Shown: positions 1-36,344 of the stretch, in pieces
Layout of the letters: the number at the start of each line of letters is the position of its first letter
Position numbering within the stretch: the stretch's first letter is position 1
Assembly: GCA_012515825.1 (NCBI GenBank)
Contig: JAAYXQ010000027.1
Location: 1 to 36,344 of the forward strand
DNA from: Fibrobacter sp.
GTDB taxonomy: Bacteria; Fibrobacterota; Fibrobacteria; Fibrobacterales; Fibrobacteraceae
Reading direction: 5' to 3'
DNA: 36,344 nt
Program-made: the position numbers and the translations under genes
Notes under the pieces: model-generated
Told to the model about the DNA's origin: nothing
Databases searched by the model: none
The model's input: only the letters and a program-made list of their open reading frames with translations

Positions 1-1
1 A

Positions 2-2341
2 ATCCATGGCGCTAGAAAACACAACTTGAAAAACTTTGATGTGACAATTCCAAGGCACCAACTTACAGTAATTACAGGAGTCTCGGGTTCTGGTAAATCG
101 AGCCTCGCTTTTCATACGCTTTTTGCCGAAGGCCAACGCCGTTTTGTAGAAACCTTAAGCGCTTATGCCCGTCGCTTTTTAGGGCGACTAGATCGCGGGC
201 ATATTGATTCTATCACAGGCCTTGCTCCTGCGATTGCGATAGATCAAGGGAGTTCGAGCCGTAGTCCGAGAAGTACCGTTGCGACGCTTACTGAAATTTA
301 TGATTACTTTAGAATTTTTTGGTCTAGATTAGGAATTCCTCATTGTATTCATTGTGGAAAGCCTCTTCATTCTTTTAGTGTCGCAGAAGTCTCTCATTTT
401 GCTCTTAAACATTTTAAGAATCAAATGGTGCATGTCTTATTGAGTGATCATCATTCTACTCATAAATTGGAGGCCATGCTTGAGAAAGGGTATAAGAAGA
501 AGATTTCAGAGAATAAAGAATATATTCAGATTGATCGCGTGATCGTCAATGAAAAAAATAAAAAACGATTAGTCGAAGCGATTGAAATCGCTTATAAAGA
601 AAATCAAGGGAAAGTGATTCTCGAAGAAGAATCAAATGAAAAACATGTATTCTCTTTGTTACCTGGTTGTAATTCATGCGACTGGTATTTTGAGCAAGAA
701 CTAAACCCTAAATTTTTTAGTTTTAATACCCATTGGGGCGCTTGTCCTCGTTGTTTGGGGCTAGGTGTCGATGATTCGTTCAAAACTTGTCCAGAATGTC
801 ATGGCATGCGACTAAAAAAAGAATTTTTGAATGTACGCATCGCCGAAAAAAATATCATGGAAGTTTCTTCGATGAGTATTTCAAAAGCAAGAGATTGGTT
901 TGCAGAGCAAATTTTTACTCAAGATAACGCTAAGATTGCAGACCCGTTATTAAAAGAAATTCTCGGCCGATTAGACTTTCTAAAAAATGTCGGGCTCGGT
1001 TACTTAGGGCTTTTTAGAACAGGCGATACCTTATCGGGAGGCGAAGCGCAACGTATTCGCTTGTCTAGCCAAATTGGTAGTGGTTTAGAGGGTGTTCTAT
1101 ACGTGCTCGATGAACCTACAGTGGGTTTACACCAAAATGATACTCAAAAACTTCTTTCCACACTGTATCAACTTAGAGATTTAGGCAACACCTTAGTCGT
1201 TGTAGAACATGATTTAGAAATGATGCGGGCAGCAGATCACATTATTGATATGGGCCCTGGCGCTGGAGAATATGGAGGAGAAATTGTTGCTGAAGGGTCT
1301 CCAAAAAAATTATCACAGAAAAACGCGCTAACTCTTTATCCAAGAAGTGAAACGGTTCGATATCTTACCTCAAAAACGCCTCTTCATAATCAAAACACGC
1401 CAAAGGTTCTTAGAGAGGAATCCTCTTTTTATGAGTTTAAGAATCTCTCTACTAATAATTTGAAAAATATAGACATACGGATTCCTAAAGGGAAAATTTC
1501 GGTTGTTTCAGGAGTTTCTGGTTCTGGCAAAAGTACTTTAGTGATGGATTGTATTTTACCTGAATTGAAAAAACAATTTGGGCCTAGAGGGCGTCGGCGA
1601 AGCTCTGTGGACGTCGTCGTTGTCGATCAATCTCCTTTATCAGGAACTCCGAGATCTACTCCTGCAAGTTATACGGGGGCTTTAGATCCAATTCGTCGGC
1701 TTTTTGCCAAAATGGAACAGTCTAAAATGAAGGGCTTTGATCTTGGCCGCTTTAGTTATAATGTGGCAAGAGGTCGCTGTCCTATTTGTGAAGGGCGTGG
1801 GTATATCTCCGTTGCGATGCACTTTTTATCCGATGTGTGGGAACTTTGTGAGGCTTGTGAGGGGAAGCGTTATAATCAAGAGACTCTATCCGTTCTTTTT
1901 AAGGGAAAAAACATTGCAGATGTCCTAGATCTTCGTATTGATGAAGCATGTGAGTTTTTCAAAGATCAGAAAAAAATAGTCTCCCTTCTAAAACCACTTT
2001 CTGAAGTTGGTCTTTCTTATTTAAGACTGGGGCAGTCGGTAACCACTCTTTCAGGAGGCGAAGCTCAGCGTATGAAATTAGCCGCTGAACTTTCTGTAAA
2101 CGAAGAAAAAGAAACCGTATATTTATTTGATGAACCTACCACAGGACTTCATTTAAAAGATATTCAGGTTCTTTGGGATATGTTTAGACGCCTTTCTGAC
2201 CGTGGACACACCGTAGTGATTATTGAACATCATCCAGAAATCATTCGTTTAGCCGATTGGAACATCGAATTGGGGCCAGAAGGCGGGGATTTAGGTGGTT
2301 TTTTACTATTTCAAGGTTTTTTTAAACACAAAGCGACTTAA
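2..2341 (+). CDS. uvrA: Compact UvrA-family ABC ATPase (5' end outside window)
   Basis: Excision-repair damage-recognition ATPase family. The ORF track begins at an internal TTG, but the frame stays open to base 2 and reads the conserved IHGARKHNLKN just upstream, so the true start lies left of the window. Both ABC cassettes are intact (track numbering): Walker A GVSGSGKSS near residue 20 and GVSGSGKST in the second half, two LSGGEAQR signatures, and Walker B regions VLDEPTVGLH and LFDEPTTGLH. Zinc-finger cysteines are present (CPRC 240-243, CPEC 255-258, and CPIC/CEAC in the second half). Only about 11 residues separate CPRC and CPEC. In E. coli UvrA the insertion domain of over 100 residues sits there, so it is absent here. 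The UvrB-binding region is also about 30 residues shorter than in E. coli. This could be a specialised paralogue beside a full-length UvrA elsewhere. Family assignment is certain; the repair role is not. Confidence 0.92.
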   Translation: MHGARKHNLKNFDVTIPRHQLTVITGVSGSGKSSLAFHTLFAEGQRRFVETLSAYARRFLGRLDRGHIDSITGLAPAIAIDQGSSSRSPRSTVATLTEIYDYFRIFWSRLGIPHCIHCGKPLHSFSVAEVSHFALKHFKNQMVHVLLSDHHSTHKLEAMLEKGYKKKISENKEYIQIDRVIVNEKNKKRLVEAIEIAYKENQGKVILEEESNEKHVFSLLPGCNSCDWYFEQELNPKFFSFNTHWGACPRCLGLGVDDSFKTCPECHGMRLKKEFLNVRIAEKNIMEVSSMSISKARDWFAEQIFTQDNAKIADPLLKEILGRLDFLKNVGLGYLGLFRTGDTLSGGEAQRIRLSSQIGSGLEGVLYVLDEPTVGLHQNDTQKLLSTLYQLRDLGNTLVVVEHDLEMMRAADHIIDMGPGAGEYGGEIVAEGSPKKLSQKNALTLYPRSETVRYLTSKTPLHNQNTPKVLREESSFYEFKNLSTNNLKNIDIRIPKGKISVVSGVSGSGKSTLVMDCILPELKKQFGPRGRRRSSVDVVVVDQSPLSGTPRSTPASYTGALDPIRRLFAKMEQSKMKGFDLGRFSYNVARGRCPICEGRGYISVAMHFLSDVWELCEACEGKRYNQETLSVLFKGKNIADVLDLRIDEACEFFKDQKKIVSLLKPLSEVGLSYLRLGQSVTTLSGGEAQRMKLAAELSVNEEKETVYLFDEPTTGLHLKDIQVLWDMFRRLSDRGHTVVIIEHHPEIIRLADWNIELGPEGGDLGGFLLFQGFFKHKAT

Positions 2342-2386
2342 AGAAAAGTATTTTTTCTTTAATATGATTGGTATTTTGGAGGCTTT

Positions 2387-4726
2387 ATGAACATAAACGT
2401 GCTAATCACATGTTTAGGTCTTTTGGTGGGTATTTCTGTACATGCAACCACAGATAAGCATTTTATTATTCCTAAAGAGCAGTTTCGTGAAGGAGTGCTC
2501 ATAAAGAATGATAAATCTTGCTTAGCACAAGAGGGAAAAAGCCTTCTTTCATCAATTCCCAAATTCCCTCTTGAAAGCAATACGCTCTATTGGCGTCATA
2601 AGGACAATCCTCGTGAGTACAATTGGTTTTTTGGAACCACTCGCATTGATTGCTTTGGAAAATTAAAAGCTTTTAATTTGAAAAAAAATAATCTGACTGC
2701 TTTTGAAGCAAGTTATATGCGCTTTTATGGAACAGCGAGAGCTAAGTCATATCAAGATGAAGCCGATCTCTATTTTGATTCAGAGTACTTATATTCACAA
2801 CGTGTTTCTACTCTATATTATATGAGTAATGGAAAGCTTAAAAAATTAGAGTCAGAACCATTACCAGGTGTACTCAAGGTAGAAACAACTCTTTCCGATT
2901 ATTCCTTTATTGTTGATGGTTATAATTATGGGCCTGCCAAAAAAATATTTCCTTTGTCTCCAGGTTTATTTTATGGTACACTAGTGGCTAATGGTTATCT
3001 TCCTTATGTAGAAGGAGCCCTAATTGTATCAGGAAAAGAAACTATCTTAAAACCAACATGGGTTGGTATTTTTAAGAATCATAAAAAAATTCCAACTTCA
3101 ATAACAGAAGAAAAAATAAAGAGTACAGCTTCTTTAGAAGAAGTTGAAGCTTTATATGACGTATTTATAGAAGAGCTTCATCAACTTCCAGGAGAGGTCT
3201 TTGTTGATCGATTTGATTCTGTTTATCCTAAACCAAAGCAGTTCTTTTTCCGATTGGATGATTCAGAGATTTATAATAAGTACTTGGAACTTTTCAAAAT
3301 ACAGAGAGAGCAAGCGAAGGTATTATGGAATGAGTCCAAGCTAACTGTTGTAAAAGCTTCTTATGAAGCATTGCGTTCTAAACTAGATAGTTTAGAACAG
3401 TTGCCTTTACGTATCATGTTATTTCCAGATTCCTCGCGTGTATTCTTAAATCCAGTTAGTGCAAAGCCCGTTGATTCAATAAATGTACAGTCTGTTGACT
3501 CAGTTGCCTTAAAATTAGACACTGCAGATTCGCTACAACAAGAGAAAAATGATTCCTCTATATCTGCAAAACGTCCTTTGAAAAAAGAAATAGAATTGGT
3601 TTTTAAAGGGCCAAAAAATCGATTTGATGTGATTTGGAGAGGACCTATTCCTTTAGTTTTTGGTGATTCTTTAGTTTCTTTTCTGAATAGAAGGGACCCT
3701 TCACTTAAAGTATTTTTAAGTTTAACAGAGAATAAACCCTTATGGATACAAGAAGAAGGCTTAGTTAAGAGTCGTCATCATTACCGTTATATTCAAATTG
3801 ATTTTGAATATATGGATGTCACCTATCCTGGTTCTGGTGCTTTTATTTTACCTCCTTATATTGCTTCAAATCAAGAAGTACAGGATTGGTTACTTCACAA
3901 AGATATGGTTGTTCCACCAGATTCTTTATTTAAGGATTCCATTATTCCTGTAAAGCCAGTAGAGAAAAAAGTAGAACCAATTGTAGAGCCACAAGACGAA
4001 GAACCTGAACTAGTTAAGGAAGACGTGAATGAAAGACTTGTGAAGGATTCAAAAAAAGGCGATTATATAAAGATCGATTCAGCATCTTTTATTTTTAAGG
4101 AAATGGTTGTTTACCTTTCTCCATATTCTATCAATGCTACAGAAATAACACAAGGTCATTTTGCTCGTATTATGGCTACTCTCGATTCTACGGAGATGAT
4201 CGAAAATCATTCTTCTTTTAAGGATCCAGATAAACCAGTACAAAACATCACCTGGCTAGATGCAAAAAAATTCTGTGAGATTTTAGGTGGTTCATTACCT
4301 ACTGAAGCTCAGTGGGAATATGCGGCACGTACTGGTGGAATACAAAAGAATATATGGATGACAGATAAAGATCCAAAACCTGAAACGTATGCCATCTATA
4401 AAGACAATTCTTATAAGAAAAAGAAGAAAGATCCTTTATATGGCCCTCAGAAGGTGGGATCTAAAAAAGCGAATAAATGGGGACTCTACGATGTTCATGG
4501 AAACGTTGCAGAATGGGTCCTTGACAAATACACCATACTTCCTTATAAAAAAGGAAAGTCAAATCCTAAAGGTCCTCGATTTGGATCTTCTAAAGTAATC
4601 AAGGGCGGGTCTTGGAAAACGAAAGAAAAAAACTTAGACTTGAAAGCACAAGACAGAGAAGATCCTCGCTTCTGGGCAGATGATCTTGGCTTCCGTTGTG
4701 CATACCCTAGACAAAAAGGATTGTAA
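2387..4726 (+). CDS. Secreted protein with C-terminal SUMF1/FGE-like domain
   Basis: A 779-residue exported protein. It has an N-terminal signal peptide (hydrophobic stretch to about VHA), a long unrecognised middle region and a Pro/Glu/Lys-rich linker near residues 520-555. From about residue 570 to the end is a formylglycine-generating-enzyme-like (SUMF1, C-type-lectin-like) fold: NATEITQGHF, LPTEAQWEYAARTGG, LYDVHGNVAEW, IKGGSW and LGFRCAYP are hallmark motifs. The two catalytic cysteines that true FGEs carry before the final GFRC are absent, so it is probably not a sulfatase-modifying enzyme and more likely a binding or structural module at the cell envelope. GGAGG sits 4 bases before the ATG. 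The stop codon abuts the ATG of the next gene (TAAATG), so the pair is probably co-translated. Confidence 0.85.
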   Translation: MNINVLITCLGLLVGISVHATTDKHFIIPKEQFREGVLIKNDKSCLAQEGKSLLSSIPKFPLESNTLYWRHKDNPREYNWFFGTTRIDCFGKLKAFNLKKNNLTAFEASYMRFYGTARAKSYQDEADLYFDSEYLYSQRVSTLYYMSNGKLKKLESEPLPGVLKVETTLSDYSFIVDGYNYGPAKKIFPLSPGLFYGTLVANGYLPYVEGALIVSGKETILKPTWVGIFKNHKKIPTSITEEKIKSTASLEEVEALYDVFIEELHQLPGEVFVDRFDSVYPKPKQFFFRLDDSEIYNKYLELFKIQREQAKVLWNESKLTVVKASYEALRSKLDSLEQLPLRIMLFPDSSRVFLNPVSAKPVDSINVQSVDSVALKLDTADSLQQEKNDSSISAKRPLKKEIELVFKGPKNRFDVIWRGPIPLVFGDSLVSFLNRRDPSLKVFLSLTENKPLWIQEEGLVKSRHHYRYIQIDFEYMDVTYPGSGAFILPPYIASNQEVQDWLLHKDMVVPPDSLFKDSIIPVKPVEKKVEPIVEPQDEEPELVKEDVNERLVKDSKKGDYIKIDSASFIFKEMVVYLSPYSINATEITQGHFARIMATLDSTEMIENHSSFKDPDKPVQNITWLDAKKFCEILGGSLPTEAQWEYAARTGGIQKNIWMTDKDPKPETYAIYKDNSYKKKKKDPLYGPQKVGSKKANKWGLYDVHGNVAEWVLDKYTILPYKKGKSNPKGPRFGSSKVIKGGSWKTKEKNLDLKAQDREDPRFWADDLGFRCAYPRQKGL

Positions 4727-5254
4727 ATGATTCAGAAAGACGAACAGCATTTTCAAAAGTGGATTTCTTTACCTTTTGCACTTGCTTTAGTTGGTTTTCT
4801 TTTCCCTCTTCTTACTTTTTCTTGTTCAGAAAAAGTGATTGCTGAACCTAATGCTTATGAATTAGCAATAGGGTTAGATTTAGAAAAAGAATTAGGAGAA
4901 GAAGAAAAACAAGTTGTTGAAAATATGAAAAAGGAAAATCCAAAGGCTTTTGAAAAAGATCCTTTGCAATTACAGTCAATGCCTGTTCTTTATGGTATTA
5001 TGGCTGCGATTTTAATTGCGGGAGGTTTTGCTTTTATTAGTCCTGTGGGCTCTCTTGTCTTAGGAATAGCTTCTTTAACAGGGCTTTGGTTTTTTATTTA
5101 TCGGCTAACGGATCTTGTAAAACAAAGTCAATTCAGCTTTATTACAGTTGAGCCTCATGTAGGAGCATACTGTGTAAGTATGCTCTTAATTATCGGCATC
5201 TCAATAAGTATCGCCTTTTTAATTCGGCCATTACTACATAAAAATAAGAAGTGA
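4727..5254 (+). CDS. Hypothetical four-helix membrane protein
   Basis: I do not recognise the family. The 175-residue product has a hydrophobic segment near residues 13-33, an acidic and lysine-rich, probably soluble loop (about 38-80), and three further hydrophobic segments (about 88-108, 110-130 and 148-168), ending in a basic tail HKNKK. The ATG follows the upstream stop codon with no gap, so it is probably expressed with the SUMF1-like protein. Function unknown. Confidence 0.75.
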   Translation: MIQKDEQHFQKWISLPFALALVGFLFPLLTFSCSEKVIAEPNAYELAIGLDLEKELGEEEKQVVENMKKENPKAFEKDPLQLQSMPVLYGIMAAILIAGGFAFISPVGSLVLGIASLTGLWFFIYRLTDLVKQSQFSFITVEPHVGAYCVSMLLIIGISISIAFLIRPLLHKNKK

Positions 5255-5280
5255 ATTAAAACCACCATTTAAAATAGTGT

Positions 5281-5321
5281 GCAAAACGCATGGCGTGTTT
5301 GCTTGCCATGAATGAATTTTT
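5281..5321. terminator. Possible weak terminator between convergent genes
   Basis: Between the + strand membrane protein and the - strand ychF stop lie two overlapping inverted repeats: GCAAAACGC/GCGTGTTTGC with one bulge, and CATGGC (5289-5294)/GCCATG (5305-5310). A short T run (5317-5321) follows. They are mutually exclusive, and the T tract is weak, so the call is tentative. Confidence 0.35.
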
Positions 5322-5331
5322 AGAGGCGCTC

Positions 5332-6429
5332 TTAAACATTAAATAAGAAGTACATAATATCACCGTCTTGTACTTCGTATTCTTTTCCTTCGGTACGAAC
5401 TAATCCAGCTTCTTTAGCTGCATTCCATGAACCGTGTTTTTCGAAATCGGCAAATGAAAGAGTTTCTGCTCGAATAAAGCCTCTTTCAAAATCAGTATGA
5501 ATAACACCAGCACATGCAGGTGCTTTCCAGCCAGCCTGAAAAGTCCATGCTCGGACTTCTTTTTCTCCAGCAGTAAAATAAGTTCTTAAGCCAAGTAAAG
5601 AATAACCTTTTCGAATAACGGCATCTAGGCCAGATTCAGTCATCCCTAGTTCTTTCAAAAATTCTTGTTTGTCTTCAGGTTCCATTGCAGACAATTCTTC
5701 TTCGATTTTTCCACAGAGAATCACAACAGAACTGCCCTGCTTTTCAGCATACTCTCGAAGAGTATCCACATAAGCGTTGCCCGTTAGCATATCTTGATCG
5801 TTCACATTAGCGCAATAAAAAATAGGCTTTGCAGTTAAAAGAGCTAAGTCAGAGACGACTTCGTCTAAGACTTCATCTTCGCCTAAAAGACGTCTTGCAG
5901 GAATCCCTTCGGACATGGCATTTTTAAGCTTTTCACATGCTTCTAAACGAAGCTTTGAAGCAGGGGTACCAACTCTTGCATTTTTAGCTTCAGTCACTAG
6001 GCGCTTTTCTAAAGAATCCATGTCTTTTAATAAAAGCTCTGTTTCGATGATTTCTACGTCACGTAAAGGATCTACGTTACCGTGGACGTGAACAATATTT
6101 TCATCATCAAAACAACGCACCACTTCCATGATCGCTTCACATTCACGAATATGCGTTAAAAATTGATTTCCTAGTCCTTCGCCTTGACTAGCTCCTTTCA
6201 CGAGGCCAGCAATATCCACAAATTGGGTCACTGTAGGGACAATGGCGCGAGGTTTGTAGCTTGCCACTAATTTTTCAAAACGTAAATCAGGCACATTTAC
6301 CATGCCTACGTTTGGATCAATAGTACAAAAGGGATAATTCGCTGATTCAGCGCCAGCGTTGGTGATGGCGTTAAAAATAGTGCTCTTACCCACGTTTGGA
6401 AGCCCAACAATACCGCATTTAAAACCCAT
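5332..6429 (-). CDS. ychF: Ribosome-associated ATPase YchF (Obg-like family)
   Basis: A 365-residue P-loop protein of the TRAFAC Obg/YchF family, a ribosome-binding ATPase linked to translation and stress responses. Visible motifs: G1 GLPNVGKST near the N-terminus, G3-like DIAGLVKGAS, the YchF-type NVND in place of the GTPase NKxD (associated with ATP preference), and a C-terminal TGS-type domain ending in the family-typical DGDIMYFLFNV. The track start (6462) adds 11 residues. I prefer the ATG at 6429 because GGAG lies five bases upstream and the protein then begins MGFKCGIVGLPN as in homologues. It is a monocistronic gene facing the preceding + strand pair. Confidence 0.95.
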   Translation of the reverse strand: MGFKCGIVGLPNVGKSTIFNAITNAGAESANYPFCTIDPNVGMVNVPDLRFEKLVASYKPRAIVPTVTQFVDIAGLVKGASQGEGLGNQFLTHIRECEAIMEVVRCFDDENIVHVHGNVDPLRDVEIIETELLLKDMDSLEKRLVTEAKNARVGTPASKLRLEACEKLKNAMSEGIPARRLLGEDEVLDEVVSDLALLTAKPIFYCANVNDQDMLTGNAYVDTLREYAEKQGSSVVILCGKIEEELSAMEPEDKQEFLKELGMTESGLDAVIRKGYSLLGLRTYFTAGEKEVRAWTFQAGWKAPACAGVIHTDFERGFIRAETLSFADFEKHGSWNAAKEAGLVRTEGKEYEVQDGDIMYFLFNV

Positions 6430-6562
6430 GATGTCTCCAAAAAACAAAAAACAACGTGGCAAATTTAGTTCTTTTTATAAAATGAAGAACGGTTCCTTGT
6501 TGAATTAGGACTCTTTTTTGAAAAAAAGAAGTATTTTGATTGAAATTTAATTACCATTTTAA

Positions 6563-7378
6563 ATGATGAAAAAAATAATCTTAATCCTATCTGTGAGCTT
6601 CCTAATTTTTTCCTGTAGTTCTACAGGATCGAATAGCTCGATGAAAGAAGAACCATGTGCTGATTGTGGCAAACGAGGCGAAATAGAACTAGAAGTACAT
6701 TCTTCGTTTTATTACAGAGAATGGAATCCTGTGGCTTATCAGAAATGGGATTCCACTGCTGTGATCGGAGTTCTTCCAGCTCAGGTCATTGACGCCATTG
6801 CCCCAGAAAATTGTTCTTTTTGCCATACGTTTAGTGCCGATGCTTTAGATTTTGACTTAGCTAGAGTGGAAGATTCCCTTTTTGCAAAAGCTTATCCAAA
6901 AATGCCTCGTGAACTCATGTTTCCAGGAGCTCGTTTACCTGATGAAGATTCCACTTGGATTGCCCAGTGGATGGCGCGGTTTGTAGAAACTCCTTGGGCA
7001 GAAGGGAAGGTTTTAAAAGATCCTTCTCCATGGCAGGAACGATTAGGCATAGAACAGTCTTTTCAAAGATTAGTGACTGATTCCTTAAAAAATCTTTTAA
7101 CGCAAATTTCTTTGAAATACAACGTACGTTATCTTTCAGTCCCTATTTTATTAAAGGTGGAAATATTACCTAAGGCTGGAAAGAAGGGCGGATTTTCTTG
7201 GAAAAGCATATGGAGTCTTTGGGATGCTCGTTACGGAGAACTTGCTTTTTTAACATATGTTGAATTTATTGCAGAGACAAAAACGCGAGTTGCTCCAGAT
7301 CGTTATTGGGCTGAACCTTTTGCACCCTATTTATGGCGTATGTTAAAAACTCACCCCTCAGAAATTGAAAACCATTGA
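6563..7378 (+). CDS. Lipoprotein with CxxC and CxxCH motifs
   Basis: A 271-residue predicted lipoprotein: basic start, hydrophobic run and lipobox ending at Cys18 (LIFSC). Mature-protein cysteines are CADC (32-35) and CSFCH (84-88). CSFCH matches a c-type haem attachment motif and is followed by a Met-Pro-containing stretch (KMPRELM) and an acidic helix ending IAQWM, an arrangement reminiscent of a small cytochrome c half. A metal-binding role for the two CxxC pairs is an equally good reading. The C-terminal 150 residues match no family I recognise. No clear Shine-Dalgarno is seen, and the start could be either of two tandem ATG codons (6563 or 6566). It sits 15 bases before psd and probably shares its transcript. 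Confidence 0.75.
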   Translation: MMKKIILILSVSFLIFSCSSTGSNSSMKEEPCADCGKRGEIELEVHSSFYYREWNPVAYQKWDSTAVIGVLPAQVIDAIAPENCSFCHTFSADALDFDLARVEDSLFAKAYPKMPRELMFPGARLPDEDSTWIAQWMARFVETPWAEGKVLKDPSPWQERLGIEQSFQRLVTDSLKNLLTQISLKYNVRYLSVPILLKVEILPKAGKKGGFSWKSIWSLWDARYGELAFLTYVEFIAETKTRVAPDRYWAEPFAPYLWRMLKTHPSEIENH

Positions 7379-7393
7379 TTTATATTTAGGCTT

Positions 7394-8251
7394 ATGAATA
7401 CTCCATTTTACATTTTTATGCTTTTGCTTCCTAAAAGCCTTGTTTCGCAAGTGTTTGGAATTTTTACTCGTTTGCGTCTCCCTGGGATTAGTGCTAAAGC
7501 GCGGGATTGGTTTGCTTCTCATTACCAGTTGAATGAGGAAGAATCAGAAAAGCCTTTTTCTGAATACCCAAACATTGCCACTCTTTTTATTCGTCATTTA
7601 AAAAAAGGTGCTCGTCCAATTGATCCTTCTGCAGAAGTCGTTAGCCCTGTCGATGGCGTTCTTTCTCAGACGGGTGTTTTTGACAACAATTCTCAAGAGA
7701 TGATTCAAGCTAAAGGAAAAAACTATGATTTAGCCTCTCTTTTGCGAAGTGAAGAAATGGCCAAAGATTTTGAAGGTGGTTTTTGGGCTACTATTTATTT
7801 AGCTCCTTTTAATTACCACCGAATTCATACACCTGTTTCTGGTTCTATCGTTTCTGCTCATTACTGCCCTGGGCGATTGTGGCCAGTGAATCTAGGAAGT
7901 GTAGAACGAGTTGAAGGTTTGTTCGCTATTAATGAACGATTAACGACAAGAATCAAAATGGCCGATGGGGCTGAAATGCTAGTTGTTAAAGTGGGAGCTA
8001 CAAACGTAGGGCGAATTGCCTTAAGTTATAAGGAAGATTGGATTACGAATTCTTCAAAACTCACACGTCAAAATCCTCGCTTAGATTGGTTTGCGACTTC
8101 TCCTATTGCTATAGAAAAGGGTTCTGAAATGGCTCGTTTCGAGATGGGAAGTACTGTGATTTTAATCGGGAATAAAAAATTAAGAGATCGTCAGCCAGAT
8201 CTATTTAAATCAAAATTAAATCAAGCGGTTCAAGTGGGTCAGAGTTTATAA
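7394..8251 (+). CDS. psd: Phosphatidylserine decarboxylase
   Basis: Converts phosphatidylserine to phosphatidylethanolamine at the inner membrane using a self-generated pyruvoyl group. The 285-residue proenzyme has the conserved SPVDG (Asp87), the YHRIH motif (His142 and His145) and the cleavage site MGST, where cleavage between Gly252 and Ser253 gives the small alpha chain with an N-terminal pyruvoyl residue. The Asp-His-Ser arrangement matches the E. coli enzyme (D90/H147/S254). The N-terminus (FYIFMLLLPKSLVSQVFG) is hydrophobic and membrane-associating, in line with the length of proteobacterial-type Psd. Its TAA overlaps the next ATG by one base (TAATG), suggesting translational coupling to the iron-sulfur-loop protein. 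Confidence 0.96.
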   Translation: MNTPFYIFMLLLPKSLVSQVFGIFTRLRLPGISAKARDWFASHYQLNEEESEKPFSEYPNIATLFIRHLKKGARPIDPSAEVVSPVDGVLSQTGVFDNNSQEMIQAKGKNYDLASLLRSEEMAKDFEGGFWATIYLAPFNYHRIHTPVSGSIVSAHYCPGRLWPVNLGSVERVEGLFAINERLTTRIKMADGAEMLVVKVGATNVGRIALSYKEDWITNSSKLTRQNPRLDWFATSPIAIEKGSEMARFEMGSTVILIGNKKLRDRQPDLFKSKLNQAVQVGQSL

Positions 8252-9072
8252 TGTCTAAACAGGGATTACGCTTTGCTAGAGAAAATCCCCATATCGTTGA
8301 GGCTGCACGCTCTTTTATTTTAGAGTTTGATTCTGTACCAGACCCAGTTGTAAAAGTGGCTTCATTAGCGGAAGACGAAAACTCTCAAATCGCTTGGGTT
8401 TTACTTGGCAGTGTTATATTTCAAAACTTATCTTTTTTTCAAATGGCCTCAGTTTTAGAGGCTCTGTTTAATGCTTTTCCGAATAAAAAATTATGGGAAA
8501 CTCCTGTGCCTAAAGCTTCTGATATAAAAGCAGTAGTTCAAAAAGCATTAAAAAAAGAATCATGGGCTTTGTTAGATCATGCCCCAGGTATGTTTTGGAG
8601 TGTTGGCTTTTTTATCCGTCGCCATTTTCCCTTAAACATTTGGTTAACTTCGCGAAATGAAGCAGAAATATGGCGAGATCTCGGTGAAATATATTTTATG
8701 GGGAAAAAGAATATAAGGCCTAAAGTCATGTCTGCGATTCATCGATTAAAAAGTAATAGTCCATTAGGATTAGGTCTTACTATTCGAGAGGGAAAATCTA
8801 AGTTACCTTTTCCTATTTCAATGGGAAGCCGCCGTTTTATGGGGTTTATTGGTCCTGGAAAAGAGGACGATTTCGCAAACTGGACTCCAGAAAAAAAAAT
8901 AATAGAAGTGAACGATTTTTATAAAATACTATCTCCAATGGCGATAGATAAAGCAGCTCATGGGCTAAGTTTTTTTCTTGAACCAGGAGAAAAAGATTTT
9001 CTTTGTCGTGAACAGATAAAGTCTTGTGAAAAATGTCCTCTTTATAGTGAATGCTCTTATGGGAGGCCTTAG
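8251..9072 (+). CDS. Divergent endonuclease III-like protein with [4Fe-4S] cluster loop
   Basis: A 273-residue helical protein. Its C-terminus carries Cys252, Cys259, Cys262 and Cys268, the exact C-x6-C-x2-C-x5-C spacing of the iron-sulfur cluster loop in endonuclease III and MutY, followed by only five residues. Upstream is a helical region whose order resembles an HhH-GPD glycosylase: an early IAWVLLGSVIFQNL helix, FPNKKLWE, a GFIGPGKED turn near 198-206 and an Asp at 222 (EVNDFYK) where Nth has its catalytic VDTH. The match outside the cysteines is weak and the HhH motif is not canonical. It may be a base-excision DNA glycosylase of an unnamed branch or a non-catalytic relative. It overlaps psd by one base. 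Confidence 0.6.
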   Translation: MSKQGLRFARENPHIVEAARSFILEFDSVPDPVVKVASLAEDENSQIAWVLLGSVIFQNLSFFQMASVLEALFNAFPNKKLWETPVPKASDIKAVVQKALKKESWALLDHAPGMFWSVGFFIRRHFPLNIWLTSRNEAEIWRDLGEIYFMGKKNIRPKVMSAIHRLKSNSPLGLGLTIREGKSKLPFPISMGSRRFMGFIGPGKEDDFANWTPEKKIIEVNDFYKILSPMAIDKAAHGLSFFLEPGEKDFLCREQIKSCEKCPLYSECSYGRP

Positions 9073-9076
9073 TTTA

Positions 9077-9898
9077 ATGAATCGATTGGCTTTGATTAGC
9101 ATGGTGCTTTCTTTTATTATTGCGTGTTCTGATGAAGGCATTCCTTTACGTTCTGTTTCTTTTGATTCGATTGTCTATCAAAATCATAAACATGAATCAG
9201 CAAAATGGGTTAAACAAGATTCTTCAAAATGGCATTTGCTAGAAGAGATTCATTTACTGTATAAAATGGATTTAGATGACTCTCTATGGGTTTCTATTCT
9301 TGAATTTGAAAACGATGCCTTTGCTCTTGCTTATTACATTAATAGTGGGCGCTTTCAAGGGGCTCTTCCTGTTGTAAAAGGTCCTTTATTAGAACAGAGT
9401 ATTCGTTCGGGACGTTGGCTTTTTATTTTTAGACACAAACGTTTTTACCCTCATGATAGGCGCCTTTTAGAAGAATATGTACAACAGTTTCCAGGGTATC
9501 GTGGCGGGCTTCCTCAAGAATTTCTAAGTCTTCCTTTTGAAAATAGAGAGCCAGGGAAAACCTCTGTTCAGATCGATCTATTTCATGGAGAAAAAATCTC
9601 TTTTCCGATGTTTGTGCAGCGTTATCGAAACGCGGATGTCTATTGGAGTGTAGCGAGAAGCTTTGAATCAGTTGATAACGAAGATTGGCTTAAGTGGGTC
9701 GATTCTATTTCAAAAAAGAAAGAAAAGGTTTCTTATACAGAATCTATTCTAAAATTTGATAGTGGCCATGGAACTCGGGCTATGGCGACTCGGTTAGGTG
9801 GGGGACGAGTCGTTTGCGTATGGGGCCCGTTGGATTCAAAAAAGCTAGAAACCTTGTTTTTTGAAATTAGTGAACGAGTTTATTCAGCAAAATACTAA
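9077..9898 (+). CDS. Hypothetical lipoprotein
   Basis: I do not recognise the family with certainty. The track ORF starts at 9026 inside the previous gene. The ATG at 9077 is preferred because GGGAGG lies ten bases upstream and it gives a clean lipoprotein signal (MNRLALISM..., lipobox ending at Cys17, FIIAC). The 273-residue product has a mixed alpha/beta composition, including GRWLFIFRHKRF, a PGYRGGLPQEFL segment and a C-terminal helix. The pattern resembles small envelope proteins of the DUF6599 type, but this is only an impression. It lies 4 bases after the iron-sulfur-loop gene and is probably co-transcribed with it. Confidence 0.75.
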   Translation: MNRLALISMVLSFIIACSDEGIPLRSVSFDSIVYQNHKHESAKWVKQDSSKWHLLEEIHLLYKMDLDDSLWVSILEFENDAFALAYYINSGRFQGALPVVKGPLLEQSIRSGRWLFIFRHKRFYPHDRRLLEEYVQQFPGYRGGLPQEFLSLPFENREPGKTSVQIDLFHGEKISFPMFVQRYRNADVYWSVARSFESVDNEDWLKWVDSISKKKEKVSYTESILKFDSGHGTRAMATRLGGGRVVCVWGPLDSKKLETLFFEISERVYSAKY

Positions 9899-9928
9899 TC
9901 TTGCTTATAAAAATGTTATATTATAAAC

Positions 9929-10258
9929 ATGGCTATAGAACAATTTGCAGATATCTTACTTGAAAAATTACGCTTTATATCTCAAGCGGAAACAGTAGTT
10001 GGAAAACCGATACAAGCAGGGGAGCATACCACGATTATTCCTGTAAGTCGAGTTTCTTTAGGCTTTGGATTAGGTGGCCATTCTGGAAAAGGTGATATCA
10101 CTGGATCTGGCGGAGGTGCTTCCGTTGAACCAGTCGCTTTTCTTGTCATTTCTGGAGAAGACGTTCGCATAGTGCCTGTTTCTCGAGACAATTCGATGCT
10201 TTCAAAGATCGTTGATCTTGTACCAGATGTTGTTTCAAGTTTTAAGAAGAATCCTTAA
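9929..10258 (+). CDS. GerW/YtfJ family protein
   Basis: A 109-residue protein with the signature of the GerW (Spore_YtfJ) family: GKPIQAGEHTTIIPVSRVSLGFG, a glycine-rich loop (GGHSGKGDITGSGGG) and then EPVAFLVI. The family was named for a Bacillus spore-germination protein but occurs in many non-sporulating bacteria, where its role is unknown. No signal peptide or membrane segment is seen. No Shine-Dalgarno precedes the ATG. The gene ends its transcription unit: a strong intrinsic terminator follows 65 bases downstream. Confidence 0.88.
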   Translation: MAIEQFADILLEKLRFISQAETVVGKPIQAGEHTTIIPVSRVSLGFGLGGHSGKGDITGSGGGASVEPVAFLVISGEDVRIVPVSRDNSMLSKIVDLVPDVVSSFKKNP

Positions 10259-10321
10259 TCCTGTAAGCAATGTTTGCACCGTGATGTAATATTTAAATTG
10301 AAGCGTTTCGCTAAATCTTTT

Positions 10322-10357
10322 CAAAAAAAGCTGCGATTAATTGCAGCTAATTTTTTT
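10322..10357. terminator. Bidirectional intrinsic terminator
   Basis: AGCTGC (10329-10334), an 8-base loop and GCAGCT (10343-10348), flanked by an A tract on the left and seven T residues on the right. It can stop transcription from gerW on the + strand and from the convergent BNR gene on the - strand. Confidence 0.85.
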
Positions 10358-10426
10358 GCGAATTTACTGAAAAAAACTATTGTGGATTGCCATTTTTAAG
10401 CTTTTCACAATCTAAGAATACAAACT

Positions 10427-11980
10427 TTATTTTATGAAGACTTTATTTATCACAGGAGTCAATGCTTCTCCATTTCTTATAATATAGAGGTAGGTGCCTC
10501 TAGCAAGGTTTGAAAATTCTTGAATGGAGCTTGTATGCTTTGAAGCAGAGATCTTTTTCCCTTTGAGAGTGTAAAGATCCACTGATGCATTTTCATTTAA
10601 GCCATTGATCGTGAGCGTTGAGTTTTGGACAAAAGTAGGATAGGACTTTTCTTCTTTCATACTGAATAATTTTTGAGTAGGATCTTTTGAATCGATTTTA
10701 TAGACACTTAGCATCGTTGGCTCAGGAAGAGGAGGGTTACGAGCTAGATCTTGATTTTCTGGTAAAGTTTCCCATCTAAGGTAATAATCCCCATCGACTT
10801 TAAAATGAACTTGCATCTCTGGAAAAGTAGATTTTACTTGATATAATGAATCGAGCCCTGGAATAATTATAGGTAGCGTATCTTTTTCTGGTTGTAACGT
10901 TTCTTCATTTAGAACCCACATACGATTACCAAAGTTTTTGTGGCTATATTCTTGAACAAGTCGGCCCGAATAATCTTTTTTTACAGGGCTGCCAGAAATA
11001 TCAATACCAAGAGTTCCATTTCTATCTAGAGGCCATTTGAATGAATTCCAGGAACTCGTCTGGTAGATTTTCCAAGAGCCGTTCTCCCATCGGGTATTCC
11101 ATCTCTGGCTAATTCCATTGACATCATATTTGTGATAATTAATCACAGCACGATTTTGATTATCCCATCCAATACCAAAGGCAATATTGATTAGCCCGTT
11201 GCCAGCATCCACAGAATCGACAATCACTCCAGGAGTCGATTGCTTGATAGGAAGAGTCACATCCAAACCGCTCATGGTTTCCCAATGGACAAGATCTTTA
11301 CTTCTAATATGGGATATATCGTGATTGGTATTTGCCACTGGAGTATTACGCCACATCCAGACTACATGAAAATAATCATCAGGGCCTTTTATTGGAGTAG
11401 TCATGTAGGCACTATAGAGCCCTTCGGTATTAAAAAAACCTTGCGTGGTTAGACGAGTCCATGTTTTTGTAGCTGTAGAATATTTATTCCAAATAGTTGT
11501 ACTAGTGTTATTTGCATTATCACGATATTGGAAAAAGAGTTCTCCTTTTTCAATGCCTTTAATAAAAATAGGGTAAGTGACCTTAGTCTCGTTTGAGCCT
11601 GTCATGGAAAGAGATTCAAAATTGTCAATCGAATGAGGCTTTGAAGAGCGAAAGTACACAAGTGGTGCGTTATGCATGTTGCCGCTTATATGAATGTATC
11701 CGCTATCATCTACAGCCATGGCTATATAATTATGACTATCCCATCCAGTAGTTTGTGGAAGCGTTTTAAATTGCCAATCATTTGAAGAAAGGCTACGCAT
11801 GGCAATAGTCATTTTTCTGTCTTTATCATAAAAGCTGACGTATTGTAGCTTTGCTGTAGAATCGGTAGCGATTGCAAAATCAACAAAATGAGAAGACCAA
11901 ACAGAGCTGATCTCAGAACGTTCTACTACAGCGGCGTGAAGAGAAATAGCGATGAATAAAATGAGAAACAATAGATGCAT
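10427..11980 (-). CDS. Secreted BNR_4 repeat propeller protein with C-terminal sorting-like domain
   Basis: A 517-residue exported protein, probably a sugar-active or carbohydrate-binding propeller. The start at 11980 is chosen over the track start because AAGGAG lies 7 bases upstream and the signal peptide then begins MHLLFLILFIA...LHA. The body (about 20-400) matches BNR_4-type beta-propellers: DSHNYIAMAVDDSGYIHISGN, then propeller strands such as HVVWMWRNTP and HIRSKDLVHWE. Some members of this group are ulvan-type polysaccharide lyases (PL24/PL25), so lyase activity is possible but unproven. The last ~80 residues (NGLNENASVDLYTLKGK...ARGTYLYII...KVFIK) form a small beta domain resembling type IX secretion sorting tails. 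It is a single gene with a long upstream region. Confidence 0.8.
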   Translation of the reverse strand: MHLLFLILFIAISLHAAVVERSEISSVWSSHFVDFAIATDSTAKLQYVSFYDKDRKMTIAMRSLSSNDWQFKTLPQTTGWDSHNYIAMAVDDSGYIHISGNMHNAPLVYFRSSKPHSIDNFESLSMTGSNETKVTYPIFIKGIEKGELFFQYRDNANNTSTTIWNKYSTATKTWTRLTTQGFFNTEGLYSAYMTTPIKGPDDYFHVVWMWRNTPVANTNHDISHIRSKDLVHWETMSGLDVTLPIKQSTPGVIVDSVDAGNGLINIAFGIGWDNQNRAVINYHKYDVNGISQRWNTRWENGSWKIYQTSSWNSFKWPLDRNGTLGIDISGSPVKKDYSGRLVQEYSHKNFGNRMWVLNEETLQPEKDTLPIIIPGLDSLYQVKSTFPEMQVHFKVDGDYYLRWETLPENQDLARNPPLPEPTMLSVYKIDSKDPTQKLFSMKEEKSYPTFVQNSTLTINGLNENASVDLYTLKGKKISASKHTSSIQEFSNLARGTYLYIIRNGEALTPVINKVFIK

Positions 11981-12341
11981 ACAAACGCTCCTTTGCCTCA
12001 AAATAGTATTCTTCGTTGAGCTTTATTGTTTTTTTAGAGATAAAGTATCGTTTGATTTGTGATTTTGAATTTGTGTTCAAAAAAATGCATTGCACTAGAT
12101 GCATAAACATAAGTGCACATACTGCCTGCAACATATCTTAATGCAAAAGCAATACGGTCTCTGACAATAATGATTGTTTTAGAATAAAGTGTATTGGATT
12201 AAATCACTTGCAATACAAAATTCAATTTTATGAAAAATTGTTTTCGTCAATAAAATAATGATTTAGATAAATTAAATAAAAAAGACTCTCGTAAGAGAGT
12301 CTTTAATATAATCGAATGAATCGGAATTGCAATTGCTAGAA
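11981..12341. other. Intergenic region upstream of the BNR gene, with dyads
   Basis: About 360 bases without a convincing gene. The 73-residue ORF at 11913-12134 mostly overlaps the BNR start and looks spurious. The region holds the argS terminator at its right end. It also holds two ATGCAT palindromes 14 bases apart (12085-12090 and 12099-12104), a nearby GTGCAC, and the inverted repeat TGTATTG (12190-12196) with CAATACA (12211-12217). These are candidate operator sites for the BNR gene. No promoter can be placed with confidence. Confidence 0.5.
12275..12304 (-). terminator. Intrinsic terminator of argS operon
   Basis: A perfect 10-base stem AAAGACTCTC/GAGAGTCTTT (12281-12304) with a 4-base loop. 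Read on the - strand it is followed by TTTATTTAAT, a T-rich tail. It lies 38 bases after the argS stop and closes the long - strand gene run. Confidence 0.88.
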
Positions 12342-14057
12342 TTACATTTGCCGAATAGGGAATAATCCTAAAAGATCTAAAACATTTTCAAGTACAATTT
12401 GAGTGGCTTGTACTAAATATAGTCTTGACTTTTCTTCTGCACTTCCAAGAACTCGATCTTGATGGATAAAACGATGAGCGGCTTCTGCTATTTCAAGAGC
12501 GTATTGCGCGAGTGTACTTGGCTCATCTGTTTCACAGGCTTTAGCAATATTATTACCCTTACGGCTTAATACTTTAATAAGCTCATAAGCTGCATCATCT
12601 GTTAGAGTATCCCAAGAGACATCCTCTATTTTAGCTGTATAAGCGGCTTTACGCATAATACTACAAAGTCTCACATGAGCATTCTGAACGTAAGGGCCTG
12701 TTGCTCCATCAAAACTTAAAGCCGAATCCCAATCAAATTTAACGTCCATTAATCTTCTGTTTTTTAGATCATTAAAGGTGAGAGCGCTGATTCCTATTTG
12801 AGTCGCGATTTCTTCTTTATTCTCTAGTTCAGGATTCTTTTCGTTAATAAAAGTAAGGATTTTTTCTTTAGCGGCCTCAATGACGTCGCGAAGTAAACTG
12901 GCGGTACCTGAACGTGTTTTTCCCTTTTCCCATTTCCCTTCTTCTGTTTGTTGTAGAATAACACCAAAAGGAATATGGTACATATCTTGATACCATTCGT
13001 AGTCCATCTTTTTTAAGACATGGAACACTTGCTTAAAATGAAGTGATTGTCCTAAATCGACAACATAAAGGCATTTCGAAAATTGGAATTCTTTTTTTCT
13101 ATAAAGAGCAGCAGCGAGATCTCGAGTCGCATATAAAGTACTTCCATCACTTTTACGAATTAAGCATGGAGGTAAATCAAAATCATTTAACATTACGACA
13201 TCGAGTTCTTGACTTTTCACGAGGAGCTTTTTCTCCCTTAATTCATCAAGGACTGCTGGGATTTTATCTTCAAAAAAAGATTCCCCTATATAGTGATCAA
13301 AAGAGACGCCCATCATGGAATAAATTCTCATGAGTTCTTTTAAGGTCGCCTTTTTGAATGCACTCCAGAGCTTTCTATAAAGAGAGTCGCCTTCTTCTAA
13401 CTTTGTAAAAGCGGCTCTAGCTTCATTTTCTAGTTCTGGATTTTCTTTACTAATTTTTGAAAAAGAGCTATATAGTAAGTTCAGTTCTTTTACCGTTAAT
13501 TGATCGAGGGCTTCTTCTTCTAAAGAACCACCTTCTCTTAAGTACATGACGATTAACTTACCAAAGGCAGTGCCCCAATCACCTAAATGATTGATGCGTT
13601 CTACCCGATAACCATTCGCCTTGTAAATGCGAGACAAGCTATTGCCTATCATGGTGGATCGAAGATGATGAAATGCTAATTCTTTTCCGATATTGGGAGA
13701 ACTAAAATCAATAATAACGGTTTTATTATTTGACGAAGCGTGGCCATAATTTAAACCTTTCTCTTCAATCTGAGTTAATACAGAGGTTGCTAAAAAAGAA
13801 CGTTCTATGAAAAAATTCAGATAACCATTAATAGGTTCCACTTTAGAAATTCCTTGCGGAAGTTCTATTTCTGTGGCGAGAGTCTCGGCTATGATCTTAG
13901 GTGCTTTACGCAACTTTTTAGCAAGAGCAAAACATGGCAAACTAAAATTACCATGAGTTGTTTCTTGCGGAACAGTTAGAAGTTGTAAAACCTCTTCTTC
14001 TAAAAAAGTACCCGTCTTTGCAACAGCTGCTGCAATGGATTGCTCAAATGAGATCAT
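12342..14057 (-). CDS. argS: Arginyl-tRNA synthetase
   Basis: Class I aminoacyl-tRNA synthetase charging tRNA-Arg in the cytosol. The 571-residue protein has the N-terminal additional domain (with GNFSLPCFALAKKLRK), the catalytic Rossmann fold (FSSPNIGKELAFHHLRST, NHLGDWGTAFGKL), the KTRSGT loop typical of ArgRS enzymes lacking KMSKS, and the anticodon-binding helical domain from about residue 455 (GPYVQNAHVRLCS). The HIGH motif reads AFHH at 128-131, where most ArgRS have HxGH or SxGH; the Gly-to-His change is unusual. Length fits the family. The start overlaps the end of rsfS by 14 bases, so translation is probably coupled. Confidence 0.95.
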   Translation of the reverse strand: MISFEQSIAAAVAKTGTFLEEEVLQLLTVPQETTHGNFSLPCFALAKKLRKAPKIIAETLATEIELPQGISKVEPINGYLNFFIERSFLATSVLTQIEEKGLNYGHASSNNKTVIIDFSSPNIGKELAFHHLRSTMIGNSLSRIYKANGYRVERINHLGDWGTAFGKLIVMYLREGGSLEEEALDQLTVKELNLLYSSFSKISKENPELENEARAAFTKLEEGDSLYRKLWSAFKKATLKELMRIYSMMGVSFDHYIGESFFEDKIPAVLDELREKKLLVKSQELDVVMLNDFDLPPCLIRKSDGSTLYATRDLAAALYRKKEFQFSKCLYVVDLGQSLHFKQVFHVLKKMDYEWYQDMYHIPFGVILQQTEEGKWEKGKTRSGTASLLRDVIEAAKEKILTFINEKNPELENKEEIATQIGISALTFNDLKNRRLMDVKFDWDSALSFDGATGPYVQNAHVRLCSIMRKAAYTAKIEDVSWDTLTDDAAYELIKVLSRKGNNIAKACETDEPSTLAQYALEIAEAAHRFIHQDRVLGSAEEKSRLYLVQATQIVLENVLDLLGLFPIRQM

Positions 14058-14676
14058 CTTCTATGTTAGCCTTTTTCTTTGTCGTCTTTTTAATAAAGTC
14101 TTTTTCTTGGAGGTTTTGAATATTGGCGTCGCTATAAAGACGATCCATCTGAATTTCCTCTCTCTTTGTTTCTTCAAAAAGATGAACCATCAATTCAAAA
14201 CCTGCATCGAATACAGCCCATTGAACGCCACTTTTATATTCAATTCCTTTAGTCTGAATTTTTTTGCTCTTAAATTCTTTGGTGAGCTCATTTAGAATGG
14301 CTTGCATCTGAGCTTCACTGGTGCATGTGGCAATTAAGAAATAGTCTGCGACGTCGTTTATACCACGAAGATCAATTAGTTGAACGTTTTCTGCACGTAA
14401 TTGAAACAAAGAAACCGCTGCTAAAGACACTGCTTCAGAAAGAGCTTCTTTCTTTTTAGCAGGTGTAGCCTTCACTGCCTTGACCGTCTTAACAGCCTTG
14501 GTGACTGTCTTTGTTGTAGCTACTTTTTTAGCTGGTGCTTTTTTGGAAGTTGCTTTTGGTGCAGCCTCTTTTTTTACCACCGTTTTTTTTGCTGCTTCTT
14601 TTTTAACAGTAGCCGTTTTCACGGGAGTGGTTGCTTTTTTTACACTTGGTTTTCGTGTAGATTTTTTTTCATTCAT
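14044..14676 (-). CDS. rsfS: Ribosomal silencing factor RsfS with Lys/Ala-rich N-terminal tail
   Basis: RsfS binds uL14 and blocks 30S-50S joining when nutrients run low. Residues ~80-185 form the family core: AAVSLFQLRAENVQLIDL, DVADYFLIATCTS, GVQWAVFDAGFELMVHLFEE and the LYSDA end. Ahead of it is a ~78-residue extension of Lys, Ala, Thr, Pro and Val with AAKK, PAKK and VKK repeats, resembling histone H1-type or ribosomal-protein tails. Typical RsfS proteins are about 105-130 residues, so this extension is extra. The C-terminus is also basic (FIKKTTKKK). The ATG overlaps the LytR_C gene stop by four bases (ATGA), and the 3' end overlaps argS. Confidence 0.9.
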   Translation of the reverse strand: MNEKKSTRKPSVKKATTPVKTATVKKEAAKKTVVKKEAAPKATSKKAPAKKVATTKTVTKAVKTVKAVKATPAKKKEALSEAVSLAAVSLFQLRAENVQLIDLRGINDVADYFLIATCTSEAQMQAILNELTKEFKSKKIQTKGIEYKSGVQWAVFDAGFELMVHLFEETKREEIQMDRLYSDANIQNLQEKDFIKKTTKKKANIEDDLI

Positions 14677-15068
14677 GGTGTGTCCTGTTCGATGATTTTG
14701 TTAAAGTCTTTTCCAATATAAACGGTGGCATCTACGTGTGCTCGTTTACTTTTTAATTGTAGTACATTTTTTGTTTTGAGTATTTGACTCAATGCTTCTG
14801 CACCTTCCCATTGAGGGTTACGAATGGCGATAATGGTTTCTTCATAATTTTGTAAAAGGTCATTTCGATATTGAACAACATCAAAACCTTTATTACGTAA
14901 AAAAATAGTCATTTGAGAGGCTGCACCTGTTTTACCGCAGCTATTTAATACTTCTACAGAACCACTATAAGAGCGAACTTCCGTCACAGGAGGCTTCTCT
15001 TTTTCACAACCCATCAAACTACCAAGAGCCATCGAGGAAATTAGAAGTGTAAAAAAACGTTTAATCAC
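14673..15068 (-). CDS. LytR C-terminal-domain lipoprotein
   Basis: A 131-residue lipoprotein: signal MIKRFFTLLISSMALGSLMGC with the lipobox Cys at position 21, then one LytR_C domain (SVEVLNSCGKTGAASQMTIFLRNKGFDVV ... ETIIAIRNPQWEGAEALSQIL). This fold usually follows LytR-CpsA-Psr cell-wall enzymes and is often encoded next to rsfS, as here. On its own it is presumed to bind envelope polymer. The start codon is GTG with no upstream Shine-Dalgarno, and in-frame codons upstream hit a stop. The GTG lies in one arm of a 9-base inverted repeat (see findings). Confidence 0.82.
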   Translation of the reverse strand: MIKRFFTLLISSMALGSLMGCEKEKPPVTEVRSYSGSVEVLNSCGKTGAASQMTIFLRNKGFDVVQYRNDLLQNYEETIIAIRNPQWEGAEALSQILKTKNVLQLKSKRAHVDATVYIGKDFNKIIEQDTP

Positions 15069-15118
15069 AAGTTAAAATTAGAATTTATGAATGAAAATAA
15101 TTAAAGAAAGTGATTAAA
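15060..15118 (-). promoter_or_regulatory. Inverted repeat enclosing the start codon of the LytR_C gene
   Basis: TTTAATCAC (15060-15068) and GTGATTAAA (15110-15118) are perfect 9-base inverted arms around a 41-base spacer. In the - strand transcript the downstream arm contains the GTG start codon, so pairing would hide it. AT-rich arms of this length could arise by chance. Confidence 0.35.
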
Positions 15119-15127
15119 AAGAAGAAA

Positions 15128-15478
15128 CTAAACAATGATTTTATTTTTTGAATCTACGCGAACTACAACAGGATGCCAATTTTTTGCTTCTTCTGGAGTG
15201 AGGGATACGTAAGCGACTATAATAATCAAATCTCCTGGTTGAACAAGCCTTGCTGCGGCTCCATTCAAGCAAATGGTTCCAGAGTCAGGTTCACCTTCGA
15301 TCACGTAAGTATCAAAACGTGCTCCATTATGAATATCTAAGATTCCGACTTTTTCATAAGGCAAAAGCCCTGCTGCATCCATTAGGGTTTTATCAATAGT
15401 TATAGAACCTTCGTAATTTAGATTCGCATCAGTAACAGTAGCGCGATGAATTTTTGTTTTAAGTAATTCTATCTGCAT
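15128..15478 (-). CDS. panD: Aspartate 1-decarboxylase proenzyme
   Basis: Makes beta-alanine from L-aspartate for pantothenate and CoA synthesis. The 116-residue proenzyme has the self-cleavage site Gly24-Ser25 (NYEGS), giving the pyruvoyl cofactor on Ser25. Conserved Lys9, His11, Arg54 and Tyr58 are all at their usual positions. Length is typical. It starts 9 bases after the stop of the upstream membrane protein and is followed by a 59-base gap before the LytR_C lipoprotein. No strong Shine-Dalgarno is visible, suggesting coupled translation from the gene before it. Confidence 0.96.
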
Positions 15479-15487
15479 TTTTTTAGA

Positions 15488-16204
15488 TTAAAACCGCATT
15501 TGTAAAAGACCTGCGACGCCTTTATCTAAGCCGCCTGCAACACCTTCATTAAATGTAGGGAGGACACCAAAACTGAAACGATTTGCATCAGGATTGTTTT
15601 CCCATTGTGTTCCAAAGAATGCGTCAGCAAAAGACCAAACGTGAGCAGCGAGAATAGGTATTAACGCGTAAATCCAAGTTTTCTGATCTGGTTCACTAAC
15701 ACCTAAAAAGATGGCTGCTCCAACACCCGAAGCCCAGAGGACGTCCATCCAAACGGCTTTTGAATTGGCTCCAGTTTTCCATTGATAAAGGCTTGGAATT
15801 AGTAAAGACAAGTAGGCTAGGTTTTGTTGATCGTTTTTATTTCTGTAAGAACGATCAATATCTGAATCTTCAAGACCTTGTGCTCTTTGTTCGAGCCATG
15901 CCTCTTCACTTACACCGAGACGATTCCAAGGTTTTTGTAAATATTCTGTAGGACGAATGCCAAGTTCGACTAGCTGGGTGAGTTTATTTCTTGAAATTCC
16001 ACCTTCTTTAGCTTGTTGAAATTCCCACTGTGTTAGACCCATTTCTTCAATACGGAAACCATCCCATTCATCACCAGTAGCTGTTGCAGCACCAGTCGCA
16101 GGTATTTCTGTCTCGCCCTCAGAATCGTAATTGTAATCATACTGCGCAAAGGAGATAGCACTCAAAATTAAGATTGCCGGAATCGCTTTCAACCAATGAG
16201 CCAT
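15488..16204 (-). CDS. Hypothetical exported membrane protein (DUF5683-like)
   Basis: A 238-residue protein with a signal peptide (MAHWLKAIPAILILSAISFA), an acidic Tyr/Asp/Glu-rich stretch, a helical middle and three hydrophobic segments (about 125-140, 150-170 and 177-198). The segment order IPSLYQWKTG followed by HVWSFADAFF resembles DUF5683-type proteins (PGxGQ then HxxSxxDA), but this is a weak likeness. AGGT lies a few bases before the ATG. tRNA-Leu ends only 28 bases upstream on the same strand with no terminator between, so the two may share a transcript. Confidence 0.7.
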   Translation of the reverse strand: MAHWLKAIPAILILSAISFAQYDYNYDSEGETEIPATGAATATGDEWDGFRIEEMGLTQWEFQQAKEGGISRNKLTQLVELGIRPTEYLQKPWNRLGVSEEAWLEQRAQGLEDSDIDRSYRNKNDQQNLAYLSLLIPSLYQWKTGANSKAVWMDVLWASGVGAAIFLGVSEPDQKTWIYALIPILAAHVWSFADAFFGTQWENNPDANRFSFGVLPTFNEGVAGGLDKGVAGLLQMRF

Positions 16205-16232
16205 CTTGACCTCATAATTTATAAATCATAAA

Positions 16233-16316
16233 TGCCGGGGGAGGGAATCGAACCCTCACAGAGTTGCCTCTACTGGATTTTGAGTCCAGCGCGTCTACCA
16301 ATTTCACCACCCCGGC
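16233..16316 (-). tRNA. tRNA-Leu (anticodon CAA)
   Basis: On the - strand the 84-base gene starts GCCGGGGTGG and ends CCCCGGC plus discriminator A. The acceptor arms pair perfectly. The D arm contains AATTGGTAGACG. The anticodon stem CTGGA/TCCAG encloses loop CTCAAAA, giving anticodon CAA, which reads UUG. The T loop is GGTTCGATTCC. The long variable arm is typical of tRNA-Leu. The CCA end is not encoded. Confidence 0.96.
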
Positions 16317-16330
16317 TAGGGGGTAGATCA

Positions 16331-16336
16331 AATATA
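16331..16336 (-). promoter_or_regulatory. Extended -10 box for tRNA-Leu
   Basis: On the - strand TGCTATATT gives an extended -10 (TGnTATATT) whose hexamer ends 14 bases before the tRNA 5' end. The -35 region is weak (CTGCAA at 17 bases), so recognition would rest on the extended -10. Confidence 0.5.
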
Positions 16337-16393
16337 GCACAGTTTTTGAATTTTTGCAGGAAAAAGACTGATTTTGATGTAAAGAAAAAGCAA

Positions 16394-17227
16394 TCATTCC
16401 CATTTAAGAGCCCGAAATTCCATGTTTAATGGTGTAAAAAATTTTTTTCCATATTCGATAGCTTCTGATTCGGATGTGAATGGAAGGGTTTGGACTAAGT
16501 AGAGTGTCTTTTCTGAAATGATTTTTTCTTTAATTTGGGTAGAAATTTTTCTTTTTTTCAAATTATCTACAAGTAAAGCCGCATTCTCTTTTTGACTAAA
16601 GGCTCCTAATTGTAAAACCCATTCCTTTTTGTTAGAAATCGTATTTTGCTGTGTCAAAGAAGAGGAACTTGGTAAAATGGTAGATGAAGAACGGGCTGTT
16701 ATCGTGGAGGAAGAACTTGCGATAAAGGATGAAGATATAGAAGTCAATGTATCATTCTTCGGTTGTAGCTTAAGGCAAAGCGCTTGAACTTCAGGTTTAC
16801 GATAAGCTTTTTCAATTGCAGAACAGACTTTTAATAAAACGGGATGTTGTGAAACTCGACTGGTTTCAATCGCATGTCTTAGACTAATCACGGATAAATC
16901 ATATTTATTGAGATATAACTCAAACTGAGCCTTTGTCATATAAAGATCGGTATATATTGGATCTTGCGGAGAAGAGGTTTGAATTAAACTATCCAGTTTT
17001 TTGATTGCGGTAGAAAAGTCTTCCATCCGTCCTGTTTGGCTCAAAGAGAGGATAGTCCATAATACACATTCAGGCTGTTTTCCTTTTTCCAGTTGAGGAC
17101 AAACGGTGCTGAATAATTTCGCTGCTTCTGCCCAATTTGCTGATAAATAGGCCTTTTGTGCATCTGCAAGAGTAATCGTTTGGGCATAAGATAATGCGAT
17201 TGAAAAAAGTAAAATAAAACGAAACAT
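16394..17227 (-). CDS. SPOR-domain periplasmic protein with TPR-like repeats
   Basis: A 277-residue exported protein: signal peptide (MFRFILLFSIALSYA), a helical TPR-like region (about 20-165: AQKAYLSANWAEAAKLF, DLYMTKAQFELYLNKYDLSVISL), a serine-run linker (SSSF, SSSST, SSSSL) and a C-terminal SPOR domain (about 202-277: EWVLQLGAFSQKENAALLVDNLKKRKI). SPOR domains bind denuded peptidoglycan glycans, often at the division site. It begins one base after the miaB stop, so the two form an operon. The serine-rich linker is of the sort common in Fibrobacter exported proteins. Confidence 0.87.
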   Translation of the reverse strand: MFRFILLFSIALSYAQTITLADAQKAYLSANWAEAAKLFSTVCPQLEKGKQPECVLWTILSLSQTGRMEDFSTAIKKLDSLIQTSSPQDPIYTDLYMTKAQFELYLNKYDLSVISLRHAIETSRVSQHPVLLKVCSAIEKAYRKPEVQALCLKLQPKNDTLTSISSSFIASSSSTITARSSSTILPSSSSLTQQNTISNKKEWVLQLGAFSQKENAALLVDNLKKRKISTQIKEKIISEKTLYLVQTLPFTSESEAIEYGKKFFTPLNMEFRALKWE

Positions 17228-17228
17228 A

Positions 17229-18530
17229 TTATTCTCCTACGACCTCACCGCGAAGAGTCCAACCACGGATATCATTGATATGACATACAACGTAATCTCC
17301 TGGATGTACTATTTTCGTCGGTTTAAATATGACTTTTTTAAAATTCTCGGTTTTACCTACCCATTCGTCAGGGTCTTTTGTAGAAGGACGTTCTACAAGA
17401 ATTTTTTCATTTCTGTTAAACATCAATTTATTGCGTTGCATCGTGATTTCATTTTGAATCACGACAAGCCTCTCATGGCGTTCTTGCTTTTCTTCTTCAG
17501 AAAGAGTTTCTTTTTCTTGAAAAGATTCGGTCCCTGCTCTAGGACTATAAATAAACATAAATGCATTATCAAATTGTGCTTTTTTTACCACTTCTAGAGT
17601 CTGTTCAAAGTCTTCGTCCGTTTCTCCAACAAAGCCACTGATGATATCGGTGGTGACTGCATATAAGGGGTTATTATTACGGAATCGTTCTACAATGGAA
17701 AGAAAATTCTCTACATTATATTGACGTCTCATCTTCTTTAAGATCGCATCACTACCACTTTGAAGAGGTAAGTGAACATGATTGCAAATCTTAGAATTAG
17801 AAAGCAGTACATCAATCAATTCATCGTTATAGTGCTTTGGATGAGGGCTTGTAAAACGAATGCGTTCAATACCATTAATTTGGGATATTTTGTCTAAAAG
17901 GGTCGCAAAAGAAAAGTCATCTTTATGATAGGCATTTACGGTTTGCCCTAACAGCATGATTTCTGATACGCCTCGATCGGCAGCACTTTGAACTTCAGCG
18001 AGAATATCGAGTGGATCTCGGTTTTTTTCTTTCCCGCGAACGTAAGGAACGATACAATAACTACAGCGTTTATTACACCCTCTTTGGATACCTATAGACG
18101 TACTATAAGGGGTTTGTAATTTAGCGTAGGCTCCCTGATAATTTTCTGTTTCATCGAATTCGGTATAGACGCGTTGATAAGACTTTTGTTTTAAAATAAT
18201 TTCAGGAATTTCTTTGTAGTGATCTGGCCCAATGACATAATCAATAAAAGGAAGCCTCTTAAACAGGGCTTTGCCTTTGTTTTTAGCCATACAACCGACA
18301 ATGATAATTTTCAAATTCGGGTTTTTATATTTTAAGGATTTGATCTGAGAAATTCTTGCAATGGCTGTGTCTTCAGCCTTTTCACGAATAGAACAAGTAT
18401 TGAAAAAAATAAAATCAGCTTCTTCTTTTTTGGATGTAACTTGACAACCAACACTTTCAAGTAGGTTAGCTAATAACCCAGAGTCGTATTCGTTCATTTG
18501 GCAACCAAATGTAGCGATATGATATTTCAT
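17229..18530 (-). CDS. miaB: tRNA-2-methylthio-N6-dimethylallyladenosine synthase MiaB
   Basis: A radical-SAM methylthiotransferase that adds the 2-methylthio group to i6A37 of tRNAs reading UNN codons. The 433-residue protein has all three parts: the N-terminal UPF0004 domain with cluster ligands Cys10, Cys46 and Cys80; the radical SAM motif CNKRCSYC (Cys152, Cys156, Cys159) with the MiaB-typical GCMAK and QRGCNKRCSYCIVPYVRG surroundings; and a C-terminal TRAM domain (about 368-433). AGAGGTG lies a few bases before the ATG. It is the first gene of a two-gene operon with the SPOR protein. Confidence 0.97.
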   Translation of the reverse strand: MKYHIATFGCQMNEYDSGLLANLLESVGCQVTSKKEEADFIFFNTCSIREKAEDTAIARISQIKSLKYKNPNLKIIIVGCMAKNKGKALFKRLPFIDYVIGPDHYKEIPEIILKQKSYQRVYTEFDETENYQGAYAKLQTPYSTSIGIQRGCNKRCSYCIVPYVRGKEKNRDPLDILAEVQSAADRGVSEIMLLGQTVNAYHKDDFSFATLLDKISQINGIERIRFTSPHPKHYNDELIDVLLSNSKICNHVHLPLQSGSDAILKKMRRQYNVENFLSIVERFRNNNPLYAVTTDIISGFVGETDEDFEQTLEVVKKAQFDNAFMFIYSPRAGTESFQEKETLSEEEKQERHERLVVIQNEITMQRNKLMFNRNEKILVERPSTKDPDEWVGKTENFKKVIFKPTKIVHPGDYVVCHINDIRGWTLRGEVVGE

Positions 18531-18617
18531 AAGTGCACCTCTAAAACAATACTAGGAACGAAAAGTGGAGAGTACTGGAGATATTCAACATCTTTGAGAG
18601 ATAACGAAGCGTGATGT

Positions 18618-18623
18618 ATTATA
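18618..18623 (-). promoter_or_regulatory. Possible -10 box upstream of miaB
   Basis: A perfect TATAAT on the - strand about 88 bases before the miaB ATG, without a good -35. It lies in the 270-base divergent region between miaB and the DUF2334 gene, which holds no other gene I can see. Confidence 0.3.
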
Positions 18624-18800
18624 GAATAGATCATGAAAATGAATTATTAGAGGTGACCATAAGACAAAAACTAGCAAATTCTAAATATTAAAATTGCCTT
18701 GTAATAAAAATAGATCTAATATGGGGGCTTTTATTCTTGCTGTTAAATCAAAAAGATGAATGCAACTTCTAGTATTTTTAATTAAATTCCTTAAGACAAT

Positions 18801-19511
18801 ATGTGGAATAAGAAAAAAAAATGCTTGTTGAGCTTTCATGATATTAGTATTGAAAATTTCGATACGATATCTCTATTGCTCGAAGAAATACGCCTTTTAG
18901 CGGGGTGCCCGTTTGCTCTATTGATTATTCCAGATACTAAAAATGCTTCTGTGGAGCGAATCAAGGCTTTTAAAAAGCAGCTTAAAGAGTGGAGGGAAGA
19001 TGGTTACGAAATTTTATTGCACGGTTGTTCCCATCTATCTACTGAATCTCATCAACGTTCTTATTTAGGGCAAATAGCACAGATTTTAACTCACAGAGAA
19101 GCTGAATTTGCTGGCTTAAATCAAAAAGATTCTTTAATTCTTTTACAAAAAGCTTTAGATTTTTGGTTCTTTCTCGACTTAGATTCTCCAGAAGTGTTTA
19201 TTGCTCCTGCTTGGTATGATAATCCATTCTTAGCTTCTCAGGTGTTAATGCAAGAGATGCGTTATGAGGGGCGTTTCACTATTCGTACAAAGAAGAAAAT
19301 TTACTTTTCAGTAGCGATTAGTTTTGCTGGATTAGTTAAGCCATTAGTACCGATCGCCTTCTTTTTTGGCCATCTCTTGCTTAGAATCCCTTTTATTATT
19401 CCAAGAATTGCGTTACATCCAGTGGATTTTCCTACCCACAGAGAACAGATTCACAACTTAATTCGATCAGCCTTAAACCAGAGTCACTGGCTCAGGTATA
19501 AGGATTTGTAA
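18801..19511 (+). CDS. DUF2334 polysaccharide-deacetylase-like protein
   Basis: A 236-residue protein of the polysaccharide deacetylase superfamily, DUF2334 branch. Visible: SFHDIS near residue 11 with the metal-binding His-Asp pair, GYEILLHGCSH near 68-78 with the HxxxH-type ligands, and FIAPAWYDN near 133-141 (family motif APAW). Expected chemistry is metal-dependent removal of an acyl group from a sugar, but substrates of DUF2334 are unknown. No signal peptide; a hydrophobic stretch near residues 170-200 may touch the membrane. No clear Shine-Dalgarno. Its stop is two bases from the stop of the convergent M23 gene. Confidence 0.8.
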   Translation: MWNKKKKCLLSFHDISIENFDTISLLLEEIRLLAGCPFALLIIPDTKNASVERIKAFKKQLKEWREDGYEILLHGCSHLSTESHQRSYLGQIAQILTHREAEFAGLNQKDSLILLQKALDFWFFLDLDSPEVFIAPAWYDNPFLASQVLMQEMRYEGRFTIRTKKKIYFSVAISFAGLVKPLVPIAFFFGHLLLRIPFIIPRIALHPVDFPTHREQIHNLIRSALNQSHWLRYKDL

Positions 19512-19513
19512 AC

Positions 19514-21298
19514 TTATTCAGGAATGATAATCGAATAGGTATTTGAGTTTCCAAGCACATCTTGCATAAATACAGAGATAGAGTCTCCTGCAGGAGGTAA
19601 AAGATCTTTTTTTATGGTTAATTCTTTGGGATCAGAATCATATTCGGCGGTAATCCAAGGCTCTTCTGTGGAATTCACCTTAAAGGCGTTTCCGTTTAGA
19701 ATACCCGCATATTGTTCAATCACAGGAATCCGAAGCTTTTCATCCTTATAATAAGGTTTTCCTGGGGCTGGAGGAATTGTATCTCTAATCGAGGCAATAT
19801 CACGAAGCTCATTTGTTTGAATACAGCGTTTATTTTTTTCTTTGGTTTGCTTAGAAAAGACAAACCATTCTCTTGAAGTTTCACCGAGCCAGTAAATAGG
19901 ATCTTTAACGGAAGCCGTATCAAAACAGACATGCCAGTTTTTAAAGAATTGAAGCCCTTTTGGATGGAATTCTAAGGAAGTAATACTGTCTTTTTTTGTT
20001 TCTTGAATAGCAATCACTTGATTGATGTATTTGTTTTTTAAGCCTTTAATTTCTGAGGTTAATAAATACGGTTTTTGAATTTCAATTTTAGACTGAAGTT
20101 CTCCACTTAGTGGGAATAATAAAATTTCACGATTCCCCTTTCCATTAAATCGCTTGACTGAAATTTTAGCGGCGGAGGGGTACTTTTCAAAAAAGAGAGA
20201 AATAGGGGTTTCTACATTAGGATAAATATGGCATAAATTAGTAGCGAGTGTTTTATTTTGAGCATCTTTTAGCTCAAATTGAGTTTTAGAACATTCGCTT
20301 AAATTTAAGAACGATCTAGATAAAAACGTAAATAGAGTAGAGTCTTGTTGCTTAAAATAGCTTGCTTTGGTGTTTGTGGAACACGATGGTTGAAGAGTAA
20401 AATCTCTAAATGAAATATTGCCTGAAAAATCTTCTACTTCAAGACGAATGGTTCTTTCTGTAGGTAGAGCTCCAAGCATTAAATGCCAGTCCCCAGCAGT
20501 ATCTGCTTCTTCAGCCCAGAGAAGTTCATCTCTAATTTTTAGCATGGTGGAGTAGGATAGGACATCTTTAACTCGTTTGTATAAAGAACGCTTTTCCACT
20601 TTTAATTCAATGCGTCTAATGGACATTGGGTTTTCAAGTGGAGTACGGCTGTAATCTACGATTTTAAAAGCAAGTTTTAATGGTTTGTCTTCGTTAGGAA
20701 CTGCTAGGCAACCCTCTTGGAGAGATTGTTCATTGGTCATAATCACTTCATGATTTCGCCAAGCAGCGGCTCCTAAAATAAAAGGAGCTATAGTATCAAG
20801 ACATTGTACTCCATTTTGACAAGGAGAAACAATTTTATTCTTAGTGATTCGGGTTTCTATATGTAAATGAGGAGCTCCAATACCAGTACTTCCAGAATAA
20901 GCAAGGGTATCTCCCTTTTTTATACGGTCTAAGTCAGGTAGAATAATAGAAACATCGTTTTTGCGTTCAGAAGATTGCCGACGCGCCACGAGATTTTCGA
21001 TCGACTCATTAAAACTACTTAAATGAGCAAAAACCCATAATTTTCCACTCTCACCCTTAAAATAAATGACTTTACCATAGCCAAAAGGAGATACTTTAAT
21101 GTCTTGAATCTCTCCGTCTTCAGGAGCAAAAATGGGCCAACCTTCTTCCATTTCAGTAGAAAAATCAATTCCAGCGTGGTAACGGCTTCCTCTATTTTCA
21201 GCAAAAGAAGAAGTTAGATAAGCTTCTTTATTAAAAGGGGAGTAATCTGCAGCAAATGAAGCCCCTACAAAAAGAACTAGAAAAAATAATCGAAACAT
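19514..21298 (-). CDS. Exported M23 family metallopeptidase
   Basis: A 594-residue exported protein with signal peptide (MFRLFFLVLFVGASFA) and an N-terminal LytM/M23 domain (about 22-160). Zinc ligands are visible: His41 and Asp45 in YHAGIDFS and the HxH pair His144/His146 in APHLHIE, plus FAHLSS at His92. With all ligands present it is likely an active peptidoglycan endopeptidase. The remaining ~430 residues look beta-rich and repetitive and match no family I recognise; their position suggests binding or targeting modules. The catalytic domain being N-terminal with a long C-terminal part is less common than the reverse. Preceded on the same strand by tRNA-Ala and its terminator. Confidence 0.88.
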   Translation of the reverse strand: MFRLFFLVLFVGASFAADYSPFNKEAYLTSSFAENRGSRYHAGIDFSTEMEEGWPIFAPEDGEIQDIKVSPFGYGKVIYFKGESGKLWVFAHLSSFNESIENLVARRQSSERKNDVSIILPDLDRIKKGDTLAYSGSTGIGAPHLHIETRITKNKIVSPCQNGVQCLDTIAPFILGAAAWRNHEVIMTNEQSLQEGCLAVPNEDKPLKLAFKIVDYSRTPLENPMSIRRIELKVEKRSLYKRVKDVLSYSTMLKIRDELLWAEEADTAGDWHLMLGALPTERTIRLEVEDFSGNISFRDFTLQPSCSTNTKASYFKQQDSTLFTFLSRSFLNLSECSKTQFELKDAQNKTLATNLCHIYPNVETPISLFFEKYPSAAKISVKRFNGKGNREILLFPLSGELQSKIEIQKPYLLTSEIKGLKNKYINQVIAIQETKKDSITSLEFHPKGLQFFKNWHVCFDTASVKDPIYWLGETSREWFVFSKQTKEKNKRCIQTNELRDIASIRDTIPPAPGKPYYKDEKLRIPVIEQYAGILNGNAFKVNSTEEPWITAEYDSDPKELTIKKDLLPPAGDSISVFMQDVLGNSNTYSIIIPE

Positions 21299-21342
21299 GT
21301 GGGTTCCCCGAAAAAACTGAATGTTGAGTTTAATATAGAAAT

Positions 21343-21372
21343 AAAAAAAAAGGACTATGTAGTCCTTTTTTT
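21343..21372. terminator. Intrinsic terminator after tRNA-Ala
   Basis: GGACT (21352-21356), loop ATGT and AGTCC (21361-21365), flanked by nine A on the left and seven T on the right. On the - strand the A tract becomes the T run that ends tRNA-Ala transcription. Confidence 0.85.
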
Positions 21373-21379
21373 ATTTTAG

Positions 21380-21452
21380 TGGAGCTATGCGGATTCGAAC
21401 CGCAGACCCTCACGCTGCCAGCGTGATGCTCTACCAACTGAGCTATAACCCC
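21380..21452 (-). tRNA. tRNA-Ala (anticodon GGC)
   Basis: On the - strand 73 bases from GGGGTTATAGCTCAG to TAGCTCC plus discriminator A. The acceptor stem pairs with one G-U. The anticodon stem TCACG/CGTGA encloses CTGGCAG, giving anticodon GGC for GCC/GCU codons. The T arm reads GCGGTTCGAATCCGC. CCA is not encoded. Confidence 0.97.
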
Positions 21453-21464
21453 ATGATAGAACAC

Positions 21465-21494
21465 AATATGAGCAAAAAAAAGATTTTTTGTCAA
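21465..21494 (-). promoter_or_regulatory. Promoter of tRNA-Ala
   Basis: On the - strand a consensus -35 TTGACA (21489-21494), an 18-base spacer and -10 CATATT (21465-21470), ending 12 bases before the tRNA 5' end. It lies just downstream of the cyclophilin stop. Confidence 0.75.
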
Positions 21495-21512
21495 GGGAGG
21501 GTCAACAAAAAA

Positions 21513-22061
21513 CTATGCCATTTTTTCAATTACAACGGATTCAATTAAAACGTCTTCGTGAGGACGATCGTTTCGATCTGTTTTGACAGAGGCAATGGCA
21601 TCAAGAACATCAAAACCGTCAAATAATTGACCAAAAACAGAATAGCCTTCCGCTGCTCCGCCATTTGCTGGATGATCTAAGAAATGAGTTCCTTCTTCAG
21701 GATGAACGATAAAAAACTGACTTCCAATAGAGTTAGGCAAAGATGTTTTGGCCCAACTTAAAGCCCCGCGAAGATGAGTTAAACGAGCATCGTAACAATC
21801 GCCAATATTGCATCCAGGGCCTTTTGCGGCATGACCACCAGTACCATTACGGTTGGTGAAATCTCCACCTTGAATCATAAAACCTTTGATGATACGGTGG
21901 AAAGGAACATTATCATACTTACCCTGTTGAGCTAGTTTAATAAAGTTTTCGGCGGATTCTCCGACAATTTCAGGGAATAGACGGGCACGCATTTCACCAT
22001 GATTGGTTTTAATAATAGCGATGGTTTCGCCGCTTTGAGCTTTATCTAACTGATTAAACAT
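21513..22061 (-). CDS. Cyclophilin-type peptidyl-prolyl isomerase
   Basis: A 182-residue cyclophilin catalysing cis-trans isomerisation of Xaa-Pro bonds in protein folding. Family motifs: VPFHRIIKGFMIQGGDF (catalytic Arg in FHR), GSQFFIVH and YSVFGQLFDGFDVLDAI. No signal peptide, so it is cytosolic. A short extra loop with two cysteines (CNIGDC) follows the GTGG motif. GGAG lies five bases before the ATG. Monocistronic, with tRNA-Ala downstream. Confidence 0.95.
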   Translation of the reverse strand: MFNQLDKAQSGETIAIIKTNHGEMRARLFPEIVGESAENFIKLAQQGKYDNVPFHRIIKGFMIQGGDFTNRNGTGGHAAKGPGCNIGDCYDARLTHLRGALSWAKTSLPNSIGSQFFIVHPEEGTHFLDHPANGGAAEGYSVFGQLFDGFDVLDAIASVKTDRNDRPHEDVLIESVVIEKMA

Positions 22062-22136
22062 AAAATCTCCAAATTTTAAATGATTTCTTAAATATATAAA
22101 TATGAAAGAAGAGAGGGGATGATCCTTGAATCGCTT

Positions 22137-22165
22137 TTGATCATTAAAATCGTAATAATTATAAG
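22137..22165 (+). promoter_or_regulatory. Likely promoter of pyr genes
   Basis: TTGATC (22137-22142), a 17-base spacer and TATAAG (22160-22165). This would start a leader of about 65 bases ahead of pyrR. Confidence 0.55.
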
Positions 22166-22223
22166 ATTTTTTTACAGAGGACAGTTAAAAAATCTAAATT
22201 GATGTGTTCAGAAGGCACTGTAT

Positions 22224-22240
22224 AAAAGGAGCCCCTTTTG
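22224..22240 (+). promoter_or_regulatory. Hairpin covering the pyrR Shine-Dalgarno and TTG start
   Basis: AAAAGG (22224-22229), loop AGCC, CCTTTT (22234-22239). The left arm and loop contain the AAGGAG ribosome site, and the right arm reaches into the TTG start codon (22238-22240). Folding would block translation of pyrR. Confidence 0.45.
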
Positions 22241-22804
22241 AAAGATAATTGTAAACGCATCCGACTCTTATTAGATGCTAAGTCCATGGAATGGGCTTTA
22301 GATGAAATGGCCGCTAAATTAGCCAAAATGCATCCTTCGCCAGAAAACCTGATTGTGATAGGAATGGCGACACGAGGAATTCCACTTGCAGAAAAATTAG
22401 CTTCCCGATTATCCGAAAAGTATGGACAAAAAATCCCTTTGGGAAGCATTGATGCCACTTTTTATAGAGATGATTTTCATTACCGTAAACGTATTCAAAA
22501 TACGGAAATGAGAATCAAGGCGATGCCCACGTCTGTTGAAGATAAAGAAATTATTCTTGTCGATGATGTTTTGTATACAGGGCGTTCCGTTCGCGCGGCA
22601 ATGCAATCCATTTTGGATTTAGGTCGTCCATCTGCGATCCGTCTTTGTGTACTTGTCGATCGCGGCCATCGAGAATTACCGATAGCCCCCGATTGTGTCG
22701 GTTTAGTTGTTGAAACCGCTGTGAATCAAGAAGTGCGCGTTTCTATAGAACCTATGGATAATGAAAACTCCGTATATCTAGTCGAAGTGGAGGGTGAAGT
22801 ATGA
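22238..22804 (+). CDS. pyrR: PyrR bifunctional pyr regulator / uracil phosphoribosyltransferase
   Basis: PyrR senses UMP/UTP and binds pyr mRNA in Bacillus; it also converts uracil and PRPP to UMP. The 188-residue protein has the PRPP-binding motif IILVDDVLYTGRSVRAAM, the flexible-loop region RDDFHYR and LVDRGHRELPIAPDCVG, all typical of PyrR. The start is TTG, supported by AAGGAG six bases upstream. It overlaps pyrB by four bases (ATGA), matching the classic pyrR-pyrB arrangement. The short leader lacks the full Bacillus-type PyrR binding loop, though a hairpin covers the ribosome site, which would suit translational control. Confidence 0.95.
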   Translation: MKDNCKRIRLLLDAKSMEWALDEMAAKLAKMHPSPENLIVIGMATRGIPLAEKLASRLSEKYGQKIPLGSIDATFYRDDFHYRKRIQNTEMRIKAMPTSVEDKEIILVDDVLYTGRSVRAAMQSILDLGRPSAIRLCVLVDRGHRELPIAPDCVGLVVETAVNQEVRVSIEPMDNENSVYLVEVEGEV

Positions 22805-23736
22805 GTGCATTGCATATAAAACATCTCTTTGGCTTACGAGGAGTATCTCAATCAGATATTAGAACCATATTAGATACGGCCATGGATTTTCGTCAGGTGT
22901 TAGAGCGTCCAGTGAAGAAGGTACCTTCATTACGAGGAGTCACGGTCGTCAATTTGTTTTTTGAAAATAGTACTCGGACTAGAACCAGTTTTGAACTTGC
23001 TGAAAAAAGGCTTTCAGCCGATACGATTAATTTCACTTCTTCAAATTCAAGCGTTAAAAAAGGCGAAACACTTTTAGATACGTTACGAAATATTGAAGCT
23101 ATGAAAATTGATCTAGTGGTTGTAAGGCATAAAGGAACGGGCGTTCCACAATTCTTAGCCGATAATAGCCAAGCGATTATTGTCAATGCAGGCGATGGTG
23201 CTCATGAGCATCCCACTCAGGCATTATTAGATATGTTGACTATAGAACAACATCTAGGTTCCCTAAAAAATAAACGCATTACCATTATTGGAGATATCCG
23301 TCATAGTCGAGTTGCTCGTTCTAATCTATGGGGCTTAACCACTATGGGTGCTCAAGTGACACTTTGTGCTCCAAGCACATTGACTCCTCGTAATAGGGAG
23401 TTTTTTAATGGAGTTCACTTTGAACAAGATGTGCGTAAAGCGGTTCATGAAGCCGATGCGGTTATTGCCTTACGTTTACAAAAAGAACGGATGGATGATT
23501 CGCTTTTACCAAGCATGCGTGAGTATCGAAACTTTTTTGGAATTACTCGAGAAGTTCTCGAACAAGCAAGTCCATCTGCTTTAATTATGCATCCTGGTCC
23601 AATCAATCGAGGGGTAGAACTTGATTCTGAAATGGCCGATAGTGATCAATCTGTTATTTTAGAACAAGTGACTAATGGAGTCGCCGTACGTATGGCTGTT
23701 TTATTTCTTCTTTCGGGAGGGCGTGCTAGTGAATAA
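22801..23736 (+). CDS. pyrB: Aspartate carbamoyltransferase catalytic subunit
   Basis: Joins carbamoyl phosphate and aspartate to make N-carbamoyl-aspartate in pyrimidine synthesis. The 311-residue chain has the carbamoyl phosphate site FFENSTRTRTSFE, the mobile SSVKKGETLLDT loop, HPTQALLD, the IIGDIRHSRVARSN motif, and the MHPGPINRG 240s-loop region. Length fits a catalytic chain without an N-terminal extension. No regulatory pyrI is nearby; instead the next gene encodes a dihydroorotase relative overlapping it by 8 bases. That is the layout of ATCases that form dodecamers with an active or inactive dihydroorotase. Confidence 0.97.
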   Translation: MSALHIKHLFGLRGVSQSDIRTILDTAMDFRQVLERPVKKVPSLRGVTVVNLFFENSTRTRTSFELAEKRLSADTINFTSSNSSVKKGETLLDTLRNIEAMKIDLVVVRHKGTGVPQFLADNSQAIIVNAGDGAHEHPTQALLDMLTIEQHLGSLKNKRITIIGDIRHSRVARSNLWGLTTMGAQVTLCAPSTLTPRNREFFNGVHFEQDVRKAVHEADAVIALRLQKERMDDSLLPSMREYRNFFGITREVLEQASPSALIMHPGPINRGVELDSEMADSDQSVILEQVTNGVAVRMAVLFLLSGGRASE

Positions 23737-24976
23737 GGTCATTCTAAAAAATGTTCGTCCTTTTATTGACGGAGCTTTTCAAACACCTACGACCATGAAT
23801 CTTGTGGAAGGCCGTTGGGTCGATGAATCAATTGAAGGTGCTACTGAAATAGATGCTAAGGGAGCACTTGCTCTACCAGCTCTTTTTGCTTTGGGGCTTG
23901 ATTTTCAGGAACCTCTCCGAGATGATATATACACTTTCCAAAATGGTTATACTGCCATGCGTCGTGGCGGATTTTACGGTGGAATATATGAAAGTACTGC
24001 AAACCCTATTGATAATGTTCAGAAGTTAAGTGCTATACAACAGGTATTTTCAAAAAGTGGATTACATCTTTCCATTTTAGGTGCTTTTAGTAAACACCAT
24101 ATGTGTGAGCAGCTATCTGAGATGTTAGAGCTTGCTTCGTGTGGAGTATGTGGCTTTGGAGATGGAAACCATTTAAATGCTACGACTCGCTTTTTACGCT
24201 TAGCGATGGAATACGGTGCGATGACATCCAAGCGTTTTTTCTTTTTGCCTCTAGATCTTTCTTTACGCTGTGCAGGATGTGTTCATGAAGGGGATGTGGC
24301 TGATGTTCTCGGAATGAAGGGTATTCCTAGAATTGCTGAGACTATCGTAGTGCACACCATTTTAGAAACAGCTCTTTTCTTGAATGTTCCAATTCATTTA
24401 AAACAAATTACTTGTTCAGAATCTTTAAACCTAATTGAACAAGCGAGAGCTCGAGGTCTAGACGTCACTTGTGATGTAGGGCTTTATCATTTACTATTTG
24501 ATGATCAAGCTATTTTCAATTTGGATTCTCACTATTATATTATTCCACCTCTTCGTACTCCTAAAGATAAAGAAGCTCTTTGGGATGGTCTTAAGCGAGG
24601 GGTGATTGATGCTATTAGCTGTAATCATACCCCCGTTCTTCGTCAAGAGAAAGAAGTAAATTTTGAAGATGCAGTTGCGGGCGCTATTTCTTTAGAAGTT
24701 GCTTTACCAGCGATTTGGTCTACATTAGTAGACCACGTCGGTGAACGACGGGCGCTGGATTTACTTTCATTCAATCCAGCGAAAATCGCTTCAGCCATGC
24801 CTCAAAAGATTGAAAAGGGAACGATAGTCAATTTAGTCCTTTTGGATCCTAAGGAACAGAGTCAAGTCACGCCAGAGAAACTTGCAGGAGCTGTCCGAAA
24901 TACACCTCTATTGAATGCTCAATTACCTAGTGCTATTAAAGGCTCTTATATTCATGGGGTTTGGACTCAGGTCTAA
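23729..24976 (+). CDS. pyrC: Inactive dihydroorotase-like protein (PyrC', pseudo-DHOase)
   Basis: A 415-residue amidohydrolase-fold protein of the dihydroorotase family. The start is GTG 23729, supported by GGGAGG eight bases upstream; the track ATG at 23675 lies deep inside pyrB. The fold is recognisable (ALPALFALGLDFQEP, IIPPLRTPKDKEALWDGL). The metal-binding HxH has become LDF, the usual IHVCHVS reads IHLKQIT, EVTPHHL reads DVGLYHLL and the catalytic DHAPH reads NHTPV. Losing the key ligands means it is almost surely not an active dihydroorotase. In Pseudomonas and relatives such a PyrC' (PyrX) is required to assemble PyrB. The 8-base overlap with pyrB suggests the same role, and an active pyrC should exist elsewhere. 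Confidence 0.92.
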   Translation: MNKVILKNVRPFIDGAFQTPTTMNLVEGRWVDESIEGATEIDAKGALALPALFALGLDFQEPLRDDIYTFQNGYTAMRRGGFYGGIYESTANPIDNVQKLSAIQQVFSKSGLHLSILGAFSKHHMCEQLSEMLELASCGVCGFGDGNHLNATTRFLRLAMEYGAMTSKRFFFLPLDLSLRCAGCVHEGDVADVLGMKGIPRIAETIVVHTILETALFLNVPIHLKQITCSESLNLIEQARARGLDVTCDVGLYHLLFDDQAIFNLDSHYYIIPPLRTPKDKEALWDGLKRGVIDAISCNHTPVLRQEKEVNFEDAVAGAISLEVALPAIWSTLVDHVGERRALDLLSFNPAKIASAMPQKIEKGTIVNLVLLDPKEQSQVTPEKLAGAVRNTPLLNAQLPSAIKGSYIHGVWTQV

Positions 24977-24978
24977 TT

Positions 24979-25974
24979 ATGATTGAGCCCTTCGTCTTAA
25001 TATGGATTGCAGTAATAGTTATTTTATTACTACTACTTTTAGTATTAATCGAAATACAGCGAAGTGAAAAACGTCGTGAAAACGAAGAGATGTTTGGGAC
25101 TCAAAGCTTTGAAAGGAAAAAATTACTTTTCGGTTTAACAGAAAAGGAAACGCATACAATAGAAAAATTAGTCCGCCAGTCTACTTTTTCGAATAAGGAT
25201 GCTGTTTTTAATTCCTCTAGTCTATTTGAAGAAGCTGTAAATCGATTTTATAACTTTCGTAAAATCAATCAGATTCGTACGGAAACATTAGCTTCCGTTT
25301 CTTCTTTAAGAGAAAAGCTTGGCTTCACTGTCAATCATCCTCATGTTCTTTTAACGAGTTCAAGGCAATTTGTAGTGGGGATTAAGGTTACTCTTCTTTC
25401 CTCCTTGAAAACAAACAAAGAACATACTGTAGTTACAAGTGTGGACGAAAAAAGTTGGAAGGTAAGAGTATCAGGAGTTTGGGAAGAGGAATTTTATCAT
25501 ACGTTAGAAGGGTCTTTTATACTCATGCGTTGGACTCAACCAGAAGAGGCCGTTTACTCTGGAAAAGTAAAAGTTTTGAAAGTGACAGGTAATGAATTAG
25601 AACTTTCTCATTTAATTGAGTTTGAAAAACTACAATTAAGACGTTGGATTCGAGAACAAGTCTTATTTCCTGTTCAAGCATTTCTATCGAGTTCGTCTAA
25701 GTTGGAAGGCTTTTTGTTTGATTTATCTGCAGGAGGTATTCTAATTGGGTTACCAGTAAGTGAAATACCAACTCATGAAATAGAAATACAGTTTAGATTA
25801 CCTGGCTTTGGATTAGAACGTGTAAAAATTGAAATTTTACGTAATTTAGGCAAAAAAAGGCAAGAATACCCCGATTTATATTTATACACCGCTTCCTTTT
25901 CAGGTGAATTTGGTCGTATCCAAGAAAAGGTGCTTCAATACATATTTCAGGTTCATAAAAAGAAAAAGACGTAA
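24979..25974 (+). CDS. Membrane-anchored PilZ domain protein
   Basis: A 331-residue protein with a very hydrophobic N-terminal helix (about 3-26), a helical linker, a beta-rich middle resembling YcgR N-domains and a C-terminal PilZ domain. The two parts of the cyclic-di-GMP signature are present: Arg221-x3-Arg225 (RRWIR) and Asp248-x-Ser-x-x-Gly253 (DLSAGG). The start at 24979 is chosen over the track TTG at 24961, which lies inside pyrC'. It follows pyrC' by two bases, so it may ride on the pyr transcript, and immediately precedes the pilM promoter. Its likely role is to relay cyclic-di-GMP to the pilus machinery or the envelope; direct contact with pilus proteins is inference. Confidence 0.85.
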   Translation: MIEPFVLIWIAVIVILLLLLLVLIEIQRSEKRRENEEMFGTQSFERKKLLFGLTEKETHTIEKLVRQSTFSNKDAVFNSSSLFEEAVNRFYNFRKINQIRTETLASVSSLREKLGFTVNHPHVLLTSSRQFVVGIKVTLLSSLKTNKEHTVVTSVDEKSWKVRVSGVWEEEFYHTLEGSFILMRWTQPEEAVYSGKVKVLKVTGNELELSHLIEFEKLQLRRWIREQVLFPVQAFLSSSSKLEGFLFDLSAGGILIGLPVSEIPTHEIEIQFRLPGFGLERVKIEILRNLGKKRQEYPDLYLYTASFSGEFGRIQEKVLQYIFQVHKKKKT

Positions 25975-26033
25975 TTATAGGTGGTAAAAACAGGTCTAAC
26001 TAATTATTTTTCAAGGAGTTATGTATTTTTTGC

Positions 26034-26062
26034 TTGACATTCGCACTTGCGAAAGGTAGAAT
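26034..26062 (+). promoter_or_regulatory. Near-consensus sigma-70 promoter of the pil operon
   Basis: TTGACA (26034-26039), an exact 17-base spacer and TAGAAT (26057-26062), ending 32 bases before the pilM start. The spacer contains the dyad TTCGC-ACTT-GCGAA, a candidate operator. Confidence 0.85.
26040..26053. promoter_or_regulatory. Dyad in pil promoter spacer
   Basis: TTCGC (26040-26044) ACTT GCGAA (26049-26053), a perfect 5-base inverted repeat between the -35 and -10 boxes. A bound dimeric repressor or MerR-type activator would act on this promoter. It may be chance. Confidence 0.45.
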
Positions 26063-26094
26063 TGAGATGATAATGTTTCCCGTCGGAGTTTATT

Positions 26095-27183
26095 TTGGCT
26101 TCTGATTTTATTTCACATATGCTTGGCGATCGACAAACGGTCGGAATTGATATTGGTCATTACAGTATCAAGCTGGTTCGTGTATTTCATAGTCATCGAG
26201 GGAATATTCAAGTCACCGCTGTTGATTTGGAACGTATACCAGAAAAGACTTTAGAAGATGGGCAAATCAAGGATTCTGAAAAATTAAGAGAAGCTTTGTC
26301 TAAAATTATGGCAAGGCAAGTAAGCGATCGAGAAAAGGTGGATATCGTCGCTGGGATTAATAGTGCATCTGGAGTGCTTGTCGATAAGCTAACCGTTAAA
26401 GTGCCAAAGAATGCAAATGAAGATGCAATCATTGTTCAGACGGCACAAGCTCGTCCTCCTTTTGATGACCAGGATAACATATTAGATTATCAAGTTTATG
26501 ATCGCCAAGACGGTGAAATTAAAGTCAATATTGTGGCTGCAAAAAATGCGCTGTTAGATTCATGGGCTGAGTTTTATAAAGATTCCGATGTTCGCTTAAA
26601 CGCCATTGATGTGGATGTTTTTGCTTTAGCGAACGTTTATATGATGTCTGCAGAGGAAGAAGAGAAAAAAGAAACGGTGGCTATTTTTGATATTGGTGAA
26701 AAAAAGGCTAGCCTTGTCTTTTTAATGGGAGGCTTTTTTCATTCTACTCGAGCTTTGACTAGTGGTTCAATGGAGTCTGTGATCAATATGCTTTGTCGTC
26801 ATCTTGGTATAGACGTTGCAAAGTGTCATGAAATATTTGAAAGTGACAAACCTGTCATGATCGATGGTTTCTCTGAGGCGGACATTGAGTCTGCTATGCA
26901 GCTCGCTTTTGAAGAAGTCGTTGGAGCATTAGAATTTGGTATTCGATATTTCTCTAATTCAGAAGCTGGAGAGAAACCAAGTAAAATTTTATTGAGTGGT
27001 GGAGGCGTTAGTCTTTCTGGTTTATGTGAATATATCGAAGAACGAATTGGAATTCACACAGAAGCCTTGAGCCCTTTCGAAAAAGTTTCTTGTGCACCAG
27101 AAGTCGTTGGTGAATCAGGTCTTTCTAAAGCGTTAGTTAATATTTATGCTCCCGCACTTGGGTATGCCATGAGGAAATTCTAA
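26095..27183 (+). CDS. pilM: Type IV pilus assembly protein PilM
   Basis: Actin-like cytoplasmic ATP-binding protein that anchors the pilus alignment subcomplex by binding the PilN N-terminal peptide. The 362-residue product has GIDIGHYSIKLVRV near residue 17 (phosphate 1), FDIGEKKASLVFL near 200 (phosphate 2) and LLSGGGVSLSGL near 300 (adenosine). The start is TTG at 26095 with CGGAG six bases upstream. It is the first gene of pilM-N-O-P-Q, and its stop overlaps pilN by one base. Confidence 0.95.
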   Translation: MASDFISHMLGDRQTVGIDIGHYSIKLVRVFHSHRGNIQVTAVDLERIPEKTLEDGQIKDSEKLREALSKIMARQVSDREKVDIVAGINSASGVLVDKLTVKVPKNANEDAIIVQTAQARPPFDDQDNILDYQVYDRQDGEIKVNIVAAKNALLDSWAEFYKDSDVRLNAIDVDVFALANVYMMSAEEEEKKETVAIFDIGEKKASLVFLMGGFFHSTRALTSGSMESVINMLCRHLGIDVAKCHEIFESDKPVMIDGFSEADIESAMQLAFEEVVGALEFGIRYFSNSEAGEKPSKILLSGGGVSLSGLCEYIEERIGIHTEALSPFEKVSCAPEVVGESGLSKALVNIYAPALGYAMRKF

Positions 27184-27785
27184 TGGCAGAAAAGAAAAAT
27201 AAACTTTGTGTTGAAATCAATTTACTTCCTGCTGAATATAGGAAGGTTAAAAATGATTTAAGCTGGATCTTAGATCGTCGTATTGTATGGCCAATTGTCG
27301 CCTTGTTAGTCGTAGCCGTACTTATCTTTTTATTAATACTTCATATTGAAGATGTGACTTCTTCTTTAGAAAATGAGTTGCAGACGACTCTTGCTGAAGT
27401 AGAAAAAGAAAAACCATTACTTAATAAAATCACTGAACTAGATAATAAACTTTCGGTGATCGCCCAAAAAAATAATGCACTTAAATCAATTCAAGTCAGT
27501 AAAAAAAGATGGGTCATTCTTTTTGAAAACATGTCATCCATTTTGCCTCCAAATATGTGGCTTACGAATTTAAATCAGATTGGTGCAAATGAAATGGAAT
27601 TAAAAGGGTTTACTTATGACTTTTCTGAAGTTGCAGAATACATGGTCAAACTCGAAAAACAGGTTAGTATTAGTTCAGTCAACTTAATCTCTATAGCGAC
27701 AACGAAAACAGGCGGAGAAGATACCTATAATTTTACTATTAAAGCAGCGATTAAACAGGATCTTGGCCTGGAAGGAGCTAAGTAG
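27183..27785 (+). CDS. pilN: Type IV pilus assembly protein PilN
   Basis: A 200-residue bitopic inner-membrane protein. The cytoplasmic peptide EINLLPAEYRK near residue 10 carries the INLLP motif that docks into PilM. Next come one membrane helix (about 34-54), a coiled coil and a periplasmic ferredoxin-like domain (NMWLTNLNQI, ELKGFTYDFSEVAEYM). It dimerises with PilO in known systems. It overlaps pilM by one base and precedes pilO by two bases. Confidence 0.93.
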   Translation: MAEKKNKLCVEINLLPAEYRKVKNDLSWILDRRIVWPIVALLVVAVLIFLLILHIEDVTSSLENELQTTLAEVEKEKPLLNKITELDNKLSVIAQKNNALKSIQVSKKRWVILFENMSSILPPNMWLTNLNQIGANEMELKGFTYDFSEVAEYMVKLEKQVSISSVNLISIATTKTGGEDTYNFTIKAAIKQDLGLEGAK

Positions 27786-27787
27786 TT

Positions 27788-28387
27788 ATGGGTAATTTTG
27801 ATTGGAAAGACAAAAAAAATATTTTTGCTATTCTAGTAGTGCTTTTGATTGGTGGTGTTAGTTTTGCTTTTTATCAATATAAATGGACTACTTTTGAAAC
27901 TAAAAAACAAGAATTAGAACAACAGTTAACTAGCGCTCGCGATGACTTAGCTAAAATTAATGTTCAAAAAAATAGAATCGCAGAGTTGAGTCTTCGTTTG
28001 GCTCAAGCAGAGAATGAATTTGAACGTCTTAAAGAGATGTTCCCAGAAGAAGAAAAAGTACCTCTGCGTTTACAAGATTTATATGCCGTGTTAAGAAGTT
28101 CTGGTGTGCAGATTCAAAAATTCAATCCAGAAGGTCGTGAGCCCAAAGACTACTATATTGAAAACAAGTATTCTATTGTAGTGAATTCTGGTTACCATAT
28201 GCTTGGCTATCTTTTTGCTGAGATTGCAAATTTTAATTATCCTACTTCAATTACGGATTTGCGTTTAGGACGTTTTTCTGGCATTGCGACAGAGCTTGAA
28301 AAAGCGGAGACTCATGGATGGACTCCAATTACCGTTTCTGTCTCATTTAAATTGACCACTTACACATCCAAGAAGGTTGCGCAATGA
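27788..28387 (+). CDS. pilO: Type IV pilus assembly protein PilO
   Basis: A 199-residue bitopic inner-membrane protein paired with PilN. One membrane helix (about 12-30), a coiled coil (about 36-80, TKKQELEQQLTSARDDLAKI) and the PilO-type periplasmic domain (VPLRLQDLYAVLRSSGVQIQKFNP, YHMLGYLFAEIANF). It overlaps the next gene by four bases (ATGA). Confidence 0.92.
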   Translation: MGNFDWKDKKNIFAILVVLLIGGVSFAFYQYKWTTFETKKQELEQQLTSARDDLAKINVQKNRIAELSLRLAQAENEFERLKEMFPEEEKVPLRLQDLYAVLRSSGVQIQKFNPEGREPKDYYIENKYSIVVNSGYHMLGYLFAEIANFNYPTSITDLRLGRFSGIATELEKAETHGWTPITVSVSFKLTTYTSKKVAQ

Positions 28388-30114
28388 AAAAAATAAAAGC
28401 CCTTCTTCTTATCTTTTTTGTAGTGTCGACTTCTTTTGCTGCTGATGTTAAAGATGTTAGTATGCAGTGTCAAAAAGAAGCTTGTCAATTAGTTTTTCAA
28501 TTTGTTTCCTCCAAAAACTTGCCTAGTTTTTTTCAAAAGTATGATCCAAAATCAAAAATATTAACGGTTGCTTTTTCTGAGACAAATTTTCTTTTAGGCG
28601 ATGGAACGTTTGATTTGAATCCTACTTCTCCTTTAATTCAGAAAATGAAAGTATTTAAGGAAACCAATAAAAAAGTGTCCTTGCTAAAATTTGAGTTTAA
28701 TGTTGGAGATTTAATTAAAACAGATAAAAATAAAATAGAGCTTGTTAAAGAAACTCATTTTATGATTGTTCTTCCAAAAGCAAATGATAAGGGTTGGGTT
28801 TTATCTAAAAAGTTTAAGGAATTAAAGAAGGCCGCGGAGAAAGCAACACTTGAAGAAAAGAAACGTCTAGCAGAAGAAAAGAAGGCCGCAGAGAAAGCAG
28901 CTCTTGAAGAAAAAAAACGCTTAGCAGAAGAAAAGAAGGCAGCAGATAAAGCGGCACTTGAAGAAAAGAAACGTAAAGCAGCAGAAAAAAAGACTGCAGG
29001 AAAAGCAACAGTGGTAGAGACTAAAAATGTTGCTGAATCAAAGCCTGTGTCGGCTTTAATTGACGGTGTTCAAGAGATGATCGCTTTGTCTAGTTTTGGT
29101 TTAGAACAATTCCAATTAGTGACAGATGATAAAATAATTTTAACAAATGTTGGTCCATTGAATAAACAAGTGATTACGATTGGCTTAGCTGGGCCTTCCA
29201 AATCACCTGTATTTAAAATAAGTAGAAGCTCCATAGTAAAGTCTATATATTGGAGTTCTTTTGGTTTGAACTTAGAACTTCAACCAGGAATTGAGCCTTC
29301 AGTACTTGTTCGAAATGGAATTTTGATTTTACAGAAGCCTTCTGATAAAAAGATAGAGGGAATGTGGTATTGGCATGCAAAACCAACAGGCATTCATGAA
29401 CGTCAATGGATTAGCACCAAATCGACATCCTCTTCTTTTGATTCGTTTGCAAAAAGATTAGAACCTGAATCTAAAAAAATAGTTTCAGTAGCTCAGACTT
29501 TTTACCTTCGCCCTACTGCAAGAGAATTAATCGTTGTTTCTGAAGAAACAGAATTGTATGCGGCTGCAAGTGAAAAATCTCAAGTTTTACAGCGTGTTGT
29601 TTTTGGTGAACGATTAGTAAGTCTTGAAAATACAGGTTTGTTTCAGAAAGTGCAGTATAATAATAAAACAGGCTTTGTTTATAAAAGAGCCGTTTCTTTC
29701 CGTGACGAATTATCAAGCATTCAATTAGAACGATTAAAACAGATGGCTTTTGAAAAAGGTGAAAATCTGGATTCGATTGCTTCTCGGTTTGAAAAAATTA
29801 CAGAAGATCGAGTGACATATAGTTCTTTTGGTCGTAGAGATCCTTTTGTTGAAATTAAAGGTTTAGTAGAAGAAGGAATTAATATTGATCAGGTGGAATT
29901 AGTGGGAATTATTTGGGAAACCGAAGAACCTATGGCTATTCTTGCTGAAAGTAAAAATCCATCTATTTCTTATACCGTTAAAGAAGGTGATAAAATCTTG
30001 AACGGAAAAGTGCTTAAAATTACATCAACAGACGTACTGTTCTTAATCCAAGAATTTGGAGTCAGTCGTCGTTACTCCATGGGTTTGCCCGATAAATATG
30101 GGAGTTTAAAATGA
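28384..30114 (+). CDS. pilP: Multidomain PilP fusion: AMIN-like, coiled repeat, SH3-like and PilP domains
   Basis: A 576-residue exported protein in the pilP position. After a signal peptide (KALLLIFFVVSTSFA) comes an AMIN-like beta domain (about 20-135), then a Lys/Glu/Ala-rich helical repeat (about 148-205). A second beta region of uncertain type follows (about 230-325), then a bacterial SH3-like module (about 380-442: ELYAAASEKSQVLQRVVFGERL, TGFVYKRAVSF). Last is a PilP domain (about 480-576: FGRRDPFVEIKGL, VELVGIIWE, YTVKEGDKILNGKVLKI). PilP proteins I know are about 170-200 residues and link PilN/PilO to PilQ. AMIN domains normally sit on PilQ and bind peptidoglycan; here that function may have moved to PilP. 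The SH3-like module may add wall binding. No lipobox Cys. The PilP part is clear; the N-terminal domain names are less so. Confidence 0.85.
   Translation: MKKIKALLLIFFVVSTSFAADVKDVSMQCQKEACQLVFQFVSSKNLPSFFQKYDPKSKILTVAFSETNFLLGDGTFDLNPTSPLIQKMKVFKETNKKVSLLKFEFNVGDLIKTDKNKIELVKETHFMIVLPKANDKGWVLSKKFKELKKAAEKATLEEKKRLAEEKKAAEKAALEEKKRLAEEKKAADKAALEEKKRKAAEKKTAGKATVVETKNVAESKPVSALIDGVQEMIALSSFGLEQFQLVTDDKIILTNVGPLNKQVITIGLAGPSKSPVFKISRSSIVKSIYWSSFGLNLELQPGIEPSVLVRNGILILQKPSDKKIEGMWYWHAKPTGIHERQWISTKSTSSSFDSFAKRLEPESKKIVSVAQTFYLRPTARELIVVSEETELYAAASEKSQVLQRVVFGERLVSLENTGLFQKVQYNNKTGFVYKRAVSFRDELSSIQLERLKQMAFEKGENLDSIASRFEKITEDRVTYSSFGRRDPFVEIKGLVEEGINIDQVELVGIIWETEEPMAILAESKNPSISYTVKEGDKILNGKVLKITSTDVLFLIQEFGVSRRYSMGLPDKYGSLK
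28825..28986 (+). repeat. Three tandem 54-base repeats inside pilP
   Basis: Three 54-base copies (28825-28878, 28879-28932, 28933-28986) each encode an 18-residue unit like KKAAEKAALEEKKRLAEE, giving a charged single helix. The third copy has diverged at its end (KRKAAE). Copy number could vary between strains. Confidence 0.88.
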
Positions 30115-31664
30115 ATTCAATGACTCGAATGGTAATGGTTTTGCTGTTAATGGTAGCTACTCTTTGGGCTGCTCCTGCAGAGGGATCCGTAGCTCCAAAT
30201 AAGAAGCTATATGACTTCTCATTTGTCGATATTGAGTTTGACGCTGCATTTAGATCTCTTTCCATTGCAGCTGGAGTTGATATTTTACTTTCTCCAGATG
30301 TCAAAGGGAAATTGAATTTAAAAGTCTCTAAGAAGACATGGCAAGAAACATTAGATATTATCTGTGAATTAAATGATTTAGTATGGTTAGTTCAAGATAA
30401 GTATATCTCTATTCAAAGGCTTGCTTCCTATCAAGCAAAGCAAAAGAAGATTGCTGAACAAGAAGAGCAAAGTCAAGAGGTTGCTCCTCTGATTCGTAAG
30501 AACTTCGCTATTCGTCATGCCAAGGCCCAAGATTTAGTAAGTGTTTTAGAAACAATGAAATCGAAAAGAGGCAAAATTACCGTTGTAGAAAGGACTAATT
30601 CGATTATTGTATATGATACCGATGCAAGTATTGTTCAAATGAAAAATGCTTTAGACGAATTGGATGTGGAAACTCTCCAAATCATGATTACGGCAAAATT
30701 AGTGGTGGTCAATAGTAATCTTGCTCGTGAATTAGGTGTTGATTGGACAAGCGCGATGGGCTCAACGGCGTTAACGCCAGGCGTCGCTTCTGCACCAAAT
30801 GGAAGTAATGCCGGCGGAACAAGAACAAGTGCTGCCATTCAATCATTCCCTAATAACGGAGTATCTGGTTTACCTGGAGCAGCGACTTCTTTAACTGCAA
30901 GTATTTTAGATAACAATTTGCAAATTGCTATTAATAGCATTATGGGAGACGCTTCTACAGAAATTTTAGCAAGTCCTCAAGTATCTACTTTAGATAATAC
31001 TGAGGCCATTGTTTTTATGGGTGATAAAGTTTCCATTCGTGTGATTGATGATGCAGGCGAATCTTCAACACAGCTTGTAGAAACTGGTATTAAGTTGACT
31101 GTCACACCTCATGTTTCTGGAGATAACCGTATTCTTTTAGATTTACATCCAGAGAATAATTCTTATGATTATGACACCAAAGGTGAAATAGTGATCAGCA
31201 CTCAAGAAGCTAAGACCAAAGTGGTTGTAGCTGATGGTGAAACGGTCGTGATTGGTGGATTAACAAGAAATGAAGATGTGGAGTCTGAAAGTGGAATTCC
31301 TTTCTTAAAGGATATCCCTATTTTAGGAAATTTATTCAAATACACGAAAAAATCAGTGACAAAGAAAGACCTCGTCATATTTGTTACCCCTCGTATTATT
31401 CGTAATTATATCGGTAATGTACAAACATCAGAACCTTCGGAAGAAAAAGTGCAGCGTTTGGTAGATAATCAACCCGCTCCTGTAACTTCTCCTGCAAAAG
31501 AAGAATCAAATAAAGTTCCTGTACAGCAAGAACAACCAGCGACACAACAGGCTCCTGCTGTATCAGAACCTCCACCAGCACCCGCTGCTCCAGTAAATGA
31601 TGCTCAGCAAAATGAGGTTCCTCAAAATGATGAAGCCACAGCTGAAGAAGGTGAAGATTGGTAA
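30111..31664 (+). CDS. pilQ: Type IV pilus secretin PilQ
   Basis: The 517-residue outer-membrane secretin. After a signal peptide (to about LWA) come an STN/N0 domain (about 30-105: FVDIEFDAAFRSLSIAAGVDILLSP), an N1/secretin_N domain (about 125-200: FAIRHAKAQDLVSVL, TNSIIVYD) and the secretin beta-barrel domain (about 200-433: EILASPQVSTLDN, LVETGIKLTVTP, VVIGGLTRNEDVE, VIFVTPRII). A Pro/Gln/Ala/Glu-rich tail follows (about 440-517). No AMIN domain fits before N0, unlike many PilQ. Overlaps pilP by four bases. Confidence 0.95.
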   Translation: MNSMTRMVMVLLLMVATLWAAPAEGSVAPNKKLYDFSFVDIEFDAAFRSLSIAAGVDILLSPDVKGKLNLKVSKKTWQETLDIICELNDLVWLVQDKYISIQRLASYQAKQKKIAEQEEQSQEVAPLIRKNFAIRHAKAQDLVSVLETMKSKRGKITVVERTNSIIVYDTDASIVQMKNALDELDVETLQIMITAKLVVVNSNLARELGVDWTSAMGSTALTPGVASAPNGSNAGGTRTSAAIQSFPNNGVSGLPGAATSLTASILDNNLQIAINSIMGDASTEILASPQVSTLDNTEAIVFMGDKVSIRVIDDAGESSTQLVETGIKLTVTPHVSGDNRILLDLHPENNSYDYDTKGEIVISTQEAKTKVVVADGETVVIGGLTRNEDVESESGIPFLKDIPILGNLFKYTKKSVTKKDLVIFVTPRIIRNYIGNVQTSEPSEEKVQRLVDNQPAPVTSPAKEESNKVPVQQEQPATQQAPAVSEPPPAPAAPVNDAQQNEVPQNDEATAEEGEDW

Positions 31665-31688
31665 GTAGATCTATTAATAGGTCTACTT
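31663..31688. terminator. Hairpin overlapping both stop codons of convergent genes
   Basis: An 11-base stem AAGTAGATCTA/TAGGTCTACTT with one G-U pair and a TTAA loop. It includes the pilQ TAA and the TAG stop of the convergent gene. No T run follows, so termination by this hairpin is unproven. Confidence 0.5.
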
Positions 31689-32666
31689 AAGCTTATTGAG
31701 TGCGCTGATTTGTGTTTCATAGACCAGTTCTGGATTATCAGAACGTAGCCATGATAAGTATTCTGAACCTAGATATGACCAAGCAAAAATATTACGAATC
31801 CCCGCATCGTATGCCTCTTCTGTAGCGAGACGTACGTCGGATTCTTTATCTTTGACGATGTGATAGTTCTTTATCCAAATTTGAGCTTCTTTTCCGTACT
31901 TATGAGCAACGGATAAAACTTGTTTAGACACTTCTCTATAATTTTCTTTAATTATTTCAGAACTGGTTGTCTTTTCCCAATAAGGGTCAGAACTAATTTC
32001 ATCTACAAAAGGTAATTCAGCGATACGATCCCAGTTTTCTATTCCCGCTGGGAACCATGGAGGTAAAAGACAAACAGAATTTCGTTTCCCTAAACAATGC
32101 ACTTTTTCAGTCATTACATTTAAAAAGTCAATTAATGAATCTTCTCTAAATGATTGTACTTCGGGAGTTAGAGAATCGGGCATTTTAAAACCATATTTGT
32201 CAAAAAAAATCTTTTGGCATTGGTCACAACAACAAGCCCAGTTATTAAGATTGCCTTTTTCAAAATAAAAATGGGGTTCATCCCAGAAGATGGTTTCCAC
32301 TTTGGTAGAACAAACGGCTTGAATCCATTGATCCATATAATCTCTGAATTCCTGCTGGTTAGGGCAAGCGGCAACTTTAGATTTTCCATCGACCGTTTTT
32401 TGAGCTAAAGAAAAGTTTCTTCCGACAAGTTCAGAAAAGGCTTCTCCACCAAAAACTCTTCCAACGCCCCAAGGGTTTACATAAACTTTAAGCCCTAATT
32501 CATCGGAACCATCAATAATTTCTTGCATGGAATCACGGTAATATAAAAGATCTTCTTCTGACCATGTATGAAGAACGTGAGTAAACCCTCGCTCTTTAAT
32601 TTCTTTCATGTCTTCAAGAGCCCATTTCGGACGACGGACTCCAAAGTAACTAATACCTTTTTTCAT
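31683..32666 (-). CDS. TIM-barrel-like protein, possible glycosidase
   Basis: Family not recognised. The 327-residue, mostly cytosolic protein (no signal peptide) shows alternating strand and helix typical of a TIM barrel: GISYFGVRRPKW, GFTHVLHTWSEED, GLKVYVNPWGVGRVFGGEAF, then TIFWDEPHFYFEKG with Asp129-Glu130, a cysteine cluster CCCDQC (145-150), VDEISSDPYW (Asp227) and IWIKNYHI near 264. Pairs of acidic residues after strands 4 and 6 would suit a glycoside hydrolase. The CxxC-type cluster beside the active site is unusual for one. It lies 7 bases downstream of the receiver-like gene on the same strand and may be co-transcribed with it. Confidence 0.65.
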   Translation of the reverse strand: MKKGISYFGVRRPKWALEDMKEIKERGFTHVLHTWSEEDLLYYRDSMQEIIDGSDELGLKVYVNPWGVGRVFGGEAFSELVGRNFSLAQKTVDGKSKVAACPNQQEFRDYMDQWIQAVCSTKVETIFWDEPHFYFEKGNLNNWACCCDQCQKIFFDKYGFKMPDSLTPEVQSFREDSLIDFLNVMTEKVHCLGKRNSVCLLPPWFPAGIENWDRIAELPFVDEISSDPYWEKTTSSEIIKENYREVSKQVLSVAHKYGKEAQIWIKNYHIVKDKESDVRLATEEAYDAGIRNIFAWSYLGSEYLSWLRSDNPELVYETQISALNKLK

Positions 32667-32673
32667 AGTTTTA

Positions 32674-33108
32674 TTAATATGGATTTTCTGCTTCAGACCA
32701 TTGAGGTGAAGCGGCTTGAAAACATACGTGTTTTAATACATCTGTCCAGTCTTCTTGGCAAACAGGCTTAGGTATCCAGAATAAGTGGCCTTCTTTTTCT
32801 GAAGGCATTGGCATGGTACGTGGGATAAATTCTATAATCCAAGTTTCTGGAATACATTCTCGTAAACGGTTTACAAATTGAAGCATTTCAGCGTTTGGCT
32901 GCATTGGATAGTCTATGACTATTAAAGCGGGAGAAGTGCCTGTTTTTAATGGCTTTTCAAGGGCACGGTATGCTTGTTCTAACCCACTGCAAGTATAAAG
33001 AGTTGTATTTGCCACCATATCATGGTCTAAAAGCCAAAACAAAGTCCATTGGGCAACTTCATCTAAATTGCAACTGGAATCGAGCGTAATAAAAAATATA
33101 TGTCCCAT
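32674..33108 (-). CDS. Divergent response-regulator receiver-like protein
   Basis: A 144-residue single-domain protein with a CheY-like shape. Strand 3 ends in Asp66 (ALIVIDYPMQ), the place of phosphorylation in receivers, and a Lys-Pro pair (IPKPV, Lys114-Pro115) matches the conserved Lys-cis-Pro after strand 5. The N-terminal acidic pair is degenerate (FITLDSS, only Asp10), so phosphorylation chemistry may be altered. No output domain. GGAGA lies four bases before the ATG. It is followed by the TIM-barrel-like gene. No histidine kinase is in the window. Confidence 0.6.
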   Translation of the reverse strand: MGHIFFITLDSSCNLDEVAQWTLFWLLDHDMVANTTLYTCSGLEQAYRALEKPLKTGTSPALIVIDYPMQPNAEMLQFVNRLRECIPETWIIEFIPRTMPMPSEKEGHLFWIPKPVCQEDWTDVLKHVCFQAASPQWSEAENPY

Positions 33109-33189
33109 TGTCTCCTAAAATTAGTTTTTTTTTCTCTTTAGTGTATAGAAGGAGTTGTTCAAGTCTTTTTTTTCATTAAATTTACGCTT

Positions 33190-34188
33190 ATGGAAGAAAA
33201 TGATTACGCTTTTCCTGATTTAGGTGAATTTAGGCTGATTCAAAGCTTACTAAAGGATCGATTCCCGTTATCGAATCCTTCTCCTAAACATCGTTTTTGG
33301 GTAGATGCTGGGGATGATGCTGCAGGTGTAGATGGTTGGCTTATTACAAAAGATTTATCTATGGAAAACACGCATTTTCTATTAGATTATTCGACTATGG
33401 CTCAAGCGGTAGAAAAGCATATAGTTTCTAATGTCTCTGATATTTCCTCTATGGGGGGAGTTCCGATGATCGCTTTCTTAGGTTTAGGATTGAATCGTCA
33501 TTGGAATGAAGATCAAAGAAATGCTTTGATAGATGCTTTTCAGAAGGGATTTAAATCTCGCGGTATCCGTCTTCTTGGAGGAGACACTGTGGTGGGAGAT
33601 GTTGGTTTTTTTTCTACGACTCTCCTTGGACAAACAACCTTAGTTCAGCCTTTAAAACGCTCTAGTGCAAAGCCTGGTGAACGTGTTTATGTTCAAGGAA
33701 CTCTTGGAAAATCAGCTGCAGGGCTTTGGGTATTATTAAATCATCCTGAGGATCGAAAAAAATGGTCTTCTCTTGTAGAATATCATTTGAGTCCTGTGAT
33801 CAAAGAACGTGCAGGAGAAGCTCTTGCCGAGATTCAATCTATAGGGGCCTGCATTGACATAAGCGATGGATTAAGTTCTGAGTTAAATCATATCGCCTCT
33901 TCTTCAAGAGTGCAACTCGTAATTGAAAAAGAAAGTTTACCTGTGGATCCTGAAGTTTTGGCTTTGTCTGAATATTACGGTTTGTCACCCTATGATTTTG
34001 CATTAAATGGGGGTGAAGAATATCAACTTCTTTTTACAAGTTCCTGTTCAAATAGTATATTCTATAATAATGATAGGATTGGTCCTGTTTATGATATTGG
34101 TTATGTTCAAGTCGGAAGTGGCGTTGAACAGATTAATTCTCAAGGGATAGTAGAACAAATGAACGCTCAATCATGGTCGCATTTATGA
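33190..34188 (+). CDS. thiL: Thiamine-monophosphate kinase
   Basis: Phosphorylates thiamine monophosphate to thiamine diphosphate with ATP. The 332-residue protein has the AIRS-like PurM fold motifs: VDAGDDAAG (metal-binding Asp pair), ITKDLSMENTHF, SNVSDISSMGGVP, LLGGDTVVG, CIDISDGLSSELNHIA and LNGGEEYQLLFT. Length fits the family. Preceded by an 81-base divergent region with the receiver-like gene. Its stop overlaps the pilB ATG by four bases (ATGA). Confidence 0.95.
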   Translation: MEENDYAFPDLGEFRLIQSLLKDRFPLSNPSPKHRFWVDAGDDAAGVDGWLITKDLSMENTHFLLDYSTMAQAVEKHIVSNVSDISSMGGVPMIAFLGLGLNRHWNEDQRNALIDAFQKGFKSRGIRLLGGDTVVGDVGFFSTTLLGQTTLVQPLKRSSAKPGERVYVQGTLGKSAAGLWVLLNHPEDRKKWSSLVEYHLSPVIKERAGEALAEIQSIGACIDISDGLSSELNHIASSSRVQLVIEKESLPVDPEVLALSEYYGLSPYDFALNGGEEYQLLFTSSCSNSIFYNNDRIGPVYDIGYVQVGSGVEQINSQGIVEQMNAQSWSHL

Positions 34189-36095
34189 ATAGAAATTCAA
34201 AAGCTAATATAGGTGAATTACTCCTTCGTCAAGGAATTATAGACGAAGATCAGCTCAAGCATGCGATGAGTGAACAAGAACGTACAGGAATTATGTTGAG
34301 TAAAATTCTTGTTCGTTTAGGTATGGTGAGTGAAGAGACTCTGACAAATATTCTTGGCGTGCAAATGCAATCCACAACTAAAATGCGCATTGGTGAAATG
34401 CTCATGGCGCAGGGCTATATTACAGAAGCTCAGTTGGATAAAGCACTTGAACAACAAAAAATAACAGGGCAACGTTTAGGAAAAACACTTGTTTCTTTAG
34501 GTTTTATGCCCGAAGAAAAACTCATAGAAATTTTATCAATACAGTTTGAAATTCCTTATGTTTCTTTGAGTAATTTTTCTTTTGATCCCGATGTCGTGAA
34601 GTATTTATCTGAAGACGTGTGTCGTGGGTATAATGTTGTTCCTTTATTTGTAAACTTAAAAGAAAAGATTTTAACGATAGCGATGTCTGATCCTACGAAC
34701 ATGCGAGTGATTGATATCGTTAAGTTTAAGGCTCAAATGGATATAGATGTGGTGATGGCTTCTGAAAAAGATGTTTCAGCAGCTATTGAACGTCTATACG
34801 CAGAACGAGTAAGTGCAGATGAAACGCTAAGCTCACTTTTAAGTGCATCTGACGAAAAAGATGAATTAGAAACTGTCGAACGAGATGGCTATAATCAAGA
34901 ACCAGAGTTGACTGATGAAGAAGGTCAGCAGGTGGTAAAGATTGTAACAACCTTGATTCATGAAGCTATTGCACGTGGAGCTTCTGATATTCACTTAGAG
35001 CCTCAAGAAACGTATTTGAAATTACGTTACCGTATTGATGGTGATCTTCAAGTGATGGCTCCTATCCCTGCGCGACTAATGGCTCAAATTCTATCAAGAA
35101 TTAAGCTGTTAGCAAAAATGGATATTGCAGAAAAAAGAAAGCCTTTGGATGGCCGTTTTACCGTGAGATACAGAGGCAGTGAAGTGGACTTACGTGTGAG
35201 CTCTTTCCCTGTTTCATTACGTAAACGAGGTGTTGCTGAAAAAATCGTTATGCGTATTTTAGACCCTAATTCAGGCCAATTCCCGCTGAAGGATATGGGG
35301 TTTGATCCACGTGTTTTCAAACAATTCTTAGAAGCCATTAATTTACCGAACGGCATTATTCTTGTGACTGGCCCAACAGGATCTGGTAAATCAACCACTC
35401 TTTATGCTTCGATTCGCGAAATTCTGGATTCCACAATTAATATTTCTACGATGGAAGACCCTGTGGAATTGAATGTGGATGGCGTGAATCAAGGGCAAAT
35501 CAATGTGGCGGCTGGCTTTACTTTTGCTGCTGGTATTCGAGCTCTTCTCCGTCAGGATCCAGACGTAATTATGATCGGTGAAATGCGCGATAGAGAAACG
35601 TCTTCCATGGCTATTGAAGCTGCCTTGACTGGTCACTTAGTGTTTAGTACACTTCATACGAATGATGCTTCTGGTGCTTTCCCTCGTTTGCTTGAAATGG
35701 ATCTTGAACCTTTCTTGGTCTCAACCGCAATTAAAGGTGTTTTAGCACAACGACTAGTGCGTCGTATATGTAAATATTGCAAGGAACCTTTGGATATTCC
35801 TCAAGAACTTCGTGATGAACTTCATCTCACTCCTGAGATGCAATTCTATCATGGAAAGGGTTGCCCGAAATGTGATGGTTCTGGATATAAAGGACGTTGC
35901 GGTATTTATGAATTTTTAGTCCCTAATGAAACTATTCGTAACTTGATTCTTAAAAGAGCTTCAGGTGACGATATTAAACGTGCTGCGATACAGGAAACGA
36001 ATTTGATTACTCTTCGAATGGATGGAATCCAAAAAGCCTTAGATGGTCTTACCACACTAGAACAAGCTCTTTCAGCATCGACAAAGGATGATTGA
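34185..36095 (+). CDS. pilB: Type IV pilus extension ATPase PilB (GspE family) with tandem MshEN domains
   Basis: A hexameric ATPase powering pilus polymerisation. I choose the ATG at 34185 (636 residues) because it forms an ATGA overlap with the thiL stop; the track start adds four residues. Two MshEN-type cyclic-di-GMP motifs lie in tandem: [23 protein letters not shown] near residues 9-31 and [23 protein letters not shown] near 69-91, each followed by a second half ([19 protein letters not shown]). The ATPase has Walker [10 protein letters not shown], an acidic Asp box, Walker B region [12 protein letters not shown] and the His box [19 protein letters not shown] ... CPKC zinc module lies near the end, typical of PilB/GspE. 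Next to pilMNOPQ on the chromosome, PilB is the favoured call over GspE. Confidence 0.93.
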
Positions 36096-36344
36096 TGTCT
36101 TGTCTTGTGGATGATGTTTTATTAAAAAAAGAATTAAACCAAGAACAATCCGCTGCAGCCCTTAAGATACAAGGGCCAATGCTTATTTTGGCGGGTGCTG
36201 GTTCTGGTAAAACTAGAGCAATCACTTATAAAATGGCTCACTTGATTTCAGCACATCATGTGGACCCTAGTCATATTCTTGCGGTCACCTTCACTAATAA
36301 GGCGGCTCGAGAAATGAAAGAACGCATACATCAAATATTAAAAG
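36095..36344 (+). CDS. pcrA: UvrD/PcrA/Rep-type DNA helicase (3' end outside window)
   Basis: Absent from the ORF track because it runs off the edge. It starts at ATG 36095, overlapping the pilB stop by one base (TGATG). The 83 codons visible read LNQEQSAA (Q motif), [11 protein letters not shown] (Walker A), then [17 protein letters not shown] (motif Ia), the standard start of superfamily 1A helicases. UvrD, PcrA or Rep cannot be told apart from this piece. Confidence 0.92.

Follow-up and report, generated by a model that had tools for sequence, protein, structure and literature searches.

Does the gene that follows psd in a Fibrobacter genome encode a DNA glycosylase, or a protein in which a glycosylase fold has been put to another use? 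The question arises from a 36,344-nucleotide stretch of Fibrobacter sp. contig JAAYXQ010000027.1 (the whole analysed stretch is referred to as the window), for which an earlier note had proposed, on the basis of a C-terminal cysteine pattern, that either the glycosylases have a further branch or their fold has been reused.

The cysteine motif and its specificity

The reading frame begins with ATG and encodes 273 amino acids; its start codon and the stop codon of psd overlap by one base at position 8251 (TAATG), in agreement with the proposed coupling of the two genes (feature coordinates are given in Table 1). The only cysteines of the protein (residues 252, 259, 262 and 268) form an exact C-x6-C-x2-C-x5-C motif at the C-terminus, just as the earlier note had described for an endonuclease III loop, and all four are nearly invariant in the family. 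The motif occurred in none of 200,000 shuffles of the window protein. When other ORFs of at least 50 amino acids from the fetched loci were searched, it was found in 13 of 5053, a comparison that bears on specificity rather than on background rate, as the set is enriched in glycosylase loci; all 13 ORFs can be identified as glycosylases of the Nth or MutY type, and all sit in loci fetched by the HhH-GPD model. As judged from cysteine spacing and conservation, the loop probably binds a [4Fe-4S] cluster of the endonuclease III type.

Table 1. Positions in the window of the psd-linked gene, its proposed motifs and its neighbours
Feature	Position	Strand	Basis
psd, phosphatidylserine decarboxylase, upstream partner	7394..8251	+	PF02666, E = 8.7e-54; adjacency conserved across the class
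Predicted HhH-GPD-fold protein with C-terminal four-cysteine loop, 273 aa	8251..9072	+	ORF, family search, model, Foldseek
Helix pair 43-56 and 62-75 with near-invariant Q58	8377..8475	+	Model helices, conservation
Putative helix-hairpin-helix: helix 137-144, loop E146-I-Y-F-M-G151-K152, helix 157-167	8659..8751	+	DSSP of the model; HhH assigned by inference
K158 codon, candidate catalytic (Schiff-base) lysine	8722..8724	+	Invariant in 59/59 members, spacing
P188-I-S190-M-G-S-R-R195, putative counterpart of the P-V-D-T-H-x-x-R loop, Ser for Asp	8812..8835	+	Column 190; helix 191-199 follows
C252-x6-C259-x2-C262-x5-C268, probable [4Fe-4S] loop of endonuclease III type	9004..9054	+	Spacing, conservation
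Downstream gene, lipoprotein-like N-terminus, often third in the cluster	9026..9898	+	ORF call, context

A single-copy family in the class Fibrobacteria

Homologues were detected in 34 of 41 genomes by protein search, and when 168 genomes from across the phylum were searched with a profile, 116 proved to carry the family, almost all of them in one copy. With the 168 genomes divided by kinship labels, the family was present in 116 of the 126 genomes of class Fibrobacteria as compared to none of the 42 genomes from elsewhere in the phylum. Named relatives belong to Fibrobacter succinogenes and other Fibrobacteria MAGs, and the viral contigs searched contained no relatives. The protein is thus not the orphan for which it had been taken; it represents a new family that is limited to class Fibrobacteria as far as searched, with the search beyond the phylum covering close relatives only. 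The long open frames of L130 and L131 were considered as fusions and rejected, as they run from one stop codon to the next in GC-rich DNA.

Searches of Pfam, NCBIfam and PDB sequences with the window protein gave no match. The HhH-GPD model PF00730 matched neither the window protein nor appeared among the families matching any of 27 members, and no HhH-GPD family was matched in sequence over the entire domain. Weak matches were obtained with the MutY model TIGR01084 (8 of the 27 members; best E = 0.0076) and with the endonuclease III Fe-S model PF10576 (2 of the 27), and the family weakly matched endonuclease III in the PDB (E of about 0.5).

Among 59 non-identical members, G113, G151 and K158 were invariant (59/59), while Q58, S117, M150, P188, R195, K216 and the four loop cysteines were near-invariant; K158 is retained even though identity to the window protein drops to about 21%. 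E146 is the sole well conserved acidic residue (E or D in 54/59). Conserved basic residues are K152, R156, K158, R195, K204 and K216, which, together with a pI of 9.1, would suit nucleic-acid binding.

Predicted fold

An AlphaFold2 model built from the 27-member alignment was of high confidence (pLDDT 94.1, pTM 0.91) and nearly all helical. The top Foldseek match in the PDB was the queuosine salvage protein Qng1/DUF2419 (E = 0.022, prob 1.00), which superposed poorly (rmsd of about 8 or more; TM 0.45-0.51), followed by human MUTYH (prob 1.00, E = 0.07; rmsd 5.7 over the catalytic domain, TM 0.53), OGG1 (prob 0.93) and the archaeal 8-oxoguanine DNA glycosylase AGOG (prob 0.90); below these, matches were mostly noise. 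All PDB matches with a probability of at least 0.89 were either DNA glycosylases or the glycosylase-like Qng1. Among viral models, Halogranum tailed virus 1 supplied the best match, an endonuclease III (prob 1.00, E = 0.007, TM 0.56/0.62, rmsd 4.4). Model and Foldseek matches with probabilities of about 1 both indicate a two-domain all-helical fold with a helix-hairpin-helix, although E-values exceeded 0.001. As no Foldseek match reached an E-value of 0.001 (TM-scores of about 0.5-0.6), we based the superfamily assignment on the agreement among libraries, the cysteine loop and the weak family matches. Taken from the model, the 273-amino-acid protein very probably has an HhH-GPD glycosylase-type fold; the unrelated fold that the earlier note had named as the outcome speaking against its proposal did not turn up, the matches being of glycosylase type only.

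Endonuclease III and MutY share with the family the predicted fold, the helix order and the exact C-terminal motif, whereas outside the loop the family is unrecognisable in sequence, its hairpin is longer and the catalytic Asp is replaced. Counting helices along the chain, the pair 43-56 and 62-75 corresponds to the Nth helix bearing Q41, and Geobacillus endonuclease III gave a weak profile alignment here. An hhalign match of segment 180-249 to Nth was dropped, as it lands on the Nth N-terminus and not on the equivalent part.

A conserved lysine and a missing aspartate

In HhH-GPD enzymes, the second hairpin helix opens with the Lys that is found in the bifunctional members (Nth, OGG1 and AGOG), and the Asp comes directly ahead of the following helix (K120 and D138 in Escherichia coli Nth). 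In the model (DSSP), helix 157-167 opens with P157-K158, and helix 191-199 comes after P188-I-S190; because of these places at helix starts, K158 is the candidate Lys, as in Nth, and S190 the presumed Asp position. Secondary structure and spacing of the model thus suggest the equivalence of K158 and S190 to the catalytic pair. A hairpin at P112-G113, by eye the most LPGVG-like site, was ruled out, as the model shows a single long helix there (108-125), much too distant from the Asp loop.

Column 190 contained T (33 members), S (12), A (7), G (3), P (1) and N (1), and never D or E. A search of the active site for Lys and Asp, which the earlier note had advised, therefore gave a divided answer, i.e., a Lys that is invariant at its inferred position and an Asp that is absent throughout the family. 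The motifs are non-canonical, as had been noted, with a longer hairpin and no Asp, yet one Lys is invariant. As the Asp is absent family-wide, glycosylase activity is not to be assumed; of the proposal of a new glycosylase branch or a reused fold, the structural part fits the predicted fold and the cysteine loop.

The spacing from Lys to the Asp position is 32 residues (K158 to S190), compared to 18 in Nth. AGOG retains the catalytic Asp and has the same spacing as the family (K142 to D174 in Pab-AGOG; PMC9638937). No Fe-S loop is known from AGOG. Sis-HhH-GPD of Saccharolobus islandicus, which likewise has a four-cysteine loop, carries Ser at the catalytic Asp position, remains active as the S152A mutant and excises 1-methyladenine; its essential residue is a Glu (E134) at the Lys position (PMC11754123). 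By analogy, a protein of this fold may stay active without the Asp; the parallel is inexact, since the family has Ser or Thr at the Asp position but an invariant Lys in place of Glu. Sis-HhH-GPD differs further in being archaeal and in being detected by ordinary homology.

Loss of the cysteine loop in one genus

The strict C-x6-C-x2-C-x5-C motif was found in 39 of the 59 members; in the others it was shifted, cut by a contig end, obscured by extra cysteines or, in genus g10, lost. In four g10 genomes (L020, L021, L133 and L134), the tail has been replaced and the four cysteines are gone, with K158 kept in all cases, whereas two others (L018 and L019) retain the cysteines. A frameshift was rejected as the cause, as the same kind of altered tail occurs in four genomes and no other frame bears the motif there. 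Since MutY proteins that lack the cluster have been described (PMC11078426), members of the HhH-GPD superfamily can do without it, and the four g10 genomes represent a natural experiment on the purpose of the iron-sulfur cluster. The cysteine loop was also altered in the Nth proteins of Fibrobacteria (L067-L070, L072-L075, L078, L079, L081 and L087), which depart from the canonical endonuclease III spacing (e.g., C-x9-C-x2-C-x4-C in the Nth of L068).

Comparison with DUF2400

Of the 42 genomes of the phylum that fall outside Fibrobacteria, 35 carry PF09674 (DUF2400), compared to 0 of the 126 within the class, and no genome among the 168 has both DUF2400 and the 273-amino-acid family. The family may occupy in Fibrobacteria the place of DUF2400 in the rest of the phylum; this exclusion involves two clades only and may reflect a single event in evolution. 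The DUF2400 model (pLDDT 94.9) matched MutY, OGG1, endonuclease III and Tag in Foldseek, and the DUF2400 proteins of the non-Fibrobacteria of the phylum (loci L096-L125) share an invariant K172 and, within a P-V-D-T-H loop, an invariant D206. DUF2400, which has no assigned function, thereby gains a predicted glycosylase-like fold and candidate catalytic residues.

The two families resemble each other in their glycosylase-matching models, helix order, a DP motif near the N-terminus and spacing (34 residues in DUF2400 and 32 here), and differ in that DUF2400 keeps both Lys and Asp and is without the four-cysteine loop. Profile alignment with hhalign gave about 197 collinear columns with E-values of 0.07-0.13, scores similar to those of unrelated controls, and placed the DUF2400 P-V-D-T-H loop on P-I-S-M-G of the family; the C-terminal part alone gave E = 0.0076, which is within the range reached by unrelated controls. 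As unrelated control families reached such scores, the claim of homology to DUF2400 was lowered to a hypothesis, and we consider the chances of a common origin with, or replacement of, DUF2400 to be about evenly balanced.

Possible activities

With middling confidence, and guided by the model, we take the family to be a new, divergent, Asp-less [4Fe-4S] branch of the HhH-GPD proteins that would use K158 to act on damaged DNA or AP sites. DNA would be bound in a cleft next to the hairpin, with a flipped-out lesion or abasic sugar held in place; K158 could then serve as the amine nucleophile at C1', either in an AP lyase or in a lysine-assisted glycosylase acting on an easily lost base, with the missing Asp replaced by E146 or by a water ordered by S/T190. 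Counting against this explanation, Fibrobacteria already have Nth and MutY type proteins.

The main rival to this favoured mechanism is that the protein binds DNA structures or lesions without catalysis, as a recruiter or regulator, with K158 merely contacting a phosphate. T, S, A, G, P or N at the Asp position of all members, the four g10 genomes that lost the cluster without losing the gene, and the presence of Nth and MutY for catalysis would all agree with such a role, which we nevertheless regard as possible rather than likely, because a lysine invariant in 59/59 members at identities down to about 21% is more typical of a chemical role and because Sis-HhH-GPD is active with Ser for Asp. 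A more specific form of K158-directed action, i.e., a lysine-only DNA-repair protein used across the class (e.g., an AP lyase or a covalent sensor of AP sites) that arose from or replaced DUF2400, itself then an unrecognised glycosylase family, is a rather doubtful proposal.

It is improbable that the protein is an N-glycosidase acting, like Qng1, on a small nucleoside or nucleotide or on a modified base rather than on damaged DNA. Qng1, the top PDB match, shows that the fold has been reused in this way, on a nucleotide or nucleoside, and the genomic partners are metabolic (psd, and in some genera TIM and SecG upstream), but Qng1 superposes worse than MUTYH or the viral endonuclease III and was not among the 50 matches listed for DUF2400. 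The endonuclease III type cysteine loop, moreover, belongs to DNA enzymes and is not known from Qng1. Finally, a chance resemblance between unrelated helical bundles, with the cysteines binding zinc, would accommodate the Foldseek E-values above 0.001 and the lack of a significant sequence match but is very improbable, as the exact Nth/MutY spacing, PDB matches of probability at least 0.89 to glycosylases or glycosylase-like proteins only and a viral endonuclease III as best viral match are hard to obtain by chance.

The family would add to the DNA glycosylase superfamily a branch missed by sequence models, fill an annotation gap for a whole bacterial class and offer a natural case in which to see how an HhH-GPD protein works once its Asp is gone.

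Gene neighbourhood

The earlier note had considered psd an odd partner. We found psd upstream on the same strand in every genus examined except g5 and g8, including the very divergent members L126-L132, and nearly always immediately adjacent, which identifies it as a conserved and not an accidental neighbour. In g5 and g8 (L141 and L144), the gene instead overlaps the end of a preceding Ppx/GppA phosphatase gene, with psd located elsewhere in the genome. As the link to psd is conserved broadly yet absent in these two genera, it appears to be old but not obligatory. Some genera have genes for triosephosphate isomerase and secG upstream of psd, and a lipoprotein-like gene is often found downstream of the family gene. 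We read this neighbourhood as an operon of housekeeping genes that gives no hint of function or of DNA repair.

In the window, the downstream lipoprotein-like gene had no match in Pfam or NCBIfam; an ATG at 9077 is more likely to be its start than the mechanically called start at 9026, which lies inside the glycosylase-fold gene. Just downstream of the psd operon, positions 9929-10258 (plus strand) encode a Spore_YtfJ family protein (PF09579), here in a Fibrobacteria genome. Further along the window, RsfS is encoded at 14044-14676 (minus strand). Its PF02410 match covers residues 89-180 and is preceded by an N-terminal extension of some 88 residues, which has a high content of Lys, Ala, Thr and Val and resembles a histone H1-like tail.

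Follow-up and report, generated by a model that had tools for sequence, protein, structure and literature searches.

Type IVa pilus operons of Fibrobacterota with a predicted wall-binding module on PilP and none on PilQ

The pilMNOPQ operon in the window (the 36,344-nucleotide contig JAAYXQ010000027.1 of a Fibrobacter sp.) is best read as encoding the alignment complex and secretin of a type IVa pilus, with the wall-binding module on PilP and not on PilQ, an assignment to which we give a probability of about 0.6. All features described here lie on the forward strand. The genes pilM (26095..27183; Pfam PilM_2, E 1e-29), pilN (27183..27785; Pfam PilN, E 1.1e-15) and pilO (27788..28387; Pfam PilO, E 1.7e-14) precede pilP (28384..30114) and pilQ (30111..31664), and the operon has 4-base overlaps. 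The pilP gene is a single intact open reading frame, recognized by its place between pilO and pilQ and by matches of its C-terminal homology region (HR) to PilP structures. It encodes 576 residues; the reference PilPs of Acinetobacter and Aeromonas have 175-177, making the window protein about 3.3 times as long and bearing out the first-pass annotation, which had put it at about three times the usual length.

PilQ (517 residues; TIGR02515, E 5.3e-82, 276.1 bits against a cut-off of 284.35) has the domain order required of a PilQ secretin: N0 (the STN domain; residues 37-103, 30219..30419, placed by Pfam and N-terminal length), Secretin_N (residues 132-188, 30504..30674, E 3.1e-11) and the secretin barrel (residues 281-431, 30951..31403, E 6.1e-45). 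The N-terminal AMIN domain that is common, if not universal, in PilQ secretins is absent; only 36 residues, signal peptide included, stand ahead of N0, so that there is no room for a hidden AMIN, and this candidate is ruled out by length. The direct passage from signal peptide to N0, as originally noted for this protein, recurs in the 45 Fibrobacterota PilQs examined: the N-terminal extension measures 25-71 residues in 44 of them, and the 45th (L090, 906 residues), considered as a possible AMIN-bearing PilQ, was rejected because its reading frame is mis-started.

In an AlphaFold2 model calculated with 58 homologues in the input, PilP is predicted to consist of a signal peptide, a first β domain, one helix, a second β domain, an SH3 domain and the HR, in agreement with the layout proposed in the first-pass annotation. 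The signal peptide (residues 1-19, 28384..28440, MKKIKALLLIFFVVSTSFA) has no lipobox; a lipoprotein signal is present in the PilPs of Neisseria and Pseudomonas and is not decisive for membership in the family, and most PilPs across Fibrobacterota likewise show no plausible N-terminal lipobox. At the other end, the HR (residues about 478-570, 29815..30093, beginning with YSSFGRRDPF), the predicted N0-binding part of the protein, is modeled with a pLDDT of 79-91 over residues about 500-567 and has the expected β-sandwich, matching the PilP structures 3jc8_Pa, 2lc4, 2y4y and 2ivw with a Foldseek probability of 1.00. Y479, G483, R485, D486, P487, F488, G508, G541 and F553 are invariant in 51 PilPs, of which the Pfam PilP model matches 13, weakly. 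Judged by its model, the C terminus of PilP is thus a normal HR domain.

The first β domain (residues 20-131, 28441..28776) is predicted at a pLDDT of about 89-97 and contains two cysteines, Cys29 and Cys34, that are invariant within the family. The Pfam AMIN model (PF11741) matches neither PilP nor PilQ of the window, and NCBIfam likewise finds no AMIN on PilP, so that fold and profile methods are needed; a PDB sequence search with PilP returned only SH3 and unrelated weak matches. In a Foldseek search of the full PilP model against 350,542 PDB chains, the best match is PilQ (3jc8_Qa, E 1.2e-4), followed among the best by PilP structures, the PilQ B2/AMIN structure 4aqz (probability 1.00) and SH3b domains. 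The PilQ matches are not recovered with the second β domain alone. Counting against a relocated AMIN, 3jc8 is an architectural model, and the alignment to 4aqz has an rmsd of 6.0 and a TM-score of 0.51 and comes from a multi-domain search. Profile comparison with hhalign, using family profiles built from members of our family f1 only, gives 84% and 82% for the first β domain against two AMIN sets, compared to at most 4.1% and 1.4% for shuffled sequences, less than 1% for the SH3 and HR of PilP and 1.4% for Fibrobacterota PilQ. The PilP N termini of other Fibrobacterota families reach 70-94% against AMIN (the set labeled f8 includes one member of f7, L107, and no claim on f8 rests on it). On the fold match to PilQ AMIN and these profiles, the first β domain is therefore assigned as AMIN, as had been suspected for this part of the protein.

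Ahead of the HR lies a bacterial SH3 domain (residues 381-440, 29524..29703), also anticipated by the first reading; SH3_3 is the sole significant Pfam match on PilP (E 4.8e-6, 27.1 bits, just over the cut-off of 27), and the predicted fold agrees (Foldseek 9ovi, rmsd 2.0, TM-score 0.82; pLDDT 92-94). Pfam detects SH3 on 33 of the 51 Fibrobacterota PilPs. In known wall binders a tryptophan is conserved at the SH3 ligand site; in the window PilP this position is taken by Phe/Tyr (motif LFQKVQYNNKTGFV), and in its relatives mostly by Tyr or Phe. The outcomes that would have counted against the first reading, a PilP devoid of AMIN or SH3 folds or an AMIN concealed in PilQ, did not occur.

The region described earlier as a helical repeat is modeled as a single α-helix (residues 140-201, 28801..28986, from the DSSP assignment of the model) with a high content of Ala, Glu and Lys, and matches a 54-bp tandem repeat that encodes it (28824..29007, 3.4 copies, 83% matches); across the family, the spacer between the two β domains ranges from 34 to 214 residues. 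The second β region reported there is a predicted β-sandwich (residues 229-343, 29068..29412), with a pLDDT mostly above 90 in the full model and of 92.5 when folded alone. It was tried as a second AMIN: hhalign gives 62.7% against 87 AMIN domains (shuffles at most 1.0%) and 6.7% against a small AMIN set, yet the separately folded domain, for all its high confidence, has no significant match among PDB folds (best E 0.084). Because this fold match is absent, it is not called AMIN; with profile likeness but no fold likeness, it is possibly, at best, a degenerate one.

The combination of a long PilP with an AMIN-less PilQ is a phylum-wide and indeed multi-phylum trait, not a local oddity. Every Fibrobacterota family sampled has a long PilP (about 313-793 residues where complete), in most families with a recognizable AMIN or SH3, and the AMIN HMM matches 18 of 51 PilPs and none of 45 PilQs. 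One genus of the family (ten PilPs) lacks the AMIN and the helix and retains only the second β domain, SH3 and HR, which speaks against AMIN as the anchor. Outside the phylum, where 160 of 224 genomes were screened for PilM, AMIN occurs in 75 PilP-PilQ pairs on PilQ only (49), on PilP only (6), on neither (20) and on both in no case, a PilP-or-PilQ exclusivity with a hypergeometric probability of 0.0011, the counts not being phylogenetically independent. Pfam supports the AMIN on five of the six PilPs in the PilP-only pairs; the 20 operons with AMIN on neither protein indicate that an AMIN anchor is not obligatory.

In the PilQ tree, Fibrobacterota, five of the six sequences whose operons have AMIN on PilP, one whose PilP carries SPOR (a peptidoglycan-binding domain) and one more form a clade with a support of 100/99, throughout which AMIN is absent from PilQ; all but one of its non-Fibrobacterota members have AMIN or SPOR on PilP. 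Taken together, distribution and tree support the original proposal of a relocation from the secretin to PilP: Fibrobacterota and several other phyla probably share an ancient ancestor in which PilQ lost the module and PilP acquired it.

An AMIN-less PilQ next to a PilP with domains of wall-binding type suggests that a different part of the pilus machine fastens it to the wall. AMIN, perhaps together with SH3 and the second β domain, would bind peptidoglycan, and the HR would dock on N0 of PilQ, as in known PilPs, so that the PilP collar, joined to PilN and PilO, would tie the pore to the wall; the helix would set the distance from the wall contact to the pore. The PilMNOP subcomplex would then be the first to locate the wall at septum or pole, and PilQ would be recruited to it afterwards, inverting the sequence of events in Pseudomonas; in P. 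aeruginosa, the AMIN of PilQ binds the wall and positions the machine (PMC5285504). This scenario, in which the PilP collar took over wall anchoring from the secretin in a single ancient event within a multi-phylum type IVa branch, with the inner-membrane complex finding the division-site wall and bringing the secretin to it, is tentative, and we hold it at a little under even odds.

The additional PilP domains might instead be protein-protein modules that build a larger periplasmic collar through PilN, PilO or adjacent PilQ subunits and make no contact with peptidoglycan. The N terminus of P. aeruginosa PilP binds PilNO (PMC5285504), and the window PilP, having no lipobox, may need extra contacts to remain with PilNO. 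Proteins are among the ligands that SH3 domains can bind, and the second β domain has no fold match to any wall-binding domain. AMIN, SH3b and, in one relative, SPOR are, however, common wall-binding modules of bacteria, and what the pairs show for AMIN is an exchange between PilP and PilQ, not an addition, which makes this alternative rather unlikely. Loss of AMIN from PilQ and its gain by PilP might also be unrelated, PilP having lengthened by drift or for another role, with another protein as the anchor; these genomes, including that of the window, encode LysM proteins, among which an anchor resembling TsaP or FimV could serve instead. Such a course would fit the 20 of 75 operons without AMIN on either protein and the known cases of PilQ that have lost AMIN (27 of 197 secretins surveyed have none; PMC7545093), but not the complete lack of pairs with both, nor the retention of a long PilP, mostly with recognizable AMIN or SH3, in all sampled Fibrobacterota families; it appears quite improbable. 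That the first β domain merely resembles AMIN by analogy, as the silence of Pfam, an identity to AMIN of only about 9-14% and a shallow family profile (Neff 3.1) might suggest, is the least likely, given the agreement of both AMIN reference sets with controls near zero, the similar scores in other Fibrobacterota families and the Pfam-level AMIN on PilPs of relatives outside the phylum.

Compared to the type IVa systems of Pseudomonas, Myxococcus and Neisseria, the operon shares gene order, the PilP HR, the N0/Secretin_N/secretin series of PilQ and the AMIN wall-binding theme; those systems have one to three AMIN domains on PilQ and a PilP of about 175 residues, whereas here AMIN is assigned to a lipobox-less PilP of 576. 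In type II secretion, GspB/OutB (and ExeA/ExeB) likewise offers a protein with an HR domain that both contacts N0 of the secretin and anchors the secretin on peptidoglycan (PMC9239104), but in another system, through a C-terminal extension without AMIN or SH3, and with GspC as a second HR protein. FliO, which belongs to the core of another envelope machine, carries lineage-specific AMIN or LysM wall-binding modules in some phyla, but this is the flagellar export apparatus, which has no secretin, and no exchange with a partner protein is reported (PMC12248157). For the AMIN-less PilQs, the loss is said to merit investigation, and the part of the survey cited here gives no destination for the module (PMC7545093); in the clade described here it is on PilP. 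For one large branch, the PilP-or-PilQ pattern offers a concrete answer to the published question of why some PilQs lack AMIN.

In the literature, no earlier description was found of a wall-binding module on PilP paired with an AMIN-less PilQ. The arrangement amounts to a domain swap made by nature, with which one can ask what subcomplex places the pilus machine, and the prediction can be tested with proteins of the cultured Fibrobacter succinogenes. A genome-wide search for a displaced AMIN protein found none in the window's own genome; across the phylum, 3 of 168 genomes were positive, two of these for amidases. The published inventory of Fibrobacteres lists pilus genes without PilP (PMC4704652, Table 4), an annotation that the present reading would correct, as PilP is present in nearly all sampled operons.

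The pilus genes of the window form a single operon, pilM, pilN, pilO, pilP and pilQ (26095-31664), its members overlapping or nearly so and identified by Pfam matches to PilM_2, PilN, PilO and Secretin; the source assembly is 1.89 Mb and 75% complete. PilP has 576 residues, against 175-177 for the PilPs of Acinetobacter and Aeromonas in the equivalent operon position, in line with the threefold length given in the first-pass annotation. AlphaFold2, run with 58 homologues, predicts a signal peptide, a first β domain (residues 20-131), a single helix (140-201), a second β domain (229-343), an SH3 fold (381-440) and a β-sandwich starting at about 500; the four globular domains have pLDDT >85 in most blocks, and their relative placement is undefined (pTM 0.36). 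In a Foldseek search of 350,542 PDB chains with the full model, the top hit is PilQ from the Myxococcus T4aP model (3jc8_Qa, E 1.2e-4); further matches are the PilP structures 3jc8_Pa, 2lc4, 2y4y and 2ivw, bacterial SH3 domains (9ovi, TM 0.82) and the PilQ B2/AMIN domain 4aqz (probability 1.00). Although the Pfam PilP model misses the protein, the matches of its predicted model to PilP structures make its identity secure, and layout and matches together bear out the proposed order of AMIN-like domain, helix, second β region and SH3-like module ahead of the genuine PilP domain. In the DNA, a 54-bp tandem repeat codes for the helix, and members of the window's family have between 34 and 214 residues separating the β domains, as expected of a spacer.

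Pfam AMIN finds no match on this PilP. In profile-profile comparison, the family alignment of the first β domain reaches 84% over its whole length against nine AMIN reference domains (60 column-shuffled controls stay at or below 4.1%; 0.2% for the SH3 domain and for the PilP homology region, HR), and 82% against 87 AMIN domains of PilPs and PilQs exclusively from phyla other than Fibrobacterota (shuffles at most 1.4%); by these profiles it is an AMIN domain. The second β domain, at 63% against the large set but 6.7% against the small one, is possibly a degenerate AMIN domain. Folded by itself (pLDDT 92.5), it gives no significant PDB fold match, AMIN structures included, so the first is the most likely source of the AMIN match seen with the full model. 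Cys29 and Cys34 (28468-28485), which lie in the AMIN domain's first hairpin, are invariant in 41 aligned relatives, which suggests a disulfide. Where other SH3b proteins have a tryptophan linked to ligand binding (a point taken up in PMC7614798), this SH3 domain has Phe, and relatives mostly have Tyr or Phe.

PilQ, as had been noted, runs straight into N0, with 36 residues ahead of it. Across 45 PilQs from 10 Fibrobacterota families this stretch has 25-71 residues, save in one mis-started ORF; neither Pfam nor an AMIN HMM finds AMIN on any of the 45, and their whole alignment reaches 1.4% against the 87 AMIN domains. The tail after the secretin domain (31404-31661; 86 residues, rich in Pro, Glu and Gln) ranges from 3 to about 107 residues across the phylum.

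Layouts compared across Fibrobacterota extend the pattern to the whole phylum: in the recovered pilMNOPQ operons PilP is long (about 313-793 residues where complete) and PilQ short and AMIN-less. SH3_3 occurs on 33 of 51 PilPs, and the N termini are AMIN-like by direct profile comparison in families f7, f9 and f11 (70-94%) and via similarity to the first β domain in f2, f3 and f4 (69-97%). The window's family includes a genus, g4, whose PilPs have neither AMIN nor helix but retain the second β domain, SH3 and HR. In four genomes of genus g15, same class (G160-G163, three of them 98-100% complete), PilP and PilQ have no match, a possible loss of the pilus machine. The published Fibrobacteres inventory lists PilM, PilN, PilO and PilQ, not PilP (Table 4, PMC4704652); the diverged HR escapes standard models. 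A 311-residue protein from a distant family of the phylum (L123:1363-2295, G167), away from any pil operon seen, combines a single Pfam AMIN domain with another AMIN-like stretch and, at the C terminus, a hydrophobic segment.

Outside the phylum, 21 of 224 genomes have PilP matches to a Fibrobacterota query, and PilM searches in 160 others yielded further operons, giving 75 adjacent PilP-PilQ pairs, two proteobacterial references included. By the AMIN HMM, the domain is confined to PilQ in 49 pairs and to PilP in six, and lies on neither in 20 and on both in none; given the margins, this lack of overlap has a chance of 0.0011, though the pairs are related by descent and so not independent. Five of those six PilPs (L148, L149, L152, L153, L159) are also AMIN-positive by Pfam; all six came through the Fibrobacterota query, and 6 of 75 is not a share among bacteria at large. 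The 20 operons with AMIN on neither protein fit an anchor residing elsewhere, for example in a LysM protein, and LysM proteins are encoded in the window's genome. One AMIN-less PilQ adjoins a PilP with a C-terminal SPOR domain (L155:3623-4486, G225; Pfam 9e-15), a known peptidoglycan-binding module; the PilP of L239 has a C-terminal extension. A 598-residue PilP (L147:2536-4329, G266), whose contig ends before PilQ, carries a pair of SH3 domains along with weakly AMIN-like stretches.

In a maximum-likelihood tree of PilQ cores, all Fibrobacterota form one clade (support 100/99), within a larger one (100/99) that holds five of the six PilP-AMIN rows, two AMIN-free rows (L155, L239) and no PilQ AMIN. 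The sixth (L148:3630-4418, G292) lies outside, adjoining a PilQ-AMIN row (L221), and thus likely represents a second, independent relocation. One ancient exchange between PilQ and PilP, plus one other, would be the simplest reading of these sequences.

In P. aeruginosa, it is the AMIN domains of PilQ that bind peptidoglycan and, by way of PilP, recruit PilMNOP to the site of division (PMC5285504), whereas here the AMIN domain of PilP would make the wall contact. PilP would then unite both roles, HR on N0 of PilQ and AMIN on the wall, with SH3 and the second β domain perhaps sharing the latter and the helix as spacer, much as OutB, which has an HR domain, holds the T2SS secretin of Dickeya to the wall (PMC9239104). 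With both contacts on PilP, the order of assembly would be reversed, and the inner-membrane complex would be the first to meet the wall. Open-licence papers yielded no earlier account of an AMIN domain on PilP; a study cataloguing PilQ architectures raises the loss of AMIN as a matter for future research (PMC7545093). Upstream of pilM, a membrane protein (24961-25974) that matches PilZ weakly (E 0.003) possibly links the operon to c-di-GMP.
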